Under the pieces are notes generated by a model. That model made no database searches. It worked only from the letters and a program-made list of their open reading frames with translations, and had not been told where the DNA came from. Shown here piece after piece: positions 1 to 64,000 of a stretch of DNA of 64,000 bases (the first letter of the stretch is position 1; every line of letters starts with the position of its first letter). The stretch comes from Actinokineospora terrae (GTDB taxonomy: Bacteria > Actinomycetota > Actinomycetes > Mycobacteriales > Pseudonocardiaceae), in the NCBI RefSeq assembly GCF_900111175.1, contig NZ_FOGI01000007.1:248001-312000 (forward strand), read 5' to 3'. The translations under genes and the position numbers were made by a program.

Positions 1-3
1 GGC

Positions 4-1272
4 ATGTTCTCCTCGCTGCGGGTGCGCAACTACCGGCTCTTCGCCACGGGCCAGGTCGTGTCCAATGTGGGCACTTGGATGCAGCGGATCGCGCAGGACT
101 GGTTGGTGCTGGTGCTCACCGGCAACAACCCGGTCGCACTGGGCATCGCCGCCGCGTTGCAGTTCCTGCCGACGCTGCTGTTCTCCTTGTGGGCCGGGGT
201 GTTGGCCGACCGGTTGGACAAGCGCAAGCTGCTCATCGGCGTCCAAATAGGACTCGCCGCGTGCGCGCTGGTGCTCGGCGTGCTCGACGTGACCGGGATC
301 GTGCAGGTGTGGCACGTGTACGTGCTGTGCTTCGTGCTCGGCGCGTTCTCCGCGGTCGAGGTGCCGGTCCGCCAGTCGTTCGTCGCCGAGATCGTCGGCC
401 GCTCGCAGGTCACCAACGCGGTCGCGATCAACTCGACCAGCTTCAACCTGGCCCGCATCGTCGGCCCGGCCATCGCGGGCGTCATGATCATCCTGATCGG
501 CACCGGCTGGCTGTTCCTGGCCAACGCGGTGTTCACCTTCGCGGTGATCGCGGGCCTGCTGCTGATGGACCCGGCGAAGCTCATCCGCGGTCCCAAGATC
601 CCGCGCGCCAAGGGGCAACTGCGGGAGGGCCTGCGCTACGTGCGGGGCCGCGCCGACATCCTGACCGTGATGGTCCTGGTGTTCTTCGTCAGCACCTTCG
701 GCATGACCTTCTTCGTCACCCTCGCCGTCGTCGCCGCCACCGTCTTCAACCGCGATGCCGACGGCTACGGCCTGCTCTCCACCGCCCTCGCCGTCGGCAC
801 CCTCGCCGGCTCGATCCTCGCCGTCCGCCGCAGCTCCCGGGGCCGCCCCCGCACCCGCATGCTCCTCGGCGCCGCCTTCGCGTTCGGCGTGCTGGAGGTC
901 GTGGTCGGCCTGATGCCGAACTTCACCGCGTTCGCCATCGCCCTGGTCCCGGTCGGCCTGTTCCTGATGACCTTCATGACCACCGCCAACTCCACCGTCC
1001 AACTGGCCGTCTCCCCCGAGATGCGCGGCCGCGTCATGGGCCTCTACATGCTCGTCTTCGTCGGCGGCAACCCCATCGGCGCCCCCATGGTCGGCTGGAT
1101 GGCAGACCAGTGGGGCGCCCGCAGCCCCTTCATCATCGGCGGCGCCATCGCCGCCCTCACCGCCATGACCTGCGGTCTCTTCCTGCTACTCCGCGGCGGC
1201 GTCCAACGCCCGGTGACGGGCTGGGGACGGCTGCTGCTGCGTCGGCCGGGGTACGAGAACCCGGTCAAGTAG
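4..1272 (+). CDS. MFS exporter (EntS/MFS_3-like), possibly 5'-truncated
   Basis: Integral membrane transporter of the major facilitator superfamily; expected to export a small molecule by proton antiport. About twelve hydrophobic helices are visible across 422 residues, and the N-terminus (SLRVRNYRLFATGQ, VSNVGTWMQ) is typical of the EntS/MFS_3 drug and siderophore exporter group. The first ATG lies 3 bases from the window edge, and homologues often begin a few residues earlier, so the true start may be outside. The substrate cannot be read from sequence. A second member of the same group lies at 17303-18610, where an iron box is present; no such box is visible here because the upstream region is missing. 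Confidence 0.8.
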   Translation: MFSSLRVRNYRLFATGQVVSNVGTWMQRIAQDWLVLVLTGNNPVALGIAAALQFLPTLLFSLWAGVLADRLDKRKLLIGVQIGLAACALVLGVLDVTGIVQVWHVYVLCFVLGAFSAVEVPVRQSFVAEIVGRSQVTNAVAINSTSFNLARIVGPAIAGVMIILIGTGWLFLANAVFTFAVIAGLLLMDPAKLIRGPKIPRAKGQLREGLRYVRGRADILTVMVLVFFVSTFGMTFFVTLAVVAATVFNRDADGYGLLSTALAVGTLAGSILAVRRSSRGRPRTRMLLGAAFAFGVLEVVVGLMPNFTAFAIALVPVGLFLMTFMTTANSTVQLAVSPEMRGRVMGLYMLVFVGGNPIGAPMVGWMADQWGARSPFIIGGAIAALTAMTCGLFLLLRGGVQRPVTGWGRLLLRRPGYENPVK

Positions 1273-1421
1273 CTGGGTGCTGCTCGACTGGTTGTCAGCG
1301 TGAGTGAGGAACGGGCCAGTGTCTGCTGCACTGGTGACGCGTCCCCAACCCGTGGCGGCTGGTGGCAGCAGCAAGCCCACCGCCGGGTCCAAGGCCGCCT
1401 GAAGCTCGACTGAACCGGGGC

Positions 1422-1762
1422 CTACTCGTCCTCGGCTGGTTGCCAACCGATGGTGGTGGGGAGCGCGCGGGTGGTGAGGAACTCCGCCAAGGCTTCGTAG
1501 GCGGTGTCGATGGGGATCTCTTGAGGCGGACACGGTCGGGGGAGCGCGGGTCGTGTGATCCGGCGGAGAGCACCCAGAGGCAGGGCGTTGCCGGGTCGTT
1601 GAGCGCGCGCAGTCCAGCGACCAGGTCGACGCCGTGGGGGAGGTCGTCGACGTGGAGGAACGCTCCTCGCAGGGTGCTGTCGGCTAATGGTCTCCGAAGG
1701 CAGTGGGTAGCGAGGCGTGCAGTTGTGGCTGTGAGCTGCCGATACTCATCAGCGGGGGGCAA
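1422..1762 (-). pseudogene. Frameshifted small gene behind an iron box
   Basis: On the minus strand a frame opens at TTG 1762 and reads sensibly for about 75 residues (segments RGAFLHVDDLPHGVDLV, CLWVLSAGSHDPRSPDR). It then becomes proline/serine-rich nonsense. At about 1520 another frame takes over with a well-formed ending, EIPIDTAYEALAEFL then PTTIGWQPAEDE, and a TAG stop at 1422. The two halves join only through a frameshift, so the gene looks broken unless recoded. The C-terminal segment resembles the end of Imm1-type immunity proteins, but this is weak and I do not assign a function. An iron box lies 25 nt upstream, implying former iron-dependent control. A frameshifting sequencing error is the main alternative. 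Confidence 0.5.
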
Positions 1763-1787
1763 TGGGAAACAGGGCTTGCACGGTCTG

Positions 1788-1806
1788 AGAGGTTAGGCTA
1801 ACCTAA
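1788..1806 (-). promoter_or_regulatory. Iron box (IdeR/DmdR/DtxR-type operator)
   Basis: GGTTAGGCTAACCTAA at 1791-1806 matches the actinobacterial iron-box consensus at 17 of 19 positions by eye. It contains a perfect interrupted palindrome AGGTTAGGCTAACCT (1790-1804). IdeR/DmdR regulators bind such sites with ferrous iron and repress transcription. The nearest start is the broken minus-strand gene at 1762. sodA on the other side reads away and is separated by a terminator. Confidence 0.8.
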
Positions 1807-1850
1807 CTCTTGTCCGCTTCGTGGTGGGAGCGGCAGTCAGTTCGGGAACG

Positions 1851-1890
1851 GCGAGACCCCCGCACCAAGCGTCCGGTGCGGGGGTCTCGC
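1851..1890. terminator. Strong hairpin terminator downstream of sodA
   Basis: A perfect 16-bp stem (1851-1866 with 1875-1890) with an 8-nt loop lies 45 nt past the sodA stop. It has no clear T-tract, as is usual in high-GC actinomycetes. It also insulates sodA from the iron-box promoter region. Confidence 0.75.
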
Positions 1891-1935
1891 TATGTCCGGC
1901 GGGTGCTTGTCGGAGCGTCCTGCCGGAGTGCGGGG

Positions 1936-2571
1936 TTACGCGTTCGGCGTGGGTGGGCGCAGGCCGTTGAGGCCTGCGCGGGCCGCGTCGAAGCGGGCGG
2001 TGACGTCTGCCCAGTTGACGATGTTCCATAGGCGGTCGATGTAGTCGACCTTCACGTTCTTGTACTGCAGGTAGTACGCGTGCTCCCAGGTGTCGAACAC
2101 CAGCAGCGGCGTGGTGGCGATCGACAGGTTCGAGTGGTGGTCCTTGAGCTGCTGAGTGATCAGCCGGGAGCCGATCGGGTCCCAGGCGAGCACGCCCCAG
2201 CCGGAGCCCTGGATGGTGCCGGACACCGCGTTGAGCTGGGCGCGCAGGCCGTCGAAGGAGCCGAAGTGCTCGTCGATGGCCGCGGCCAGCTCGCCGGTCG
2301 GTTTGTCGCCGCCGTCCGGGCTGAGGTTGGTCCACCACTGGTTGTGCAGCGTGTGGCCCGCGAGGTTGAACGCCAGCGTGGTCTCCAGGCCGACGATGGA
2401 GCCGAAGTCGCCCTTGTCCCGGGCCTCCGCGATCTTCTCCAGGGTGTCGTTGGTGCCCTTGACGTACGCGGCGTGGTGCTTGCTGTGGTGGAGTTCGTTG
2501 ATGTCGCCGATGATCACCGGCTCGAGCTGCCCGTAGTCGTAGTCGAGATCGGGCAAGACGTACGGAGCCAC
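1936..2571 (-). CDS. sodA: Superoxide dismutase, Fe/Mn family
   Basis: Cytosolic enzyme dismutating superoxide to oxygen and hydrogen peroxide. At 211 residues it is normal length for the family. The N-terminal helical hairpin carries [10 protein letters not shown] (H28 as first metal ligand), then [11 protein letters not shown] (H76). The C-terminal alpha/beta domain carries FDTWEHAYY with D160 and H164, so all four metal ligands are present. Whether iron or manganese is used cannot be settled by eye; Mn or cambialistic is usual in actinobacteria. It is transcribed alone, between the GCS2-family gene upstream and the hairpin at 1851-1890. The ATG start gives the canonical short N-terminus beginning [10 protein letters not shown]. 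Confidence 0.95.
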
Positions 2572-2656
2572 GTGCTCTCCTTGAGTTGATGCCAGTCAGT
2601 TCTAACTGCAACATACTGGCAAGAGTGCCGCCGCGTCGGGCGGGTCCACCCCTCGG

Positions 2657-4150
2657 TCAGATCTCCCAGGTGTGAACCGGCTCACCCGCCGCGCTCAGCT
2701 CGATGTAGCGGCGCAGCATGGTCGCCAGGGCCTTGTCCCGGTCGTACCCGCGCGCCTCCAGGTCGGTGACGACGGCCCGCTGCCAGGTCGACCCGGTCCG
2801 CCGCGCCAGGCAGCGCGCCTCGATCACCCCGAGGTAGCGCTCGCGGGACTCGTCGGACACCCCGCAGTCGCGCAGGCCCTCGTGCGCCATCGGCAGCAGC
2901 AGTCGCAGCACCAGTTCGTCCGGCGGCACCCAGCCGATGCCCGGCCAGTACAGCTGGGCGTCGAACGCGTGCCGCGCGCCCGCGTGCAGGTTCTCCTCGG
3001 CCGCCTGGAACGACATGCGCGTCCACAGTGGACGCTCCTCCGCGGTCAGCGCCCGTTGCGCGCCGTAGAAGAACGCCGCGTTGGCGATCAGGTCGACCAC
3101 GGTCGGACCCGCTGGCAGCACCCGGTTCTCCACCCGCAGGTGCGGCACGTCGTTGGTGATGTCGTAGACCGGCCGGTTCCACCGCCAGATCGTCCCGTTG
3201 TGCAGCCGCAGCTCCGCCAACCGCGGCGCCCGCCCGGAGTCCAGCGCCTCGAACGGGTCCTCGTCGTCCACTTCCGGCAGCAGGCCGGGGAAGTAGCGCA
3301 CGTTCTCCTCGAACAGGTCGAAGATCGAGGTGATCCACCGCTCGCCGAACCACACCCTCGGCCGCACGCCCTGGTTCTTCAGCTCCTGCGGCCTGGTGTC
3401 GGTCGCCTGCTGGAACAGCGGGATGCGGGTCTCGTGCCACAGCGCCTTGCGCAGCAGGAAAGGCGAGTTCGCCGCGATCGCGACCTGAACGCCTGCGAGG
3501 CACTGCGCGGCGTTCCAGTTCGCCGCGAACGTCTCCGGCGGCACCTGCAGGTGCAACTGCGTCGACGTGCACGCCGACTCGGCCAGGATCGAGTCCTGCA
3601 GGCAGCGCAACCGCTCCGCGCGCTGGCCGGGCAGCGGGACGCCTTCCATGTGCAGCAGCAGTTCCTCGCCGCGCAGGGCGAAGATCTGGTCGTTGAGCTT
3701 GTGGTAGCGCGGGTTCTGGGTCAGCCAGCGGATGTCGAAGTGCTCGCTGCGCAGCGTCGGCAGCGTCCCGATCATCACCAGCCGCGCCCCGGCGTCGCGC
3801 GCCTTGAGGCCCGCGTTGGCCAGTGAGTGGCGCAGTTCGTGCTCGAGTTCGGTGGACTGCTCGTCGCGCAGCGGCCGCGGGCGCACGTTGAGCTCCAGGT
3901 TGTGCTGGCCCAGTTCGGTCGTGTAGCACGGGTCGTCGATCTTCTCGAGCACCGTGCGGTTGAGCATGGCCGGTGCGAGCGCGTCGTCGACCAGGTTGAG
4001 CTCGATCTCCAGGCCCATTCTCGGGTGCTCGTCGGCGAAGCCACCCTCGGTCAGCATGCGCTCCAGCGCGTCCAGGCACCGACGCACCTTCTGGCGATAG
4101 CGCTGCCGGTCTTCTCGGCTGAAAGCGTCGGTTTTCACGTCTTGCCCCAT
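2657..4150 (-). CDS. Glutamate-cysteine ligase family (GCS2) protein
   Basis: A 497-residue carboxylate-amine ligase of the GCS2 family. Family members join glutamate to cysteine or a related amine with ATP. Visible blocks: an acidic ATP/metal loop GLEIELNLVDD near residue 47, ELGQHNLELNVRP around 80, the substrate block SACTSTQLHLQVPPE near 190, and VENRVLPAGPTVVDL in the second half. Actinobacteria generally use mycothiol instead of glutathione, so the product is not necessarily gamma-glutamylcysteine; function is inferred only at family level. It is monocistronic or weakly linked to sodA, whose start is 86 nt downstream. The ATG follows an AGGGCGG-like ribosome-binding site. Confidence 0.85.
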   Translation of the reverse strand: MGQDVKTDAFSREDRQRYRQKVRRCLDALERMLTEGGFADEHPRMGLEIELNLVDDALAPAMLNRTVLEKIDDPCYTTELGQHNLELNVRPRPLRDEQSTELEHELRHSLANAGLKARDAGARLVMIGTLPTLRSEHFDIRWLTQNPRYHKLNDQIFALRGEELLLHMEGVPLPGQRAERLRCLQDSILAESACTSTQLHLQVPPETFAANWNAAQCLAGVQVAIAANSPFLLRKALWHETRIPLFQQATDTRPQELKNQGVRPRVWFGERWITSIFDLFEENVRYFPGLLPEVDDEDPFEALDSGRAPRLAELRLHNGTIWRWNRPVYDITNDVPHLRVENRVLPAGPTVVDLIANAAFFYGAQRALTAEERPLWTRMSFQAAEENLHAGARHAFDAQLYWPGIGWVPPDELVLRLLLPMAHEGLRDCGVSDESRERYLGVIEARCLARRTGSTWQRAVVTDLEARGYDRDKALATMLRRYIELSAAGEPVHTWEI

Positions 4151-4327
4151 GCCGCCCTCCCGTCTGGCCGGATCGGCGTCCGGCGCACGCGCGGGAGGCC
4201 AACGTTCGCACAGCCAACCCGGTCGGGCTAGCGCCCAAATTGGTGCAGTGCGTTATCTGGTCGTGACACAGAGCGAGCAGCGGGTGAGGGCGCTACCCGT
4301 TCGCCGCAGACGTGCGAGACTGCCCCC

Positions 4328-5158
4328 GTGGCGCAGGTGATCGAGGTGAGCGACCCGGCGGACCCACGGCTGGACGACTTCCGCGACCTGTCGACCGCCG
4401 ACCGCCGCCCGGACCGACCGGGTGGCCGCGGCCTGGTCATCGCCGAGGGGGTCGTCGTCGTGCGGCGGCTGCTCGCCTCGCCGTACCCGGTGCGCGCCCT
4501 GCTCGGCATCCGCCGCCGGGTCGAGGAACTCGCCGACGACCTGGCCGGGCTGGACGTCCCCGCCTACGTCGCCAGCGCCGAGGTCATGGCCGACGCGGTC
4601 GGGTTTCACCTGAACCGGGGGATCCTGGCCACCGCGGACCGCGCGCAGGCGCCGGATCCCGCGCACCTGGCCGAGAACGCCCGCACCCTGGCCGTGCTGG
4701 AGGGCGTCGGCGACCACGAGAACCTGGGCTCGCTGTTCCGCAACGCCGCCGCGCTCGGTGTCGACGGCGTGCTGCTCGCCCCCGGGTGCAGCGATCCGCT
4801 GTACCGGCGCAGCGTGCGGGTGTCGATGGGGCACGTGCTCGCGGTGCCCTTCGCCGAGCTCGACCCGTGGCCGGACGGGCTGAAGTGGTTGCGCGACAGC
4901 GGGTTCCGCGTGCTCGCGCTCACCCCGTCGATCGATGCGGTACCGCTGTCCGAGGCTGTGCGCGCCGACGAACGGGTGGCGGTGCTGCTCGGCTCGGAGG
5001 GCCCCGGGCTGACCGACGAGGCCATCGCCGCCGCCGACGCCGCCGTGCGGATCCCGATGTCGCGCGCGGTCGACTCGCTCAACGTGGCCACCGCCGCCGC
5101 GGTCGCCTTCTACGCGCTCGCAGAAAGGGGAACCGGTGGAACTGCGCGCCAGGGATGA
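4328..5158 (+). CDS. TrmH/SpoU-family RNA 2'-O-methyltransferase
   Basis: SPOUT-fold methyltransferase expected to 2'-O-methylate rRNA or tRNA using SAM. The three SpoU motifs are visible in the C-terminal two thirds: NLGSLFRNAAALGVDGVLL near residue 136, VAVLLGSEGPGL near 217, and IPMSRAVDSLNVATAAAVA near 242. The first motif contains the catalytic arginine and the last forms the knotted SAM site. The N-terminal ~100 residues correspond to the substrate-binding domain. The start is the GTG at 4328. The 3' end overlaps the DUF2537 gene by 23 bp. The same pair occurs near serC/sepH in mycobacteria (Rv0881/Rv0879c). The exact target nucleotide is unknown. Confidence 0.88.
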   Translation: MAQVIEVSDPADPRLDDFRDLSTADRRPDRPGGRGLVIAEGVVVVRRLLASPYPVRALLGIRRRVEELADDLAGLDVPAYVASAEVMADAVGFHLNRGILATADRAQAPDPAHLAENARTLAVLEGVGDHENLGSLFRNAAALGVDGVLLAPGCSDPLYRRSVRVSMGHVLAVPFAELDPWPDGLKWLRDSGFRVLALTPSIDAVPLSEAVRADERVAVLLGSEGPGLTDEAIAAADAAVRIPMSRAVDSLNVATAAAVAFYALAERGTGGTARQG

Positions 5159-5750
5159 CCGCGCCATCCTCATCGGGGACGACGGCACCGGCGAGCGCGA
5201 GGTCGACCCGCACACGCTCGCCCTGGGCGCGGACCTGTCGACCGCGCTGCACGAGTGGGCCAAGGTCGCCGCCGCCCTGCGCCGGGGAACCGAGTCCGAC
5301 CCGGGATCCACCGCGGACCCCGACCAGGCCGCCGAACTCGTGACCCGCCGCGGCCGCCAACTCGCCGAACGCGTCGCGGCCGTCATGGGCACCCCAGTCA
5401 GCTACGTGGACCCCCTGTCCGGAGAGGTGTCGACCGTGCAACCACCCGAGGTCATCGACGCGCCCGCCCCCGAGGAAACCGCCGTGGCGGAACCGACCCC
5501 CTGGGGTGTCGGACTCCTGGTGGCCGCCTTCACCGGCGCGCTCGTGCTGTTCTCCGTGATCACCCTCGCCCTCACCCTCAAGGAGACCAACCCGCTGCTC
5601 GCGGTCGCCTCCAACCTGGTGATCAGCGCGGGATTGCTCCCCTCGGTCTGGCTCGCCCGCAAGGTCCCCACCTGGCGCTGGGTAGCGGTCGGCGTCGCCG
5701 CGGGCATCGTCCTCGGTTGGCTGACCCTGCCCTTCATCGTCTTCAGCTGA
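5136..5750 (+). CDS. DUF2537-type membrane protein
   Basis: 204-residue protein with a soluble N-terminal half and three hydrophobic segments in the C-terminal half (about residues 122-148, 153-173 and 178-203), ending in the cytoplasmic membrane. The length and the N-terminal MELRARDDRAILIGDDG segment fit the actinobacterial DUF2537 family; function is unknown. It starts at GTG 5136 inside the end of the methyltransferase gene, with AGAAAGGGG just upstream as ribosome-binding site, so the two are translationally linked. A 9-bp inverted repeat at 5777-5810 separates it from the convergent ABC genes. Confidence 0.75.
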   Translation: MELRARDDRAILIGDDGTGEREVDPHTLALGADLSTALHEWAKVAAALRRGTESDPGSTADPDQAAELVTRRGRQLAERVAAVMGTPVSYVDPLSGEVSTVQPPEVIDAPAPEETAVAEPTPWGVGLLVAAFTGALVLFSVITLALTLKETNPLLAVASNLVISAGLLPSVWLARKVPTWRWVAVGVAAGIVLGWLTLPFIVFS

Positions 5751-5761
5751 CCAGAACCACG

Positions 5762-5810
5762 GCCAGGTTTGCGCTGACCTGGCTCCCGGCTGAGCAAACT
5801 CGAGCCAGGT
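5762..5810. terminator. Bidirectional hairpins between convergent genes
   Basis: Two overlapping inverted repeats: GCCAGGT (5762-5768) with ACCTGGC (5777-5783), and ACCTGGCTC (5777-5785) with GAGCCAGGT (5802-5810). They share one arm, so alternative folds are possible. They lie exactly between the DUF2537 stop and the ABC exporter stop. Confidence 0.6.
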
Positions 5811-7642
5811 CAGGCCAAGGAGTCGCGCCAGGCGGTGTGGAGGTCGGCGAAGTGGCCGGGGGTGGTGGTGAGGGTTTGGGGGTGGCCGTCTTCGGTGATG
5901 CGGCCGTCGGTGATGACCAGGACTCGGTCGGCGATCAGCACGGTGGAGAGGCGGTGGGCGATGATCAGGGCGGTGCGGTCGGCCAGCACCGACTCCAGGG
6001 CGCGTTGGACGACGCGTTCGGTGGGCAGGTCCAGGCTGGAGGTTGCCTCGTCTAACACCAGCACCGCCGGGTCGGCCAGGAACGCGCGGGCGAAGGCGAT
6101 CACCTGGCGCTGGCCCGCGGAGAGCCTGCCGCCGCGTTTGCGGACGTCGGTGTCGTAGCCCTCCGGCAGGGCGCTGATGAAGTCGTGCGCGCCGACCGCG
6201 TGGGCGGCTGCCTCGACCTCGGCGCGGGTGGCGGAGGGCTTGCCGAGCAGGATGTTGTCGGCGACCGAGCCGGAGAACAGGAAGTTCTCCTGGGTCACCA
6301 TCACCACCGACCCGCGCAGCTCCACATCGGACACGTCCCGCACGTCGACCCCGGACAGCAGCACCTTGCCCGCGGTCGGGTCGTAGAACCGGGCCACCAG
6401 CTTCGCGATCGTCGACTTGCCCGCCCCGGTCGGACCCACCAGCGCCACCGTCTGCCCGGCCGGGATGGCCAGGTCCAGTTCCGGCAGCACGACCGGCGTG
6501 TCCGGCCGGTACCGGAACTCGGTCCCGACGAACTCGATCGGCAGCCCGCCCCGGTGCGGCGGCAGCGCGCGCGGCCGCGACGGTTCGGGGACGTCGGGCT
6601 TCTCCTGCAGCAGACCGGAGATCTTCTCCAGCGCCGCGATCGCCGACGAGTACGAGTTGGCGAACATCGCGATGTCGTCCAGCGGCTCGTAGAACCGGCG
6701 CAGGTACAGCGTGAACGCCGTCAGCACGCCGAGTTCCAGCGTCCCGTCCGCGACCCGGAACGCGCCGAACGCCAGCACCACCGCCAGCGACAGGTTGCCC
6801 ACAAGCCGGACCGACATGGTGAACGTCGCCACCACGTCCAGCGACTCCCGCGCCGCGGACCGCACCCGGCTGTTCAGACCGTCCATGATGGACCGGTTGC
6901 GGTCCTCGCGGCGGAACGCCTGCACCGCGCGCATGCCGTTCATGGTCTCGACGTAGTGCACGATCACCGTGGCCGTGCGGCCGCTGACGCCGCGGTAGGC
7001 CTGGTTGGAGCGGCGCAGGAACCAGCGCGTCACGAAGAACAGCGGCAGCGCGGTGACCACGGTCAGCGCGGCCAGGTCGAAGTCCAGGGTCAGCAGCAGC
7101 ACGGTGATGCCCACAATGGACAGCACCGAGGTGAGCAGGTCGTCGATGCCCACCTCGAGCAGGTCGCCGAGGGAGTCGATGTCGCTGGTCTGCCGGGAGA
7201 TCACCTTGCCGGAGGTGTAGGACTCGTGGAACGACAGCGGCAGCCGCTGGGCGTGCTGGAAGATCCGCTGCCGCAGGTCGAGCACCAGGTCCTGCCCGAT
7301 GCGACCGGACAGCATGAGGAACCCGGCCCACAGCCCGGCCGAGGCCACGGTGCACCCCGCGTAGGCGACCACGCACCAGGCCATGACCGTCGGGTCGCCG
7401 CGCAGCAGGTCCGGGATGCCGGTGTCGATCACCACGGCGATCAGCAGCGGCCCGGCCAGCCGCGCCGCGTTCTCCAGCACCACCAGCACCAGGCCGAGCA
7501 CGGCCCACCGCAGGTGCGGGCGCAGCAGCGAGCCGAGCAGGGCCCGCGACCGCCGCTTGAGCTTGAGCCCGACGTGCCGGTCGATGTCCTCGGTGTCCTC
7601 GGCGGCGACACCGCGCCACTGGTCGTCGGCCACCGCGCTCAT
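5810..7642 (-). CDS. ABC exporter half-transporter, catalytic subunit (610 aa)
   Basis: Transmembrane domain of six helices (about residues 40-330) fused to a nucleotide-binding domain. The ATPase part shows Walker A GPTGAGKST, signature LSAGQRQ, Walker B VLVLDEATSSLD with the catalytic glutamate, and switch IIAHRLST. It is the downstream partner of the 588-residue half-transporter, whose stop overlaps its start by 4 bp, so they most likely form a heterodimer exporting a lipid, peptide or drug. Because the signature here is LSAGQ rather than LSGGQ, the composite site it forms with the partner's Walker motifs is the weak one. Substrate unknown; mycobacterial homologues include the Rv1272c/Rv1273c type. 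Confidence 0.9.
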   Translation of the reverse strand: MSAVADDQWRGVAAEDTEDIDRHVGLKLKRRSRALLGSLLRPHLRWAVLGLVLVVLENAARLAGPLLIAVVIDTGIPDLLRGDPTVMAWCVVAYAGCTVASAGLWAGFLMLSGRIGQDLVLDLRQRIFQHAQRLPLSFHESYTSGKVISRQTSDIDSLGDLLEVGIDDLLTSVLSIVGITVLLLTLDFDLAALTVVTALPLFFVTRWFLRRSNQAYRGVSGRTATVIVHYVETMNGMRAVQAFRREDRNRSIMDGLNSRVRSAARESLDVVATFTMSVRLVGNLSLAVVLAFGAFRVADGTLELGVLTAFTLYLRRFYEPLDDIAMFANSYSSAIAALEKISGLLQEKPDVPEPSRPRALPPHRGGLPIEFVGTEFRYRPDTPVVLPELDLAIPAGQTVALVGPTGAGKSTIAKLVARFYDPTAGKVLLSGVDVRDVSDVELRGSVVMVTQENFLFSGSVADNILLGKPSATRAEVEAAAHAVGAHDFISALPEGYDTDVRKRGGRLSAGQRQVIAFARAFLADPAVLVLDEATSSLDLPTERVVQRALESVLADRTALIIAHRLSTVLIADRVLVITDGRITEDGHPQTLTTTPGHFADLHTAWRDSLA

Positions 7643-9405
7643 GAGGCCACCCCGGCCGGTTCGTCATCCACAGTGGACAGCTGCTCGCGGTAGGCCGCGC
7701 AGCTCTTGAGCAGTTCCTCGTGCGTGCCGATCGCCGCGATCCGCCCCTGGTCGAGCAGCGCGACCCGGTCGGCGAGCCGCACCGTGCTCGGCCGGTGCGC
7801 GACCACCAGCGCGGTCACCCCCGACAGCACCGCGCGCAACGCCCGTTCCACCTCGGCCTCGGTGTGCACGTCCAACGCCGAGAGCGGGTCGTCGAGCACC
7901 AGCACCTTCGGCCGACCCACGACCGCCCTGGCCAGGGCCAACCGCTGCCGCTGCCCGCCGGAGAGCGACAGGCCCTCCTCGCCGATCCGGGTGTCGAGCC
8001 CCCACGGCAGCCGGTCGACGAACTCCTCGGCCTGCGCCACCCGCAACGCCTCGCGCACCTGCTCGTCGGTGACCCCCGGCGCACCGAGCGCCACGTTCTC
8101 CCGCACGCTGGCCGAGAACAGCACCGGCTCCTCGAAGGCCATCGCGACCACCGAGCGCAGGTCGGCCAGTCGCAAGTCCCGCACGTCGACCCCGTCGACG
8201 CTCACCCGACCCGCGGTCACGTCGGCCAGCCGGGGGACCAGCATGGTCAGCGTCGACTTGCCCGACCCGGTCGCGCCGACCAGTGCCACGGTCTCGCCCG
8301 GCCGCAGGTCCAGGTCCACTCCGGACAGCACCTCGCGGTCCGCGCCGGGGTGGGCGAACCGCACGCCTTCGAACCGGACCGCGCCGACGCCGTCCGCCGG
8401 GAGGTCCGCGGGGCGCTCCGGGTCGGTGATGGTCACCTCCGCGTCGCGCACCTCCCAGTACCGGGCGGCGGCGGTCGCGGCCTGGTTGGTCTCGGCGAGC
8501 AACCAGCCGATCGAGTCGGTCGGCCAGCGCAGGTAGGTCGCCACCGTGATGCCCGCGACCAGCGTGCCCACCGTCATCGACCCGTCCGCCACGCCCAGCG
8601 AGCCGAACAGCAGCTGCGCGGAGATGCCCAGCTCGGGCAGCAGGATGATCGCGCCCCACAGCGTCGCCAGCAGCCGGATCTTGCGCAGCTCGGTGCCCCG
8701 CAGCTCGCGGGCCTGCGCGGCGAACCGCCTGGCCAGGTGCGGTCCACGGCCGAACGCCTTGAGCACCCGGATGCCCAGCACCGACTCCTCGACGACGGTG
8801 GCCAGGTCGCCGACCTGGTCCTGCGAGCGCCTGGTGAGCACCGCGTACCTGGACTCGTACTGGGTGGAGATCAGGATCAGCGGCGCCGCGCAGACCAGCG
8901 TGATCACGCCGAGCACCGGGGCCAGCAAGAACAGCACGACCAGCCCGAGCGCCAGGGTCAGCGTGTTGACCACCAGGAAGATCCCGGCGAAGGCGATGAA
9001 CCGGCGCAGCGTGGACAGGTCGCTGACCGCGCGCGAGAGCAGCTGCCCGGACTGCCAGCGGTCGTGGAAGGAGATCGGCAGCCGCTGCAGGTGGGCGTAG
9101 ATGTCGGCGCGCATCCTGGCCTCGACCAGCGTGCTCGGCCCGGCGACCAGCTTGCGCCGCAGGTAGAACATCAGCGCCTCGGCGGCACCGAGCACCGCGA
9201 TCACCAGGACCAGCCACGGCAGCGGCCCGGTCTCCTTGCGCGCGACCGGGCCGTCGAGGATCTGCTGGAGGATGAGCGGGATGGTCAGCCCGCACACCAT
9301 CGACCCCAGCACCGCGACCGCGGACAGGATGAACTTCCCCCTGGCAGGCCTCAGGTAGGGGGCGAGCCTGCGCAGCGCCGCCATGGTCGATACCTGATTC
9401 ATCAC
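7639..9405 (-). CDS. ABC exporter half-transporter, degenerate-site subunit (588 aa)
   Basis: First gene of a two-gene operon. It has a six-helix membrane domain followed by a nucleotide-binding domain with Walker A GATGSGKST and a full signature LSGGQRQRLALARA. The Walker B is VLVLDDPLSALD, in which aspartate replaces the catalytic glutamate, and the switch reads VVAHRPST. That pattern is typical of the inactive-site subunit of heterodimeric exporters. Its intact signature completes the good site with the Walker A/B of the 610-residue partner. The ATG at 9405 is followed by NQVSTMAALRRLAPYLRPARG, a normal elbow-helix beginning. No regulator is adjacent. Confidence 0.9.
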   Translation of the reverse strand: MMNQVSTMAALRRLAPYLRPARGKFILSAVAVLGSMVCGLTIPLILQQILDGPVARKETGPLPWLVLVIAVLGAAEALMFYLRRKLVAGPSTLVEARMRADIYAHLQRLPISFHDRWQSGQLLSRAVSDLSTLRRFIAFAGIFLVVNTLTLALGLVVLFLLAPVLGVITLVCAAPLILISTQYESRYAVLTRRSQDQVGDLATVVEESVLGIRVLKAFGRGPHLARRFAAQARELRGTELRKIRLLATLWGAIILLPELGISAQLLFGSLGVADGSMTVGTLVAGITVATYLRWPTDSIGWLLAETNQAATAAARYWEVRDAEVTITDPERPADLPADGVGAVRFEGVRFAHPGADREVLSGVDLDLRPGETVALVGATGSGKSTLTMLVPRLADVTAGRVSVDGVDVRDLRLADLRSVVAMAFEEPVLFSASVRENVALGAPGVTDEQVREALRVAQAEEFVDRLPWGLDTRIGEEGLSLSGGQRQRLALARAVVGRPKVLVLDDPLSALDVHTEAEVERALRAVLSGVTALVVAHRPSTVRLADRVALLDQGRIAAIGTHEELLKSCAAYREQLSTVDDEPAGVAS

Positions 9406-9522
9406 GCCCCCAGAGGTCGCGCTCGACGGTAGCGACCGGATGCGGTGGCGGCATCCGAGTTTCGGGTCGCCCGGGTGTCGAGGTCGTTAACGACCGGACC
9501 CCGACCAGGGCATCATGTCCCC

Positions 9523-9756
9523 ATGACCCGGCAAGAACCCGCCCGGTTCCTCCGCTCGGCCCCGACCATGGCCCACCCCGGTGGCCGCCTGCTCGTCCTG
9601 CGCGGCGCCGACATCCACGTCCTGGCCCCGGACGGCTGGATCCACCTCGGCCACACCAAGCCCGCGGGCGCCACCTGGCTCACCGCGGACCAGGCCGAGC
9701 AGTGGTGCCGGGACGCGGGGCTCCCCGCCGCCGTCCTCGACTCCGTACCCACCTGA
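9523..9756 (+). CDS. Small uncharacterised protein (77 aa)
   Basis: I do not recognise a family. The frame from ATG 9523 encodes MTRQEPARFLRSAPTM and then a compact beta-rich segment (RLLVLRGADIHVLAPDGWIHLG) and a short helical end (ADQAEQWCRDAGLP). An upstream in-frame start at 9445 exists but would run through the promoter region of the divergent ABC operon, and its extension is low complexity. Codon-position GC bias is normal for the region. It ends just before the terminator at 9789-9821, which it shares with the convergent sepH. Confidence 0.6.
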   Translation: MTRQEPARFLRSAPTMAHPGGRLLVLRGADIHVLAPDGWIHLGHTKPAGATWLTADQAEQWCRDAGLPAAVLDSVPT

Positions 9757-9788
9757 CCTGCGTAAACAGCCTGACCTCGCGAAACAGA

Positions 9789-9821
9789 GAGGCGGTGCAC
9801 CGTCACGGGGTGCACCGCCTC
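9789..9821. terminator. Bidirectional hairpin terminator
   Basis: A perfect 12-bp stem (9789-9800 with 9810-9821) sits between the convergent small gene and sepH, positioned to stop transcription from both sides. Confidence 0.75.
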
Positions 9822-9837
9822 GCCGAACACTGGACCG

Positions 9838-10836
9838 CTACCCGCGGTTGGACCGGGTGCCGAGCAGGACGTCCTCCCACGAGGGCACGATCGGCCTGGC
9901 CTTCTTGGCCTTGGGCCTGCCCCGCGGGGGCTCCGACTTGCGGGCGGGCTCCTCGATCAGCGCGTCCTGCTCGGGGATCTCCGCCACCGGCTCGTCGGCC
10001 ACCTGCTCATCCTCCTGCTCCACCGGTGCTGGTTCCGGCTCTGGTGTCAACTCGAAGTCCGCGACGAAGTCCGGCTCGTCGGCCACCACCGGCGCCTGCA
10101 CCGCCGCCGGGACCGGGGCCACCGGCGGCGCGAACACCGCGGCGTCCAGCTCCGGGTCCGGCTCGGGCTCGACCACCGGCGCCGTCCTGGGGGCTTCCAG
10201 GTTCAGCGCCGCCTGGGCGAGCTCGGTGACCGGTCGGACCGTGCGCAGCGGGCGGTTGGGCTGGGGGTCGAGCAGGTCGTGCGCGTGTTCATCCAGTGGG
10301 GACACCGTGCCGCCGTGGGCACCGGGGTGGAAGGACCAGTGCGCGCGGTTGAGGGAGCGGCCCGCGGTCCAGGAGATCTGGACCACCCACTTGCCGTCCT
10401 CGCCGCGCCACGAGTCCCAGGCAGCCGCGGCGTAGTCCTGGCCGCGCAGCCCGAAGGCGTGCGCGACGACCTCGCCGAGGGTCTGCAGGTCGGGGCCGTC
10501 CTCGCGGACGGGGTGCGCCCGCTGCGCCAGTTCCGCGGTGCGCGAGCGCTCCAGCAGGACCGGGTAGGCGAAGCGCTCGACCTTGTGCGCGGGGATGCCC
10601 GCTGCCTCGCTCACCTGCTCGACGGACTCACCCGCGCGGATGCGGGTCTGGATCTCCCGTGGACGCATCTGGCTCTCCAGCTCGATCTCGATCTGGCCGA
10701 GTCGGGTGACGTCGCCGCGCGCGGCCGCACGCAGGCGCTCGTCGGCGGGGAGCGTGAAGCGCTCGCCACGTGCCGGGTCCTCGCAGATGACGGTCTTGCC
10801 GTCATCCGAGAGCCCGACGACCCGCAGCGCGCGCAT
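9838..10836 (-). CDS. sepH: Septation protein SepH
   Basis: 332-residue actinobacterial cell-division protein (formerly DUF3071) that in Streptomyces and Mycobacterium binds FtsZ and stimulates its assembly. The conserved N-terminus MRALRVVGLSDDGKTVICED begins at ATG 10836, preceded by AGGGAGG. A DUF3071/helix-turn-helix block follows, with MRPREIQTRIRAGESVEQVS around residue 55. After about residue 190 the chain becomes an acidic, proline-rich low-complexity linker, and it ends in a short basic conserved tail (RPKAKKARPIVPSWEDVLLG). A longer upstream start is possible but lacks the ribosome-binding site and conserved beginning. The sepH-serC order matches Rv0883c-Rv0884c. Confidence 0.92.
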   Translation of the reverse strand: MRALRVVGLSDDGKTVICEDPARGERFTLPADERLRAAARGDVTRLGQIEIELESQMRPREIQTRIRAGESVEQVSEAAGIPAHKVERFAYPVLLERSRTAELAQRAHPVREDGPDLQTLGEVVAHAFGLRGQDYAAAAWDSWRGEDGKWVVQISWTAGRSLNRAHWSFHPGAHGGTVSPLDEHAHDLLDPQPNRPLRTVRPVTELAQAALNLEAPRTAPVVEPEPDPELDAAVFAPPVAPVPAAVQAPVVADEPDFVADFELTPEPEPAPVEQEDEQVADEPVAEIPEQDALIEEPARKSEPPRGRPKAKKARPIVPSWEDVLLGTRSNRG

Positions 10837-11066
10837 CGCGAACCTCCCTGCGACCTGAGCGGACTTCACTCGCCAGCGTCCCACGGTAGATCGGCGTGGC
10901 GGATTAACGCGCTAGGCGCGCCGCGATCCCCGTGACATCTCGCCGTGATCTTGCCGTATCCGAGGCACTCCGCGCGACCGGATTGGTGCAGCGTTCACCC
11001 ATTCGCGGGCGTGTTGAGTCGAACTCGCGCAAGTGCGGTGACACAGGCGATCCGGGTGACCACGCA

Positions 11067-11091
11067 GCGGTGCGACACGGGGTCGCACCGC
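11067..11091. terminator. Hairpin terminator after serC
   Basis: A 10-bp perfect stem GCGGTGCGAC / GTCGCACCGC with a 5-nt loop lies 15 nt past the serC stop, between serC and the promoter region of sepH. Confidence 0.7.
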
Positions 11092-11105
11092 CCGCGTGGA
11101 CCGGG

Positions 11106-13686
<2,581 letters not shown>

Positions 13687-13708
13687 GAATGGAATTGTGC
13701 GTCATAAC

Positions 13709-14338
13709 TCAACCCAATAAGCCGCGGGCCATGGCCGTCGTGACCGCGGCCGTGCGGTCGGATACGTCGAGTTTCGTGAATGTGCGCAGCAGGTGGGTTT
13801 TCACGGTGGCCTCGCTGATGTGCAAGGACGCCCCGATCTCGGCGTTGGTGCGGCCTTTCGCCACCAATCCGAGCACCTCGATCTCCCGGCCGGAAAGCGC
13901 CTGTTTGGCGGGTTGACGAACCTGTCGGACCAATCTTCCGGCTACGGAGGGTGCGAGTACCGTCTCGCCGCGCTTGGCCGCCCGAACCGCGCCTGCCAAT
14001 TCCGCGCGGGAGGCGTCTTTGAGCAAATAGCCGGAAGCGCCCGCTTCGACCGCGCGCAGGATGTCCGAATCGGTCTCGTAGGTGGTGAGCACGACGACCC
14101 GGCTCGGCCCGCCTGCCGCGACGATCCGCTCGGTCGCGCCCACCCCGTCCAGGCCGGGCATCCGCAGGTCCATCAGCACCACGTCCGGGCGCAGCGCGGC
14201 CACCACGGCCACCGCCTCGCCGCCGGAGCCCGCCTCGCCGACCACGCTCAGGTCCGGCTCGGCCTCCAGCATCCCGCGCAGCCCCTCGCGCACCACCGGG
14301 TGGTCGTCGACGAGCACGATCGTGATCACGTCGGTCAT
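13709..14338 (-). CDS. NarL/FixJ-family response regulator
   Basis: 209-residue response regulator. The receiver domain has the acidic pocket DDHPVVREG near residue 11 and the phosphoacceptor aspartate in VLMDLRMPGLDG (about D56). The C-terminal LuxR helix-turn-helix begins LSGREIEVLGLVAKG and continues TNAEIGASLHISEATVKTHL. The stop of the histidine-kinase gene overlaps its ATG by 4 bp (ATGA), so the two form a translationally coupled pair. It probably regulates the upstream ABC genes in the same operon. Confidence 0.92.
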   Translation of the reverse strand: MTDVITIVLVDDHPVVREGLRGMLEAEPDLSVVGEAGSGGEAVAVVAALRPDVVLMDLRMPGLDGVGATERIVAAGGPSRVVVLTTYETDSDILRAVEAGASGYLLKDASRAELAGAVRAAKRGETVLAPSVAGRLVRQVRQPAKQALSGREIEVLGLVAKGRTNAEIGASLHISEATVKTHLLRTFTKLDVSDRTAAVTTAMARGLLG

Positions 14339-15522
14339 GTGGGTACCTCCACGGTCAGCGTGGTGCCTGCTCCCGGCGCGCTGTGCACGGCGACGGTGCC
14401 CGCGACCTGCTCGGCGCGCGCCCGCATCCCCTTCAGACCGTAGCCGTCCGCGGGGGAGGCCGGGTCGAAGCCGCGGCCGTCGTCGGTCACCACCAGGGTG
14501 ACGCCCGAGGGCGTGTGCCTGATGTCGACGGTCACCGAGGTGGCCCCGGAGTGTCTACGCACGTTGGCCATCGCTTCCTGGGCCGCGCGCAGCAGCACCA
14601 CCTCGACCCCGGTCGGCAGCCCGGACGCGTCGCCCTCGGTGTGGAAGGCGACCTCGACGCCCGCCTCCGCGCCGAGCCGGTCGGCCAGCCGCTGCACCGC
14701 CTCGGTGAGCGTCGCCTCGTCCAGCGCGCTCGGCCGCAGCGCCGCGACCAGCGCCCTGGCCTCGGCCAGGTTCTCCCGCGCGGTGCGCGCCGCCAGGTCG
14801 AGCGCGTGCCGCACCTTCGCGCTGTCGCGGTCCACTTCGGATTCCGCGGCCTGCACCAGGGTCACGATGCTGGTGAACCCCTGGGCCAGCGTGTCGTGGA
14901 TCTCGCCAGCCAGCCTGGTCCGCTCCTGGGCCACGCCCGCCTCGTGCGACAGGGCCGCGACCTCGGCCCGGCTGGCCTCCAGCTCGGTGATCAACGCCGC
15001 CCGTTCGTGGCTCTGCGCGACCACCCGGTGCACGTAGGTCCCGATCAGCAGCGACAGCGACAGCCCCAGGAACGAGGTCGGCAGCTGGTCGAACCACTCG
15101 TGGCCCATCCCGGAGCGCAGCTGGCCCAGCACCGGCGGCAGCACGTTGAGCAGCACCACCAGTGGGGCCGCCACCGGGAGCGGAAGCGCCATGAAGATCA
15201 ACGGGCACATGACGAACAGCAGGAACGTGCTGTTCCCGACGAACCAGACGGCGGTCAGGAACAGCGCCATCGACACCACGGCGAACACCACGGCGGGCCC
15301 GCGCTCCTCGCGCATGATCGCGTGCCGCCTGCCGTAGAGCAGGTAGAACAGGGCGAGGGCGGCCATCGCGGCCGCCGAGGCGATCCGGTCGGCCATGGTG
15401 GCGTGGCTCAGCAGCACCAGCACGGTGACGAACACGTACCCCACCGCGAAGTAGAGGTCCCACGTCCAGAAGTTCTGCGCGCTCGCCTCGGTGTGGTGCC
15501 GCTCGGCGCGTTCCACCGCCAC
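14335..15522 (-). CDS. DesK-type sensor histidine kinase
   Basis: 395-residue membrane sensor of the HisKA_3 (NarX/DesK-like) group. The N-terminal half has several hydrophobic helices (about residues 18-155). A coiled-coil linker, RAALITELEASRAEVAAL, leads to the phosphorylated histidine in LAGEIHDTLAQGF. The ATPase domain has the N box AQEAMANVRRHS and G1 box VTDDGRGFDP. I chose the GTG at 15522 because GGGGGGA precedes it and the frame upstream overlaps the permease gene out of context. It is coupled to the response regulator by ATGA overlap. The ligand is unknown; such sensors often monitor membrane or envelope stress together with the linked transporter. Confidence 0.85.
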   Translation of the reverse strand: MAVERAERHHTEASAQNFWTWDLYFAVGYVFVTVLVLLSHATMADRIASAAAMAALALFYLLYGRRHAIMREERGPAVVFAVVSMALFLTAVWFVGNSTFLLFVMCPLIFMALPLPVAAPLVVLLNVLPPVLGQLRSGMGHEWFDQLPTSFLGLSLSLLIGTYVHRVVAQSHERAALITELEASRAEVAALSHEAGVAQERTRLAGEIHDTLAQGFTSIVTLVQAAESEVDRDSAKVRHALDLAARTARENLAEARALVAALRPSALDEATLTEAVQRLADRLGAEAGVEVAFHTEGDASGLPTGVEVVLLRAAQEAMANVRRHSGATSVTVDIRHTPSGVTLVVTDDGRGFDPASPADGYGLKGMRARAEQVAGTVAVHSAPGAGTTLTVEVPT

Positions 15523-15548
15523 CCCGTCCCCCCGTCCCGGTCCCGACC

Positions 15549-16388
15549 TCAGCCCGCCCTGCGCTCGGTCCACCGGAAGGTCAGCAGGCACAGCAGCAGA
15601 CCCACCGCGCACCACGCGCCCAGCACCAGCGCCACCACCGGCAGCTCCCACGACCCCGCCACCTCTCCCACGGCCATGCTGTCGGGCAGGAACACCGACC
15701 GGAAGCCCTGGCCCATCCAGCGCACCGGGAAGAACGCCGCCACCTTCACCATCGCCTCCGGCAGCGAGCTTATGGCGACGAAGACGCCGGAGGTGAACTG
15801 CAGCGCGATGACGGGCAGGTTCAGCACCGTCGCGGCGTTCTTGCCCGACTTCGCCAGCCCGCTCGCCGCGATCCCGACCAGGGTGCAGGCGATGACGGCC
15901 AGCAGCAGGATCCAGGCCAGCGTCAGCCACTTCGCCGGGTCGGTCGGCAGCCGGAGGTCGAACACCAGGACCCCGACCGCCAGCAGCAGCGCCACCTCGG
16001 CGGCGGTGGCCACCGCGACCAGGATGATCTTGCCGATGAAGTACGAGCTCGCGGTGATCGGCGTCCCGCGCAGCCGCTTGAGGGTGCCGTCCTCGCGGTC
16101 GGCCGCGATGCCGACGCCCACGCTGGTGAACGCCGTGTTCAGGATGCCGTAGGCGATCATGCTGGCGGCGAACACCTGGCTCATCGACGCCCCGCCCGGC
16201 ATGGTCTCGCCGGTGTCGAAGATGGACCCGAGCAGCAGCAGGACGAACGCCGGGAAGGAGAAGGTGAAGATCACCGCCTCCTTGGAGCGGAAGAACATCT
16301 TCAGCTCGGCCGCGCCCCGCGCCAGGCCGTTGCCCAGCGTGGAGGGCAGCGGGCGGGTGGTCTGCGGGCGTACCTGCGTCGTCGTCAT
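15549..16388 (-). CDS. ABC-2 type transporter permease
   Basis: 279-residue permease with six hydrophobic segments, the first near residue 40 (VIFTFSFPAFVLLLLGSIF). The cytosolic-loop motif DREDGTLKRLRGTPI is typical of ABC-2 permeases of the DrrB/YadH group. It starts at ATG 16388, overlapping the ATPase stop by 4 bp. It forms the membrane part of an exporter with the ATPase encoded just upstream. The sensor kinase and regulator follow after 26 nt, giving the common ATPase-permease-kinase-regulator operon. Confidence 0.88.
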   Translation of the reverse strand: MTTTQVRPQTTRPLPSTLGNGLARGAAELKMFFRSKEAVIFTFSFPAFVLLLLGSIFDTGETMPGGASMSQVFAASMIAYGILNTAFTSVGVGIAADREDGTLKRLRGTPITASSYFIGKIILVAVATAAEVALLLAVGVLVFDLRLPTDPAKWLTLAWILLLAVIACTLVGIAASGLAKSGKNAATVLNLPVIALQFTSGVFVAISSLPEAMVKVAAFFPVRWMGQGFRSVFLPDSMAVGEVAGSWELPVVALVLGAWCAVGLLLCLLTFRWTERRAG

Positions 16389-17218
16389 GCCCTCGCTCCG
16401 ATCAGGTCGAGGTAGATGTCCTCCAGGCTGGGCCGGCGCACCTGCAACTCGTGGACGGGACCGCGCGCGGAGAGCTCGACGACCGTGCGCACCGGGTCGG
16501 TCGTGCGCAGCTCGTGCGGGCCACCGGCGTCCACCCAGGACACCGTCGCGGGCGCCCGGTCCCGGCCGCCGACGGTGCGCGGCGTGCCCTCGGCGACGAT
16601 CCGCCCGGCCGCGATGACCGCCAGCCGGTCGGCGAGCGCCTCGGCCTCGTCGAGGTAGTGCGTGGTCAGCAGGATCGTGGTGCCCTCGGCGGCCAGCGAC
16701 CGCACCAGGTCCCAGAACTGCCTGCGGACCTCGGGGTCGAAGCCGGTGGTCGGCTCGTCCAGGAACAGCAGCCGCGGCCTGCCGATGATGCCCAGTGCCA
16801 CGTCCACCCGGCGGCGCTGCCCGCCGGAGAGCGAGCTGATCCTGGCGTTGGCCTTCTCGGTGAGCCCGCACAGGGCCAGCACCTCCTCGACGCCGCGCGG
16901 GTCCGGGTAGTACCCGAAGAACTGGCGCACCGTCTCGCGCACCGTCAGGTCGGCCGCGTCGTTCGCGGTCTGCAGCACGATGCCGATCTCGGCCCGCCAC
17001 CGCCGGTCCGCCGCGGCCGGGTCGACGCCGAGCACCCGCACCTCGCCGCCGTCGCGGTCCCGGTACCCCTCCAGGATCTCGGTCGTGGTCGTCTTGCCCG
17101 CCCCGTTCGGCCCCAGCAGGGCGAACACCTCACCCTCGCCGACCGCGAGGTCCACCCCCGCCACGGCGGTGTTGCCGCCGTAGCTCTTGCGCAATCCGCG
17201 CACTTCGATCGCGTTCAT
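16385..17218 (-). CDS. ABC-2 type transporter ATPase
   Basis: 277-residue nucleotide-binding protein with Walker A GPNGAGKTTTTE, Q-loop VLQTAND, signature LSGGQRRRVDVA, Walker B LLFLDEPTTGFDP and switch LLTTHYLDEAE. It is the DrrA/CcmA type with a C-terminal tail ending SLEDIYLDLIGA, typical of exporter ATPases. First gene of a four-gene operon with permease, sensor kinase and response regulator, all linked by 4-bp overlaps or very short gaps. The exported compound is unknown; drug or antibiotic export is the usual guess for this arrangement. Confidence 0.9.
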   Translation of the reverse strand: MNAIEVRGLRKSYGGNTAVAGVDLAVGEGEVFALLGPNGAGKTTTTEILEGYRDRDGGEVRVLGVDPAAADRRWRAEIGIVLQTANDAADLTVRETVRQFFGYYPDPRGVEEVLALCGLTEKANARISSLSGGQRRRVDVALGIIGRPRLLFLDEPTTGFDPEVRRQFWDLVRSLAAEGTTILLTTHYLDEAEALADRLAVIAAGRIVAEGTPRTVGGRDRAPATVSWVDAGGPHELRTTDPVRTVVELSARGPVHELQVRRPSLEDIYLDLIGARA

Positions 17219-17302
17219 GGCACCAATGCTGCGCCGGTCCGCGGCCGCGCACGACGATCAAGCGATGGAACCCGGGTGTCAACCGGACGGTGGACAGCTG
17301 TC

Positions 17303-18610
17303 CTACGACCGGGTGGTCTCGACCGCCTCGGGGGTGAACCGGAACCGCCAGAACGACGGCAGCCAGGCGACGGTGGCCACGGTCAGCACGATCACCAGCA
17401 CGCCGCCCGCGGTGGCCGCGATCGCGGTGCTGGTCGCCGCGGCACCCCAGCCGTGCACCAGGTCGGCGATGCGCGGACCCCCGGCGACGACCACGGTGAA
17501 CACGCCCTGCATCCGGCCGCGCATCTCGTCGGTCGCCTCGGTCTGGAGCATCGAACTGCGGTGCACCGCGCTGATCAGGTCCGCCCCGCCGCCGATGGCC
17601 AGGAAGATCACCGCGAGCAGCAGGGAGCCGGTCAGGCCGAACGCGGCCATCGCCAGGCCCCAGCCGATGATCGACACCGTGATCACCGCGCCCTGCCTGC
17701 GGATGCGCGCGAAGGCCCCGGAGAACAGGCCGAACACCGCCGAGCCGATCGGGATCGCCGCGTACAACCAGCCCAGCGCCGCGCCGCCGCCCGGCGGGTC
17801 GCCGAAGGTGCGCTCGGCCATCTCCGGGAACAGCGCGCGCGGCATCCCGGCGACCATCGCGATGATGTCGACCAGGAAGGACACCAGCAGCAGCTTCTTG
17901 AGCGAGAGGTAGCGGAACCCGTCGGCGATGTCGCGGATCCCGGCCTTGCGCGAGGACCCGGCGCTCGGCGCGATCGGCGGCAGGAACCACACCGAGGTGA
18001 ACGCGACGAACAGCGCCACCGTGTCGATCAGGTACAAAGTGGACAGACCGAGCACCGGGATCAGCGACCCGGCCAGCAGCGGGCCGAACACCATGCCGAA
18101 GGTGAACGTGGTGAAGCTGAGCGCGTTGGCCGGTGGCAGCAGCTCCGGCGGCACCACCCTGGCCACGGCGGCGCTGCGGGCGGGCATGTTCACCGCCACG
18201 AAGGCCTGTTGCAGCCCGAGCAGCACCAGGACGACGGCCACCGACCTGAGCCCGGTGAACGCCTGCAACCACAGCAGCCCGGAGGTCACCGCGACGCCGA
18301 AGTTGCTGTAGAGCATGACCTTGCGCCGGTCGATGGCGTCGGCGATCGCCCCGCCCCACAGCCCGAACACCAGCAGCGGCACCAGGCCGACCGCGCCGGT
18401 CAGCCCGACGTAGCCGGACGAGCCGGTCAGGTCGTACACCTGCTTGGGCACCGCGACCGCGGTCAGCTGGCTGCCCACCGCGGTGACCACGGTCGACACC
18501 CACAACCGCCGGTACTCGCGGATCCGCAGTGGCCGCGTGTCGATGACGACCTTGCCAAGGACGCCGCGGACCCGGCCGCGGCGCGCGGGTCCCTCCGTCT
18601 CGGTGCTCAC
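17303..18610 (-). CDS. MFS exporter with iron box at its start (putative siderophore exporter)
   Basis: 435-residue transporter of the EntS/MFS_3 group with about twelve membrane segments. The N-terminal RPLRIREYRRLWVSTVVTA is typical of the group. The GTG start at 18610 lies only 6 nt from an iron-box-like palindrome (18617-18635), suggesting iron-regulated and possibly leaderless expression. EntS homologues export catecholate or other siderophores, so siderophore release is a reasonable inference. No siderophore assembly genes are in the neighbourhood; the nearest related gene is an isochorismate synthase at 46.4 kb. The nearby four-gene ABC operon reads in the same direction but starts 84 nt downstream. 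Confidence 0.82.
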   Translation of the reverse strand: MSTETEGPARRGRVRGVLGKVVIDTRPLRIREYRRLWVSTVVTAVGSQLTAVAVPKQVYDLTGSSGYVGLTGAVGLVPLLVFGLWGGAIADAIDRRKVMLYSNFGVAVTSGLLWLQAFTGLRSVAVVLVLLGLQQAFVAVNMPARSAAVARVVPPELLPPANALSFTTFTFGMVFGPLLAGSLIPVLGLSTLYLIDTVALFVAFTSVWFLPPIAPSAGSSRKAGIRDIADGFRYLSLKKLLLVSFLVDIIAMVAGMPRALFPEMAERTFGDPPGGGAALGWLYAAIPIGSAVFGLFSGAFARIRRQGAVITVSIIGWGLAMAAFGLTGSLLLAVIFLAIGGGADLISAVHRSSMLQTEATDEMRGRMQGVFTVVVAGGPRIADLVHGWGAAATSTAIAATAGGVLVIVLTVATVAWLPSFWRFRFTPEAVETTRS

Positions 18611-18616
18611 AACCGG

Positions 18617-18635
18617 TTAGCTTAGGCTTGCTAAG
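18617..18635 (-). promoter_or_regulatory. Iron-box-like operator
   Basis: TTAGCTTAGGCTTGCTAAG shares TTAG, TTAGGCT and CTAA blocks with the IdeR/DmdR iron-box consensus, with 15 to 16 of 19 positions matching by eye. It is a near-palindrome (CTTAG...CTAAG). Its position directly upstream of the GTG of the MFS exporter means bound repressor would cover the transcription start. Confidence 0.7.
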
Positions 18636-18665
18636 CACCTGGGGGCTTGTGATTTAGCGCCCGGC

Positions 18666-19325
18666 TCACGGGCCGAGGCGCTCGACCTTCCAGCCGTCGC
18701 GGCCGAGCCGGTAGCGCAACCGGTCGTGCATGCGGTCCTGGCGCCCCTGCCAGAACTCCACGACCTCCGGCTGGATCCGCCAGCCACCCCAGTGCGGCGG
18801 CACCGGCACCGTCTCCGCGTCGGCGAACTGGCGCTCCACATTGGCCAGTGCCGACTCCAGCGAACCCCGCCCGCTCACCACGATCGACTGCGGCGACGCC
18901 CACGCCCCCAGCTGCGACCCGCGCGGGCGCCTGGCCCAGTACGCGGCGGTCTCGGCCTGGCTGACCTTCTCCACCGTGCCGCGCACCGTCGCCTGCCGGT
19001 GCAGCCCGTACCAGGGGAAGGTGGCCGACGCGGCCCGCGACGCCATCAGGTCGTGGCTCTTGGCCGAGGTGTAGTTGGTGAAGAACACCAGCCCCCGCGC
19101 GTCGAGCCCCTTGGCCAGCACGGTCCGCGACGACGGGTACCCGTCCGGGGCCGCGGTCGCCAGGACCATCGCGTTGGGTTCGGCGAGACCGGCCTGCTTC
19201 GCCTCGTCGAGCCAGGTCTGCAGCTGTTCGTGCCAGGTCTCGGCGAGGTCGCTCTCGTGCAGGTCGCCGACCTCGTAGGCCACCCGCATGGTCGGAAGGT
19301 CAAGGACGATCTCGCCGTCAGCCAT
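18666..19325 (-). CDS. pdxH: Pyridoxamine 5'-phosphate oxidase
   Basis: FMN-dependent flavoprotein oxidising pyridoxamine- or pyridoxine-5'-phosphate to PLP. At 219 residues it is standard length. Recognisable blocks: PNAMVLATAAPDGYPSSRTVLAKG, FFTNYTSAKSHDL, RQATVRGTVEKVS, and the C-terminal substrate region RIQPEVVEFWQG with RLHD-equivalent RMHDRLRY. The ATG at 19325 is preceded by GAGGAG at 7 nt, making it preferable to an in-frame start 15 nt upstream. It is divergent from citA. Confidence 0.93.
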   Translation of the reverse strand: MADGEIVLDLPTMRVAYEVGDLHESDLAETWHEQLQTWLDEAKQAGLAEPNAMVLATAAPDGYPSSRTVLAKGLDARGLVFFTNYTSAKSHDLMASRAASATFPWYGLHRQATVRGTVEKVSQAETAAYWARRPRGSQLGAWASPQSIVVSGRGSLESALANVERQFADAETVPVPPHWGGWRIQPEVVEFWQGRQDRMHDRLRYRLGRDGWKVERLGP

Positions 19326-19631
19326 ACCGCATCTCCTCACCGCTGCCGTGGGGGGCCACTTGACGGTACGGGGAATCCAGGTGAACGGAAACCGCCCGCA
19401 CGGTGACAGCGGACACCAAGCGACCCGCGCTGGAGGTCCCCCACAATCTGGATCGTTTCACTGGATCGTGACCGAAGACACCGGTGTGAACGATTGCTAA
19501 CCCCAGGGGTGAGGAGCATCGTGTGCGAAAAGCCGTGCAGTGGTGCCCGGCGTGGGCGATCTGCCTCGAGAGTGCCGCTGCCGACGCGAACCCGCGCAAC
19601 CGTCGTGGACATGGCGTGAAAGGCGAGGCAC
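19326..19631. promoter_or_regulatory. pdxH-citA divergent intergenic region with direct repeat
   Basis: 306 nt without a gene. Two copies of CTGGATCGT occur at 19448-19456 and 19461-19469, 13 bp apart, a spacing consistent with a repeated regulator half-site. No hairpin or known riboswitch fold was recognised. The repeat could control citA, whose start is 160 nt downstream; this is inference. Confidence 0.4.
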
Positions 19632-20783
19632 ATGCAGAACGCGGTGCAGGACATCCAGCAGAACCCACCGGTGGCCGCCGAGCCGGATGACGGTTTCCGG
19701 CCGGGCCTCGAGGGCGTGGTCGCGTTCCGCACCGAGATCGCCGAGCCGGACCGCGACGGCGGCGCCCTGCGCTACCGCGGCGTGGACATCGAGGAACTGG
19801 TCGGCAGGGTCACCTTCGGCGACGTGTGGTCCCTGCTGGTCGACGGCCGCTTCGGCTCCGGCCTCCCGCCGGCCGAGCCGTTCCCGCTGCCGGTGCACTC
19901 CGGTGACGTCCGGGTCGACGTGCAGGCCGGTCTGGCCATGCTCGCCCCGATCTGGGGCTACCGCCCGCTGCTCGACATCTCCGACGACGAGGCCCGCGAG
20001 CAGCTGGCCCGCGCGTCGGTCATGGCGCTGTCCTATGTGGCCCAGTCGGCGCGCGGCATCCACCAGCCCGCCGTGCCGCAGCGCCGCATCGACGAGTGCG
20101 CCACCATCACCGAGCGCTTCATGACCCGCTGGCGCGGCGAGCCCAACCCGGCCCACGTCGCCGCCATTGACGCCTACTGGGTCTCCGCCGCCGAGCACGG
20201 CCTCAACGCCTCCACCTTCACCGCCCGCGTCATCGCCTCCACCGGCGCCGACGTCGCGGCATCGCTGTCGGGCGCCATCGGCGCGATGTCCGGCCCCCTG
20301 CACGGCGGCGCCCCCGCCCGCGTCCTCCCGATGATCGCCGAAGTCGAACGCACCGGCGACGCGGCGGGTGTCGTGCGCGGCATCCTCGACCGCAAGGAAC
20401 GCCTGATGGGCTTCGGCCACCGCGTCTACCGCGCCGAGGACCCCCGAGCCCGAGTCCTCCGCCGCACCTGCCAGGAACTCGGCGCCGAACGCTACGAGGT
20501 CGCCGCCGCCCTGGAACAGGCCGCCCTGGCGGAACTGCGCGAACGCCGCCCCGACCGCGCCATCGAGACGAACGTCGAGTTCTGGGCCGCTGTGATCCTG
20601 GACTTCGCCCAGGTCCCCCCGCACATGATGCCCGCCATGTTCACCTGCGCCCGAACCGCAGGCTGGTGCGCCCACATCATGGAACAAAAACACACCGGCC
20701 GCCTGGTCCGCCCCGCCGCCAAGTACATCGGCCCCGCCCCCCGCAGCCCCGAATCCATCGAAGGCTGGAACACCATCGCCTGA
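19632..20783 (+). CDS. citA: Citrate synthase 2 (CitA-type)
   Basis: 383-residue citrate synthase condensing oxaloacetate and acetyl-CoA. Catalytic and binding blocks are present: [44 protein letters not shown], and the C-terminal arginine-containing KHTGRLVRPAAKYIGP. The N-terminus RTEIAEPDRDGGALRYRGVDIEEL is characteristic of the CitA branch (Rv0889c in M. tuberculosis), shorter than the hexameric GltA form encoded at 29742-31058. The window therefore carries both paralogues, as in mycobacteria. The ATG at 19632 lies behind GGCGAGG. A strong hairpin follows. Confidence 0.93.
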   Translation: MQNAVQDIQQNPPVAAEPDDGFRPGLEGVVAFRTEIAEPDRDGGALRYRGVDIEELVGRVTFGDVWSLLVDGRFGSGLPPAEPFPLPVHSGDVRVDVQAGLAMLAPIWGYRPLLDISDDEAREQLARASVMALSYVAQSARGIHQPAVPQRRIDECATITERFMTRWRGEPNPAHVAAIDAYWVSAAEHGLNASTFTARVIASTGADVAASLSGAIGAMSGPLHGGAPARVLPMIAEVERTGDAAGVVRGILDRKERLMGFGHRVYRAEDPRARVLRRTCQELGAERYEVAAALEQAALAELRERRPDRAIETNVEFWAAVILDFAQVPPHMMPAMFTCARTAGWCAHIMEQKHTGRLVRPAAKYIGPAPRSPESIEGWNTIA

Positions 20784-20799
20784 CCCACAGCCCCACCCG

Positions 20800-20830
20800 G
20801 AGGCGGGTCCCCTTCGCGGGGTCCCGCCTC
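20800..20830 (+). terminator. Hairpin terminator after citA
   Basis: A 13-bp stem with a single T-T mismatch (20800-20812 with 20818-20830), TTCGC loop and a short T-rich end. It lies 17 nt after the citA stop. Confidence 0.75.
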
Positions 20831-20989
20831 TTCTCATTCCACTATGGACACCGCCTCCCCCCGATCGGGTGAAACCTGCCAGCTGAGGTTGGCCCAACAC
20901 GCCGCTCCGGACCTTGGCCCACGCACGGCCCCTCACCACCTTCGTGTGCCCAGTCATGCCCCGCGCAGGTGATGGTCCCGACTGAGCCC

Positions 20990-21150
20990 TTCTACGACGT
21001 CGGCCACCCACCCGGCCCTCACAGACGTTGGCTAGCCACCCGCCCCTCGCAGACGTTGGCCCACAACCCGGCCTTCACAGACGTTGGTCCACAACCCGGC
21101 CCTCACCAACGTTGGCCAACCACGCGCTCCTCGGAGTCGCTGGTGCCAAC
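20990..21150. repeat. 28-bp tandem repeat array, copy 1 (six units)
   Basis: The marker ACGTTGG (or a close variant) recurs at 20997, 21025, 21053, 21081, 21109 and 21137, exactly every 28 bp. Best-conserved units contain CCGGCCCTCACAGACG followed by the 10-bp palindrome GTTGGCCAAC. The period is not a multiple of three, so this is not a coding repeat, and there are no spacers, so it is not a CRISPR. The last unit is diverged and runs straight into the hairpin at 21151. The stretch 20831-20989 before it shows only weak traces of the unit. Confidence 0.85.
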
Positions 21151-21297
21151 TGCTCGATGGGGTGGACTTGTTTTGTGTGGGGGAGCAGTGCCCGTAGCGT
21201 CGTCCACGCGGCAGGGCCTGCTTTTCGGCCCCTGCTTTGTGGTTCTGCCACGGGTGCTGTCGGGGCCCCGCACAAAACAAGTCCACCCCATCGAGCA
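21151..21297. repeat. Structured repeat element copy 1: long hairpin plus conserved tail
   Basis: A 32-nt arm (21151-21182) pairs with 21266-21297 with only one wobble pair. Inside, a second hairpin forms from GCAGGGCC and GGCCCCTGC around 21210-21235. Downstream, 21298-21395 is a conserved tail containing GGCCAATGCCGAAGGCGAGG. The same array-hairpin-tail order recurs in direct orientation at about 22935-23281, at roughly 85 percent similarity by eye. No convincing coding frame exists. The remaining 21396-21546 is the permease leader, with nothing recognised in it. Confidence 0.85.
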
Positions 21298-21546
21298 AAG
21301 CTCGAAACTCGCGTCCGGGCCAATGCCGAAGGCGAGGTTTGTCCGTCGACGGCGCAGCCGAGACCGAGAGCCGGAACACCCTCAGCTCAAGATCAAACCG
21401 CCCCAAGCACCCCCCGACATACAGCCTACCGGCGGGCACCGACGAGACGAGCCGACCAACCGGCCCCCTGTGGACAACTCCCCACAGACCCCACCCCGCA
21501 AACATCCCACGTTTAACCCCTCCCTCCACGGGAGATGTGAGCCTGC

Positions 21547-22908
21547 ATGACCACCCAGGAGAGTGAGCAGCCCGAGCTGAAGCGGGTCATAGGCCCCGGC
21601 CTGCTGCTGCTGTTCGTAGTCGGCGACATCATCGGTACCGGTGTGTACGCCCTCACCGGCACCGTCGCGGGTAAAGTCGGCGGCGCTCTCTGGCTTCCCT
21701 TCCTCCTGGCCTTCGCCGTAGCGTTCCTGACGGCCTTCAGCTACCTGGAGCTGGTCGGCAAGTACCCCAAGGCCGCAGGCGCCGCCCTCTACGCGAACCG
21801 GGCGTTCAAGGTCCAGTTCCTCACCTTCATGGTCGCCTTCGCCGTGATGTCGTCCGGGATCACCTCGGCAGCGTCAGCGGCGCAGGCGTTCGGGAACACC
21901 TACCTGAAGAAGCTCATGGGCGACTCACTCGTCATCCCCACCGTCTGGATCGCGGTTGGCTTCATCGTGCTTCTAGCGGCGGTCAACTTCCGGGGTGTCG
22001 CCGAGTCTCTATGGGCCAACGTGGTTCTGACGATGATTGAGCTCTCCGGCCTTCTCATCATCATCGTGGTCGGCTTCTACGCGATCGGCTCCGGCCAAGG
22101 CGACCCGGGCAGGCTTGTCGAGATCGATACCACCGGGCAGACACCTCTTATCGCGGTCAGTTCGGCGACTGCGTTGGCATTCTTCGCGATGGTCGGGTTC
22201 GAGGACTCGGTCAGCATGGCCGAAGAGTGCCGGGAGCCAACGAAGATCTTCCCGCGCGCGATGCTGGTCGGTATGGGGATCGCCGCTGTCATCTACGTGT
22301 TGGTGGCGCTGACCTCGTCCCTGCTCGTACCCGCTGACGAGCTTGCCGGGGCTAAGAGCGACGCGTTGCTCAAGGTGCTCTCGGTGGGCGCGCCGGACTT
22401 CCCGTTGTGGGTGTTCGCGCTGATCGGGTTGCTCGCGGTCATCAACTCAGCCCTGATCAACATGTTGATGGCGAGCAGGCTGGTCTACGGCATGGCCAAC
22501 GAGCGGATCATCCCCCGGGTCTTCGGCGTCGTTCACCCCATGCGCCGCACGCCCTGGGTGTCGATCGTGTTCACGAGCCTGATCGCGGTAGTGCTGGTGG
22601 CCACCGTGGACATCAACCTGCTCGGTGGCACTACCTCGCTCCTACTGCTAATCGTCTTCGCAGTCGTCAACATCGCAGTCCTGGTGCTGCGCAAGGAGAA
22701 GGTCGACCACAAACATTTCCGCGCCCCGACAGCACTCCCGGCCATCGGGGCCATCGCCTGCGCCTACCTGGCCAGCCCCCTGTCAGGACGCCCCGCACGC
22801 GAGTACGCAATCGCCGCCATCCTCCTAGGCGTCGGCGTCCTACTCTGGTTCGCAAACCGCCTCGTAGTAGGCCGAGTACAGGTCGACCCCGAAAAACTCA
22901 GCGTGTAA
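21547..22908 (+). CDS. APC-family amino acid permease
   Basis: 453-residue amino acid-polyamine-organocation transporter with twelve hydrophobic segments. The family signature is at the N-terminus, GPGLLLLFVVGDIIGTGVYALTG, containing the substrate-backbone-binding GxG loop of helix 1. Helix 6 reads SATALAFFAMVGFEDSVSMAEECREP, another family hallmark. The substrate amino acid cannot be specified. The gene is flanked on both sides by copies of the structured repeat element. Its codon usage is visibly less GC3-extreme than its neighbours (ctc/ctt, gta, tct, cta codons), so acquisition as a cassette is possible. No regulator is adjacent. Confidence 0.9.
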   Translation: MTTQESEQPELKRVIGPGLLLLFVVGDIIGTGVYALTGTVAGKVGGALWLPFLLAFAVAFLTAFSYLELVGKYPKAAGAALYANRAFKVQFLTFMVAFAVMSSGITSAASAAQAFGNTYLKKLMGDSLVIPTVWIAVGFIVLLAAVNFRGVAESLWANVVLTMIELSGLLIIIVVGFYAIGSGQGDPGRLVEIDTTGQTPLIAVSSATALAFFAMVGFEDSVSMAEECREPTKIFPRAMLVGMGIAAVIYVLVALTSSLLVPADELAGAKSDALLKVLSVGAPDFPLWVFALIGLLAVINSALINMLMASRLVYGMANERIIPRVFGVVHPMRRTPWVSIVFTSLIAVVLVATVDINLLGGTTSLLLLIVFAVVNIAVLVLRKEKVDHKHFRAPTALPAIGAIACAYLASPLSGRPAREYAIAAILLGVGVLLWFANRLVVGRVQVDPEKLSV

Positions 22909-22934
22909 AGTCTTCCCACCTGTCTACGCGCCCC

Positions 22935-23035
22935 TTCACGACGTTGGCCAACCACCCGGCCCTCACAGACGTTGGCCAACCACACACCCCAAACGACGTT
23001 GGCCGACAAGCGCTCCTCGGAGTCGCTGGTGCCAA
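22935..23035. repeat. 28-bp tandem repeat array, copy 2 (about four units)
   Basis: ACGTTGG markers at 22941, 22969 and 22996 and a diverged TCGCTGG at 23023 give 28, 27 and 27-bp spacings. The palindrome GTTGGCCAAC is intact in the second unit (22971-22980). The order matches copy 1 and leads directly into the second hairpin. Confidence 0.8.
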
Positions 23036-23039
23036 GCCA

Positions 23040-23183
23040 GCTCGATGGGGCGGACTTGTTTTGTGCGGGGGAACGGCACCCGTAGCGTCGCCCACGCGGC
23101 AGGGCCTGCTTGTGGGCCCCTGCTTTGTGGTTCTGCCCGGGTGTCGTAGGGGCCCCGCGCAAAACAAGTTCGCCGCATCGAGC
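23040..23183. repeat. Structured repeat element copy 2: long hairpin
   Basis: The arm 23040-23070 pairs with 23153-23183. Relative to copy 1, a T-A pair is replaced by C-G and a T-G wobble by C-G, with only one outright mismatch, so base-pairing is preserved despite sequence change. The conserved tail (23184-23281) ends at the stop codon of the convergent MBL gene. The gene-free stretch 22909-23281 holds only this repeat copy. Confidence 0.82.
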
Positions 23184-23281
23184 AAAGCTCGAACTCGCGC
23201 CCTGGCCAATGCCGAAGGCGAGGCGGTTCCGTCGACGCCGCAGGCGAGACCGAGAGCCAGACACCCCCAGCTCACCAAGCC

Positions 23282-24106
23282 TCACCCTGCAAAAGCCTCC
23301 AACTCCACCACATCATGCGCGGAAAAGATCCGCACCTCATCCCGGTGCTCACGGAGCATGCCCCGCAACCGCCCTTGATTGGCCTTACGGGCCTTCCCCT
23401 CCACCTGCATCAACGACTGGAACACGCGCAGCCCCGGCGGACACGACGGCTCCACCGCCATCTCGGCCTGATTGAAGTAAGAGTCCCCAGCGTGCAGCAG
23501 CCAACCCTCATCCGACCGGACCGCGACACCGCAATGCCCGCGCGTGTGGCCAGCCAACGGCACCAGCCGGAAATCGTCGGACAGCCCTGTCAGGCCGCGC
23601 ACTGCCTCTAGCCCCATCCACCGGTCACCACCGCCACCTTCATGGACCTCCCACTTAGGCCCATGTGCCCAGTGCGCCTTCCGATAGCGCTGACGCTCAG
23701 CGCTAGTCGCAGGGTCCAACGCGGCCCGCAACTCCGGCCCGTAGACGTGCACGCGCGCGTCCGGGAAGTCCGCCAGACCGCCCGCGTGGTCCAGGTCGAG
23801 GTGGGTCAGGACGATGTGCCGCACGTCCGCCGGGTCGTACCCCAGGGCCGCGACCTGCCGCACCGCCGCCTGCGCCACGTCGAACACCGGCCGCACCAGG
23901 GCGACGAACGGTCCGGGCAGGGTCGCCTTCGGTGTGGTCAGGTCGCGGACGCCGAAACCGGAGTCGACCAGCACGAGCCCGTCCTCGGACTCCACCAGCA
24001 GCACGTGGCACACCATGTGCGCGAACCGGAACAGCCCGGGCGAGCCGTCGACGAAGCCGCCGCCGGGCGGGTGCATCGAGCCGCAATCCAGGTGGTGCAC
24101 GCGCAT
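23282..24106 (-). CDS. MBL-fold metallohydrolase (lactonase-like)
   Basis: 274-residue metallo-beta-lactamase-fold hydrolase. The metal motif is THLDLDHAGG (H102, D104, D106, H107), i.e. an H-x-D-x-D-H variant seen in AHL-lactonase-like subfamilies. Later ligand blocks LAGHTRGHCGV and LHAGDSYFN are present. The N-terminus MRVHHLDCGSMHPPGG is also typical of that group. The gene lies 2 nt behind a TetR gene in the same direction, so the TetR probably controls this pair. Substrate unknown: lactone, glyoxal or ester hydrolysis are all compatible. Confidence 0.85.
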   Translation of the reverse strand: MRVHHLDCGSMHPPGGGFVDGSPGLFRFAHMVCHVLLVESEDGLVLVDSGFGVRDLTTPKATLPGPFVALVRPVFDVAQAAVRQVAALGYDPADVRHIVLTHLDLDHAGGLADFPDARVHVYGPELRAALDPATSAERQRYRKAHWAHGPKWEVHEGGGGDRWMGLEAVRGLTGLSDDFRLVPLAGHTRGHCGVAVRSDEGWLLHAGDSYFNQAEMAVEPSCPPGLRVFQSLMQVEGKARKANQGRLRGMLREHRDEVRIFSAHDVVELEAFAG

Positions 24107-24108
24107 CG

Positions 24109-24672
24109 TCAGTTCCCCTTCAGCAATGGCGAGAGCATGGTGGCGACAGCCCGCAACGGTGCGATGTCGCGTTGGCTGCGGGCCACGAGTTGCGCGCCCT
24201 CGATGGCGGCCAGGATGGCAGTCGCCAGGGCGTCCGGCTCGGCGAGGCCGTACTCGCGCAGGTGGGTGCTGATCACCCCGTGCCACGAGGTGAACGCGTC
24301 CGCGCAGGCCTGCCGGACCCGGTCGGCGCCGCCCGCGTCGTGGGCGACCGTCCCGATCGGACAGCCGCGCTGGAAGTCGGAGTCGGTCAGTTCGGCGGCC
24401 AGCGTCTCGGTGATCACCGCGAGCGCCGTCGCCGGGTCCGGGGTCTGGCTGAACGCGAGGTCCACCCAGCCGCACACCTCGGCGGCCGCCAGTTCCACCG
24501 CCTCGGCCGCCAGTTGCTCCTTGCCCTCGGGGAAGTGGAAGTACAGCGACCCCTTGGGCAGCCTGCCCTCGCTGATCACCTGGTTCATGCCCGTGCCGTG
24601 GTAGCCGCGGGCGCGGAAGAGGTCGACCGCGGTGCGCAGCGTGCGGTCGCGGGTGTCGGTGCGCCGTGCCAT
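24109..24672 (-). CDS. TetR-family regulator (LmrA/YxaF-like)
   Basis: 187-residue regulator. The helix-turn-helix is within GTGMNQVISEGRLPKGSLYFHFPEGKEQL, near residues 28-56, typical of the YxaF/LmrA branch, and a C-terminal ligand domain follows (RGCPIGTVAHDAG). I use ATG 24672; an in-frame GTG at 24681 would add three residues. It precedes the MBL gene by 2 nt. A palindrome AGACCGGTCT (24687-24696) immediately upstream is the likely autoregulatory operator, shared with the divergent epimerase promoter. Confidence 0.87.
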   Translation of the reverse strand: MARRTDTRDRTLRTAVDLFRARGYHGTGMNQVISEGRLPKGSLYFHFPEGKEQLAAEAVELAAAEVCGWVDLAFSQTPDPATALAVITETLAAELTDSDFQRGCPIGTVAHDAGGADRVRQACADAFTSWHGVISTHLREYGLAEPDALATAILAAIEGAQLVARSQRDIAPLRAVATMLSPLLKGN

Positions 24673-24686
24673 GCCGGTCACTATAC

Positions 24687-24696
24687 AGACCGGTCT
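24687..24696. promoter_or_regulatory. TetR operator candidate AGACCGGTCT
   Basis: A perfect 10-bp palindrome lies 15 nt upstream of the tetR start, with TATAC on one side. YxaF/LmrA-type TetR proteins bind operators with ACCGGT-like cores. It could control both the tetR-MBL pair and the divergent epimerase. Confidence 0.6.
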
Positions 24697-24736
24697 AGTA
24701 ATGCCGAGGTCGGCGAACCGTCATAGGCTCGCGGGC

Positions 24737-25621
24737 ATGGAGATCGAGATCAGCTCCGGCGGTGCCAGGGCCGTCATCACCACCGCGGGTGCCACGCTGC
24801 GCCTGTTCGAGGTCGACGGCGTCGCCTACCTGGAGACCTTCCCCGCCGGCGAGGCCCCGCCGATGGGCTCCGGCGCGGTACTGGTGCCGTGGCCGAACCG
24901 GGTCGCGGGCGCCCGGTGGACGCACGGCGGCAAGACCCTCGACCTCGACGTCACCGAGCCTGCCCGCGGCAACGCCAGCCACGGCCTGGTCCGCCGCGAG
25001 ACCTGGACCGTCGTCGGGTCGACCGCCGACAGCGCCACCCTCGCGGTGACCATCGACGGTCGCCCCGGCTGGCCGTTCCCCTTCCGCGCCACCATGACCT
25101 ACGCCGTCGACGCCACCGGCCTCACCGTCACCCACGGCGTGGAGAACCTCGGCACCGAGCCCATGCCCTTCGGCGTCGGCGCGCACCCGTACCCGCGCCC
25201 CGGCCGCGCCGAGGTCGACGACTGCGTGCTCGCCCTGGCCGCAGGCACCCACCTGCCGCTCGACCCCGAGCGCATGGTCCCGTCCGGCCCGGCCACCCCG
25301 ATCGCCCGCTTCAGCCAACTGGTCCGCGAAGTCACCCTGGACGACGCGTTCGGCGGCTGCCTGCCCTCGGCGGACGGCCTGGTCCACCACACGCTGCGCG
25401 GCCCGGGCGGCGGCGTCGACCTGTGGGCGGACCCGGTGTTCGGCTGGGTCCAGGTGTACACACCGGACTCGTTCCCCGGCCACGACGGTGGCGCTGTCGC
25501 CATCGAGCCGATGACCTGCCCGCCGGACGCGCTCAACTCGGGCACCGACCTGCTGACCGCCTTGCCCGGCGCGCCGTGGGCGGCATCGTGGGGCCTTCGC
25601 CCGATTCCCGGCACCAGGTGA
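24737..25621 (+). CDS. Aldose 1-epimerase family protein
   Basis: 294-residue mutarotase-fold protein that interconverts alpha and beta sugar anomers. Catalytic surroundings are visible: NRVAGARW, the histidine block NASHGLVRR, VGAHPYPRPGR and the C-terminal AIEPMTCPPDALNSG containing the catalytic glutamate. Start ATG 24737 is just beyond the promoter region shared with tetR. The specific sugar is not known. The amidohydrolase gene begins 88 nt downstream in the same direction. Confidence 0.88.
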   Translation: MEIEISSGGARAVITTAGATLRLFEVDGVAYLETFPAGEAPPMGSGAVLVPWPNRVAGARWTHGGKTLDLDVTEPARGNASHGLVRRETWTVVGSTADSATLAVTIDGRPGWPFPFRATMTYAVDATGLTVTHGVENLGTEPMPFGVGAHPYPRPGRAEVDDCVLALAAGTHLPLDPERMVPSGPATPIARFSQLVREVTLDDAFGGCLPSADGLVHHTLRGPGGGVDLWADPVFGWVQVYTPDSFPGHDGGAVAIEPMTCPPDALNSGTDLLTALPGAPWAASWGLRPIPGTR

Positions 25622-25709
25622 CCGCCCGGTAACCGCGCGCCGATGGCGAAGACCTGCTGACCAGGCCGTTCGCCGAGCCGGGCGCGCCGGTCGCGGTTAG
25701 GGTCTGCGC

Positions 25710-26921
25710 GTGATCACAGCGGTTACCGGCGGCTATGTCGTCCCGATTGACGGTCCCCCGATCCAGGGCGGCACCGTCCTGTTCGACAACGGAAAGATCC
25801 TCGCGGTCGGCCCGGCGGACGAGGTGACCGTCCCCGACGGCGCCGAGGTCGTCGACGCCGCCGGCTCCTGGGTGCTGCCCGGCTTCGTCGAGGCGCACGG
25901 CCACCTCGGGGTGCACGAGGAGGCCGAGGGCTGGGCGGGCCAGGACACCAACGAGATGACCGACCCGAACACTGCCAGGGTCAAGGCGATCGACGCCATC
26001 AACCCCGCCGACGAGGGGTTCCGCGACGCGCTCGCCGGCGGGGTCACCTCGGTGGTGATCAAACCGGGCTCCGGCAACGTGATCGGTGGCCAGACCGTCG
26101 CGGTGAAGGTCTGGGGCCGCACGGTCGACGAGATGCTGCTGCGCGACCCGGTGTCGATGAAGAGCGCCCTCGGCGAAAACCCCAAGCGGGTGTACGGGGA
26201 CAAGAAGGTCATGCCGTCCACCCGGCTCGGCGTCGCCGCGATCATCCGCGAGGCCCTCACCAAGGCCCAGGACTACAAGGCCCGCCGCGACCACGCGCAC
26301 GCCGAGAACACCCCGTTCGAGCGCGACCTCACCCACGAGGCCCTGGTCCGCGTGCTCGACGGCGACCTGCCCTGGTGCCAGCACGCGCACCGCGCCGACG
26401 ACATCGCCACCGCGCTGCGCCTGGCCGACGAGTTCGGCTACCGCCTGGTGCTCAACCACGGCACCGAGGCGCACCTGCTGGCCGATCTCATCGCCGAGCG
26501 CGACATCCCGGTGGTCATCGGGCCGCTGTTCACCAGCCGGGTGAAGGTCGAGCTGCGCCAGCGGACGCTGCGCAACCCGGGCATCCTGGCCAGGGCCGGT
26601 GTCCGGATCGCGATCACCACCGACCACCCGGTCGTGCCGATCAACTTCCTGGTCCACCAGGTCACGCTGGCCGTCAAAGAGGGCCTCGACCCCGAGGTCG
26701 GGCTGCGCGCCATCACCGCCAACCCCGCCGCGATGATGGGGATCGACGACCGGGTCGGCGCGCTCAAGCCCGGCCTGGACGCCGACGTCGTCATCTGGTC
26801 GGGTGACCCGCTCGACGTGATGAGCCGCGCGACCCGGGTGTTCGTCAACGGGCAGCAGGTCTACACCTTCAACGCCGAGACCGGCCTCGGCGAGACCGAG
26901 GACCCGTACTACCGGGGCTGA
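25710..26921 (+). CDS. Amidohydrolase (imidazolonepropionase-like superfamily member)
   Basis: 403-residue TIM-barrel metal-dependent hydrolase. Metal-binding motifs: FVEAHGHLG (HxH), QHAHRADD, LNHGTEAH and the late aspartate in ITTDHPVVP, with NPAAMMGIDDRVG and LKPGLDADVVIWSGDP framing the C-terminal beta-sandwich. It starts at GTG 25710, giving the typical MITAVTGGYVVP beginning. Substrate unknown; related actinobacterial enzymes are annotated simply as amidohydrolases. A hairpin follows the stop. Confidence 0.88.
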   Translation: MITAVTGGYVVPIDGPPIQGGTVLFDNGKILAVGPADEVTVPDGAEVVDAAGSWVLPGFVEAHGHLGVHEEAEGWAGQDTNEMTDPNTARVKAIDAINPADEGFRDALAGGVTSVVIKPGSGNVIGGQTVAVKVWGRTVDEMLLRDPVSMKSALGENPKRVYGDKKVMPSTRLGVAAIIREALTKAQDYKARRDHAHAENTPFERDLTHEALVRVLDGDLPWCQHAHRADDIATALRLADEFGYRLVLNHGTEAHLLADLIAERDIPVVIGPLFTSRVKVELRQRTLRNPGILARAGVRIAITTDHPVVPINFLVHQVTLAVKEGLDPEVGLRAITANPAAMMGIDDRVGALKPGLDADVVIWSGDPLDVMSRATRVFVNGQQVYTFNAETGLGETEDPYYRG

Positions 26922-26929
26922 CGCACGGG

Positions 26930-26957
26930 CACCGGCCCTCCCGCGCGGGGGCCGGTG
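26930..26957. terminator. Bidirectional hairpin terminator
   Basis: An 8-bp stem CACCGGCC / GGCCGGTG with a GC-rich loop sits between the amidohydrolase and the convergent hypothetical gene. Confidence 0.65.
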
Positions 26958-26966
26958 TCGACCCCG

Positions 26967-27590
26967 CTACCGCCGCATCGCGTCCGCGGTGATGATCTGG
27001 TCGACCGTGTTTTCCGGGTTTTGTCCACAAGCGTAGAGAACACGCGCGACGAGGTACGGGTCGTCCGTCCGGCGCTTTTCCCCGTGCTTTTCATAGGCGC
27101 GCACCAGCAATCCGCGTTGCTCCGGCTCCTTCAACGCCCAGAATGTGCGGCAGGGTGTCGTCCCGTCCGGTTCGGCGGCCCCGGTCAGTTCCAGGTACAG
27201 CGCCCGGCCGCCCAGTGCCAGCGCGATCGCGGCCACCGCGGCACCGGCGCCGAGCAGCACCCGCTTCTGCGGCCGGTGGTCGCGCTTGGGCTCCGGCGTC
27301 CGCACCGCAGGAGCGCCAGCCGCCGTGGCCAGCCCGGCCACCGCGTCGCGGAACCCCGCGTCGGTGGCGAACTCGGTGTTGAGCAGGTCGACCAGGGTCT
27401 GCCGGTGTGCGCCCGCGTGCGGGTCGGTCTCGAACAGGTCGAACGCCGAGGCCCGGCGGATCCGGCGTAATCGGCCGACGACGGCGTCGGCGAGGGTGTC
27501 CGCTGCCCGCTTGCTCGCGCCGTCGACCCGGTTGGTCACCAGCCTGGCCAGGATGTCGACCACGTGCTCGGCAAGGATCGGCTGGCTCAT
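26967..27590 (-). CDS. Uncharacterised single-pass membrane protein
   Basis: I do not recognise a family. The 207-residue chain has a helical cytosolic N-terminal part (MSQPILAEHVVDILARLV, RVDGASKRAADTLADAVV). One hydrophobic segment (RVLLGAGAAVAAIALALGG, about residues 109-127) follows, and then an outer domain with two cysteines (TPCRTFW, LYACGQNPENTVDQI). The N-terminal style resembles small effector-like proteins encoded near conserved actinobacterial signalling systems, but no catalytic motif is visible. It is monocistronic, convergent with the amidohydrolase. Confidence 0.7.
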   Translation of the reverse strand: MSQPILAEHVVDILARLVTNRVDGASKRAADTLADAVVGRLRRIRRASAFDLFETDPHAGAHRQTLVDLLNTEFATDAGFRDAVAGLATAAGAPAVRTPEPKRDHRPQKRVLLGAGAAVAAIALALGGRALYLELTGAAEPDGTTPCRTFWALKEPEQRGLLVRAYEKHGEKRRTDDPYLVARVLYACGQNPENTVDQIITADAMRR

Positions 27591-27720
27591 TGATCACCCT
27601 CGTCCACGCGACCGGCAGTGTTCCCCCATGGAAACAGCATCGTTGTCAGCGTGCACGACGTGATGGCCTGGCCCGAGCGGATTTTCGCCGTTTTCCCACC
27701 GCGCGGGTATCTGGACGGAT

Positions 27721-28866
27721 TCAGGCGTCCCGCAACTGCCGGGCGATCACCATCCGCTGGATCTGATTGGTCCCTTCGAAGATTTGCGGGACTTTCGCCT
27801 CCCGCAGGTACCGCTCGACCGGGAAGTCGCGGGTGTAGCCCGCCCCGCCGAGCACCTGGACGGCGTCCGTGGTGACCCGCATGGCCGCGTCGGTGGCCAC
27901 CAGCTTGGCGATCGAGGCCTGCCGCACGAACGGCAGCCCCCGGTCCCGCCGCCGCGCCGCCTCCAGGTAGGTCGCCCGCGACGACTCCACCGCGGCGGCC
28001 ATGTCGGCCAGAAGGAACTCGATGCCCTGGAACTCGATGACGGCCCTGCCGAACTGCGCGCGCTGCTTGGCGTACGCGACCGCCTCGTCCAGCGCGGCCT
28101 GCGCCAGCCCGACCGCGCACGCGGCGATGCCGAGCCGACCGGAGTTCAGCGCGGTCAGTGCGATCTTGAAGCCCTGGCCCTCGGCGCCGAGCAGCCGGTC
28201 GGTGCCCACGCGGGCGCCGTCGAACAGCACCTGGGTGGTGGTCGACCCGGTCAGGCCCATCTTCTTCTCCGGCGCGCCGAACCCGAGGCCGGGCGTCGCG
28301 GCGTCGACCAGCAGCGCGCTGATGCCCCGGCTGCCGTCGTCGGACGTGCGGACCATGGTCGTGTAGAAGTCGGCCTCGCCACCGTGTGTGATCCACGCCT
28401 TGGTGCCGTTCACCACGTAGTCGTCGCCGTCGCGGCGTGCTTTGGTGCTCAGCGCGGCGGCGTCGGACCCGGCGTGGCTCTCCGAGAGCGCGTAAGCGCC
28501 CAGCAGGTCGCCGCCGAGCATGTCCGGCAGCCAGCGGGCGCGTTGCTCGTCTGTGCCGTACTCGGCCAGCGCGTAGCAGGACATGGTGTGCACGGACAGG
28601 CCCACGCCCACCGACATCCACGCGGCGGCGATCTCCTCGAGCACCTGCAGGTACACCTCGTAGGACAGTGCCGCGCCGCCCCACTTCTCCGGGTACGGCA
28701 GGCCCAGCAGGCCGCTGCGGCCCAACAGCCGGAACTGCTCGCGCGGGAACCTGGCCTGCTCCTCGTGCTCGGCGGCGACCGGCGCGAGTTCGTCGCGGGC
28801 GATCTCGCGGGTGAGCTTGAGCAGGTCCTCGGCCTCCGTGCTGGGCAGCAGGCGTTCGGCGGGCAT
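27721..28866 (-). CDS. Acyl-CoA dehydrogenase
   Basis: 381-residue FAD enzyme introducing the alpha-beta double bond in acyl-CoA. Signature 1 is GAYALSESHAGSDAA and signature 2 is in the QVLGGAGYTRDFPVERYLR region. The catalytic glutamate is in PQIFEGTNQIQR (E364). ATG 28866 is preceded by GGAGG and gives a normal N-terminal helix. It is divergent from a TetR gene, with paired AGTACT motifs between, so it is probably repressed by that TetR in response to an acyl-CoA or fatty acid. Specificity (short, branched or medium chain) is not determinable. Confidence 0.92.
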   Translation of the reverse strand: MPAERLLPSTEAEDLLKLTREIARDELAPVAAEHEEQARFPREQFRLLGRSGLLGLPYPEKWGGAALSYEVYLQVLEEIAAAWMSVGVGLSVHTMSCYALAEYGTDEQRARWLPDMLGGDLLGAYALSESHAGSDAAALSTKARRDGDDYVVNGTKAWITHGGEADFYTTMVRTSDDGSRGISALLVDAATPGLGFGAPEKKMGLTGSTTTQVLFDGARVGTDRLLGAEGQGFKIALTALNSGRLGIAACAVGLAQAALDEAVAYAKQRAQFGRAVIEFQGIEFLLADMAAAVESSRATYLEAARRRDRGLPFVRQASIAKLVATDAAMRVTTDAVQVLGGAGYTRDFPVERYLREAKVPQIFEGTNQIQRMVIARQLRDA

Positions 28867-28889
28867 GTCCGGCCTCCGGGATACCGAAA

Positions 28890-28919
28890 CCAGTACTACA
28901 GGACGGCTCAGAGTACTGT
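28890..28919. promoter_or_regulatory. Double AGTACT operator between acyl-CoA dehydrogenase and tetR
   Basis: CAGTACT at 28891-28897 and AGTACTG at 28912-28918 form an inverted pair. Each is itself a 6-bp palindrome, with centres 20 bp apart, i.e. about two helical turns. This fits binding of two TetR dimers on one face of the DNA. Confidence 0.6.
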
Positions 28920-28951
28920 TTGGCGGCCCGACCTGTCGATACGCTGGTGGG

Positions 28952-29548
28952 ATGACACGGCGCACCCCCACGGCGCGGCAGGCGGCACTGCTGGAGGAGC
29001 TGCTGGGCATCTTCCTCACCGAGGGCTTCGCCGCCGCCACGCTCGACGACTTCGCCGCCCGGCTGCGCTGCTCCAAGTCCACCCTCTACGCGCTGGCCCC
29101 GAGCAAGGAGCAGTTGGCGCGCAAGGTCGTCGGCCACTTCTTCCGCTGCGCCACCGAACGCGTCGAGAAGCGGGTCGCGTTGGCGGACAACGCCCGCGAC
29201 CGCATCGCCGCCTACCTCGACGGCGCCGCGACGGAGATGGCACTGGCCTCGCCCGAGTTCACCGCCGACGTCGCCGCCTTCGCCCCCACGCGGGCGGTCT
29301 ACGAGCGCAACGCCAAGGCCGCCGCCGAACGCATCGGTGAGTTCATCCGCGACGGCGTCACCGAGGGCCTGTTCCGCGACGTGCACGCCAACCTGGTCGC
29401 CGAGATGGCCGGGTGGATCATCGAGGGGATCCAGACCGGGGTGCTCGGCAAGCGCGCCAGGGTGTCCGACGGTGCCGCGTTCACCGCGCTCGCCGACCTG
29501 CTCCTCGTCGGCCTGACCCGTCCCGCGGCGGGGATCGATCCGGCGTAG
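28952..29548 (+). CDS. TetR-family regulator
   Basis: 198-residue regulator with helix-turn-helix in FAAATLDDFAARLRCSKSTLYAL (about residues 27-49) and an all-helical ligand domain ending in PAAGIDPA. The start ATG 28952 is adjacent to the AGTACT pair. Divergent orientation to the acyl-CoA dehydrogenase suggests it controls both genes. Confidence 0.88.
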   Translation: MTRRTPTARQAALLEELLGIFLTEGFAAATLDDFAARLRCSKSTLYALAPSKEQLARKVVGHFFRCATERVEKRVALADNARDRIAAYLDGAATEMALASPEFTADVAAFAPTRAVYERNAKAAAERIGEFIRDGVTEGLFRDVHANLVAEMAGWIIEGIQTGVLGKRARVSDGAAFTALADLLLVGLTRPAAGIDPA

Positions 29549-29741
29549 GGCCGAGTTCGCCTGTGATACGTGTCCCAACCGTGCCCGCGGGTCCCGGCCA
29601 CGGCTGTCCGTAATGCGCGCGGAGCACTAGCGTAGGAAGCTCAGGACCCCAATGGGGCGGTGCTGCGTGTTATCGCACCCGACCAGGGCCGTTCCGGCTC
29701 GGCCGTACCCGCCGCCCTGCCCGAGTGTGAGAGGTACTTGC

Positions 29742-31058
<1,317 letters not shown>

Positions 31059-31076
31059 CCCCCCACACCACCACGA

Positions 31077-31107
31077 AGCGGCGCCGCCCCACTGGGGTGG
31101 CGCCGCT
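31077..31107 (+). terminator. Hairpin terminator after gltA
   Basis: Stem AGCGGCGCC / GGCGCCGCT, extended inward by GCCCC/GGGGT, 18 nt after the gltA stop. Confidence 0.75.
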
Positions 31108-31194
31108 GTGCTGTTCACAGAAAGCGCGTTGTGACCTGATCGGGTGGTGGTGTTGTTCGGCGGGTGTGCCGGGGGGTGGGTAGCGTTGCGCGCC

Positions 31195-32529
31195 GTGGCT
31201 GAGTCGGTGGTGTGGTTTCGGCGGGATCTGCGGACTGGGGATCATCCGGCGTTGTCGGCGGCGGCGGAGCGGGGTGGGAGTGCGCTGGGGTTGTTCGTGC
31301 TCGACGACCGGTTGACCGGGGCGTCGGGTGGGCCGCGGTTGGCGTTCATGTACCGGTGCCTGCGGGACCTCGACGAGCAGCTCGGGGGCAGGTTGCTGGT
31401 GGTGCGCGGGGATCCGGTCGACGTGGTGCCGCGGGTGGTCGAGGCGGTGGGGGCGGGGTCGGTGCACGTGTCGGCCGACTTCGGGCCGTACGGGCGGGAG
31501 CGGGACGCCGCGGTGGGGAGAGCGTTGGCGGTCGACCTCGTGCGCACCGGGTCGCCGTACGCGGTGGCGCCGGGGCGGGTGGTGAAGGCGGACGGGGAGC
31601 CGTACCGGGTGTTCACGCCGTTCAGCCGGGCCTGGCTCGACCACGGCTGGCGCAAACCGGCCGACACCGACGCGTCCACTGTGGACTGGATGGACCCGGC
31701 CGACAAGGACGGCGGCCCCCGGCGCGTCAAGATCCCTGACGACCCGGCCACATCGGCGGAGCTGCCCGCGGCGGGGGAGAAGGCCGCGCACGACACCTGG
31801 GCCGAGTTCGACGTCGAGCACTACAAGCGCGACCGCGACCGCCCCGGCGTCGACGGCACCAGCCGCATGTCCCCGTACCTGCGCTGGGGCTGCGTGCACC
31901 CGCGCACCCTGCTCGCCGACCTGGGCCACTCCGAGGGCGCCCAGACCTACCGCAACGAACTGGCCTGGCGCGACTTCTACGCCGACGTCCTGTGGCACCG
32001 CCCGGACAGCGCGCGCGAGAACTACAACCGCAAGTTCGACGCCATCACCCACGACACCGACGCCGACGCCCGGGACCGCTTCGACGCCTGGTGCCGCGGC
32101 GAGACCGGCTACCCGATCGTGGACGCCGGGATGCGCCAGCTGCTGGCCGAGGGCTGGATGCACAACCGGGTCCGCATGATCGTCGCCAGCTTCCTGGTCA
32201 AGGACCTGCACGTCCCGTGGTGGTGGGGCGCCCGCCACTTCATGCGCCACCTGGTCGACGGCGACCTCGCCTCCAACCAGCACGGCTGGCAGTGGACCGC
32301 GGGCTCCGGCACCGACGCCGCCCCCTACTTCCGCGTCTTCAACCCCACCACCCAAGGCGAGAAGTTCGACCCCGACGGCGACTACGTCCGCCGCTACGTC
32401 CCCGAACTGCGCGACGTCCCCGGCAAGAAGGCCCACCAGCCACCAGAGGTCACCGGGTACCCCGCCCCCATCGTGGACCACAAGCACGAGCGCGAGATCG
32501 CACTGGAGCGCTACGGCAAGATCAAATGA
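31195..32529 (+). CDS. phr: Deoxyribodipyrimidine photolyase
   Basis: 444-residue FAD photolyase repairing cyclobutane pyrimidine dimers with light. The N-terminal antenna domain begins [16 protein letters not shown]. The C-terminal FAD domain carries [34 protein letters not shown], the block [21 protein letters not shown], and [28 protein letters not shown], which includes the electron-transfer tryptophans. I chose GTG 31195 over an earlier in-frame ATG because homologues start directly at [12 protein letters not shown]. Its stop overlaps the ATG of a broken methyltransferase by 4 bp. Confidence 0.93.
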
Positions 32530-32773
32530 CCTGGCGCGAGTGGCAGGACGCACCGTGGGGCAGGCTGCGTTATGCGCTCGCCGACGCCAACTCGTCCCGC
32601 CACCTGACCGACCACGCAACGGTGCTCGACCTGGGCGGTGGCAGTGGCCTCGAAGCCGCGCGGTTCGCCACGACAACTACGCCGACCTCGAGCGCCTGGA
32701 ACTGGCCCTGACCGCGCGTTCCCCCTGCCGCGACCTGGCCCGCATGTTCCACCTCATCGCGCGCCGAGGATGA
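32526..32773 (+). pseudogene. Internally deleted SAM methyltransferase
   Basis: Starts at an ATGA overlap with the photolyase stop. The first 50 residues ([20 protein letters not shown]..., ATVLDLGGGSGLEAARFA) are the N-terminus and SAM motif I of an SmtA-like methyltransferase. The frame then stops at 32711. In another frame the 3' end carries DNYADLERLELALTARS and DLARMFHLIARRG, which look like the C-terminus of the same family. The middle of the domain (about 150 residues) is missing and the join is out of frame, so an internal deletion with frameshift is the simplest reading. It overlaps the 3' end of the convergent gene by 20 bp. Confidence 0.75.
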
Positions 32774-33110
32774 GGTCCTCGATGTGTTCGAAGATGTCCG
32801 CGTTCGTCTCCCGCTGCCACGCGGGTAGTTCCTCCCAATCGGCCACAATGGACTCCCGAGGCGAGGACAAGTGCCGGTGGACCTGGGCGATCCGCAGCAG
32901 GGTCACGAACCGTCCCTTCTGGACTCGGCTCAGCCCCTCTGTCCCGCCTGCCTCGACGATGGAGCGCACGGTCTCGTACACCGCGTTGGCGCTGGCTCGT
33001 TCCCATGGGGACAAGGACACCCACGACATGAGGTGTCCCGGCTGCTCGGGGCAATGCCTGCGCACGCCGTCGTTCCACGCCCGTTCGTAGACCTGTCCGC
33101 CCTCGATCAT
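32754..33110 (-). CDS. Uncharacterised protein with RyR-like motifs
   Basis: 118 residues, no firm family. Two similar short stretches, WVSLSPWERASANAVYETV and WEELPAWQRETNADIFEHI, share a W..L..W.R....V/I pattern reminiscent of RyR-type repeats; this is tentative. It is cytosolic, with no signal or membrane segment. Its 3' end overlaps the methyltransferase remnant, consistent with the deletion having occurred next to it. Confidence 0.6.
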   Translation of the reverse strand: MIEGGQVYERAWNDGVRRHCPEQPGHLMSWVSLSPWERASANAVYETVRSIVEAGGTEGLSRVQKGRFVTLLRIAQVHRHLSSPRESIVADWEELPAWQRETNADIFEHIEDLILGAR

Positions 33111-33164
33111 CCGAGACTCCCAACCGCCGTGACCCGTTCGCCCACGTTACGGCAGCGGGCACGG

Positions 33165-34352
33165 TCAGGACTTGCGCAGCGCCTCGCGCAACGGCAACCG
33201 CGGGCCCGTCCGCAGGACCGCCTTGGCGTAGATCCGACCAGCCAGCCACGTCAAACCCGCCACCGAGGTCAGCATCAGCACGATGGCCACGACGACCTCC
33301 CACGCGGTCGCCGTGCCCAGGGCGAGTCGCCCCGGGAGCAGGATCGGGGCGAACGGGGGCAGGACCGACAGCACGGCCGTGGCGCTGGCGTTGGGCAGGC
33401 GGGACAGCAGGCCGAAGCCCATCACGAAGGCCAGCACCAGTACCGAGGTGATCGGCAGCAGCACCGACTGCGTCTCCTCCTGCCGCGACACCAGCGAGCC
33501 CGCCGCCGCGAACACCGTGGCGTAGAACAGGTACCCCAGCAGGTACCAGAGCAGCCCCCACAGCAACGTCCCCAGCGCGACGCCCGGGATCGTCAGCACG
33601 TCGGTCACCGCGGCCAGCACCACGCCGACCCCGCCGACGACCGTCAGCTGGGCCAGGCCGACCAGGCCGAGCCCCACGACCTTGCCCGCGAGCAGTTCCC
33701 ACGGGCGGACCGTCGCGAGCAGGATCTCCACGACCCGGCTGGACTTCTCCTCGACGACCCCCTGCGCGACCATCGTCCCGTAGAGCAGCAGCGACAGGTA
33801 CAGCAAAGCAACGATCACCAACGCCATCGCCAGGCGTTCGTCGTGCGTCGGGTCCGGCGCCCGCAGGGAGCGCACGTCCACCGTCGCGTCGCCGACCGTG
33901 GCCAGGACCTGGTCCGGGTCGAGGTCCTCGACCGTGGCCAGTTGCGCGCGCAGCACCTCCTGCTGGACCAGGCTATTGAGCGCGCGCCGCAGGTTCTCGT
34001 CGAGGGACTCGTCGACCACCACGTGCAGGGCCGCCGGGGTGCCGGTGACCAGGGCGTCGAGGTCGCCGTCGGCGATGGCGGACTCGCCCGCCGCCGGGTC
34101 GCGGACCGTGCTCACCACGACGTCGATGCCGCGGGCGCGGGCCTCCTCGGTCAGCGGGCCGGAGATGGCCGCCGCCTGGCCGGACAGGCCGACCCTGGTG
34201 ACGCGCTCGCCGCCGAACAGGGTGCTCTGCATCAGCACGAAGCCGATCAGCACGGCGATCGACACCGCGGTCCCGATGAGGAAGGACTTGGCGCGCAACC
34301 GGGTGCGCAGCTCGCGCCGCGCCACCAGCCAGACCGTGTGCCGCGGGCTCAC
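33165..34352 (-). CDS. ABC-2 type permease, NatB-like
   Basis: 395-residue membrane protein. It has one N-terminal helix (FLIGTAVSIAVLIGFVLMQ), an extracytoplasmic loop of about 140 residues, then five hydrophobic helices from residue ~175. The loop GVVEEKSSRVVEILLATVRPWELLAGK is the hallmark of NatB/YhaP-type permeases of sodium-extrusion or drug exporters. Its GTG start overlaps the ATPase stop by 4 bp. It works with the ATPase encoded immediately upstream. Confidence 0.87.
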   Translation of the reverse strand: MSPRHTVWLVARRELRTRLRAKSFLIGTAVSIAVLIGFVLMQSTLFGGERVTRVGLSGQAAAISGPLTEEARARGIDVVVSTVRDPAAGESAIADGDLDALVTGTPAALHVVVDESLDENLRRALNSLVQQEVLRAQLATVEDLDPDQVLATVGDATVDVRSLRAPDPTHDERLAMALVIVALLYLSLLLYGTMVAQGVVEEKSSRVVEILLATVRPWELLAGKVVGLGLVGLAQLTVVGGVGVVLAAVTDVLTIPGVALGTLLWGLLWYLLGYLFYATVFAAAGSLVSRQEETQSVLLPITSVLVLAFVMGFGLLSRLPNASATAVLSVLPPFAPILLPGRLALGTATAWEVVVAIVLMLTSVAGLTWLAGRIYAKAVLRTGPRLPLREALRKS

Positions 34353-35245
34353 CTGCTGTCCACTCCCACCGCGTCACGGTACAACTCGGCCAGCGACGGG
34401 TGCTGGTGGGTGAAGCCGCGCACCGGGCCGGTGGCCAGCGCCGCGGCCAGGATCGGCTGGTCGTCGGTGCCCGGGGCGACGCGCAGCCTGGTCTGTCCGT
34501 TGTGGACCCCCAACACGGTGACCCCGGCCAGTCCCGCCGCCCACCCGGCCGGGGCGGCAGGCGCGTCGACGACCAGCGTGCTGCCGCTGCCCGCCCGCAG
34601 CTGCGCGACCGTGCCACCGGCCACCACCCGGCCGCCCTTGATGATCCCGACCCGGTCGCAGAGCCGCTCGACCAGGTCGAGCTGGTGGCTGGAGAACACC
34701 ACCGGCACCCCGGCCGCGGCCTGCTCGCGCAGCACCTCGACGAGCACGTCGACGGCCAGCGGGTCCAGCCCGGAGAACGGTTCGTCGAGCACCAGCAGCA
34801 GCGGGTCGTGCACCAGCGCCGCCGCCAGCTGCACCCGTTGCTGGTTGCCCAGGCTCAGCCGCTGCACCTCGGTGTCGCGGTGCTCGCGCAGCCCCAACCG
34901 GGCGACCCACTGTTCAGCGGCCCGGTGTGCGGCGTTCGTGTCCGCGCCGTGCAGTTCGGCGAGGTAGACCAGCTGGTCGAGCACCCGCATCCGCGGGTAG
35001 AGGCCGCGCTCCTCGGGCAGGTAGCCGAACCGGCGGCGCGCCGCGTGGTCGACCGGGGCGCCGCGGAAGCGGACCTCGCCCGCATCGGGTGCCAACACGC
35101 CCAGCACGATGCGCATCGTGGTCGTCTTACCCGCACCGTTGCCGCCGACGAAGCCGAACAGCTCACCCGCGCCGACGTCGAAGGACACCCGGTCGCAGGC
35201 CAGCACGTCGCCGTAGCGCTTGGTGACCCCGTCGACCCGGAGCAT
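34349..35245 (-). CDS. ABC transporter ATPase, NatA-like
   Basis: 298-residue ATPase with Walker A GGNGAGKTTTMR, the block YLPEERGLYPRMRVLDQL, signature LSLGNQQRVQLAAAL, Walker B LLLVLDEPFSGLDP and switch FSSHQLDLVE. The LSxGNxQ signature is characteristic of NatA/YhaQ-type exporters. The ATG at 35245 has GGGAGG upstream. It is coupled to the permease gene by 4 bp and divergent from the type VII cargo operon. Confidence 0.9.
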   Translation of the reverse strand: MLRVDGVTKRYGDVLACDRVSFDVGAGELFGFVGGNGAGKTTTMRIVLGVLAPDAGEVRFRGAPVDHAARRRFGYLPEERGLYPRMRVLDQLVYLAELHGADTNAAHRAAEQWVARLGLREHRDTEVQRLSLGNQQRVQLAAALVHDPLLLVLDEPFSGLDPLAVDVLVEVLREQAAAGVPVVFSSHQLDLVERLCDRVGIIKGGRVVAGGTVAQLRAGSGSTLVVDAPAAPAGWAAGLAGVTVLGVHNGQTRLRVAPGTDDQPILAAALATGPVRGFTHQHPSLAELYRDAVGVDSR

Positions 35246-35415
35246 CGCCCACCTCCCGGCCCCCAGTATCCCGGGTCGGCGGCCGCCGGTTACCCGCCGG
35301 TCCGGTGCGCCTGCAAACGAGTTGGCCGATTGGCACCCGGCGCGGAACCGAACGCGCGATGCTCCGTCCAACGACAGGCGGATGCTCCAGGCAGGACCAG
35401 GGAAGTGGTGTGGCG

Positions 35416-35847
35416 ATGAACCCTGAACAGTGGCTCGCGCAGTACGACGAGACGCTGCAACGGACCGCGGCGAGCGCGCAGAAGGCGGAGAAGGCGCTGC
35501 GCGAGGTGGGGGGCAGCGCGACATCGGCCGACGGCGACGTCACCGTCCGGGTGTCGGCTGCCGGGGTCACCACCGACCTGGTGCTGCGGCCGAGCGTGCG
35601 CGAACTGGAGCCGGAGCAGCTGGCCAGGGTGATCCTCGAGGTCACCAGGCAGGCCCAGCGGGACGCGGGCGCCAGGGTCGTCGCGGCGATGGAGGACCTG
35701 GTCGGCGACTCGGCGGCGCTGGACGTGGTCAAGTCCTTCCTGCCGCAGGGCTACGCCGGTGACGCCGCGGACGGTCCCGCGGCCAAGCCGCGCGAGCGGC
35801 GCTCCGACGACGACTACTTCGACAACCCCCCCGAAGTCGTGCACTAG
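35416..35847 (+). CDS. YbaB/EbfC-family protein in a type VII cargo operon
   Basis: 143-residue YbaB/EbfC-like protein. The family forms small DNA-binding or chaperone-like dimers, and in actinobacteria members are often encoded next to ESX substrates. The N-terminal helix MNPEQWLAQYDETLQRTAAS is followed by a beta region (GDVTVRVSAAGVTTDLVLRP), a helix (EPEQLARVILEVTRQAQRD) and an acidic disordered tail. Start ATG 35416 gives normal length; upstream in-frame codons are not conserved-looking. The next gene starts 17 nt downstream. Its role as specific partner of the secreted proteins is inference. Confidence 0.8.
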   Translation: MNPEQWLAQYDETLQRTAASAQKAEKALREVGGSATSADGDVTVRVSAAGVTTDLVLRPSVRELEPEQLARVILEVTRQAQRDAGARVVAAMEDLVGDSAALDVVKSFLPQGYAGDAADGPAAKPRERRSDDDYFDNPPEVVH

Positions 35848-35864
35848 ACCTCAAGGCGGATTCC

Positions 35865-36164
35865 ATGGGTACAGGGTTCAACGTCAACGTGGCGGAGATG
35901 CGGGCGCACGCCGGTACCGTCGCGACCTGCGCCGCGCAGGTGCAGTCGGCGACCGGGGCGACGCAGTCGATCTCGAACGCCGCGTACGGGGTGATCGGCC
36001 AGTTCTTCGCCACCGCGATCATGGCCGCCTGCGGGGACGTCCTGCAGGGCATCCAGAAGGTGGCGACCGCGATCGACGACGTCCGCAAGGGGCTAGAGGA
36101 CGTCGCGCGCGACTACGAGCGCATCGACATGGGCAACGCGGCGACTTTCGGCGGGAGGCTGTAA
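35865..36164 (+). CDS. Type VII secretion target, EspC-like
   Basis: 99-residue all-helical protein of the ESX-secreted EspC/DUF2580 class. The first helix NVNVAEMRAHAGTVATCAAQV and last helix VATAIDDVRKGLEDVARDYERID form the expected hairpin. The C-terminal YERID fits the YxxxD/E secretion motif that follows the second helix in such substrates. It is encoded directly before (0-nt gap) the larger WXG-type cargo, suggesting co-secretion as partners. Confidence 0.82.
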   Translation: MGTGFNVNVAEMRAHAGTVATCAAQVQSATGATQSISNAAYGVIGQFFATAIMAACGDVLQGIQKVATAIDDVRKGLEDVARDYERIDMGNAATFGGRL

Positions 36165-37730
36165 GTGACCACGACCACCACGACGGCTGGGCAGTCCACC
36201 GGCGGGCAGGCCGCCACGGCGCTCAACAACGACATCAAGGGCGCCAAGTCGGCCATCGAGCGGGGTGACTGGCTCGACGCGGGCCTGCAGATCACCAACG
36301 TCGCGATGGACGTCATCAACATCGCGGGCGACCCGCTCGGCGCCTGCGCCAGCGCCGGGTTCGGCTGGATCATCAACCACATCAAGTTCCTCAAGGAGCC
36401 CTTCGACAAGCTCCTGGGGGACGCGGGCTCGATCATCAACAGCGCGCAGGGCTGGGTGAAGGCGGGCGACCAGCTGATCTCCTCCGCGCAGAAGTACCGC
36501 GAGGCGGTGCGCACCCAGACCAACAACTGGCACGGCTCCGCCGGTGACGCCTACCGCCGCGCCGCCGCGACCCAGGCCGAGGGCCTCGACGCGCTGGCGC
36601 AGGTCAGCAAGGGTGTCGGCCAGGCGATCGACGGCGCGGGCAAGCTGCTGGCCGAGGTGCGCAAGGCCGTGCTGGACTTCATCAACCAGTGCGTGCAGAA
36701 GGTCATCCAGATCATCATCGAGGCGCTGGCCAAGGCGTGGCTGAGCTTCGGCGCCAGCATCGCCGAGGGCATCGCCCGCTCGGTCGTGCAGGCGGTGCAG
36801 ACCGCGCAGAAGATCCTCAGCAAGGTGCAGAAGTTCGTCTCCTCGCTGCAGAAGATCATGCAGACGGTGCAGAAGATCGTCGCGCTGGCCAAGGCCGTCA
36901 AGCAGCTGCTGGCGACCATCGGCGGCAAGGCGAACACCTCGCCGAGCGCGAGCACCACCCAGGCGCCGACGGTCAACACCGGCACCCTGGACACCGCCTC
37001 CGGCGCGCACTACACCAACCCGAACGGCAGCACGAACACCGCCAACTACGGGCAGAACCAGATCCCTGGCTACGGCGGGTACCAGCCGCTGCCCGGTTCG
37101 ACGACCAATGCGGCGAACTACGGCCAGGGCCAGGTCCCCGGCTACGGCGGCTACCAGCAGCCCGCCGGGCGGCCGACCGGTCAGCCCACCTACGGCCAGT
37201 CGACCAACGTCCCCGGCTACGGCGGGTACCAGCAACTCCCCGGCGGTGCGCAGCGCCCGCCCGGCACGTACACCCCCGGCGCGCTGCCCGGTCAGACCAC
37301 CGAGGTGAAGCCGCCCAACGGCTGGGGCCCCAGCGGCCCGCCGCCCACCACCGGTGCCCCGGCGCCGCTGGTGGACCGGGCCCGCTGGATCGGCGCGGCG
37401 GTCGAGGTCCTGATCAACCACGGGGTGGACCCCGCCAAGATCAACCCCGAGCAGATCGCGCAGATCGTCGACCGGACCTCCGGCGGCAACCCGCACGCGG
37501 TCAACCTGCAGGACCCCAACGCCGCCAACGGGTTCCCGCCCAAGGGCATCTGCCAGCTGCCGGACCCGGTGTTCGACCAGCACAAGGTCCCCGGCTACGA
37601 GGACATCTGGCAGCCGGTGGACAACATGCTGGCCGGGATCAAGTACTTCCTGGCCGAGTGGGGCTCGCTGCTCAACGCGCTGCAGGGTGCCCTCGGGCAG
37701 CCGAGCGCGCCGGTGATCACCCCGCAGTAG
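36165..37730 (+). CDS. Type VII cargo: WXG-type protein with degenerate SLT domain
   Basis: 521 residues. The N-terminal ~130 residues are helical with a WHGSAGDAYRRAA motif, matching the WXG100 turn. A long amphipathic, glutamine/lysine-rich helical region (about 150-260) follows. A repetitive linker then contains three copies of a VPGYGGYQ-like unit spaced about 25-30 residues. The C-terminal ~100 residues (ARWIGAAVEVLINHGV onward) align with lytic-transglycosylase SLT domains: SGGNPHAVNLQDPNAANG, GICQLPDPVF, PGYEDIWQPVDNMLAGIKY. The catalytic glutamate of the RESGGNP motif is replaced by threonine (DRTSGGNP), so murein cleavage is unlikely. Probably a secreted cell-wall-binding protein or inactive relative. 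Starts at GTG 36165, directly after its EspC-like partner. Confidence 0.85.
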   Translation: MTTTTTTAGQSTGGQAATALNNDIKGAKSAIERGDWLDAGLQITNVAMDVINIAGDPLGACASAGFGWIINHIKFLKEPFDKLLGDAGSIINSAQGWVKAGDQLISSAQKYREAVRTQTNNWHGSAGDAYRRAAATQAEGLDALAQVSKGVGQAIDGAGKLLAEVRKAVLDFINQCVQKVIQIIIEALAKAWLSFGASIAEGIARSVVQAVQTAQKILSKVQKFVSSLQKIMQTVQKIVALAKAVKQLLATIGGKANTSPSASTTQAPTVNTGTLDTASGAHYTNPNGSTNTANYGQNQIPGYGGYQPLPGSTTNAANYGQGQVPGYGGYQQPAGRPTGQPTYGQSTNVPGYGGYQQLPGGAQRPPGTYTPGALPGQTTEVKPPNGWGPSGPPPTTGAPAPLVDRARWIGAAVEVLINHGVDPAKINPEQIAQIVDRTSGGNPHAVNLQDPNAANGFPPKGICQLPDPVFDQHKVPGYEDIWQPVDNMLAGIKYFLAEWGSLLNALQGALGQPSAPVITPQ

Positions 37731-37743
37731 TACCCCCGTGGAC

Positions 37744-37779
37744 GAACCGCCGCCGCCCGTGCCCGGGCGGCGGCGGTTC
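37744..37779. terminator. Strong bidirectional terminator
   Basis: A 16-bp GC-rich stem (GAACCGCCGCCGCCCG with its complement) followed by TTT on the + strand, 14 nt after the cargo operon and 6 nt before the glpD stop. Confidence 0.8.
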
Positions 37780-37784
37780 TTTCG

Positions 37785-39326
37785 TCAGGGGGTGAGGAGT
37801 CCGCGCAGGGCGCGGTCGACCAGGTCGGTCACGACGGGCCGCGCGGCGTCGGTGTCCTGTCGCACCAAGCCGATGCGGGTGCGCCGGTGCAGGACGTCGT
37901 CGGCGTCGAGGGCGCCCTCGTGGCGGACCGCCCAGATGACCTCGGCCGCGGTGACCCCGGCGGCGACGGGCCTGCCGAGGTCCGGGTCGAGCAGGCCCAT
38001 CGCGGCCACCGTGGGGGATTCGGTGCCGTAGCGGGCGATCAGGCGGCGTGGAGCGTCCAATGTGGCCAGTCGGGTGCGCGGGGCGGCGCCGACCAGGGGC
38101 AGGGTGCGGGTGCGGGAGGGGCCAGCGGACAGGCCCGCGAGGTCGATGGCCCGGTCGACGGCGTCGGCGGCCATCCGGCGGTAGGTGGTGAGCTTGCCGC
38201 CGACCACGGTGACGACCTTGTCCTCGGTGAGCACCGCGTGGTGGCGGGACAGGTCGGCGCTGCGGCCCGCCGCGCTGGGCAGGTCGACCAGCGGGCGCAG
38301 CCCGGCGAACGAGCCGAGGACGTCGTCTCGGGTCAGCCTGCTCTCCAGCACGGACGAGGCGACGTCGAGCAGGAAGTCCACATCGGACTCGGGAACCGCG
38401 GGCACGTCGGGGATCTCGTCGACGGGTTCGTCGGTCAGTCCGATGTAGACACGGCCGTCGTCCTGCGGCAGCACCAGCGCGAACCGGCCGAACGCGCCCG
38501 GGATCGGCACCGTCAGCGACGTCGCCCCGCAGCCGACCGCGGCCGCGTCGACCACCAGGTGCGACCCGCGCGAGGGCCGCAGCCGCACCGAGGGGACGAG
38601 CGTGCCCGCCCACACCCCGGTCGCGTTCACCACGACCCGGGACCGCACCAGGACTTGCTTGCCGGTCAGCCCGTCGACCACCTCGACCGAGTCCGGCGCC
38701 ACGCCGGTCACCCTGGCCCTGGTGATGATCCGCGCGCCAAGGCCCGCTGCCGTGCGGGCGAGTGCGACGACCAGGCGGGCGTCGTCGGTGAGCTGGCCGT
38801 CGAACGAGAGCAGGCCGCCGCGCAGCCCGGCGGCGCGCAACCCGGGTGCCAGGGCACGCGCCTCGGCCGCGGAGACCCGGCGCGGGCTCGGCAGCAGGTC
38901 GGTGCGGGTGCGGGTGGCGCGGCGCAGGCCGTCCCCGGCGACCAGGCCGGTGTAGGCCAGCGCGGCGTCGCGGCCGGAGACCGGCGGGTGCAGCGGGATG
39001 AGCTGGGGGAGCGTGCGGGTCAGGTGCGGCGCGGTGGTGGTCATCAGGACGCCGCGCTCCACGGCGCTCTCGTGCGCCAGCCCGACATCGCCCTTGGCCA
39101 GGTAGCGCAGGCCGCCGTGCACGAGCTTGCTCGACCAGCGGGAGGTGCCGAAGGCCAGGTCCTCGGCCTCGACCAGGGCGACCGACAGGCCGCGGGCGGC
39201 CGCGTCGAGCGCGACCCCGGCCCCGGTGACCCCGCCGCCGATGACCAGGACGTCGACGACCTCGCCCGCGGTGATGGCGGCCAGGTCGGCGGCTCGGCGT
39301 TCGGCGTTCAGCGCGGTCGTGCTCAT
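37785..39326 (-). CDS. glpD: Glycerol-3-phosphate dehydrogenase
   Basis: 513-residue flavoprotein oxidising glycerol-3-phosphate to dihydroxyacetone phosphate at the membrane. The Rossmann FAD motif VDVLVIGGGVTGAGVALDAA is near residue 24. The family motif FGTSRWSSKLVHGGLRYL follows, and VVGGKLTTYRRMAADAVD closes the FAD domain, then a helical C-terminal domain. ATG 39326 overlaps the tetR stop by 4 bp, so the regulator and enzyme are co-transcribed, with the TetR first. The C-terminus is slightly short of the longest homologues but complete. Confidence 0.92.
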   Translation of the reverse strand: MSTTALNAERRAADLAAITAGEVVDVLVIGGGVTGAGVALDAAARGLSVALVEAEDLAFGTSRWSSKLVHGGLRYLAKGDVGLAHESAVERGVLMTTTAPHLTRTLPQLIPLHPPVSGRDAALAYTGLVAGDGLRRATRTRTDLLPSPRRVSAAEARALAPGLRAAGLRGGLLSFDGQLTDDARLVVALARTAAGLGARIITRARVTGVAPDSVEVVDGLTGKQVLVRSRVVVNATGVWAGTLVPSVRLRPSRGSHLVVDAAAVGCGATSLTVPIPGAFGRFALVLPQDDGRVYIGLTDEPVDEIPDVPAVPESDVDFLLDVASSVLESRLTRDDVLGSFAGLRPLVDLPSAAGRSADLSRHHAVLTEDKVVTVVGGKLTTYRRMAADAVDRAIDLAGLSAGPSRTRTLPLVGAAPRTRLATLDAPRRLIARYGTESPTVAAMGLLDPDLGRPVAAGVTAAEVIWAVRHEGALDADDVLHRRTRIGLVRQDTDAARPVVTDLVDRALRGLLTP

Positions 39327-39910
39327 GTCGGCTCCGGTCTCAGGCTGGCGTCGAGCAGGTGGGCCAGCTCGTCGAACAGGGCGGCTGGGTCGAGGTCGGT
39401 GGTGGCCGGGCCGTGGGAGAGGACGAAGGACTGCACGACCAGCAGCAGGGCGCGCGCCTGCACCGCGGGGTCGCCCGCGCGGACCGAGCCGTCCGCGTGG
39501 CCCGCGAGCAGCCGCGCGAGCAAGAACTGCTCGGCGATGTACTGCGTGCTGCCCAGCCGCTGCACCACGTACGGCAGCACCAGTTCGCCGTCGCGGTCGA
39601 GCACGCTGCGCATCAGCGGGTCGGCGACGATCGCGCGCACCCCGGCCACCGCGCCCGCGACCAGCCGCGCCCTGGCGTGCGAGCCGTCGGCGCCGTGGTT
39701 GGTGCTGGCCAGCAGCGCGCCGAACTCGCGGGTCATCAGGGCCGCGAGCAGGCTGCGCACGTCCGGGAACCGCCGGTACAGCGTCATCCGGCTCACCCCG
39801 GCGCCGCGCGCGACGTCGGTCAGCGTGGTGCGGCGCACCCCCCGGGCGAGCACGCAGTCGCGCGCGGCGTCCAACAGGACGTCGTCGTCCACCCGACTGG
39901 GCGAAGCCAT
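39323..39910 (-). CDS. TetR-family regulator of glpD
   Basis: 195 residues from ATG 39910 (an in-frame start at 39928 would add six). The helix-turn-helix is in RRTTLTDVARGAGVSRMTLYRRFPDV, near residues 26-51. It is coupled to glpD by ATGA overlap and divergent from the AGPS-like flavoenzyme. An inverted repeat TGTGAC...GTCACA straddles its start, so it probably autoregulates and also controls the divergent gene. Confidence 0.88.
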   Translation of the reverse strand: MASPSRVDDDVLLDAARDCVLARGVRRTTLTDVARGAGVSRMTLYRRFPDVRSLLAALMTREFGALLASTNHGADGSHARARLVAGAVAGVRAIVADPLMRSVLDRDGELVLPYVVQRLGSTQYIAEQFLLARLLAGHADGSVRAGDPAVQARALLLVVQSFVLSHGPATTDLDPAALFDELAHLLDASLRPEPT

Positions 39911-39936
39911 GTGACGTTTCACCGTCATGTGTCACA
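39910..39936. promoter_or_regulatory. Operator candidate TGTGAC-N15-GTCACA
   Basis: A perfect 6-bp inverted repeat, TGTGAC (39910-39915) and GTCACA (39931-39936), overlaps the start region of tetR and lies 9 nt from the GTG of the divergent flavoenzyme. The spacing suits a TetR dimer. The overlap with the shorter tetR start suggests leaderless transcription. Confidence 0.6.
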
Positions 39937-39944
39937 CTCTATTC

Positions 39945-41579
39945 GTGAACGTGCCTGTGGACCACCTCGACCACCGGGTCCGCGGCGGCTGGACCCCCTC
40001 CGGTGCCGCCGACGCCGCGTTGCCCGCGCACGCGAGCAGGTGGTTGAGCGCGAGAACCGGGCTGACCCCCGTCGACACACCCGTCGCGCCCGACTCCGGC
40101 CTCCCGGTGCCCGAGTCGGTGCTGCCCGCGCCGGTGCGGGCCGTCCTGGCCGACATTGTCGGGGCAGAGCACGTGCTGGTCGAGCGCGAAGATCGGCTCG
40201 GCCGCTCCGGCGGACTGTCCTATGTGGATCTCCTGGTCCGGCGCGGTGCCGGTGAGCTGCCGGTACCCGACGCGGTGGTGCTCCCCGGCGACCCCGACCA
40301 GGTGCGCGCGGTCGTCGAGGCCTGCGCGTCACACGGGGTCGGGATCGTCCCGTTCGGCGGCGGCACGTCCGTCGTCGGCGGGGTGTCGGCGCTGCGCGGG
40401 GACAAGGTCGCGGTGGTCGTGCTCGACCTCGCGCGGCTCGACGAGCTCGTGTCGGTCGACCCGGTCTCGCGGCTCGCGGTGTTCCAGGCGGGCGTGGTCG
40501 CCCCGGACGCCGAGCGCATGCTCGCCGCGCACGGGCTGACCCTCGGGCACTTCCCGCAGTCCTACGAGCGCGCGACCCTCGGCGGGTTCGCCGCCACCCG
40601 GTCGTCCGGCCAGGCCTCCGCGGGCTACGGGCGGTTCGAGGACATGGTCGAGGGCGTGCGGCTGGCCACCCCGCGCGGCGACTGGCGCCTGGGCGTCTCG
40701 CCCGCCTCGGCCGCCGGGCCCGACCTGCGGCAGCTCGCGGTCGGCAGCGAGGGCCTGTTCGGCGTGATCACCGAGGTCACCGTCCGGGTGCGGCCCGCGC
40801 CCGCGTGGGAGCGGTACGAGGGGTTCGTGGTCGACGGGTTCGCCGCGGGCGCCGAGGTCGTGCGGCGGTTGGCGCAGGCGGGAGTGCTCGGCACCGTCAC
40901 CCGGCTGTCCGACCCGCAGGAGACGGAGGTCGCGCTGACCCTGGCCGGTGGGTGGAAGACCGCGGCGGTGAAGGGCTACCTGCGCGCTCGCGGGATCGCC
41001 GAGCCGAGCCTGCTGGTCATCGGCTGGGAAGGCGCGACGCGGGAGGAGATGCTGACCCGCCGCCGGGCGACGCTGCGACTGGTCGACGGCGCGGTGCGGC
41101 TGGGCGTCCGGGCGGGGGAGACCTGGCGGCACGGGCGGTTCGCGGGGCCGCGGCAGCGCGATCTGCTGATGGACGTCGGGATGTGCGTGGAGACCCTGGA
41201 GACGGCGACGTACTGGTCGAAGTTGGGTGACCTGCGCGAGGCAGTGCGGGAGGCGCTGTTGAGGTCTCTTACCGCTGGAGGCCGCCGACCGATCGTGGCC
41301 TGCCACATCTCGCACTCTTACGAAACCGGCGCCTCGCTGTACTTCACGACTCTTGTCCCGCGCGATCCGTCCGACCCGGTAGGGCAGTGGCGCCGCGCGA
41401 AGGAAGCAGCCAGCGAGGCGATCGTGGGTCTAGGCACCATCACCCACCACCACGCCGTGGGGGTCGACCATGCCCCTTACCTTGCCTCCGAGATCGGCCC
41501 TCTTGGCGTGGACGTACTCCGCGCCATCAAGGCAGAACTGGACCCGTCGGGCGTTCTGAACCCGGGGAAGCTGGTCTGA
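39945..41579 (+). CDS. FAD-binding oxidase, alkylglycerone-phosphate-synthase-like
   Basis: 544 residues from GTG 39945 (alternative in-frame starts at 39927 and 39951). The vanillyl-alcohol-oxidase-type FAD domain carries DAVVLPGDPDQVRAVVEACA, IVPFGGGTSVVGG and ERATLGGFAATRSSGQAS. The cap domain ends with HHHAVGVDHAPYLASEIG and LDPSGVLNPGKL. Homologues make ether-lipid precursors or oxidise hydroxy acids, and the pairing with glpD and TetR points to glycerol-phosphate or ether-lipid metabolism. The last 110 codons use noticeably more A/T-ending codons than the rest. The 3' end overlaps the convergent small gene by 53 bp. Confidence 0.88.
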   Translation: MNVPVDHLDHRVRGGWTPSGAADAALPAHASRWLSARTGLTPVDTPVAPDSGLPVPESVLPAPVRAVLADIVGAEHVLVEREDRLGRSGGLSYVDLLVRRGAGELPVPDAVVLPGDPDQVRAVVEACASHGVGIVPFGGGTSVVGGVSALRGDKVAVVVLDLARLDELVSVDPVSRLAVFQAGVVAPDAERMLAAHGLTLGHFPQSYERATLGGFAATRSSGQASAGYGRFEDMVEGVRLATPRGDWRLGVSPASAAGPDLRQLAVGSEGLFGVITEVTVRVRPAPAWERYEGFVVDGFAAGAEVVRRLAQAGVLGTVTRLSDPQETEVALTLAGGWKTAAVKGYLRARGIAEPSLLVIGWEGATREEMLTRRRATLRLVDGAVRLGVRAGETWRHGRFAGPRQRDLLMDVGMCVETLETATYWSKLGDLREAVREALLRSLTAGGRRPIVACHISHSYETGASLYFTTLVPRDPSDPVGQWRRAKEAASEAIVGLGTITHHHAVGVDHAPYLASEIGPLGVDVLRAIKAELDPSGVLNPGKLV

Positions 41580-41916
41580 CCCGCCGCACCACCCCGAGCG
41601 CCAACCCGGCGATCAGCCCGCCGAAGAAGAGGAACACCGCGTAGTCCCCGCGGTTCCCGATCGCCCGCTCGCACATGTCGATGTACTGCACGAGCTCCTG
41701 CCGCTCCGGCTTGCCCAACGCCTCGGCGAGCGCGCCGCTCTCGACCCCGCCGAAGGTGTTCCCGCAGCTCACCGAGCTGTTGCTGGTCGGATGCGCCACA
41801 CTCACCGGCACGATCGCCAACACCAACCCGACGACGAGCGCGAGCACCGCCAACACCGCCCCGAACGCCCGCGGCGTCAGCGTGATCTGGGCCAACGGAT
41901 CCGGCTGCTCACTCAT
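41527..41916 (-). CDS. Small two-helix membrane protein
   Basis: 129 residues, unknown family. There is a short cytosolic N-terminus, then helix 1 (AFGAVLAVLALVVGLVLAIV, about 18-37). An outer loop of about 50 residues with two cysteines (VSCGNTFGG, DMCERAIG) could form a disulfide. Helix 2 (YAVFLFFGGLIAGLALGVV) leads to a short basic tail. It overlaps tail-to-tail with the FAD-oxidase gene by 53 bp. I find the reading frame credible because topology and codon bias are coherent. Confidence 0.68.
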   Translation of the reverse strand: MSEQPDPLAQITLTPRAFGAVLAVLALVVGLVLAIVPVSVAHPTSNSSVSCGNTFGGVESGALAEALGKPERQELVQYIDMCERAIGNRGDYAVFLFFGGLIAGLALGVVRRVRPASPGSERPTGPVLP

Positions 41917-42088
41917 GCCGAGGAGCTTCGCCCATCCCCACCCGCCAGGGCTAGCCCCGATCGATCCGCGCCCGGCGGTTTACATCTCCCGGATATCGGG
42001 TAGAAAGTAACTACCTACGACGCCGAGTGGGTGTGACGCTCCCGTTGGGTGTTGTGGGTTGTGGGGATGCTCCCACAGGGATCGGGGT

Positions 42089-42128
42089 GGTGGTGGGCCA
42101 CGGTGGGACGGCACCGTCGGCCCACCAC
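42089..42128 (-). terminator. Hairpin terminator after the DUF4232 gene
   Basis: A stem of about 16 bp with one bulge (GTGGTGGGCC-ACGGTG pairing CACCGT-CGGCCCACCAC), 22 nt downstream of the stop. Confidence 0.7.
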
Positions 42129-42150
42129 TCCGGTCACCCCACCAGTCCGG

Positions 42151-42630
42151 TCACGGGGTGTGGAAGGCGCTGTGTTCGATCCGGCCGCCCTGGCACACCG
42201 AGCCGAACGGGAAGACCACGGTCACGGCGGTTCGGGAGCCCGGCGGGGTGACCTTGAGCGCGGTGGACGGTGGTTGGCACTGGTCGGGTTCGCCCGGGCC
42301 GGGGATCACGCCCCAGTGCAGGGTCTTGTCGGCGACGGCGCCCGGGGCCAAGAGGATGCGCACGCGGCCGGGGGCGATGCGGACCGCGTTGGTCGGGTTC
42401 GGGCGCCCGGACTGGTTCGTGAGTTGCAGCGTGCCGTAGCCGTTGAGCAGACACGCGGCGGTCGAGGCGTTGCGGACGCGCAGGGTGGCCCAACGCTGGC
42501 CCGCCCCCGGCTCCACGTTCCGGATCTCGCCGGTCAGGTGCTGACCGGTGCACTGGTTGACGACATCCGCCTGGGCCGGTGACACCAGCCCGGCAGCAAG
42601 CGCGACGGCGCTGAACAAGGTCCCCCACAT
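42151..42630 (-). CDS. Secreted DUF4232-type protein
   Basis: 159 residues with a Sec signal peptide (LFSAVALAAGLVSPAQA, cleavage near residue 21), then a beta-rich domain typical of DUF4232: ATLRVRNASTAACLLNGYGTLQLTN, an arginine/leucine stretch, and a closing VVFPFGSVCQGG. Cysteine pairs suggest disulfides. Function unknown, presumably extracellular. Monocistronic with its own hairpin. Confidence 0.8.
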   Translation of the reverse strand: MWGTLFSAVALAAGLVSPAQADVVNQCTGQHLTGEIRNVEPGAGQRWATLRVRNASTAACLLNGYGTLQLTNQSGRPNPTNAVRIAPGRVRILLAPGAVADKTLHWGVIPGPGEPDQCQPPSTALKVTPPGSRTAVTVVFPFGSVCQGGRIEHSAFHTP

Positions 42631-42702
42631 GGCATTCTCCCTCTGATGAGGGCCCTGTCATACCGCGTCGGCGAGAACCGTTGCGGCGCAATGGGAATCC
42701 TT

Positions 42703-42717
42703 CACCCCATCGAGCAA
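42703..42717. repeat. Solo match to the structured-repeat stem arm
   Basis: CACCCCATCGAGCAA is identical to part of the 3' stem arm of the element at 21151-21297. A 15-base match is very unlikely by chance in 64 kb. It lies in a 98-nt gap between genes and may be a remnant of a third copy. Confidence 0.5.
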
Positions 42718-42728
42718 GGACGAATCGG

Positions 42729-43772
42729 TCAACGGCGCCACGGGCCGGTCAAGACCGGCATTCCCGCCACCGGGGCGGTCCACACGTAGGTCCAGGCGAG
42801 GGTGCCGTCTGTGAGTACGACTCTTACGCGCGTGTAGTTCTCGCCCTCGTACTCGTCTATCTCGGTCAAGTCGGTGCCTGGCACCAAGGGGACGACACTG
42901 CCGTGGATGCCGGGGCCGATGCCCAGGGCTAGGGCGGGGTAGCCGTGGCCGGTGTCGTAGAGGGAGCCGTTGAGGTGTGCGTCTAGAGGGGCGCCGTTGG
43001 CGTGAGGGGCTAAGAGGTGCCAGTGGGTGTCGCCGGGGCGGAGGGTGCCGTAGGTGAAGAGGGTGGATGGGTAGTCGGTTGGGGGTGGGGTGCCTTTGAT
43101 GAGGTCGGCGGTGAGGCCGTCGGTGGGGGCGGGGGTGCCTGTCATGCCTACCGCTGCTGCTTGGGGTATGTCGGCGCAGCGGATGGGGAAGCTGTTGACC
43201 AGTAAGGGTTTGCGGATGGTTGCCGCGCCCACATAGGCGGGAACGCGGTCGAAGACCGCACCGTTGTCGATCAGGGTTACCGTTCCGGTCGACACTGCCG
43301 CGAGTTCGTACCGCTCACCGCGGCCCTCGCACCTGTCGAGCACGGCCACCTGGTCGGGCGTGAGCATAAGAACGGCGTGGTCCTCCACCGCGCCGGGCAC
43401 GGCTGCCAGCACTACTGGGCGCTGGTCATCCACTACGCGCAACCCGCTCGCCCACACGGCAGCGAGGCCCGAACACCGCACGCGCAGGACGACAACGGCG
43501 CCGGTAAGGCCAAGAGCGGACCGCAGCCACGCAATCTTGGACGGGCAAGGGTTCGAGCCGTACGACAGCACCGGAACCCGGTCCGCCAACGGACTCCAGT
43601 CACGTTCGGCCAACCACCCATCAAGGTCACGACCCTCGACTCGCCAACCCGACAACGCTGCCTGGTCAGCCTCTAGCCGCAAACCGCCACCGTCTTCGTG
43701 GACGTAAGAGAACGGCGGGCGCGCGCCCGGGTAAGGCACCGCTGGGTAGTCGGCGTCGGCGAACGTGGTCAC
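42729..43772 (-). CDS. Double gamma-glutamylcyclotransferase-like protein
   Basis: 347 residues. The C-terminal half is a clear AIG2/GGCT-like domain: LFTYGTLRPGDTHWHLLAPH, NGSLYDTGHGYPALALG, VPGTDLTEIDEYEGENYTRVRV, with the acidic catalytic position in IDEYEG. The N-terminal half contains a second related block (PVLSYGSNPCPSKIAWLR, AVLDRCEGRGERYELAAV), so it looks like a tandem of two cyclotransferase-fold domains. Activity on gamma-glutamyl peptides is inferred only by fold. It starts at GTG 43772, overlapping the HxlR stop by 4 bp. Confidence 0.8.
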   Translation of the reverse strand: MTTFADADYPAVPYPGARPPFSYVHEDGGGLRLEADQAALSGWRVEGRDLDGWLAERDWSPLADRVPVLSYGSNPCPSKIAWLRSALGLTGAVVVLRVRCSGLAAVWASGLRVVDDQRPVVLAAVPGAVEDHAVLMLTPDQVAVLDRCEGRGERYELAAVSTGTVTLIDNGAVFDRVPAYVGAATIRKPLLVNSFPIRCADIPQAAAVGMTGTPAPTDGLTADLIKGTPPPTDYPSTLFTYGTLRPGDTHWHLLAPHANGAPLDAHLNGSLYDTGHGYPALALGIGPGIHGSVVPLVPGTDLTEIDEYEGENYTRVRVVLTDGTLAWTYVWTAPVAGMPVLTGPWRR

Positions 43773-44155
43773 CGCGTGGGCTTGCGCTCGTCGTAGGCGG
43801 CCTGCGCAGCCAGGACGCGTTCGGTGCTGGACTCGATGAGCCGATAGAGGCCACGCACCTGCTCGGCGATCGGTAGCCCAAGCTCGGTGAGGGAGTACTC
43901 CACGCGCGGCGGGATAACCGGGTGCACTTCGCGGTGGATCAGTCCATCGCGCTCTAGGGCCTGGAGGGTCTGGGCGAGCATCTTCTCGCTTACCCCACCC
44001 ACCGCCCGGCGGAGTTCGCTGAACCTGTGGGTCTTGCTGAGCAGCACGCCGAGCACCAGCACTCCCCAGCGGCTGGCGATGTGCTCCATCACCGCCCGCC
44101 CGGGGCAGTTGCGGTCGAAGACGTCGAACGATGTGTCCTGGACCATCTCGCTCAT
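43769..44155 (-). CDS. HxlR-family regulator (QorR-like)
   Basis: 128 residues from ATG 44155 (in-frame GTG starts at 44164 and 44173 would add three or six). Winged helix with the HxlR hallmark cysteine in FDRNCPGRAVMEHIASRWG near residue 16, then FSELRRAVGGVSEKMLAQTLQ. Such regulators sense quinones or reactive electrophiles through that cysteine. It is divergent from an NmrA-type oxidoreductase, with a strong inverted repeat between them. Coupled by 4-bp overlap to the downstream GGCT-like gene. Confidence 0.9.
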   Translation of the reverse strand: MSEMVQDTSFDVFDRNCPGRAVMEHIASRWGVLVLGVLLSKTHRFSELRRAVGGVSEKMLAQTLQALERDGLIHREVHPVIPPRVEYSLTELGLPIAEQVRGLYRLIESSTERVLAAQAAYDERKPTR

Positions 44156-44190
44156 CAGTCGCACGCTCCTCACCAGGACTCTTTCGTCCA

Positions 44191-44223
44191 GGTAAGTATA
44201 GGACGTTCAGGTAGGTACTTACC
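44191..44223. promoter_or_regulatory. HxlR operator candidate GGTAAGTA-N17-TACTTACC
   Basis: A perfect 8-bp inverted repeat, GGTAAGTA (44191-44198) and TACTTACC (44216-44223), lies between the divergent hxlR and nmrA-like genes. HxlR/QorR proteins commonly bind GTA-rich inverted repeats of this type in such divergent pairs. Confidence 0.75.
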
Positions 44224-44277
44224 AGGAGTTAGTACCACTCGTACGGTGAGCGCACCACAGAAGAGGGAGAACCCACG

Positions 44278-45126
44278 ATGACGATCCTGGTGACCGGGGC
44301 TACCGGACAGCTCGGCGGCCTCGCCGTGCGCCACCTGCTCGACCGCGTGCCCGCCGCCGACCTCGCCGTCTCCGTGCGCGACGCGAGCAAGGCCGCCGAC
44401 CTGGCCGACCAGGGCGTCGACGTCCGGCAGGGCGACTTCAGCGCGCCGGAGACCCTGCGCTTCGACGGCGTCGACACCCTGCTGCTCATCTCCACCAACG
44501 GCCCGGACGAGATCCGCCTGACCGAGCAGAACGCCGCCGTGGACGCGGCCGCCCGCGCGGGCGTCAAGCGGATCGTCTACACCAGCGTCAGCGACGCCAC
44601 GACCTCGCCGCTGGGCCTGGCCAAGGTCCACGCGGGCACCGAGGCGCGGATCAAGGCCAGCGGCGTGGCGCACACGTTCCTGCGCAACGGCATGTACCAC
44701 GAGAACTACCTGGTCAGCCTCCCGCACGCGCTGGAGACCGGCACCCTCATCACCGCGACGGGCACCGGCCGCGTCGCCTCCGCCAGCCGCGACGACCTGG
44801 CCCTCGCCGCCGCGATCGTCGTCTCCGGCGAGGGGCACGACGGGGCGGTCTACGAGCTGACCGGCCCCCGCGCGTGGAACTTCGACGAACTCGCCGCGAT
44901 CGCCTCCGACGTCAGCGGCAAGCCGGTCACGCACCTCAGCGTGCCGGGGGAGGACTTCCAGGCCAACCTGCTCGCGGCGGGCCTGCCCGGGTTCCTGGCC
45001 GCGCTGTTCACCGACATCCAGGTCAACATCGGTCTCGGCGTGCTCAGCGAGGTCACGTCCGAGCTGGGCACGCTCATCGGGCGCGAGCCCAAGACGATCG
45101 AAGAGGCCGTGCGCGACGCCCACTGA
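44278..45126 (+). CDS. NmrA-family NAD(P)-binding oxidoreductase (quinone reductase 2-like)
   Basis: 282-residue atypical short-chain dehydrogenase. The N-terminal MTILVTGATGQLGGLAV is the Rossmann motif. DTLLLISTNGPDEIR and RIVYTSVSDATTSPLGLAKVH follow, and HTFLRNGMYHENYL completes the YtfG/QOR2-like pattern. It probably reduces quinones with NADPH. Control by the divergent HxlR protein is the classical qorR-qor2 arrangement. The ATG has GAGGGAG upstream. Confidence 0.9.
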   Translation: MTILVTGATGQLGGLAVRHLLDRVPAADLAVSVRDASKAADLADQGVDVRQGDFSAPETLRFDGVDTLLLISTNGPDEIRLTEQNAAVDAAARAGVKRIVYTSVSDATTSPLGLAKVHAGTEARIKASGVAHTFLRNGMYHENYLVSLPHALETGTLITATGTGRVASASRDDLALAAAIVVSGEGHDGAVYELTGPRAWNFDELAAIASDVSGKPVTHLSVPGEDFQANLLAAGLPGFLAALFTDIQVNIGLGVLSEVTSELGTLIGREPKTIEEAVRDAH

Positions 45127-45194
45127 CGGCGGCGACGGCGGTGGCCGATAGAAAGGGTCACCGGCAGACGAGCCTCCCAGGCCAGACGCCGAAG

Positions 45195-45231
45195 CAGCCC
45201 CCGTGACACACGCGCCGTGTCGCGGGGGCTG
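45195..45231. terminator. Bidirectional hairpin terminator
   Basis: Stem CAGCCCCCGTGACAC / GTGTCGCGGGGGCTG with one mismatch, between the convergent oxidoreductase and PucR-type genes. Confidence 0.75.
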
Positions 45232-45236
45232 TGCAA

Positions 45237-46355
45237 TTAAGAAGCCAGACGAGCAGCCTCTACGGCCAAGAGCAGCTCCGCGCCATCCCGGGGACGCGCT
45301 GGGTCTCGCCCGGTCAGCTCTTGCACCCGTCGAATCCGGTACCGCACGGTGTTGGGGTGCACGAACAACAGCTCTGCCGCCTCTTTGGCTGACCCCGCGA
45401 CCTCGAACCACGCGACCAGGGTCCGGATCAGCACGTCCCGCTCACTCGCCGGTAGCGCCAACAGCCCACCCAGCACCATCCGCGACAGTTCGACGGCGAG
45501 CTTCGGTGAGCCCGCGACAAGACTCGTCACCGCGCGATCACCGAACACCACCACACCGTTCTCGCCCGGTGCTAGACACCGCAAGGCGATCCGCGCCCGC
45601 TGCACCGCCCACGGCAAGTGCCGCAACGAAACCACCGGGCTCACACCCACGGCTCCCGACAGCGTCTGCCGCACCGGAGTCAGATCTCCCCGTGGCACCA
45701 ACAGGATCGTCCCCAAGGAGTGCGCCACATACCGCCAGTGCGAGGGGAGCCCGTTGGCGCCAACGGCGACGACGAACTGACCGTTCGCCGGTAGCCCCAA
45801 CGCACGTGCAGCTTCCTCGTACTCGTAGTCGCGCGACAGCCGCCCTTCCAGTAACGCCTCCGCGACCGCGTCCCTGTCATGCCGGGCGGAGTCCGCAGCG
45901 AAGTCGCTATAGGCGGTGGCGATCGCATCCGAGTACGAGTCGATGATGCGCCACACGGTCGCGCTTATCGGCAACAACTGTTCGGGCGTAAGAAGGCCAG
46001 GCGGGATAGCCCGTTCCATCAACGCCTCATAGGTGAACGTCCCCGCGATCCGGAAAGCCCGCAGCACCGCCGAGAGCGGGATGCCCTGCATAGCCTGGGC
46101 GCGTCCGGTTTTACGCGCCGCGTCCAGCGCTACCTCGCTGCCCTCGATGAACGCTGTGAACGCGTGCCGCAGATTGACCTCGCACACCTTGCGCAGCTCG
46201 GCGGGCGTTACCTCGTTGACCCTGCGGTAAGAGGCTTCCTTCTCGGTGAGCTCCTCGGCCAGCTCGTCCGCGAGCTCCGCTACCCGCGCTAGCTGGGCTT
46301 TCGCCAGGTCACGCAGCTCGGGAGGCAGCGGCGACCTGGTCGTCGGGGCGGCCAC
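45237..46355 (-). CDS. PucR/CdaR-type transcriptional regulator
   Basis: 372 residues. The helical N-terminal sensor region (about 10-160) is followed by a degenerate GGDEF-like middle. The C-terminal PucR helix-turn-helix carries VAWFEVAGSAKEAAELLFVHPNTVRYRIRRVQELTGRD, near residues 314-350. Such proteins regulate catabolic or secondary-metabolic genes. Codon usage across the gene is less GC3-biased than its neighbours (gta, cta, tct, ctt codons). The target is unknown; the divergent side is 60 nt from the isochorismate synthase stop, so no obvious partner gene. Confidence 0.88.
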   Translation of the reverse strand: MAAPTTRSPLPPELRDLAKAQLARVAELADELAEELTEKEASYRRVNEVTPAELRKVCEVNLRHAFTAFIEGSEVALDAARKTGRAQAMQGIPLSAVLRAFRIAGTFTYEALMERAIPPGLLTPEQLLPISATVWRIIDSYSDAIATAYSDFAADSARHDRDAVAEALLEGRLSRDYEYEEAARALGLPANGQFVVAVGANGLPSHWRYVAHSLGTILLVPRGDLTPVRQTLSGAVGVSPVVSLRHLPWAVQRARIALRCLAPGENGVVVFGDRAVTSLVAGSPKLAVELSRMVLGGLLALPASERDVLIRTLVAWFEVAGSAKEAAELLFVHPNTVRYRIRRVQELTGRDPARPRDGAELLLAVEAARLAS

Positions 46356-46415
46356 CGCTCGACTCTAGCCGGTTGTGAACCTGTTTCCTACCGGCCGTTA
46401 GCTTGGCGCCCGGCA

Positions 46416-47537
46416 CTAGAGCCCGAGGGCCTGCAACAAGGTGCGCAACTTGGCCTCGGTCTCGGCCAGCTCGGCGGCCGGGTCCGAGTCCGGCATGATC
46501 CCCGCGCCCGCGAACAGCCGCATCTCGTTCGCCCGGACCTGCGCGCAGCGGATCGCCAGTACCCACTGCCCGTCGCCGTCCGCGGTGCACCAGCCGACGG
46601 CGCCGCTGTAGAAGCCCCGGTCGAACGGCTCGAGCTCGGCGATCGCGGCCCGCGCGGCCCAGGTCGGCGTCCCGCACACCGCCGGGGTCGGGTGCAGCGC
46701 GGCCGCCAACCGCAGTGACGACACACCCCGGTCCACCAGCTCCCCGCCGACCCGGGTCGACAGGTGCCACATCGTGGGCGTGCCGACCAGCGACGGCCCC
46801 TCCACCGACAGCTCCCGGCAGAACGGCCGCAGCACCTCCACCACCGACTCGACCACCACCCGGTGCTCGGCCTGGTTCTTCGCCGAGGCCAGCAGCGCCG
46901 CCGCGTTCGCCCGATCGGTGGACGGATCACCCCCGCGGGGGAGGGACCCCGCCAGCGGGTTCGACACCACCCGGCCGCCGTCGCGCTCCAGCAGCAGCTC
47001 CGGGCTGGCCCCCAGCAGAGTCGACCCGTCGGGCAGCGGGGCGGCGAAGGTGTACCCGAGTGGGTTGGTCGCGGTCAGCCCGGACAGCAGCGCGCCGACC
47101 CGCACCGGCTCGTCGAACAGCAGCCGCGACGACCTCGCCAGCACCACCTTGCGCAGCTCGTGATCGGCACGCAGCGCACTCACCGCGGCCGCCACCGCGC
47201 GCCGGTACCCGGCGGCGTCGGGCACGTCGGTGACCTCGGGCCGGGCGGGCACCCACGGCTCGACCGGCCGGTACGGGTGCACCCCGCCAGCGCGCCGAGC
47301 GGACTCGGGTACCACCAGGTGGGCGGGGGTGTCCTGGCTGAACGGGATCGCGCCCACCGCGAACGGGGCGCCGGTGTCGACCAGCTGCTTGGTGACCTGG
47401 GCGGCCAGCTCGTCGGGGTCGGTGTCGGCCACGACCGCCCTGCTGCCCTCGGCTGCCACGGTGACCCCGGGCCCGGCCAGCACGAACGACCCCGGCTGGT
47501 ACCCCTCGACCAGCGCTGCGGCCCGACCACCGTCCAT
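46416..47537 (-). CDS. Isochorismate synthase
   Basis: 373-residue chorismate-utilising (MST-family) enzyme converting chorismate to isochorismate. Conserved C-terminal blocks: LGASPELLLERDGGRVVSNPLAGSLPRG, KNQAEHRVVVESVVEVL, VGTPTMWHLSTRVGG, HPTPAVCGTPTWAARAAI, DRGFYSGAVGWCTADGDG and FAGAGIMPDSDPAAELAETEAKL. It could serve menaquinone (MenF) or a catechol/salicylate siderophore (DhbC/MbtI). No dhb or men cluster is adjacent and no iron box was found in front of it. The ATG at 47537 lies close to the IHF terminator. Confidence 0.9.
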   Translation of the reverse strand: MDGGRAAALVEGYQPGSFVLAGPGVTVAAEGSRAVVADTDPDELAAQVTKQLVDTGAPFAVGAIPFSQDTPAHLVVPESARRAGGVHPYRPVEPWVPARPEVTDVPDAAGYRRAVAAAVSALRADHELRKVVLARSSRLLFDEPVRVGALLSGLTATNPLGYTFAAPLPDGSTLLGASPELLLERDGGRVVSNPLAGSLPRGGDPSTDRANAAALLASAKNQAEHRVVVESVVEVLRPFCRELSVEGPSLVGTPTMWHLSTRVGGELVDRGVSSLRLAAALHPTPAVCGTPTWAARAAIAELEPFDRGFYSGAVGWCTADGDGQWVLAIRCAQVRANEMRLFAGAGIMPDSDPAAELAETEAKLRTLLQALGL

Positions 47538-47599
47538 CTCTCCATCATGCCCAGCGACCGGCTGGCGGACCCGTCGGCGCGGCTATGGCGTTGGCCACG

Positions 47600-47643
47600 A
47601 AAAAAACCGCAGGTGGGCGCCGAGAACGGCACCCACCCGCGGT
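47600..47643 (-). terminator. Rho-independent terminator with T-tract after ihf
   Basis: Read on the minus strand, an imperfect GC-rich stem (47606-47643) is followed by seven T residues. A T-run this clear is rare in the window. Confidence 0.8.
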
Positions 47644-47664
47644 TGCTGTGGCGCTCTGGTGGAG

Positions 47665-47976
47665 CTAGTTGAGCGCGTCGATGAGCGCGGAGCGCTGGCG
47701 GTCGCCAAGGCCCGCTGCCCGGCGGTCCGGGTCGATCCCGGCCTGCTCGAGCAGGGCGGCCACCTTGACCGCGCCGAGGCCGGGGACGGCCTTGAGCAGG
47801 GCGGCGACCTTCGTCTTGCCGATGGTCTTGTCGTCCTTGGCCTTGCCGAGCACCGACGCGATGGTCCGCTCACCGGACTTGATCTGCGCCAGCAGCTCGG
47901 ACCGGGCCTTGCGGGCCTCGGCTGCCTTGGCGAGCGCATCGGCCCGCTGCTCGGGAGTCAACGTGGGCAGAGCCAA
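47665..47976 (-). CDS. ihf: Actinobacterial integration host factor (mIHF)
   Basis: 103-residue nucleoid protein, essential in mycobacteria, binding and bending DNA. The chain MALPTLTPEQRADALAKAAEA, then RSELLAQIKSG, KVAALLKAVPGLGAVKVAALLEQAGID with the helix-two-turn-helix around PGLGAVKV, is diagnostic. The start is TTG 47976, with AAAGGA 8 nt upstream; the longer frame upstream is not conserved. Transcribed alone with a strong terminator. Confidence 0.92.
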   Translation of the reverse strand: MALPTLTPEQRADALAKAAEARKARSELLAQIKSGERTIASVLGKAKDDKTIGKTKVAALLKAVPGLGAVKVAALLEQAGIDPDRRAAGLGDRQRSALIDALN

Positions 47977-48359
47977 CGTGCTAGTCCTTTCCCTCTTCAC
48001 CCGACCGCGGCAGCGGACGGGCCAGCTGTGGTTCGTGGGCATCGCGGCTACCGACGGTGACCGAAGCGGATTGTTCAGCCCGCCCCGGCCGCACCGTGCG
48101 ACCCGGGGACCGGATGCCTTTCACCAGTAAACGACACCTCGGAGGGCAACATACCCCCGACACGCGCAAAGGTCTTGTTCAGCGCACCCGCGGCCACCTC
48201 GCGACGCAGCGTGACAGCATGATCAACTAGCCAAATTGGACTGTTTCACCCGTGTTGCCCGGAGCGGGAAAGCACTATCGTCGGGTCCTACCGGCGGGTA
48301 AGTCGCCGGTCGCGCGTCGGGGCCCGATCCGTCAACCCGCCCCCAGGGAGCAACCAACG
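47977..48359. promoter_or_regulatory. Divergent intergenic region ihf / acyl-CoA synthetase
   Basis: 383 nt with no gene. It must contain the promoters of ihf (minus) and of the acyl-CoA synthetase (plus). I see no riboswitch, strong hairpin or recognised operator. Confidence 0.4.
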
Positions 48360-49991
48360 ATGCTGAGCACGATGCAGGACGGCAACCTGTCGATCGCCAC
48401 GCTGCTGCGCCACGGCGCCAGGGTGCACGCGACCGCCACGGTCACCACGTGGACCGGCACCGAGGGCCGCTCGGCGACCTTCGCCGAGGTCGGCACCGAG
48501 GCGGCGAAGCTGGCCAATGCGCTGCGCGGGCTGGGCGTCACCGGCGACCAGCGGGTCGGCACGTTCATGTGGAACAACCAGGAGCACCTCACCGCGTACC
48601 TGGCCGTCCCCGCCATGGGCGCCGTGCTGCACACGCTCAACATCCGGCTGTTCCCCGAGCAGTTGACCTACATCGTCAACCACGCCGAGGACCACGTGAT
48701 CATCGTGGACGCCTCGGTCGCGCCGCTGCTGGCGAGGATCCTGCCCGGTTGCCCTACCGTCCAGCACGTCATCGTCGCCAACGGACCGGCGGAAGCGCTG
48801 ACCGCGCCCGATCACATCACCGTCCACTCTTACGCGGACTTGCTGGAGAAGGCTTCCGGCGAGTTCGAGTGGCCAGAGGTAGACGAACGCACCGCGGCCG
48901 CGATGTGTTACACCTCAGGCACTACCGGTAACCCCAAGGGCGTCGTGTACTCCCACCGGTCGATCTGGCTGCACTCGATGCAGGTGTGCATGCCGGACGG
49001 GATGCAGATCTCCTCGGCCGACCGCACACTCGTGATCGTGCCGCAGTTCCACGCGATGTCCTGGGGCATCCCGTACGCGGCGTTCATGACCGGGGCGTCG
49101 CTGATCATGCCGGACCGGTTCCTGCAGCCGGAACCGTTGGCGCAGATGATCGCCACGCTCAAGCCGACCCAGTCGGCCGCCGTTCCCACTATCTGGCAGG
49201 GCGTGCTCTCTTACCTCGACCAGAACCCGGTAGACCTGTCCTCGCTGCGTGAGGTCGTCGTCGGAGGAGCGGCCTGTCCGCCCGCGATGATGCACGCGTT
49301 CTCGGAGAAGTACGGGCTATACATCGTGCACGCGTGGGGTATGACCGAGACCTCGCCTCTTGGCACGCTCAGCCGTCCACCGGTGGAGATCTCCGAAGAG
49401 GAGACCTGGCGCTACCGGTACACACAGGGCCGCCTGCCTGCCGGTGTCTCCGCTCGTCTTATCGGTGACGACGGCCAGGAAGTGCCGTGGGACGGGGAAA
49501 GCGTGGGCGAGCTGGAGGTCCGCGGCCCGTGGATCGCGGGCGCCTACTACAAGCCGGAGCCGGAGGACGTCGCCAAGTTCGTCGACGGCTGGCTGCGCAC
49601 CGGCGACGTCGGCACGCTGACCCCGGACGGTTTCCTCTCGCTCACCGACCGCTCCAAGGACATCATCAAGTCCGGCGGCGAGTGGATTTCCTCGGTGGAG
49701 CTGGAGAACCACGTGATGGCGCACCCCGCGGTCGCCGAGGCGGCGGTCATCGGCATCCCCGACGCGAGGTGGGACGAGCGCCCGCTGGTGTCGGTCGTGC
49801 TGCGCCCCGGGGCCACCGCCACCGCCGACGACCTGCGCGAGTTCCTCGGCGCGAAGGTCGCCAAGTGGCAGCTCCCGGAGAACTGGGCCTTTGTGGAAGA
49901 GGTCCCCAAGACCAGCGTGGGCAAGTTCGACAAGAAGGTCCTGCGGGCCGCCCACGCACAGGGCAAGCTCGACGTCAAGCACCTCGACTGA
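48360..49991 (+). CDS. Long-chain fatty acid-CoA ligase (FadD-like)
   Basis: 543-residue ANL-superfamily adenylate-forming enzyme activating a fatty acid with ATP and CoA. The AMP-binding signature is CYTSGTTGNPKGVVYSHRS near residue 182. HAWGMTETSPLGTLSRP is the A5 motif, WLRTGDVGTLTPDGFLSLTDRSKDIIKSGGEWIS the A7-A8 hinge, and TSVGKFDKKVLR carries the catalytic lysine. The ATG at 48360 follows GGGAGC. Codons between about 48800 and 49480 are less GC-biased (tct, act, gta, ctt) than the rest. The chain length of the substrate is not known. Confidence 0.9.
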   Translation: MLSTMQDGNLSIATLLRHGARVHATATVTTWTGTEGRSATFAEVGTEAAKLANALRGLGVTGDQRVGTFMWNNQEHLTAYLAVPAMGAVLHTLNIRLFPEQLTYIVNHAEDHVIIVDASVAPLLARILPGCPTVQHVIVANGPAEALTAPDHITVHSYADLLEKASGEFEWPEVDERTAAAMCYTSGTTGNPKGVVYSHRSIWLHSMQVCMPDGMQISSADRTLVIVPQFHAMSWGIPYAAFMTGASLIMPDRFLQPEPLAQMIATLKPTQSAAVPTIWQGVLSYLDQNPVDLSSLREVVVGGAACPPAMMHAFSEKYGLYIVHAWGMTETSPLGTLSRPPVEISEEETWRYRYTQGRLPAGVSARLIGDDGQEVPWDGESVGELEVRGPWIAGAYYKPEPEDVAKFVDGWLRTGDVGTLTPDGFLSLTDRSKDIIKSGGEWISSVELENHVMAHPAVAEAAVIGIPDARWDERPLVSVVLRPGATATADDLREFLGAKVAKWQLPENWAFVEEVPKTSVGKFDKKVLRAAHAQGKLDVKHLD

Positions 49992-50104
49992 GCCGGTCGC
50001 CGTCCCGGGACGCCCACCCGGCGTCCCGGGTACCGCCGAACGGGGACACCGGTTCACCCTGCTAGGTAAGGTCTTGGCGTCGCGACTTACCCGGAGGTGC
50101 CACC

Positions 50105-50659
50105 CTGCCCCGCGATAACCGCAAGCTCAACCCCACGTCCTTCGTGGTGCTGGGCATGCTCGCCCACGGCCCGGCGACCAGTTACGACCTCAAGCAGCGG
50201 GTCGCCTTCACCATCGGCAACTTCTGGGCCTTCGCCCACTCGCAGCTCTACGACGAGCCCGCGCGCCTGGCCGAGGCGGGCCTGCTGACCGCGACCGAGG
50301 AAGAGGGCGGCCGCCGCAGGCGCACCTACGCCATCACCGACGACGGCCGCGCCGCCCTGTCCGACTGGCTCGCCTCGCCCACCCCCGAGGAGACCGAGGT
50401 CCGCGACCTCGGCCTGCTCAAGCTCTTCTTCGCCACCTTCGCGGGCCCCGGCGACCTCCCCACCCTCGCCCACACCCGCCGCGACTCCCACCGCGTCCGC
50501 GCGGACGGCTACCAGGCGCTCTACGACCAGATCGCGCCGTACGCGGACAAGTGGCAGGTGAAGTCCCTCGAACTGGGCATCCGCATCGAGCGCACGGTCG
50601 AGGAGTTCTGGACCGAGTTCATCGACAGCCTCGACGCCGAGACCCCGCCAGGGCAGTAG
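50105..50659 (+). CDS. PadR-family regulator, apparent CTG start
   Basis: 184 residues if started at CTG 50105. PadR winged helix with the conserved opening RKLNPTSFVVLGMLAHGPATSYDLKQRV and SQLYDEPARLAEAGLLT, then the Vir-type C-terminal helices (EVRDLGLLKLFFATFAG). The only standard starts (GTG 50141, 50144) would delete the conserved first helix. The CTG is 7 nt after GGAGG, which makes it the best initiator. It lies 112 nt after the acyl-CoA synthetase and probably regulates it or itself; phenolic or fatty acid ligands are typical for the family. Confidence 0.8.
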   Translation: MPRDNRKLNPTSFVVLGMLAHGPATSYDLKQRVAFTIGNFWAFAHSQLYDEPARLAEAGLLTATEEEGGRRRRTYAITDDGRAALSDWLASPTPEETEVRDLGLLKLFFATFAGPGDLPTLAHTRRDSHRVRADGYQALYDQIAPYADKWQVKSLELGIRIERTVEEFWTEFIDSLDAETPPGQ

Positions 50660-50663
50660 CGGG

Positions 50664-52322
50664 TCAGCCCGCGCAGGACGGGGGTTGGCAGAGCAGGCCG
50701 CTGAGGGCCTTGTAGAAGATGGCGCCGATCTTGGTGGGGTCCGGGGTGACGAAGGCCTGGCCGCCGGTGGGGGTGGTGATCGCTTGCAGTTCGGCGAGGT
50801 CGGCGTCCGGGCCGATGCCGATGCCGATGAGCTGCAGGGGGCGGCGGGGGTCCTGGAGCTTGGCCAGTTCCTCCAGCAGTTGCGATCGGCTGATGCCGTC
50901 CGGGTCCTCGTTCTCGCCGTCGGTCAGCACCACCACCAGGTTGATCCGGCCCGGCTCCCAGTTCTCCCGGCCGGACTTGTAGGCGGCCAGCACGCTGTCG
51001 TACAGCCCGGTGGCCCCGCCCTTGATGGCCTTGACGCCGCGCAGCTTGTCCAGGGCGCCGGTGTTGAGCTGTTCGGTGACCGGGAGCACGGGCAGCAGTT
51101 CGCGGTAGTCCTTGGTGCCGTCGAGCTTGGTGGCGAACAGCCACATGCCGAACTTGGTGGTGGGCCGGAACAACCCGATGCCCACCTCGGCCGCCTTGAT
51201 CGTCACCGCCATCCGGTCCAGCCCGGTGCCGGGCACCGGTTCGGCCATCGAGCCGGACACGTCGAGCAGCACCTGCATGCGGGAGCTCAGGTTCACCCCG
51301 GCCCACTGGTTCAGCAGCTGGTCGACGTCGTCGGTCGGCGGTAGCGGGATCGGGGCCTTGGACTCGATCGTGGTGCGGCCATCGGCGGAGCGGTCGCGCA
51401 GGACGGTGCCGTCCGGGCCGCGGAAACCCGCGTCGCCCAAGGCGGTCATGGACTCGGCCTTGCGCAGTTCGTCCAGGAGTCGTTGGGCTACCGGTAGTGC
51501 TGCCTGCGACGCGTTGGGTAACACCGTGTACGGGAAGTCCAAGGACGGCACATCGGCGTAGGTAGCCACTAGAGGGAACGCGGTGGTGCTTGCGTTGTGG
51601 CGTAAGAGAGTGCTCTCCGGGGTCGGAAAGACACTCAGCGGCGCTGAAGGGCTGTTCGTACCCGGTAAGCGCGCATAGAGGTCCGAGGTCTGGGGGAGTG
51701 TGTTCTGCGCCAGCTTCCGTAGTGACGTCGTGGTGGCCGCTGCTGGATCCGCGACCGCAGCGGCAGCCGCGCGTATGCCCAAGAGCGTGGACAGGCCAGA
51801 CGGGTCTCGAGACGGGTCGGAGATGCCTACGGGGTTGATCTCCAGCGCCTGCGCCCACGTCGGCTTGTTGCCCGGCCACCCGAGCCCCACGGCGACGTCC
51901 TCCGTCATCGCCAGGACTACGGGCGTGGACGCGACCGGCGTGCCGCTCAGCTCGACGTTCCAGGCGCCCTTCTGGTGCGCGCGGCGCAGCCACAGGGTCG
52001 ACTCGGGCAGCCACACGTCCGGCAGCGGCGTGCCATCCGACACGATCAGGGCCTCGGCGACCGCGTTCGACTCACGGGGCGACACCTGTACCTGCGTGCA
52101 GGCGTCGTTCACCCTGTTCGCCGCTGTCTGCACTATCGGCGCCAGGTCAGGCGTTACCGCGACAGCTAACGTCGCCTGGGCACAGCTCGCCGTGGTTGGG
52201 CGGTTGCTGACCGTGTCCAGCGCGAACCAACCGCCCACCACGAGTGCCAGCAGGACGACCAGGAGCAGCGCGGTCGAGCGGAAGCCCCATTTCGGTCGCC
52301 TGGGCGACGAGTGTCGTCCCAT
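50664..52322 (-). CDS. Membrane-anchored VWA-domain protein with binding-protein-like region
   Basis: 552 residues. One N-terminal membrane helix (ALLLVVLLALVVGGWFAL, about 18-35) anchors an extracytoplasmic chain. Residues ~45-330 resemble a periplasmic solute-binding protein (LAVAVTPDLAPIVQTAANRVND, LPDVWLPESTLWL). The C-terminal ~200 residues are a von Willebrand A domain with the MIDAS motif QVLLDVSGSMAEP near residue 350 and LVVVLTDGENEDPDG. This combination is common in actinobacteria and presumed to act in envelope protein interactions; role unknown. It overlaps neither neighbour. The 3' two thirds contain stretches with relaxed codon bias. Confidence 0.85.
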   Translation of the reverse strand: MGRHSSPRRPKWGFRSTALLLVVLLALVVGGWFALDTVSNRPTTASCAQATLAVAVTPDLAPIVQTAANRVNDACTQVQVSPRESNAVAEALIVSDGTPLPDVWLPESTLWLRRAHQKGAWNVELSGTPVASTPVVLAMTEDVAVGLGWPGNKPTWAQALEINPVGISDPSRDPSGLSTLLGIRAAAAAVADPAAATTTSLRKLAQNTLPQTSDLYARLPGTNSPSAPLSVFPTPESTLLRHNASTTAFPLVATYADVPSLDFPYTVLPNASQAALPVAQRLLDELRKAESMTALGDAGFRGPDGTVLRDRSADGRTTIESKAPIPLPPTDDVDQLLNQWAGVNLSSRMQVLLDVSGSMAEPVPGTGLDRMAVTIKAAEVGIGLFRPTTKFGMWLFATKLDGTKDYRELLPVLPVTEQLNTGALDKLRGVKAIKGGATGLYDSVLAAYKSGRENWEPGRINLVVVLTDGENEDPDGISRSQLLEELAKLQDPRRPLQLIGIGIGPDADLAELQAITTPTGGQAFVTPDPTKIGAIFYKALSGLLCQPPSCAG

Positions 52323-52400
52323 GGCCTACCTCTCGTGGGAAGGGGTGGCGCCATGCTAGACGCCATCAGCCCCCACGAGAAGCCGTCATGTGAACGGACC

Positions 52401-54194
52401 TCACGAGTACAGCTTGTCCACCTCGGCCCCGAAGTCGCGCATGATGACCCGGCGCTTGAGCTTGAGCGACGGGGTGAGGTGCCCGGTCTCCGGGGTGAAC
52501 TCGGTGGCCAGCACGGTGAACTTGCGCACCGACTCCGCCGTCGACACCGCCGCGTTGCCCTCGTCGACCGCCTTCTGGATCTCGGCGAGCAGGTCCGGGT
52601 CGTCCACCAGGTCGGCGACCGTGGCCCCGGCGGGCTTGCCCGCGGTGGACTTCCAGTAGGTGAAGTACTCCGGGTCGACGGTGATCAGCGCGGCGATGTA
52701 CTTCTGCCCGTCGCCGACCACCATGGCCTGCCCGACCAGCGGGTGCGCCGAGATCCGGTCCTCGATGACGGCCGGGGCGACGTTCTTGCCGCCGCTGGTC
52801 ACCAGGATCTCCTTCTTCCGCCCGGTGATCCTCAGGAACCCGTCGGCGTCGAGCTCACCGAGGTCGCCGGTGTGGAACCAGCCGTCGCCGTCGATCACCT
52901 CGGCGGTCGAGGTCTCGTTGTTCCAGTACCTGCGGAACACCTGCTCGCCCTTGAGCAGGATCTCGCCGTCCTCGTCGATGCGCACCGTGGTGCCCGGCAG
53001 CGGTCGGCCGACCGTGCCCGGCCGCAGGTGCTGCGGGGTGTTGACCGCGGACGCCGCCGTGGTCTCGGTCAGCCCGTAGCCCTCCAGCACGACCAGGCCG
53101 ACGCCGCGGAAGAAGTGCGTGAGCCGGGCGCCGAGCGCGGCGCCGCCGGAGATGGCGTACTTCGTGCTGCCGCCCATCGCGGTGCGCAGCTTGCCGTAGA
53201 CCAGCTTGTCGAACACCAGGTGCTTGAGCTTGAGGCCGATGCCCGCCTTGCCGTCCGCCTCGCTGTAGGCGATCGCGGTGGCCGCGGCGGCGTCGAAGAT
53301 CTTGCCCTTGCCCGCGGTGTGCGCCTTCTGCCGCGCTCCGTTGTAGACCTTCTCGAACACGTACGGCACCGACAGGATGAACGTCGGCTGGAAGGACGCC
53401 AGGTCGGACATGACCTGCTTGACGTCCGCGCTGTGGCCCATGGTGCAGCGCGCGTAGACGCAGCCCACCTCGACCATGCGGCCGAACACGTGCGCGATCG
53501 GCAGGAACAGCAGCGTCTTGGCCGCCTGGTCCTGGCCGCGGCCGTGGAACAGCTCGGCGAGCACCTCGGCGCCGTAGCCGCACTCGGCGAAGAAGTTGTC
53601 GTGGGTCAGCACGCAGCCCTTGGGCTGGCCGGTGGTGCCCGAGGTGTAGATGATCGTGGCCACGTCGTCGGCGGACACCGCGGCGCGCCTGGTGTGGATC
53701 TCGGCGGCGTCGACCTCGGCGCCTGCGGCGGTGATCTCGTCGAGGTTGTCGACCCGCCACACCTGGCGCAGGTCGGGCAGCAGTTCGCGGACGCTGTTGA
53801 GCCTGCCCAGGTGCTCGTCGGTCTCCACGACGACCGCGACCGACCCGGAGTCCGACAGGATCCACTGGATCTGCTCGGCCGACGAGGTCACGTAGATCGG
53901 CACCGGCACCGCGCCCGCGGCCCAGATCGCGAAGTCGAGCAGGGTCCACTCGTAGCGGGTGGCGGCCAGGATCGCGACCCGGTCGCCCGGGGCGATGCCG
54001 GAGCCGATCAGGCCCTTGGCGACCTCGGTGACCTCGTCGGCGAACTGGGTGGCGGTCACGTCCTGCCAACCCGCGCCCGCCTTGCGCCGGAAGGCGATGT
54101 CGGCGGGGCCCACCTCGGCGTTGTCGTACACCAGGTCGGCGAGTCCGCCCGCAACCTCACGCTTGGCGACTGGGGGTACGGCGAACTCGCGCAT
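52401..54194 (-). CDS. Long-chain acyl-CoA synthetase (FadD15-like)
   Basis: 597-residue AMP-binding ligase. It has the AMP-binding signature IIYTSGTTGQPKGCVLTHDNF, GYGLTETTAASAVNTP, WFHTGDLGELDADGFLRITGRKKEILVTSGGKNVAP and a long C-terminal domain with TPSLKLKRRVIMRDF carrying the catalytic lysine. Length and the IWAAGAVPVPIYVTSSAEQI region match the FadD15/bacterial long-chain type. ATG 54194 is preceded by GGAGGAG; six upstream in-frame codons are not needed. It is monocistronic. Two synthetases from different branches thus lie within 6 kb. Confidence 0.93.
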   Translation of the reverse strand: MREFAVPPVAKREVAGGLADLVYDNAEVGPADIAFRRKAGAGWQDVTATQFADEVTEVAKGLIGSGIAPGDRVAILAATRYEWTLLDFAIWAAGAVPVPIYVTSSAEQIQWILSDSGSVAVVVETDEHLGRLNSVRELLPDLRQVWRVDNLDEITAAGAEVDAAEIHTRRAAVSADDVATIIYTSGTTGQPKGCVLTHDNFFAECGYGAEVLAELFHGRGQDQAAKTLLFLPIAHVFGRMVEVGCVYARCTMGHSADVKQVMSDLASFQPTFILSVPYVFEKVYNGARQKAHTAGKGKIFDAAAATAIAYSEADGKAGIGLKLKHLVFDKLVYGKLRTAMGGSTKYAISGGAALGARLTHFFRGVGLVVLEGYGLTETTAASAVNTPQHLRPGTVGRPLPGTTVRIDEDGEILLKGEQVFRRYWNNETSTAEVIDGDGWFHTGDLGELDADGFLRITGRKKEILVTSGGKNVAPAVIEDRISAHPLVGQAMVVGDGQKYIAALITVDPEYFTYWKSTAGKPAGATVADLVDDPDLLAEIQKAVDEGNAAVSTAESVRKFTVLATEFTPETGHLTPSLKLKRRVIMRDFGAEVDKLYS

Positions 54195-54340
54195 AGCTCT
54201 CCTCCGGCGCACGTCAGGCAGCGCGGCGAAGGTGACTCCTGCCGTCTACCTAGCGGTAACTTGGCCCGTATCTTGCCGCCAACCTCCTGCGGGAAGCCAG
54301 AGGGGCGGCGGAACTGATATCTGGCAATTGTGACAAATAA

Positions 54341-54375
54341 GTCCGCCCCGGGTGCACGGCGCACCCGGGGCGGAC
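54341..54375. terminator. Hairpin terminator after the trypsin gene
   Basis: A perfect 15-bp stem (54341-54355 with 54361-54375), 30 nt past the protease stop. Confidence 0.78.
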
Positions 54376-54404
54376 GGAGTAATCCTGCGGCTACTGCTCG
54401 GTCG

Positions 54405-57123
<2,719 letters not shown>

Positions 57124-57343
57124 GCGTAGGCCCTCCTACAGGGAGTGCCCGGGGGCACTGGAGGTGGGTAATCGGGTCGACCGCCACGCGCGCCGGACGA
57201 ACCCGAAGGTGCCCTCACGACCGGCGCGCATGGCTGTGCAGTTGGATGGTGGCCCGCCCGCTTCGCACGCCACAAGGCTGCGGAGGTGGTTTCCCGTTAC
57301 CGGATATTTCCCAGTCGATTACCCCCGCGGCCGGAATAGATAC

Positions 57344-57376
57344 GTATCCCTACCTACCGGTGCCTCGATTGTTCGT
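57344..57376 (+). promoter_or_regulatory. Shared 33-bp element, copy A
   Basis: Starts GTATCCCTAC and ends GATTGTTCGT, with 13 variable bases between. 27 of 33 positions are identical to copy B at 60711-60743, and both outer 10-mers match exactly. It lies 221 nt upstream of the carboxypeptidase start. Confidence 0.65.
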
Positions 57377-57629
57377 GGGCCGCCGCACCGGCACGCTTCA
57401 CAGCAAGCACGGCGGGCCTACCGGCCCCCGGGCCAACCTCGGGAAGTCGGGGGAGCGGCGCCCACGCCCTCGTCACTCCCCCGCCCGAGGTCCCCCGGCC
57501 ACGTGGTCACTTCGAGCCACGCACCCCGGGACCCGCGGCGACCAGCCAGGCGCTCGGCACCGCCTGGCGTGGTGTGGTGACGTCCTTGATGCAGGGGGCC
57601 GCTCACCGGTCGTCGGGTTCCGACGAGAG

Positions 57630-57658
57630 AGACCGTCCACCCCCGGACGGTCTTTCTC
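57630..57658 (+). terminator. Terminator-like hairpin
   Basis: Stem AGACCGTCC (57630-57638) / GGACGGTCT (57645-57653) followed by TTCTC on the plus strand, 15 nt from the LuxR gene's stop, so it could serve either strand. Confidence 0.6.
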
Positions 57659-57673
57659 GTGTTCAGGCCCCTG

Positions 57674-60583
57674 CTAGCTCAAATCCTCGGCTTGCAGCTC
57701 GGCCCGCGAGGACACGCCCAGCTTCCGCAGGACCCGCGCCGCGTGCTGCTCGACCGTGCGCGGCGAGAGGAACAGGACGTCGGCGATCTCGCGGTTCGTG
57801 TGGCCCGCCGCCAGCAGCCGGGCGACTTCCTGCTCGCGCGGTGACAGCTCGTTGCCGTACCCCCGGCGCCCGCGCCGCGACGGCTTGCCGCCGCCCATGC
57901 CGCGCAGCAGGTGTCGGCACCGGGCCGCGTCCCTGGTGGCGCCCAACGAGTCGAACGTGTCGATCAGGGTCGACAGGATCTCGGTGGCCTTGTCGTTGTC
58001 GCTGGGCAGCAGGCAGATCGCCTCCCGCTCGGCGACCAGCGCGGCGAAGTACGGGGCGGGCAGCCGCTCGTAGCGGTCCACCGCCTCGCGGTAGTGCGAC
58101 ACCGCCACGTCGAGCTGCCCGCGCGCCTCGGCGAGCCGGCCCCGGCACTGGGCGAGCGCGGCCACCGACATCGGCGCGTCCCTGCCCTCGATGCCCGCGG
58201 CGACGTCCTCGATCAGGTTCTCCGCGTCCATCTCCCGGCCCGCGGCCAGGAAGGTGGCCACCGCGACCGGTCCCAGCTCGGTCGCCCACGCCCACACGCC
58301 CTTGGTGCGCAGGATCGACACGCCGCGGTCGACGTCCACGCAGGCGCGGGTGACCTCGTCCTGCGAGAGCATCGTGGTGGCCAGCGCCGCGCAGCCCGCG
58401 ATGGCCACCGGCGCGATCGACTCCTCCGGCACGAACGCGCCGGTCTCGGTCAGGTAGCTGGTCGCCTCGGCCCACTCGCCGCGGGCCATCGCCAGCGACC
58501 CCAGCACCAGGCACAGCTCGCTGGCCACCGGGAACAGGTCCCGGTACTCGTCGAGCAGCCTGCCAGCCCGCTCGGCCAGCCCGTCCCAGTCGCCGGTCAG
58601 CCAGTCCAACCTGGCCTTGGTCGCCCGCGCGGTGCTCACCACGAACGGCGCCCCGCACTCGGCGGCGTACCGCAGGCCGCTGCGCAGCAGGTCGTTGGCC
58701 AGCCGGAAGTGCCCGGTCGAGGTGCACGCGTCGGCCAGGTTGCAGTGCGCGCGGGCCAGCTGCCGCTGCTCGCCGGGGGTGGACACGGTGTCGGGCAGCC
58801 GGTCCAGGTTGGCCAGCACGGACGGGTCCCCGGTGTGCAGCTTGGAGCCCATCTCGTTGGCCATCAGCGAGATCCGCAGCTCGTTGTCGTCGGTGGCCTC
58901 GCGGTAGCGGTCGGTGCGGGCCAGCCACGGCTCGAACTCGCGCAGCGGGGTCATCCCCATGAACGGCTGGCCGAGCACCGCGGCGCCCTTGGCGGCCAGG
59001 TCCGGCCGCTCGGTGAGGTCCGCGATGGCCATCTCGATCTCCGAGCGGGCCTCCTCGACCCCACCGGCCTGCCGGACCAGCAGCAGCCCGCGGTAGAGCC
59101 GCACCTCGCCGCGCGCCGGGGTGGACAGCCGCCGGTCCGACAGCAGCCGCTCCAGCGCCTCGGTCGGGTCGTGCTGGTCGAGGCCCAGGTGCGCGACCTG
59201 GCCCAGCTTGATCGCCAGTCGGTCCACATCGGCCGCGGGCACCGTCGGCTCCACCAGCAGCCGCTGCAGCAGGGCCGTCGCGGTCCCGGCGTCGCCGATC
59301 TCGGCGGCCCGGTCGGCAGCGGCCTCGCCGTAGTGCAGCCACGCCGCGGTGCGACCGGCGCGCTCGCTGTGCTCGGCCAGCTGCACCAGCGGCCGCGGCT
59401 CGACCTGGTCGAGCGCCTCGATGGCCCGGTTGTGCAGCTGCTGGCGGTCCGGGCCGCTGAGCGTGTCGTAGACGGCCTGCTGGGCCAGCGCGTGCCGGAA
59501 CCCGTAGCGGCCGGAGTCGACCTCGTGCAGCACGTGCCCGGTCAACGCGTGCGTCAGCGCTGCCCGCACCCGGCTCTCACCGATCGCGGCGACCTCACCG
59601 AGCAACTCGGCGGGGGCGGGCACACCGAGCACCGCGGCCGCCTGCGCGAGCCGGGTGGCCGTCGTCGGGAGCGCTGCCAACCGCTCCGCCATGGCGTCGC
59701 GCAGCAGCACCGGGACGTCCACGTTGTCCAGCAGCCTGCGCGCCGTGGCGCCGTCGGCGTGGACCGCGCCCGCCGGGTTGCGCAGCGCGCGCAGCGTCTC
59801 CTCGACCACGAACGGGATGCCCGCGGTGCGCTCGTGCAGCTTCGTGGCGAACTCCGCGGACACGGCTTCCTCGTCCAGGATCGCCGAGGTCAGCGCCCGC
59901 ACCTCGTCCACGTCGAGCGGGCCGAGTTCGAGCAGCACGCTGGTGATCCCGCTCGGCGGCCGGTACGCCGACCCCAGCGGCACCCCGCCTGGCACGTCCT
60001 CGCGCCGGTAGGTGACCACAATGGACAGGTTGGCAGGCGGGTCGCCCATCAGGAACCGCAGCAGCTGCCGGGAACCGTCGTCGGCCCAGTGCAGGTCCTC
60101 CACCACCAGCAGGACCGGGCCGAGCACGCTGAGCAGCTCGCGCATCGCGCGGAAGAGCCGGTGCCGCTCGGTGCGCGGGTCGCCGGTCGAGGCAGGCGCC
60201 TCCGGCAGGTACTCGGCGAGTTCCGGCAGCAGCGGCCCGATCACGCCTGCGACCGGGCTCAGCCTGGGGTGGTTGCGGGCCAGCCGGTCCGACGCGTCGC
60301 GCAGCGCCTCCAGCACGGCGCCGTACGGGAACGGTTCACCCACGGGTTGGCAGTAGCCCATGAGGACGGCCATGGGACCCAGTTCGGAGTCGAGGAGTTC
60401 GCGCACCAGCCGCGATTTCCCGACACCGGCCTCGCCCTCGATCATGATGACCGCGGGCTGCCTCGGCACGGCGGCCAGCAGTGCGCCGAGCTGGTCACCC
60501 CGGCCGACCAGCACCGGCGAGCTGGTCCGCATCAACCCGCTCGCGTCCTGGCGCCGCACGCTCGGCCTCGGTGTCCGGCTCAT
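57674..60583 (-). CDS. Large LuxR-family (LAL-type) ATP-binding regulator
   Basis: 969 residues. The N-terminal AAA/NACHT-like ATPase starts PVLVGRGDQLGALLAAVP, with Walker A MIEGEAGVGKSRLV and Walker B LLVVEDLHWADDGS. A long helical, TPR-like middle of about 600 residues follows. The C-terminal LuxR helix-turn-helix is LSPREQEVARLLAAGHTNREIADVLFLSPRTVEQHAARVLRKLG. ATG 60583 is chosen because GGGAGGG precedes it. Located inside the protease cluster and divergent from the first S8 gene, it is the likely local regulator of these exoenzymes, perhaps via the 33-bp element. Ligand unknown. Confidence 0.92.
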   Translation of the reverse strand: MSRTPRPSVRRQDASGLMRTSSPVLVGRGDQLGALLAAVPRQPAVIMIEGEAGVGKSRLVRELLDSELGPMAVLMGYCQPVGEPFPYGAVLEALRDASDRLARNHPRLSPVAGVIGPLLPELAEYLPEAPASTGDPRTERHRLFRAMRELLSVLGPVLLVVEDLHWADDGSRQLLRFLMGDPPANLSIVVTYRREDVPGGVPLGSAYRPPSGITSVLLELGPLDVDEVRALTSAILDEEAVSAEFATKLHERTAGIPFVVEETLRALRNPAGAVHADGATARRLLDNVDVPVLLRDAMAERLAALPTTATRLAQAAAVLGVPAPAELLGEVAAIGESRVRAALTHALTGHVLHEVDSGRYGFRHALAQQAVYDTLSGPDRQQLHNRAIEALDQVEPRPLVQLAEHSERAGRTAAWLHYGEAAADRAAEIGDAGTATALLQRLLVEPTVPAADVDRLAIKLGQVAHLGLDQHDPTEALERLLSDRRLSTPARGEVRLYRGLLLVRQAGGVEEARSEIEMAIADLTERPDLAAKGAAVLGQPFMGMTPLREFEPWLARTDRYREATDDNELRISLMANEMGSKLHTGDPSVLANLDRLPDTVSTPGEQRQLARAHCNLADACTSTGHFRLANDLLRSGLRYAAECGAPFVVSTARATKARLDWLTGDWDGLAERAGRLLDEYRDLFPVASELCLVLGSLAMARGEWAEATSYLTETGAFVPEESIAPVAIAGCAALATTMLSQDEVTRACVDVDRGVSILRTKGVWAWATELGPVAVATFLAAGREMDAENLIEDVAAGIEGRDAPMSVAALAQCRGRLAEARGQLDVAVSHYREAVDRYERLPAPYFAALVAEREAICLLPSDNDKATEILSTLIDTFDSLGATRDAARCRHLLRGMGGGKPSRRGRRGYGNELSPREQEVARLLAAGHTNREIADVLFLSPRTVEQHAARVLRKLGVSSRAELQAEDLS

Positions 60584-60710
60584 CCACACCCTCCCGACCG
60601 ACGTGTCCGCTACCGCACCCGCTGGGGTTTTGGCGAGCCTAGGCGGCCTGCTCGTGATCTGAAACTCCATGATGTCACGGACTGAGAAGTTGATCTTAGG
60701 TGAAAGACGG

Positions 60711-60743
60711 GTATCCCTACGTACCGATATCCGGATTGTTCGT
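60711..60743 (+). promoter_or_regulatory. Shared 33-bp element, copy B
   Basis: Same outer 10-mers GTATCCCTAC and GATTGTTCGT as copy A. It lies 115 nt upstream of the S8 protease start and 128 nt from the divergent LuxR start, so it could act on either gene. Confidence 0.65.
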
Positions 60744-60857
60744 CCTGCCGCGCCCCTCGATGGTGATCCGCAAGTGGCTGTCAGTTACCAACCCTGCCCG
60801 ACGGCCACACCCCCGGGTGGACCCTGCCACCCGGAGGAGCGGAATGGAGAAGCCCAG

Positions 60858-62450
60858 ATGCGACTAGATCGCAAGACCCGCCGGGTTGTCGTGGCCGGGG
60901 TGGCCGCCGGTGCCACCGCCGTCGCGGTCCTGGCCGCGGTCACCAGCCCGGCTGCCGCCCAGCAGGCCACCGGTTCGATCCTGAGCGCCGCGCAGCCCAT
61001 CGCGGGCAGCTACATCGTGGTGTTCAAGGACGGCGCCACCGACGCGCAGACCACCAACGGCAAGGCGCTGGACCTGGCCCGCAAGCACGGCGGCAAGGTC
61101 AGCAACACCTACGTCGCGTCGCTGCGCGGGTTCGCGGTCAAGCTCGACGAGGCCGCGGCCAAGCGCCTCGCGGCCGACCCCTCGGTCGCCTACGTCCAGC
61201 AGGACGGCGTCGCCAGGATGTCGGACACCCAGACCAACCCGACCTGGGGCCTGGACCGCATCGACCAGGCGAACCTGCCGCTCGACCAGAAGTACACCTA
61301 CGCCAACACGGCCTCCAACGTGACCGCGTACATCCTGGACACCGGCATCTACAAGGCGCACACCGAGTTCGAGGGCCGGGCGACCGACGGCTACGACTTC
61401 ATCGACAACGACTCCGACGCCTCGGACTGCCAGGGCCACGGCACGCACGTGGCGGGCACCGTCGGCTCGAAGACCTACGGCGTGGCCAAGAAGGTCAACC
61501 TGGTCGCGGTCCGCGTGCTCGACTGCTCCGGCAACGGCGCGTACTCGGTGATCATCAAGGGCATCGACTGGGTGGCGCAGAACGCCAAGAAGCCCGCGGT
61601 GGCCAACATGAGCCTCGGCGGCGGCGCGGACACCTCGGTGGACAACGCGATCAAGCGCGGCATCTCCGCAGGCGTCACCTTCGCCCTCGCGGCGGGCAAC
61701 AACGCGGGCGACGCCTGCAACACCAGCCCGGCGCGCGTCCCCGAGGCGATCACCGTCGGCGCCAGCGACAACGCCGACAAGCGCTCCATCTGGACCGCGG
61801 GCTCGCTGGAGTCCAACTACGGCACCTGCCTGGACATCTTCGCGCCCGGCTCGGCGATCCTGTCCACCAAGAACGGTGGCAGCACCGCCACGATGAACGG
61901 CACCTCGATGGCCACCCCGCACGTGGCCGGTGCCGCCGCGCTCTACCTGTCGGCCAACCCGTCGGCCACCCCGCAGCAGGTCCGCGACGCGCTGGTGAAC
62001 AACGCCACCTCCGGCAAGATCACCGACCTCAAGGGCTCGCCCAACAAGCTGCTCAACGTCAGCTTCATCGGCGGCGGCAACCCCGACCCCGAGCCGGGCA
62101 CCTGCGACGCGGTGACCAACGGCGCCGACGTGTCCATCCCGGACACCAGCACCGCGGTGAACTCCCCGGTGACCGTCTCCAACTGCACCGGCAAGGCCTC
62201 GACCGGCACCAAGGTCAAGGTCGACATCAACCACACCTACACCGGTGACCTGGTCGTCGACCTGATCGGCCCGTCCGGCGCGACCTACAACCTGAAGAAG
62301 GCCCGTGGCGCCAGCTCCGCGTCCGGCATCCACGAGACCTTCACCGTCGACGCCTCCGCGGAGAACCGCAACGGCACCTGGAAGCTCCAGGTGACCGACG
62401 TGATGACCTACGACGTCGGCACCATCGACACCTGGACGCTGACCTTCTAG
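60858..62450 (+). CDS. Secreted subtilase (S8, proteinase-K-like) with P-type domain
   Basis: 530 residues. The signal peptide has core VVVAGVAAGATAVAVLAAV, with cleavage near SPAAAQ. An I9 inhibitor propeptide (GSYIVVFKDGATDAQ) precedes the catalytic domain NPTWGLDRIDQANLPLD. The triad is intact: aspartate in AYILDTGIY, histidine in QGHGTHVAGT, serine in MNGTSMATPHVAGAAALY, with the oxyanion asparagine region LAAGNNAGD. After linker NPDPEPGTC the C-terminal P/Homo-B-like domain contains KVDINHTYTGDLVVDLIG. ATG 60858 has GGAG 9 nt upstream. Extracellular protein degradation. Confidence 0.94.
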   Translation: MRLDRKTRRVVVAGVAAGATAVAVLAAVTSPAAAQQATGSILSAAQPIAGSYIVVFKDGATDAQTTNGKALDLARKHGGKVSNTYVASLRGFAVKLDEAAAKRLAADPSVAYVQQDGVARMSDTQTNPTWGLDRIDQANLPLDQKYTYANTASNVTAYILDTGIYKAHTEFEGRATDGYDFIDNDSDASDCQGHGTHVAGTVGSKTYGVAKKVNLVAVRVLDCSGNGAYSVIIKGIDWVAQNAKKPAVANMSLGGGADTSVDNAIKRGISAGVTFALAAGNNAGDACNTSPARVPEAITVGASDNADKRSIWTAGSLESNYGTCLDIFAPGSAILSTKNGGSTATMNGTSMATPHVAGAAALYLSANPSATPQQVRDALVNNATSGKITDLKGSPNKLLNVSFIGGGNPDPEPGTCDAVTNGADVSIPDTSTAVNSPVTVSNCTGKASTGTKVKVDINHTYTGDLVVDLIGPSGATYNLKKARGASSASGIHETFTVDASAENRNGTWKLQVTDVMTYDVGTIDTWTLTF

Positions 62451-62492
62451 GGCGATCCAGTGGCCGCCGGTCCCCGGCGGCAGCGCGAGACC

Positions 62493-62538
62493 CCGGGCAC
62501 CCGGCGCGCGGTGCGGACTCCACGCGCCGGGTGCCCGG
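62493..62538 (+). terminator. Hairpin terminator between the two S8 genes
   Basis: A perfect 16-bp stem CCGGGCACCCGGCGCG / CGCGCCGGGTGCCCGG with a 14-nt loop, so the two subtilase genes are likely separate transcripts. Confidence 0.75.
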
Positions 62539-62610
62539 TCCATGAAGGGCGAACACCCTGTTCGGCCGTGCTCGCACGGCTGTCGACCATCGTGGAAGGA
62601 CCTCCTCATC

Positions 62611-64000
62611 ATGCAACGATCCACTCGCGGGCGAGTCGTGCTCGCGGCGTTCGGTGCCGCGGCAGTCGCCGCCGCCCTGGTGGCCGTGGCCACCCCGGCG
62701 ACCGCTGCCGAAGCCGACTTCGTGCGGGCCAAGGTGCCCGCGGCGGGCAACAGCTTCATCGTCTCGCTCAAGCCGACCGCCGCCGCGTCCGCCGCCAGCA
62801 TCCAGGCCGCTTCCAGCGCCCTGGTCCAGAAGTACGGCGGCAACCTGGACTACGTGTTCTCGAAGTCCATGCAGGGCTTCCAGGTCAAGGGCCTGACCGA
62901 CACCAAGGCGCGGCAGCTCGCCGCCGACCCCGCGGTCAAGAAGGTCTACCAGGACGGCACCGCCAAGGCGCTCGACGTCCAGGACAACCCCACCTGGGGC
63001 CTCGACCGCGTCGACCAGGCGAACCTGCCGCTGGACAAGAAGTACAACTACCCCAGCGGCGGCGCGTCGAACGTGACCGTCTACGTCACCGACACCGGCA
63101 TCAAGACCGGCCTTGCCGAGTTCGAGGGCCGCGCCTCCGTCGGCGCCGACTTCATCGAGGACGGCCAGAACGGCCAGGACTGCTCCGGGCACGGCACGCA
63201 CGTCTCGGGCACCATCGGCTCCAAGACCTACGGCGTGGCCAAGAAGGTCAAGCTGGTCTCGGTCCGCATGCTCGGCACCAGCTGCACCGGCAACGGCCCG
63301 GACTCCGCCGGTGTCAAGGCCATCGAGTGGATCACCGCGAACGCGCAGAAGCCCGCGGTGGTCAACGCCTCGTGGACCTTCGACACCGCCGACCTCGGCA
63401 ACGACGCCCTCGCGGGCATGGTCAACTCCGGCGTGCAGATGGCGGTCGCCTCGGGCAACAGCTCGACCGACGCCTGCTCCACCGGCCCGGCGAAGGTCGC
63501 GGCGCTGATCACCGTCAACGCCACGTCCTCCAACGACGCGCGCGCCTCGTTCTCCAACTACGGCACGTGCACCGACATCTTCGCCCCCGGTGACAACATC
63601 ACGTCGTTGTCGCTGACCGGTAGCGCCACCAACATGTCCGGCACCTCGATGGCCACCCCGCACGTCGCGGGCGTCGCGGCGCTGTACCTGTCGGCCAACC
63701 CGTCGGCCAGCCCGCAGGCGCTGCGCGACGCGCTGGTGAACAACGCCACCAGCGGCAAGGTCACCAACCCGGGCTCCGGCTCGCCCAACAAGCTGCTCTA
63801 CAGCGGCTTCATCACCGGCGGCCCCGGCCCGGACCCGGACCCCACCTGCGGTCCCGGTACCAACGGCGACGACGTCACCATCCCCGACGGCGGCTCCGCG
63901 GTGTCCTCCTCGGTCACCATCGCCAACTGCACCGGCAAGGCCCCGACCACCACCTCGGTCAAGGTCGACATCAACCACACCTACACCGGTGACCTGAACG
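62611..64000 (+). CDS. Second secreted subtilase (S8), 3' end beyond the window
   Basis: 463 residues visible, open to the window edge. ATG 62611 follows GGAAGGA. The order repeats the preceding gene: signal peptide (VVLAAFGAAAVAAALVAVA), I9 propeptide (NSFIVSLKPTAA), catalytic domain beginning NPTWGLDRVDQANLPLD, triad aspartate in YVTDTGIK, histidine in SGHGTHVSGT, serine in MSGTSMATPHVAGVAALY. The P-type domain starts at TCGPGTNGDDVTIPDGG and reaches KVDINHTYTGDL. Identity with the upstream subtilase is high, indicating tandem duplication. Differences cluster in surface loops, so substrate specificity may differ. Confidence 0.92.
   Translation, partial: MQRSTRGRVVLAAFGAAAVAAALVAVATPATAAEADFVRAKVPAAGNSFIVSLKPTAAASAASIQAASSALVQKYGGNLDYVFSKSMQGFQVKGLTDTKARQLAADPAVKKVYQDGTAKALDVQDNPTWGLDRVDQANLPLDKKYNYPSGGASNVTVYVTDTGIKTGLAEFEGRASVGADFIEDGQNGQDCSGHGTHVSGTIGSKTYGVAKKVKLVSVRMLGTSCTGNGPDSAGVKAIEWITANAQKPAVVNASWTFDTADLGNDALAGMVNSGVQMAVASGNSSTDACSTGPAKVAALITVNATSSNDARASFSNYGTCTDIFAPGDNITSLSLTGSATNMSGTSMATPHVAGVAALYLSANPSASPQALRDALVNNATSGKVTNPGSGSPNKLLYSGFITGGPGPDPDPTCGPGTNGDDVTIPDGGSAVSSSVTIANCTGKAPTTTSVKVDINHTYTGDLN

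What the first reader, a model, noticed from the sequence alone, without database searches (positions are those of the whole stretch)
36165..37730. Type VII cargo ending in a lytic-transglycosylase fold without its catalytic glutamate
The C-terminal domain matches actinobacterial SLT domains along SGGNPHAVN, PNAANG, KGICQLPDPVF, PGYEDIW and DNMLAGIKY, but the universally required glutamate of RESGGNP is threonine. Preceding it are a WXG-type helical domain and a GYGGYQ repeat linker, and the gene is in a three-gene operon with an EspC-like partner and a YbaB-like protein. A secreted pseudoenzyme could bind murein or serve as a structural or signalling factor.
Basis: partly seen in the sequence, partly recalled or inferred. 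Interest (0 to 1): 0.6.

Follow-up and report, generated by a model that had tools for sequence, protein, structure and literature searches.

The report
Exported cell-wall enzyme without its blade
A soil-bacterium genus keeps, in every species checked, a probably exported protein whose end looks like a cell-wall-cutting enzyme but lacks the amino acid that does the cutting, so it most likely grips the wall instead of cutting it.

Summary
The C-terminal domain of window 36165-37730 (+) has a lytic-transglycosylase (SLT) fold (AlphaFold mean pLDDT 89.4; best VIA-align match MltF, Z 9.6). The catalytic Glu position is Thr438. In 16 of 16 Actinokineospora genomes the orthologue has no Glu or Asp there (Thr 9, Ala 4, Asn, Gln, Leu 1 each), though DR and SGGNPH on either side are invariant. 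All 66 distinct sampled relatives and all 80 viral relatives kept have Glu. Other residues fixed in those forms are lost too, while the domain evolves about as slowly as the N-terminal domain. It is a conserved pseudoenzyme, not an error.

This suggests a cell-wall cargo whose enzyme became a binding module. Export, binding and inactivity are inferred, not measured. A Glu-bearing paralogue is missing or broken in 3 of 16 genomes, so the pseudoenzyme is the better retained.

The parts
35416..35847 (+). YbaB/EbfC-domain protein, 143 aa; EspL-like chaperone candidate
   Evidence: PF02575 46.3 bits over cut-off; present in 12 of 12 named loci
35865..36164 (+). EspC-like small partner, 99 aa
   Evidence: PF10824 39.5 bits over cut-off 23.5; present in 12 of 12 named loci
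36114..36128 (+). YxxxD (YERID) type VII signal motif near the C-terminus of the EspC-like partner
   Evidence: YxxxD in 13 of 13 sequences aligned (window plus 12 named); motif as described in PMC6319747 (passages)
36165..37730 (+). cargo gene, 521 aa, GTG start directly after the stop of the EspC-like gene
   Evidence: orthologues in 16 of 16 genus genomes
36222..36938 (+). N-terminal helical WXG100_2/PPE/EspA-like domain (about residues 20-258); most hydrophobic stretch within residues 177-201 (best 19-residue mean 1.38)
   Evidence: WXG100_2 26.1 bits, just under cut-off; 13 of 13 members match it at E<=0.01; hydropathy
36528..36536 (+). W-x-G motif (W122-H-G124)
   Evidence: W and G invariant in the 13-member alignment
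36939..37370 (+). low-complexity linker with GYGGYQ repeats, ending with GPSGPPP and a short spacer
   Evidence: sequence; dN 3 to 6 times that of the SLT-like and N-terminal domains in the three nearest window pairs
37371..37700 (+). SLT-like (GH23) pseudoenzyme domain, residues 403-512
   Evidence: AlphaFold pLDDT 89.4 for residues 397-521; VIA-align MltF Z 9.6, Slt70 Z 9.2; alignments
37476..37478 (+). Thr438 at the catalytic Glu position
   Evidence: 0 of 16 orthologues have E or D; 66 of 66 sampled relatives have E

Best explanation
This is a type VII (ESX) cargo whose C-terminal lytic-transglycosylase domain lost catalysis in the ancestor of Actinokineospora and was kept as a binding module. 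Proposed path: the YbaB/EspL-like protein stabilises the pair in the cytosol (by analogy with EspL); the EspC-like partner, carrying YxxxD, and the cargo, carrying W-x-G, leave as a heterodimer through one of the genome's ESX machines; the helical, partly hydrophobic N-terminal domain stays in or near the envelope; the flexible linker lets the SLT-like tip reach the glycan strands and hold them without cutting, as a wall anchor or spacer. Shown here: orthology, loss of Glu, predicted fold, constraint on the domain, operon, and wall-enzyme tips at the corresponding locus of two other genera. Inferred: inactivity, export, murein binding and the physiological role.
For: 0 of 16 genus orthologues have E/D at the site, while the flanking DR and SGGNPH are invariant. 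A Glu-bearing relative aligns with MltE so that its E falls on residue 64 of chain 3t36 (E 0.042); PDB titles call MltE E64Q (6ghy) and Slt E503Q (6fc4) inactive, and 4hjy is titled MltE-E64Q with bound chitopentaose. Fold. Other losses: N447 kept in 6 of 16, D450 in 9 of 16, Ser at 459 in 1 of 16; tail Y-x-GY in 0 of 16 against 66 of 66; changes are denser in residues 438-469 (11 of 18 against 5 of 20, Fisher p 0.027, range chosen after looking). dN of the dead domain is close to that of the N-terminal domain and about a quarter of the linker's. Trio in 12 of 12 named loci, YxxxD in 13 of 13, two EccC loci. Tips elsewhere: M15 peptidase in 6 of 6 genomes of genus g48, Glu-bearing SLT in the one genome of g56.
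Against: No measurement of export, binding or activity. Loss of several residues fixed in the Glu-bearing forms could mean that glycan binding decayed too. The cargo itself falls below the Pfam cut-offs for WXG100_2, PPE and EspA_EspE. Of 59 trio cargos fetched, 52 show neither of the two wall-acting domains (other domains were not looked for in 51 of these), so the tip may be an add-on. The full-length model is unusable (pLDDT 38.3). No Foldseek match of the domain reached E<=0.001.
Confidence: 0.5

Rival explanations
1. The dead SLT domain became a protein-binding module, for example for a wall enzyme, a surface partner or the ESX machine, and no longer touches glycan.
For: 16 columns are invariant in the orthologues but variable in Glu-bearing relatives, and 4 switched residue (I>V, S>P, I>M, Y>W); positions of the GLMQ and D-S-N-A motifs are eroded.
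Against: Several residues shared with Glu-bearing forms are kept (S439, N442, D486, N487 in 16 of 16, Q464 in 14 of 16); tips at the corresponding locus of two other genera are wall enzymes.
Confidence: 0.25
2. The domain still cleaves murein with a migrated acid, such as the invariant D436 or D450.
For: D436 is invariant in the 16 orthologues and is Q 38, E 24, D 3, K 1 in the 66 Glu-bearing relatives; D450 is kept in 9 of 16.
Confidence: 0.07
3. It is a regulator or decoy for the Glu-bearing WXG100-SLT paralogue of the same genome.
For: The paralogue is a type VII-type cargo with a Glu-bearing SLT, near EspG and PPE genes.
Against: The paralogue has no match in 2 of 16 genomes and is broken in 1, whereas the pseudoenzyme is in 16 of 16.
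Confidence: 0.08
4. It is an antibacterial effector tip that lost toxicity and is now drifting.
For: Exchange of C-terminal domains resembles polymorphic effectors; the E column varies freely (7 changes on the tree, the E/non-E split included).
Against: dN/dS 0.10 to 0.19 for the domain among the four closest orthologues and 75% mean column identity over the genus. Immunity genes were not searched for.
Confidence: 0.07

Closest known systems
GH23 lytic transglycosylases of the SLT type (MltE, MltF, Slt70; Pfam PF01464)
   Same: Predicted fold, ESGGNP-like motif except E, Q of the GLMQ motif in 14 of 16 orthologues, PVDN-x-x-AG helix
   Different: No catalytic Glu; window protein below the Pfam cut-off; the C-terminal Tyr tail of its nearest Glu-bearing relatives is lost
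WXG100-SLT type VII-type cargo of Pseudonocardiaceae (L002 in the own genome)
   Same: Helical export-type domain, low-complexity linker with G-x-SG-x-PP, SLT tip
   Different: Keeps Glu and tail; sits near EspG and PPE genes, not with YbaB-like and EspC-like genes
Mycobacterial EspA/EspC and EspE/EspF with EspL
   Same: EspC-like partner with YxxxD, YbaB-domain protein in the operon, helical large partner
   Different: SLT-like tip added; orthology to EspL not tested; EspD- or EspH-like genes not searched for
EssH, wall hydrolase of staphylococcal T7SSb
   Same: Link between type VII secretion and the cell wall
   Different: CHAP amidase/endopeptidase, active, exported by Sec (PMC13059805, passages)
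Lysozyme-fold pseudoenzymes (alpha-lactalbumin, sperm SLLP1)
   Same: Lysozyme fold reused without the original catalysis (function recalled; lactose synthase 1nf5 and SLLP1 4yf2 are fold matches)
   Different: Animal C-type family, unrelated context

Membership tests
GH23/SLT lytic transglycosylase (active enzyme) | Catalytic Glu | tested here: not met
   T438; 0 of 16 orthologues E/D
GH23/SLT lytic transglycosylase (active enzyme) | Lysozyme/LT fold | tested here: met
   Predicted: pLDDT 89.4; MltF Z 9.6 (rmsd 3.0, 102 aligned), Slt70 Z 9.2 (rmsd 2.4, 86 aligned), nearly all 50 listed rows LTs or lysozymes (the tool warns that such Z values can be common for helical models); Foldseek gave no match at E<=0.001
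GH23/SLT lytic transglycosylase (active enzyme) | Pfam PF01464 over gathering cut-off | tested here: not met
   17.4 against 21.3 bits for the window protein; other members: 8 of 13 at E<=0.01, cut-offs not shown
GH23/SLT lytic transglycosylase (active enzyme) | Cleavage of murein to anhydro-muropeptides | not testable with these tools
   needs protein
Glu-bearing WXG100-SLT cargo subfamily | C-terminal PG...Y-x-GY tail | tested here: not met
   0 of 16 orthologues against 66 of 66
EspA/EspC-type type VII substrate pair | EspC family small partner with YxxxD/E | tested here: met
   PF10824 39.5 bits; YxxxD 13 of 13
EspA/EspC-type type VII substrate pair | Large partner in the EspA_EspE/PPE/WXG100_2 families | tested here: inconclusive
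   16.0, 22.1 and 26.1 bits, all below cut-offs; 13 of 13 members match WXG100_2 at E<=0.01, 11 of 13 EspA_EspE, 9 of 13 PPE
EspA/EspC-type type VII substrate pair | ESX machinery in the genome | tested here: met
   two EccCa matches over cut-off on other contigs
EspA/EspC-type type VII substrate pair | ESX-dependent export | not testable with these tools
   needs mutant secretome
EspL-like chaperone | YbaB-type domain, adjacent to an EspC/EspE-type pair | tested here: met
   PF02575 46.3 bits over cut-off; the NCBIfam YbaB equivalog is not reached (11.8 against 49.45)
EspL-like chaperone | Orthology to mycobacterial EspL | not tested
   no EspL sequence was compared

The most novel reading that the evidence does not exclude
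The YbaB-EspC-cargo locus of Pseudonocardiaceae is a type VII carrier with exchangeable tips, wall-acting in some genera (M15 D,D-peptidase, lytic transglycosylase) and otherwise in others: a dedicated ESX route for cell-wall remodelling proteins. In Actinokineospora the blade was converted to a conserved, non-cutting murein clamp that the genus keeps even where its Glu-bearing type VII transglycosylase is gone.
Probability: 0.4. Interest if true: 0.65.

Novelty: new variant of a known kind. Interest (0 to 1): 0.5.

Why it matters
How ESX cargo relates to the thick wall of non-mycobacterial actinobacteria is largely open. A natural set of corresponding cargos whose tips are a peptidase, a transglycosylase, a dead transglycosylase or something else lets that question be tested by comparison: do these operons work on the wall, and does binding suffice? 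It is also a clean bacterial case of a lytic-transglycosylase fold kept by selection after loss of its catalytic acid.

Tried and rejected
Sequencing error or a private mutation: rejected, 16 of 16 genomes lack Glu. A migrated acid: in the compared columns the newly invariant acids are D436 and E414; E414 is 24 residues away in sequence and D436 seems badly placed; not fully excluded. The same dead domain outside the genus: none seen in 390 family genomes (after the 16 the scores drop from 205.3 to 115.5 bits), but that call scored only 11 candidates per genome and listed part of its matches. A weak trace: the cargo of genome G023 (L234) ends in a stretch that matches the first helices of the domain at 8.0 bits, E 0.003 among 20 sequences, and stops before the Glu position; below threshold and not followed.

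Solved-structure search by sequence gave no relative for the dead domain (the one row is an ankyrin-repeat chance match) and none for the profile of the Glu-bearing forms; single-sequence phmmer gave MltE at E about 0.04. For the N-terminal part the rows are mostly designed or repetitive helical proteins at E 0.0019 or worse, taken as chance. The full-length model is useless. Placing the Glu-bearing SLT of genome G261 with the dead clade is allowed but not shown (p-AU 0.571, likelihood higher when held together); its nearest rows on the free tree are Glu-bearing ones. dN/dS of more distant pairs is 0.32 to 0.51 for the domain and up to 1.36 for the linker; dS is probably depressed by GC3 of 0.94-0.98, so only the comparison between regions was used. 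No sigma-70-like promoter or terminator was found in 35200-37860, which says little in an actinobacterium. Literature (searches; open-licence PMC only): no title or abstract listed there describes a type VII cargo with a dead SLT domain. PMC10098051 and PMC10211241 were opened by passages and do not bear on it.

The GlpD query was translated in a wrong frame through my coordinates; its matches are not used. A first Fisher test used miscounted numbers (11 of 19 and 5 of 19); one search replaces it.

Full report
WHAT IS THERE. The window is contig C6, 248001-312000, of a 7.59 Mb genome. The gene 36165-37730 (+) starts with GTG directly after the stop of the EspC-like gene 35865-36164, which follows the YbaB-like gene 35416-35847. 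The 521-aa product has a helical N-terminal part (WXG100_2 26.1 bits, PPE 22.1, both under cut-off), a repeat linker, and residues 425-495 that match Pfam SLT at 17.4 bits, below the 21.3 cut-off.

THE GLUTAMATE. Orthologues, 59-89% identical by blastp, exist in 16 of 16 genomes of the genus, the window's included. In the alignment of the domain (16 rows, mean column identity 75%) the catalytic column holds Thr 9, Ala 4, Asn 1, Gln 1, Leu 1; D-R before it and SGGNPH after it are invariant. I compared them with 66 distinct Glu-bearing relatives: those brought in automatically (29 loci) plus 40 that I picked for variety of genera from the list, 69 in all before identical ones were dropped. This is a sample of the matches; all are from the family except L030, from the order. 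One Glu-bearing copy split by an insertion (L073), one broken copy (L074) and the NlpC/P60-SLT protein L001 are not among them. All 66 have Glu. So do 80 of 80 viral relatives, the best 80 of 589, chosen by similarity to Glu-bearing queries. The 16 form one clade with 99% SH-aLRT against 33 of the 66 and with 100/100 support against a fuller set.

CATALYTIC IDENTITY OF THE POSITION. The Glu-bearing paralogue of the own genome aligns to E. coli MltE with ESGGNPNA against ESGGNPNA; its Glu falls on residue 64 of the 203-residue chain 3t36 (E 0.042). PDB titles name MltE E64Q (6ghy) and Pseudomonas Slt E503Q (6fc4) as inactive. The AlphaFold model of residues 397-521, made with 12 genus orthologues and 32 of the 48 distinct viral relatives, has mean pLDDT 89.4 and pTM 0.83; a helix ends exactly at the Thr (model residue 42). 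Foldseek lists mostly lytic transglycosylases and lysozymes, none at E<=0.001. VIA-align gives MltF Z 9.6 (rmsd 3.0, 102 aligned), Slt Z 9.3, Slt70 Z 9.2 (rmsd 2.4, 86 aligned) and MltC Z 8.9; the tool warns that such values can be common for helical models, but nearly all 50 rows shown are of this superfamily.

WHAT ELSE CHANGED. Of 38 columns that are at least 97% one residue in the 66 relatives, 22 are kept, 12 are lost or variable and 4 have switched in the orthologues. Lost or eroded: the Glu, N447 (6 of 16 kept), D450 (9 of 16), N452 (10 of 16), the LM of GLMQ (5 of 16 each), Y494 (12 of 16). Switched: among others Ser to Pro at 459 and Tyr to Trp at 499. Changes are denser in 438-469 (11 of 18) than elsewhere (5 of 20), Fisher p 0.027, with the range chosen after looking. 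The C-terminal PG...Y-x-GY tail is in 66 of 66 relatives and in 0 of 16 orthologues. Sixteen other columns are newly invariant. So the active site is dismantled, but the fold and a partly new surface are held. In the three nearest pairs with the window, dN of the domain is 0.035-0.038, of the N-terminal domain 0.023-0.038, and of the linker 0.125-0.171.

THE OPERON. YbaB-like, EspC-like and cargo genes stand together in 12 of 12 named loci, with the ABC ATPase gene upstream in 11 of 12. The EspC-like protein has YxxxD in 13 of 13, which with W-x-G on the partner fits the bipartite type VII signal described in PMC6319747 (passages read). That paper reports that EspL, with a predicted YbaB-type domain, stabilises EspE, EspF and EspH, which is why I read the YbaB protein as a chaperone. 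Two EccC genes over cut-off lie on other contigs, so no EccC lies on the window's contig above that cut-off and the trio looks like an orphan substrate locus.

TIP EXCHANGE. YbaB homologues at E<=1e-28 occur in 97 of 386 family genomes, 14 of 46 genera. I fetched 60 loci: 59 around such YbaB matches and one (L257) around a cargo match. A cargo homologue was recognised in 59 of 60 (not in L244); one is cut by a contig end (L250) and four belong to second-type trios of Actinokineospora itself (L238-L240, L257). In the first 20 loci the ABC gene is found in 13 and the TetR gene in 15, so many correspond in position to the window's locus. Cargo C-termini: the first-type loci of all six genomes of genus g48 carry an M15 D-Ala-D-Ala peptidase domain (PF13539 41.6 and 47.6 bits in the two scanned; motifs in six). 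One, L225 of genus g56, carries an SLT with Glu and tail, 38.0 bits. The other 52 show neither (SLT by profile, M15 by motif; one of them, L228, was also scanned with Pfam); 28 of the 59 carry a tail with an H-x-R-K-like motif. Before the SLT, L225 has WGPSGPPP as the window protein does. Holding L225 with the dead clade raises the likelihood and is not rejected (p-AU 0.571), but the data are few and its nearest rows on the free tree are Glu-bearing ones.

THE GLU-BEARING PARALOGUE. A WXG100-SLT cargo with Glu (SLT 45.9 bits, WXG100 46.9) is encoded in the own genome near EspG and PPE genes. In the genus, 13 of 16 genomes have it, one of them split by an intein-like insertion; one has a broken remnant and two have no match at E<=0.001. 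The dead version is in all 16.

HOW IT PROBABLY WORKS. Best reading: an ESX-exported, wall-binding pseudoenzyme. Supported steps are Glu loss, predicted fold, constraint, operon and wall-enzyme tips at the corresponding locus of two other genera; that a Glu-less transglycosylase can still hold glycan rests on the title of 4hjy (MltE-E64Q with bound chitopentaose). Inferred steps are export, wall binding, inactivity and the role as anchor or spacer. A protein-binding role is the strongest rival.

CONTEXT IN PRINT. PMC13059805 (passages read) describes EssH, an active wall hydrolase needed for type VIIb secretion and itself exported by Sec. Searches listed nothing on type VII cargo with dead SLT domains; tip exchange at this locus was not itself a search term. 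The library holds open-licence papers only.

Noticed in passing
L073 (G014, contig 1 near 1485665-1487032), minus strand: The Glu-bearing WXG100-SLT cargo of one Actinokineospora genome is interrupted between NNWD and SNAAKG by about 357 residues that begin with Cys (CLTTDAMILTRRGW), contain ILGWIAGDGH and end in LTGN before Ser: it looks like an intein with a homing-endonuclease part, in a protein predicted to be secreted (not scanned against family models).
   Followed up: partly
L074 (G008, C61:60871-61014): Broken remnant of the Glu-bearing paralogue with a stop codon, while the pseudoenzyme gene of that genome reads through.
   Followed up: partly
L227-L229, L233, L235, L258-L275 and second-type loci L238-L242: Trio cargos of several genera end in a conserved tail (DHQRKVR-x-EG...PKAAKPVIGE or a looser form), 28 of 59, mostly after a Gly-rich stretch; the PPE-family gene near the Glu-bearing paralogue (L217:7627-8871) ends similarly (EEHVRKYGI...VIAPVLGE). 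Function unknown.
   Followed up: partly
L218-L223: Trio cargo with an apparently intact M15 peptidase tip in all six genomes of genus g48.
   Followed up: partly
L238, L239, L240, L257: Four Actinokineospora genomes have a second, diverged trio-like locus (YbaB 32-48% identical to the window's) whose cargo has no SLT domain by profile.
   Followed up: no
L234 (G023), end of the cargo: The cargo ends in a short stretch resembling the first helices of the SLT-like domain (8.0 bits, E 0.003) and stops before the Glu position; possibly a truncated relative.
   Followed up: no
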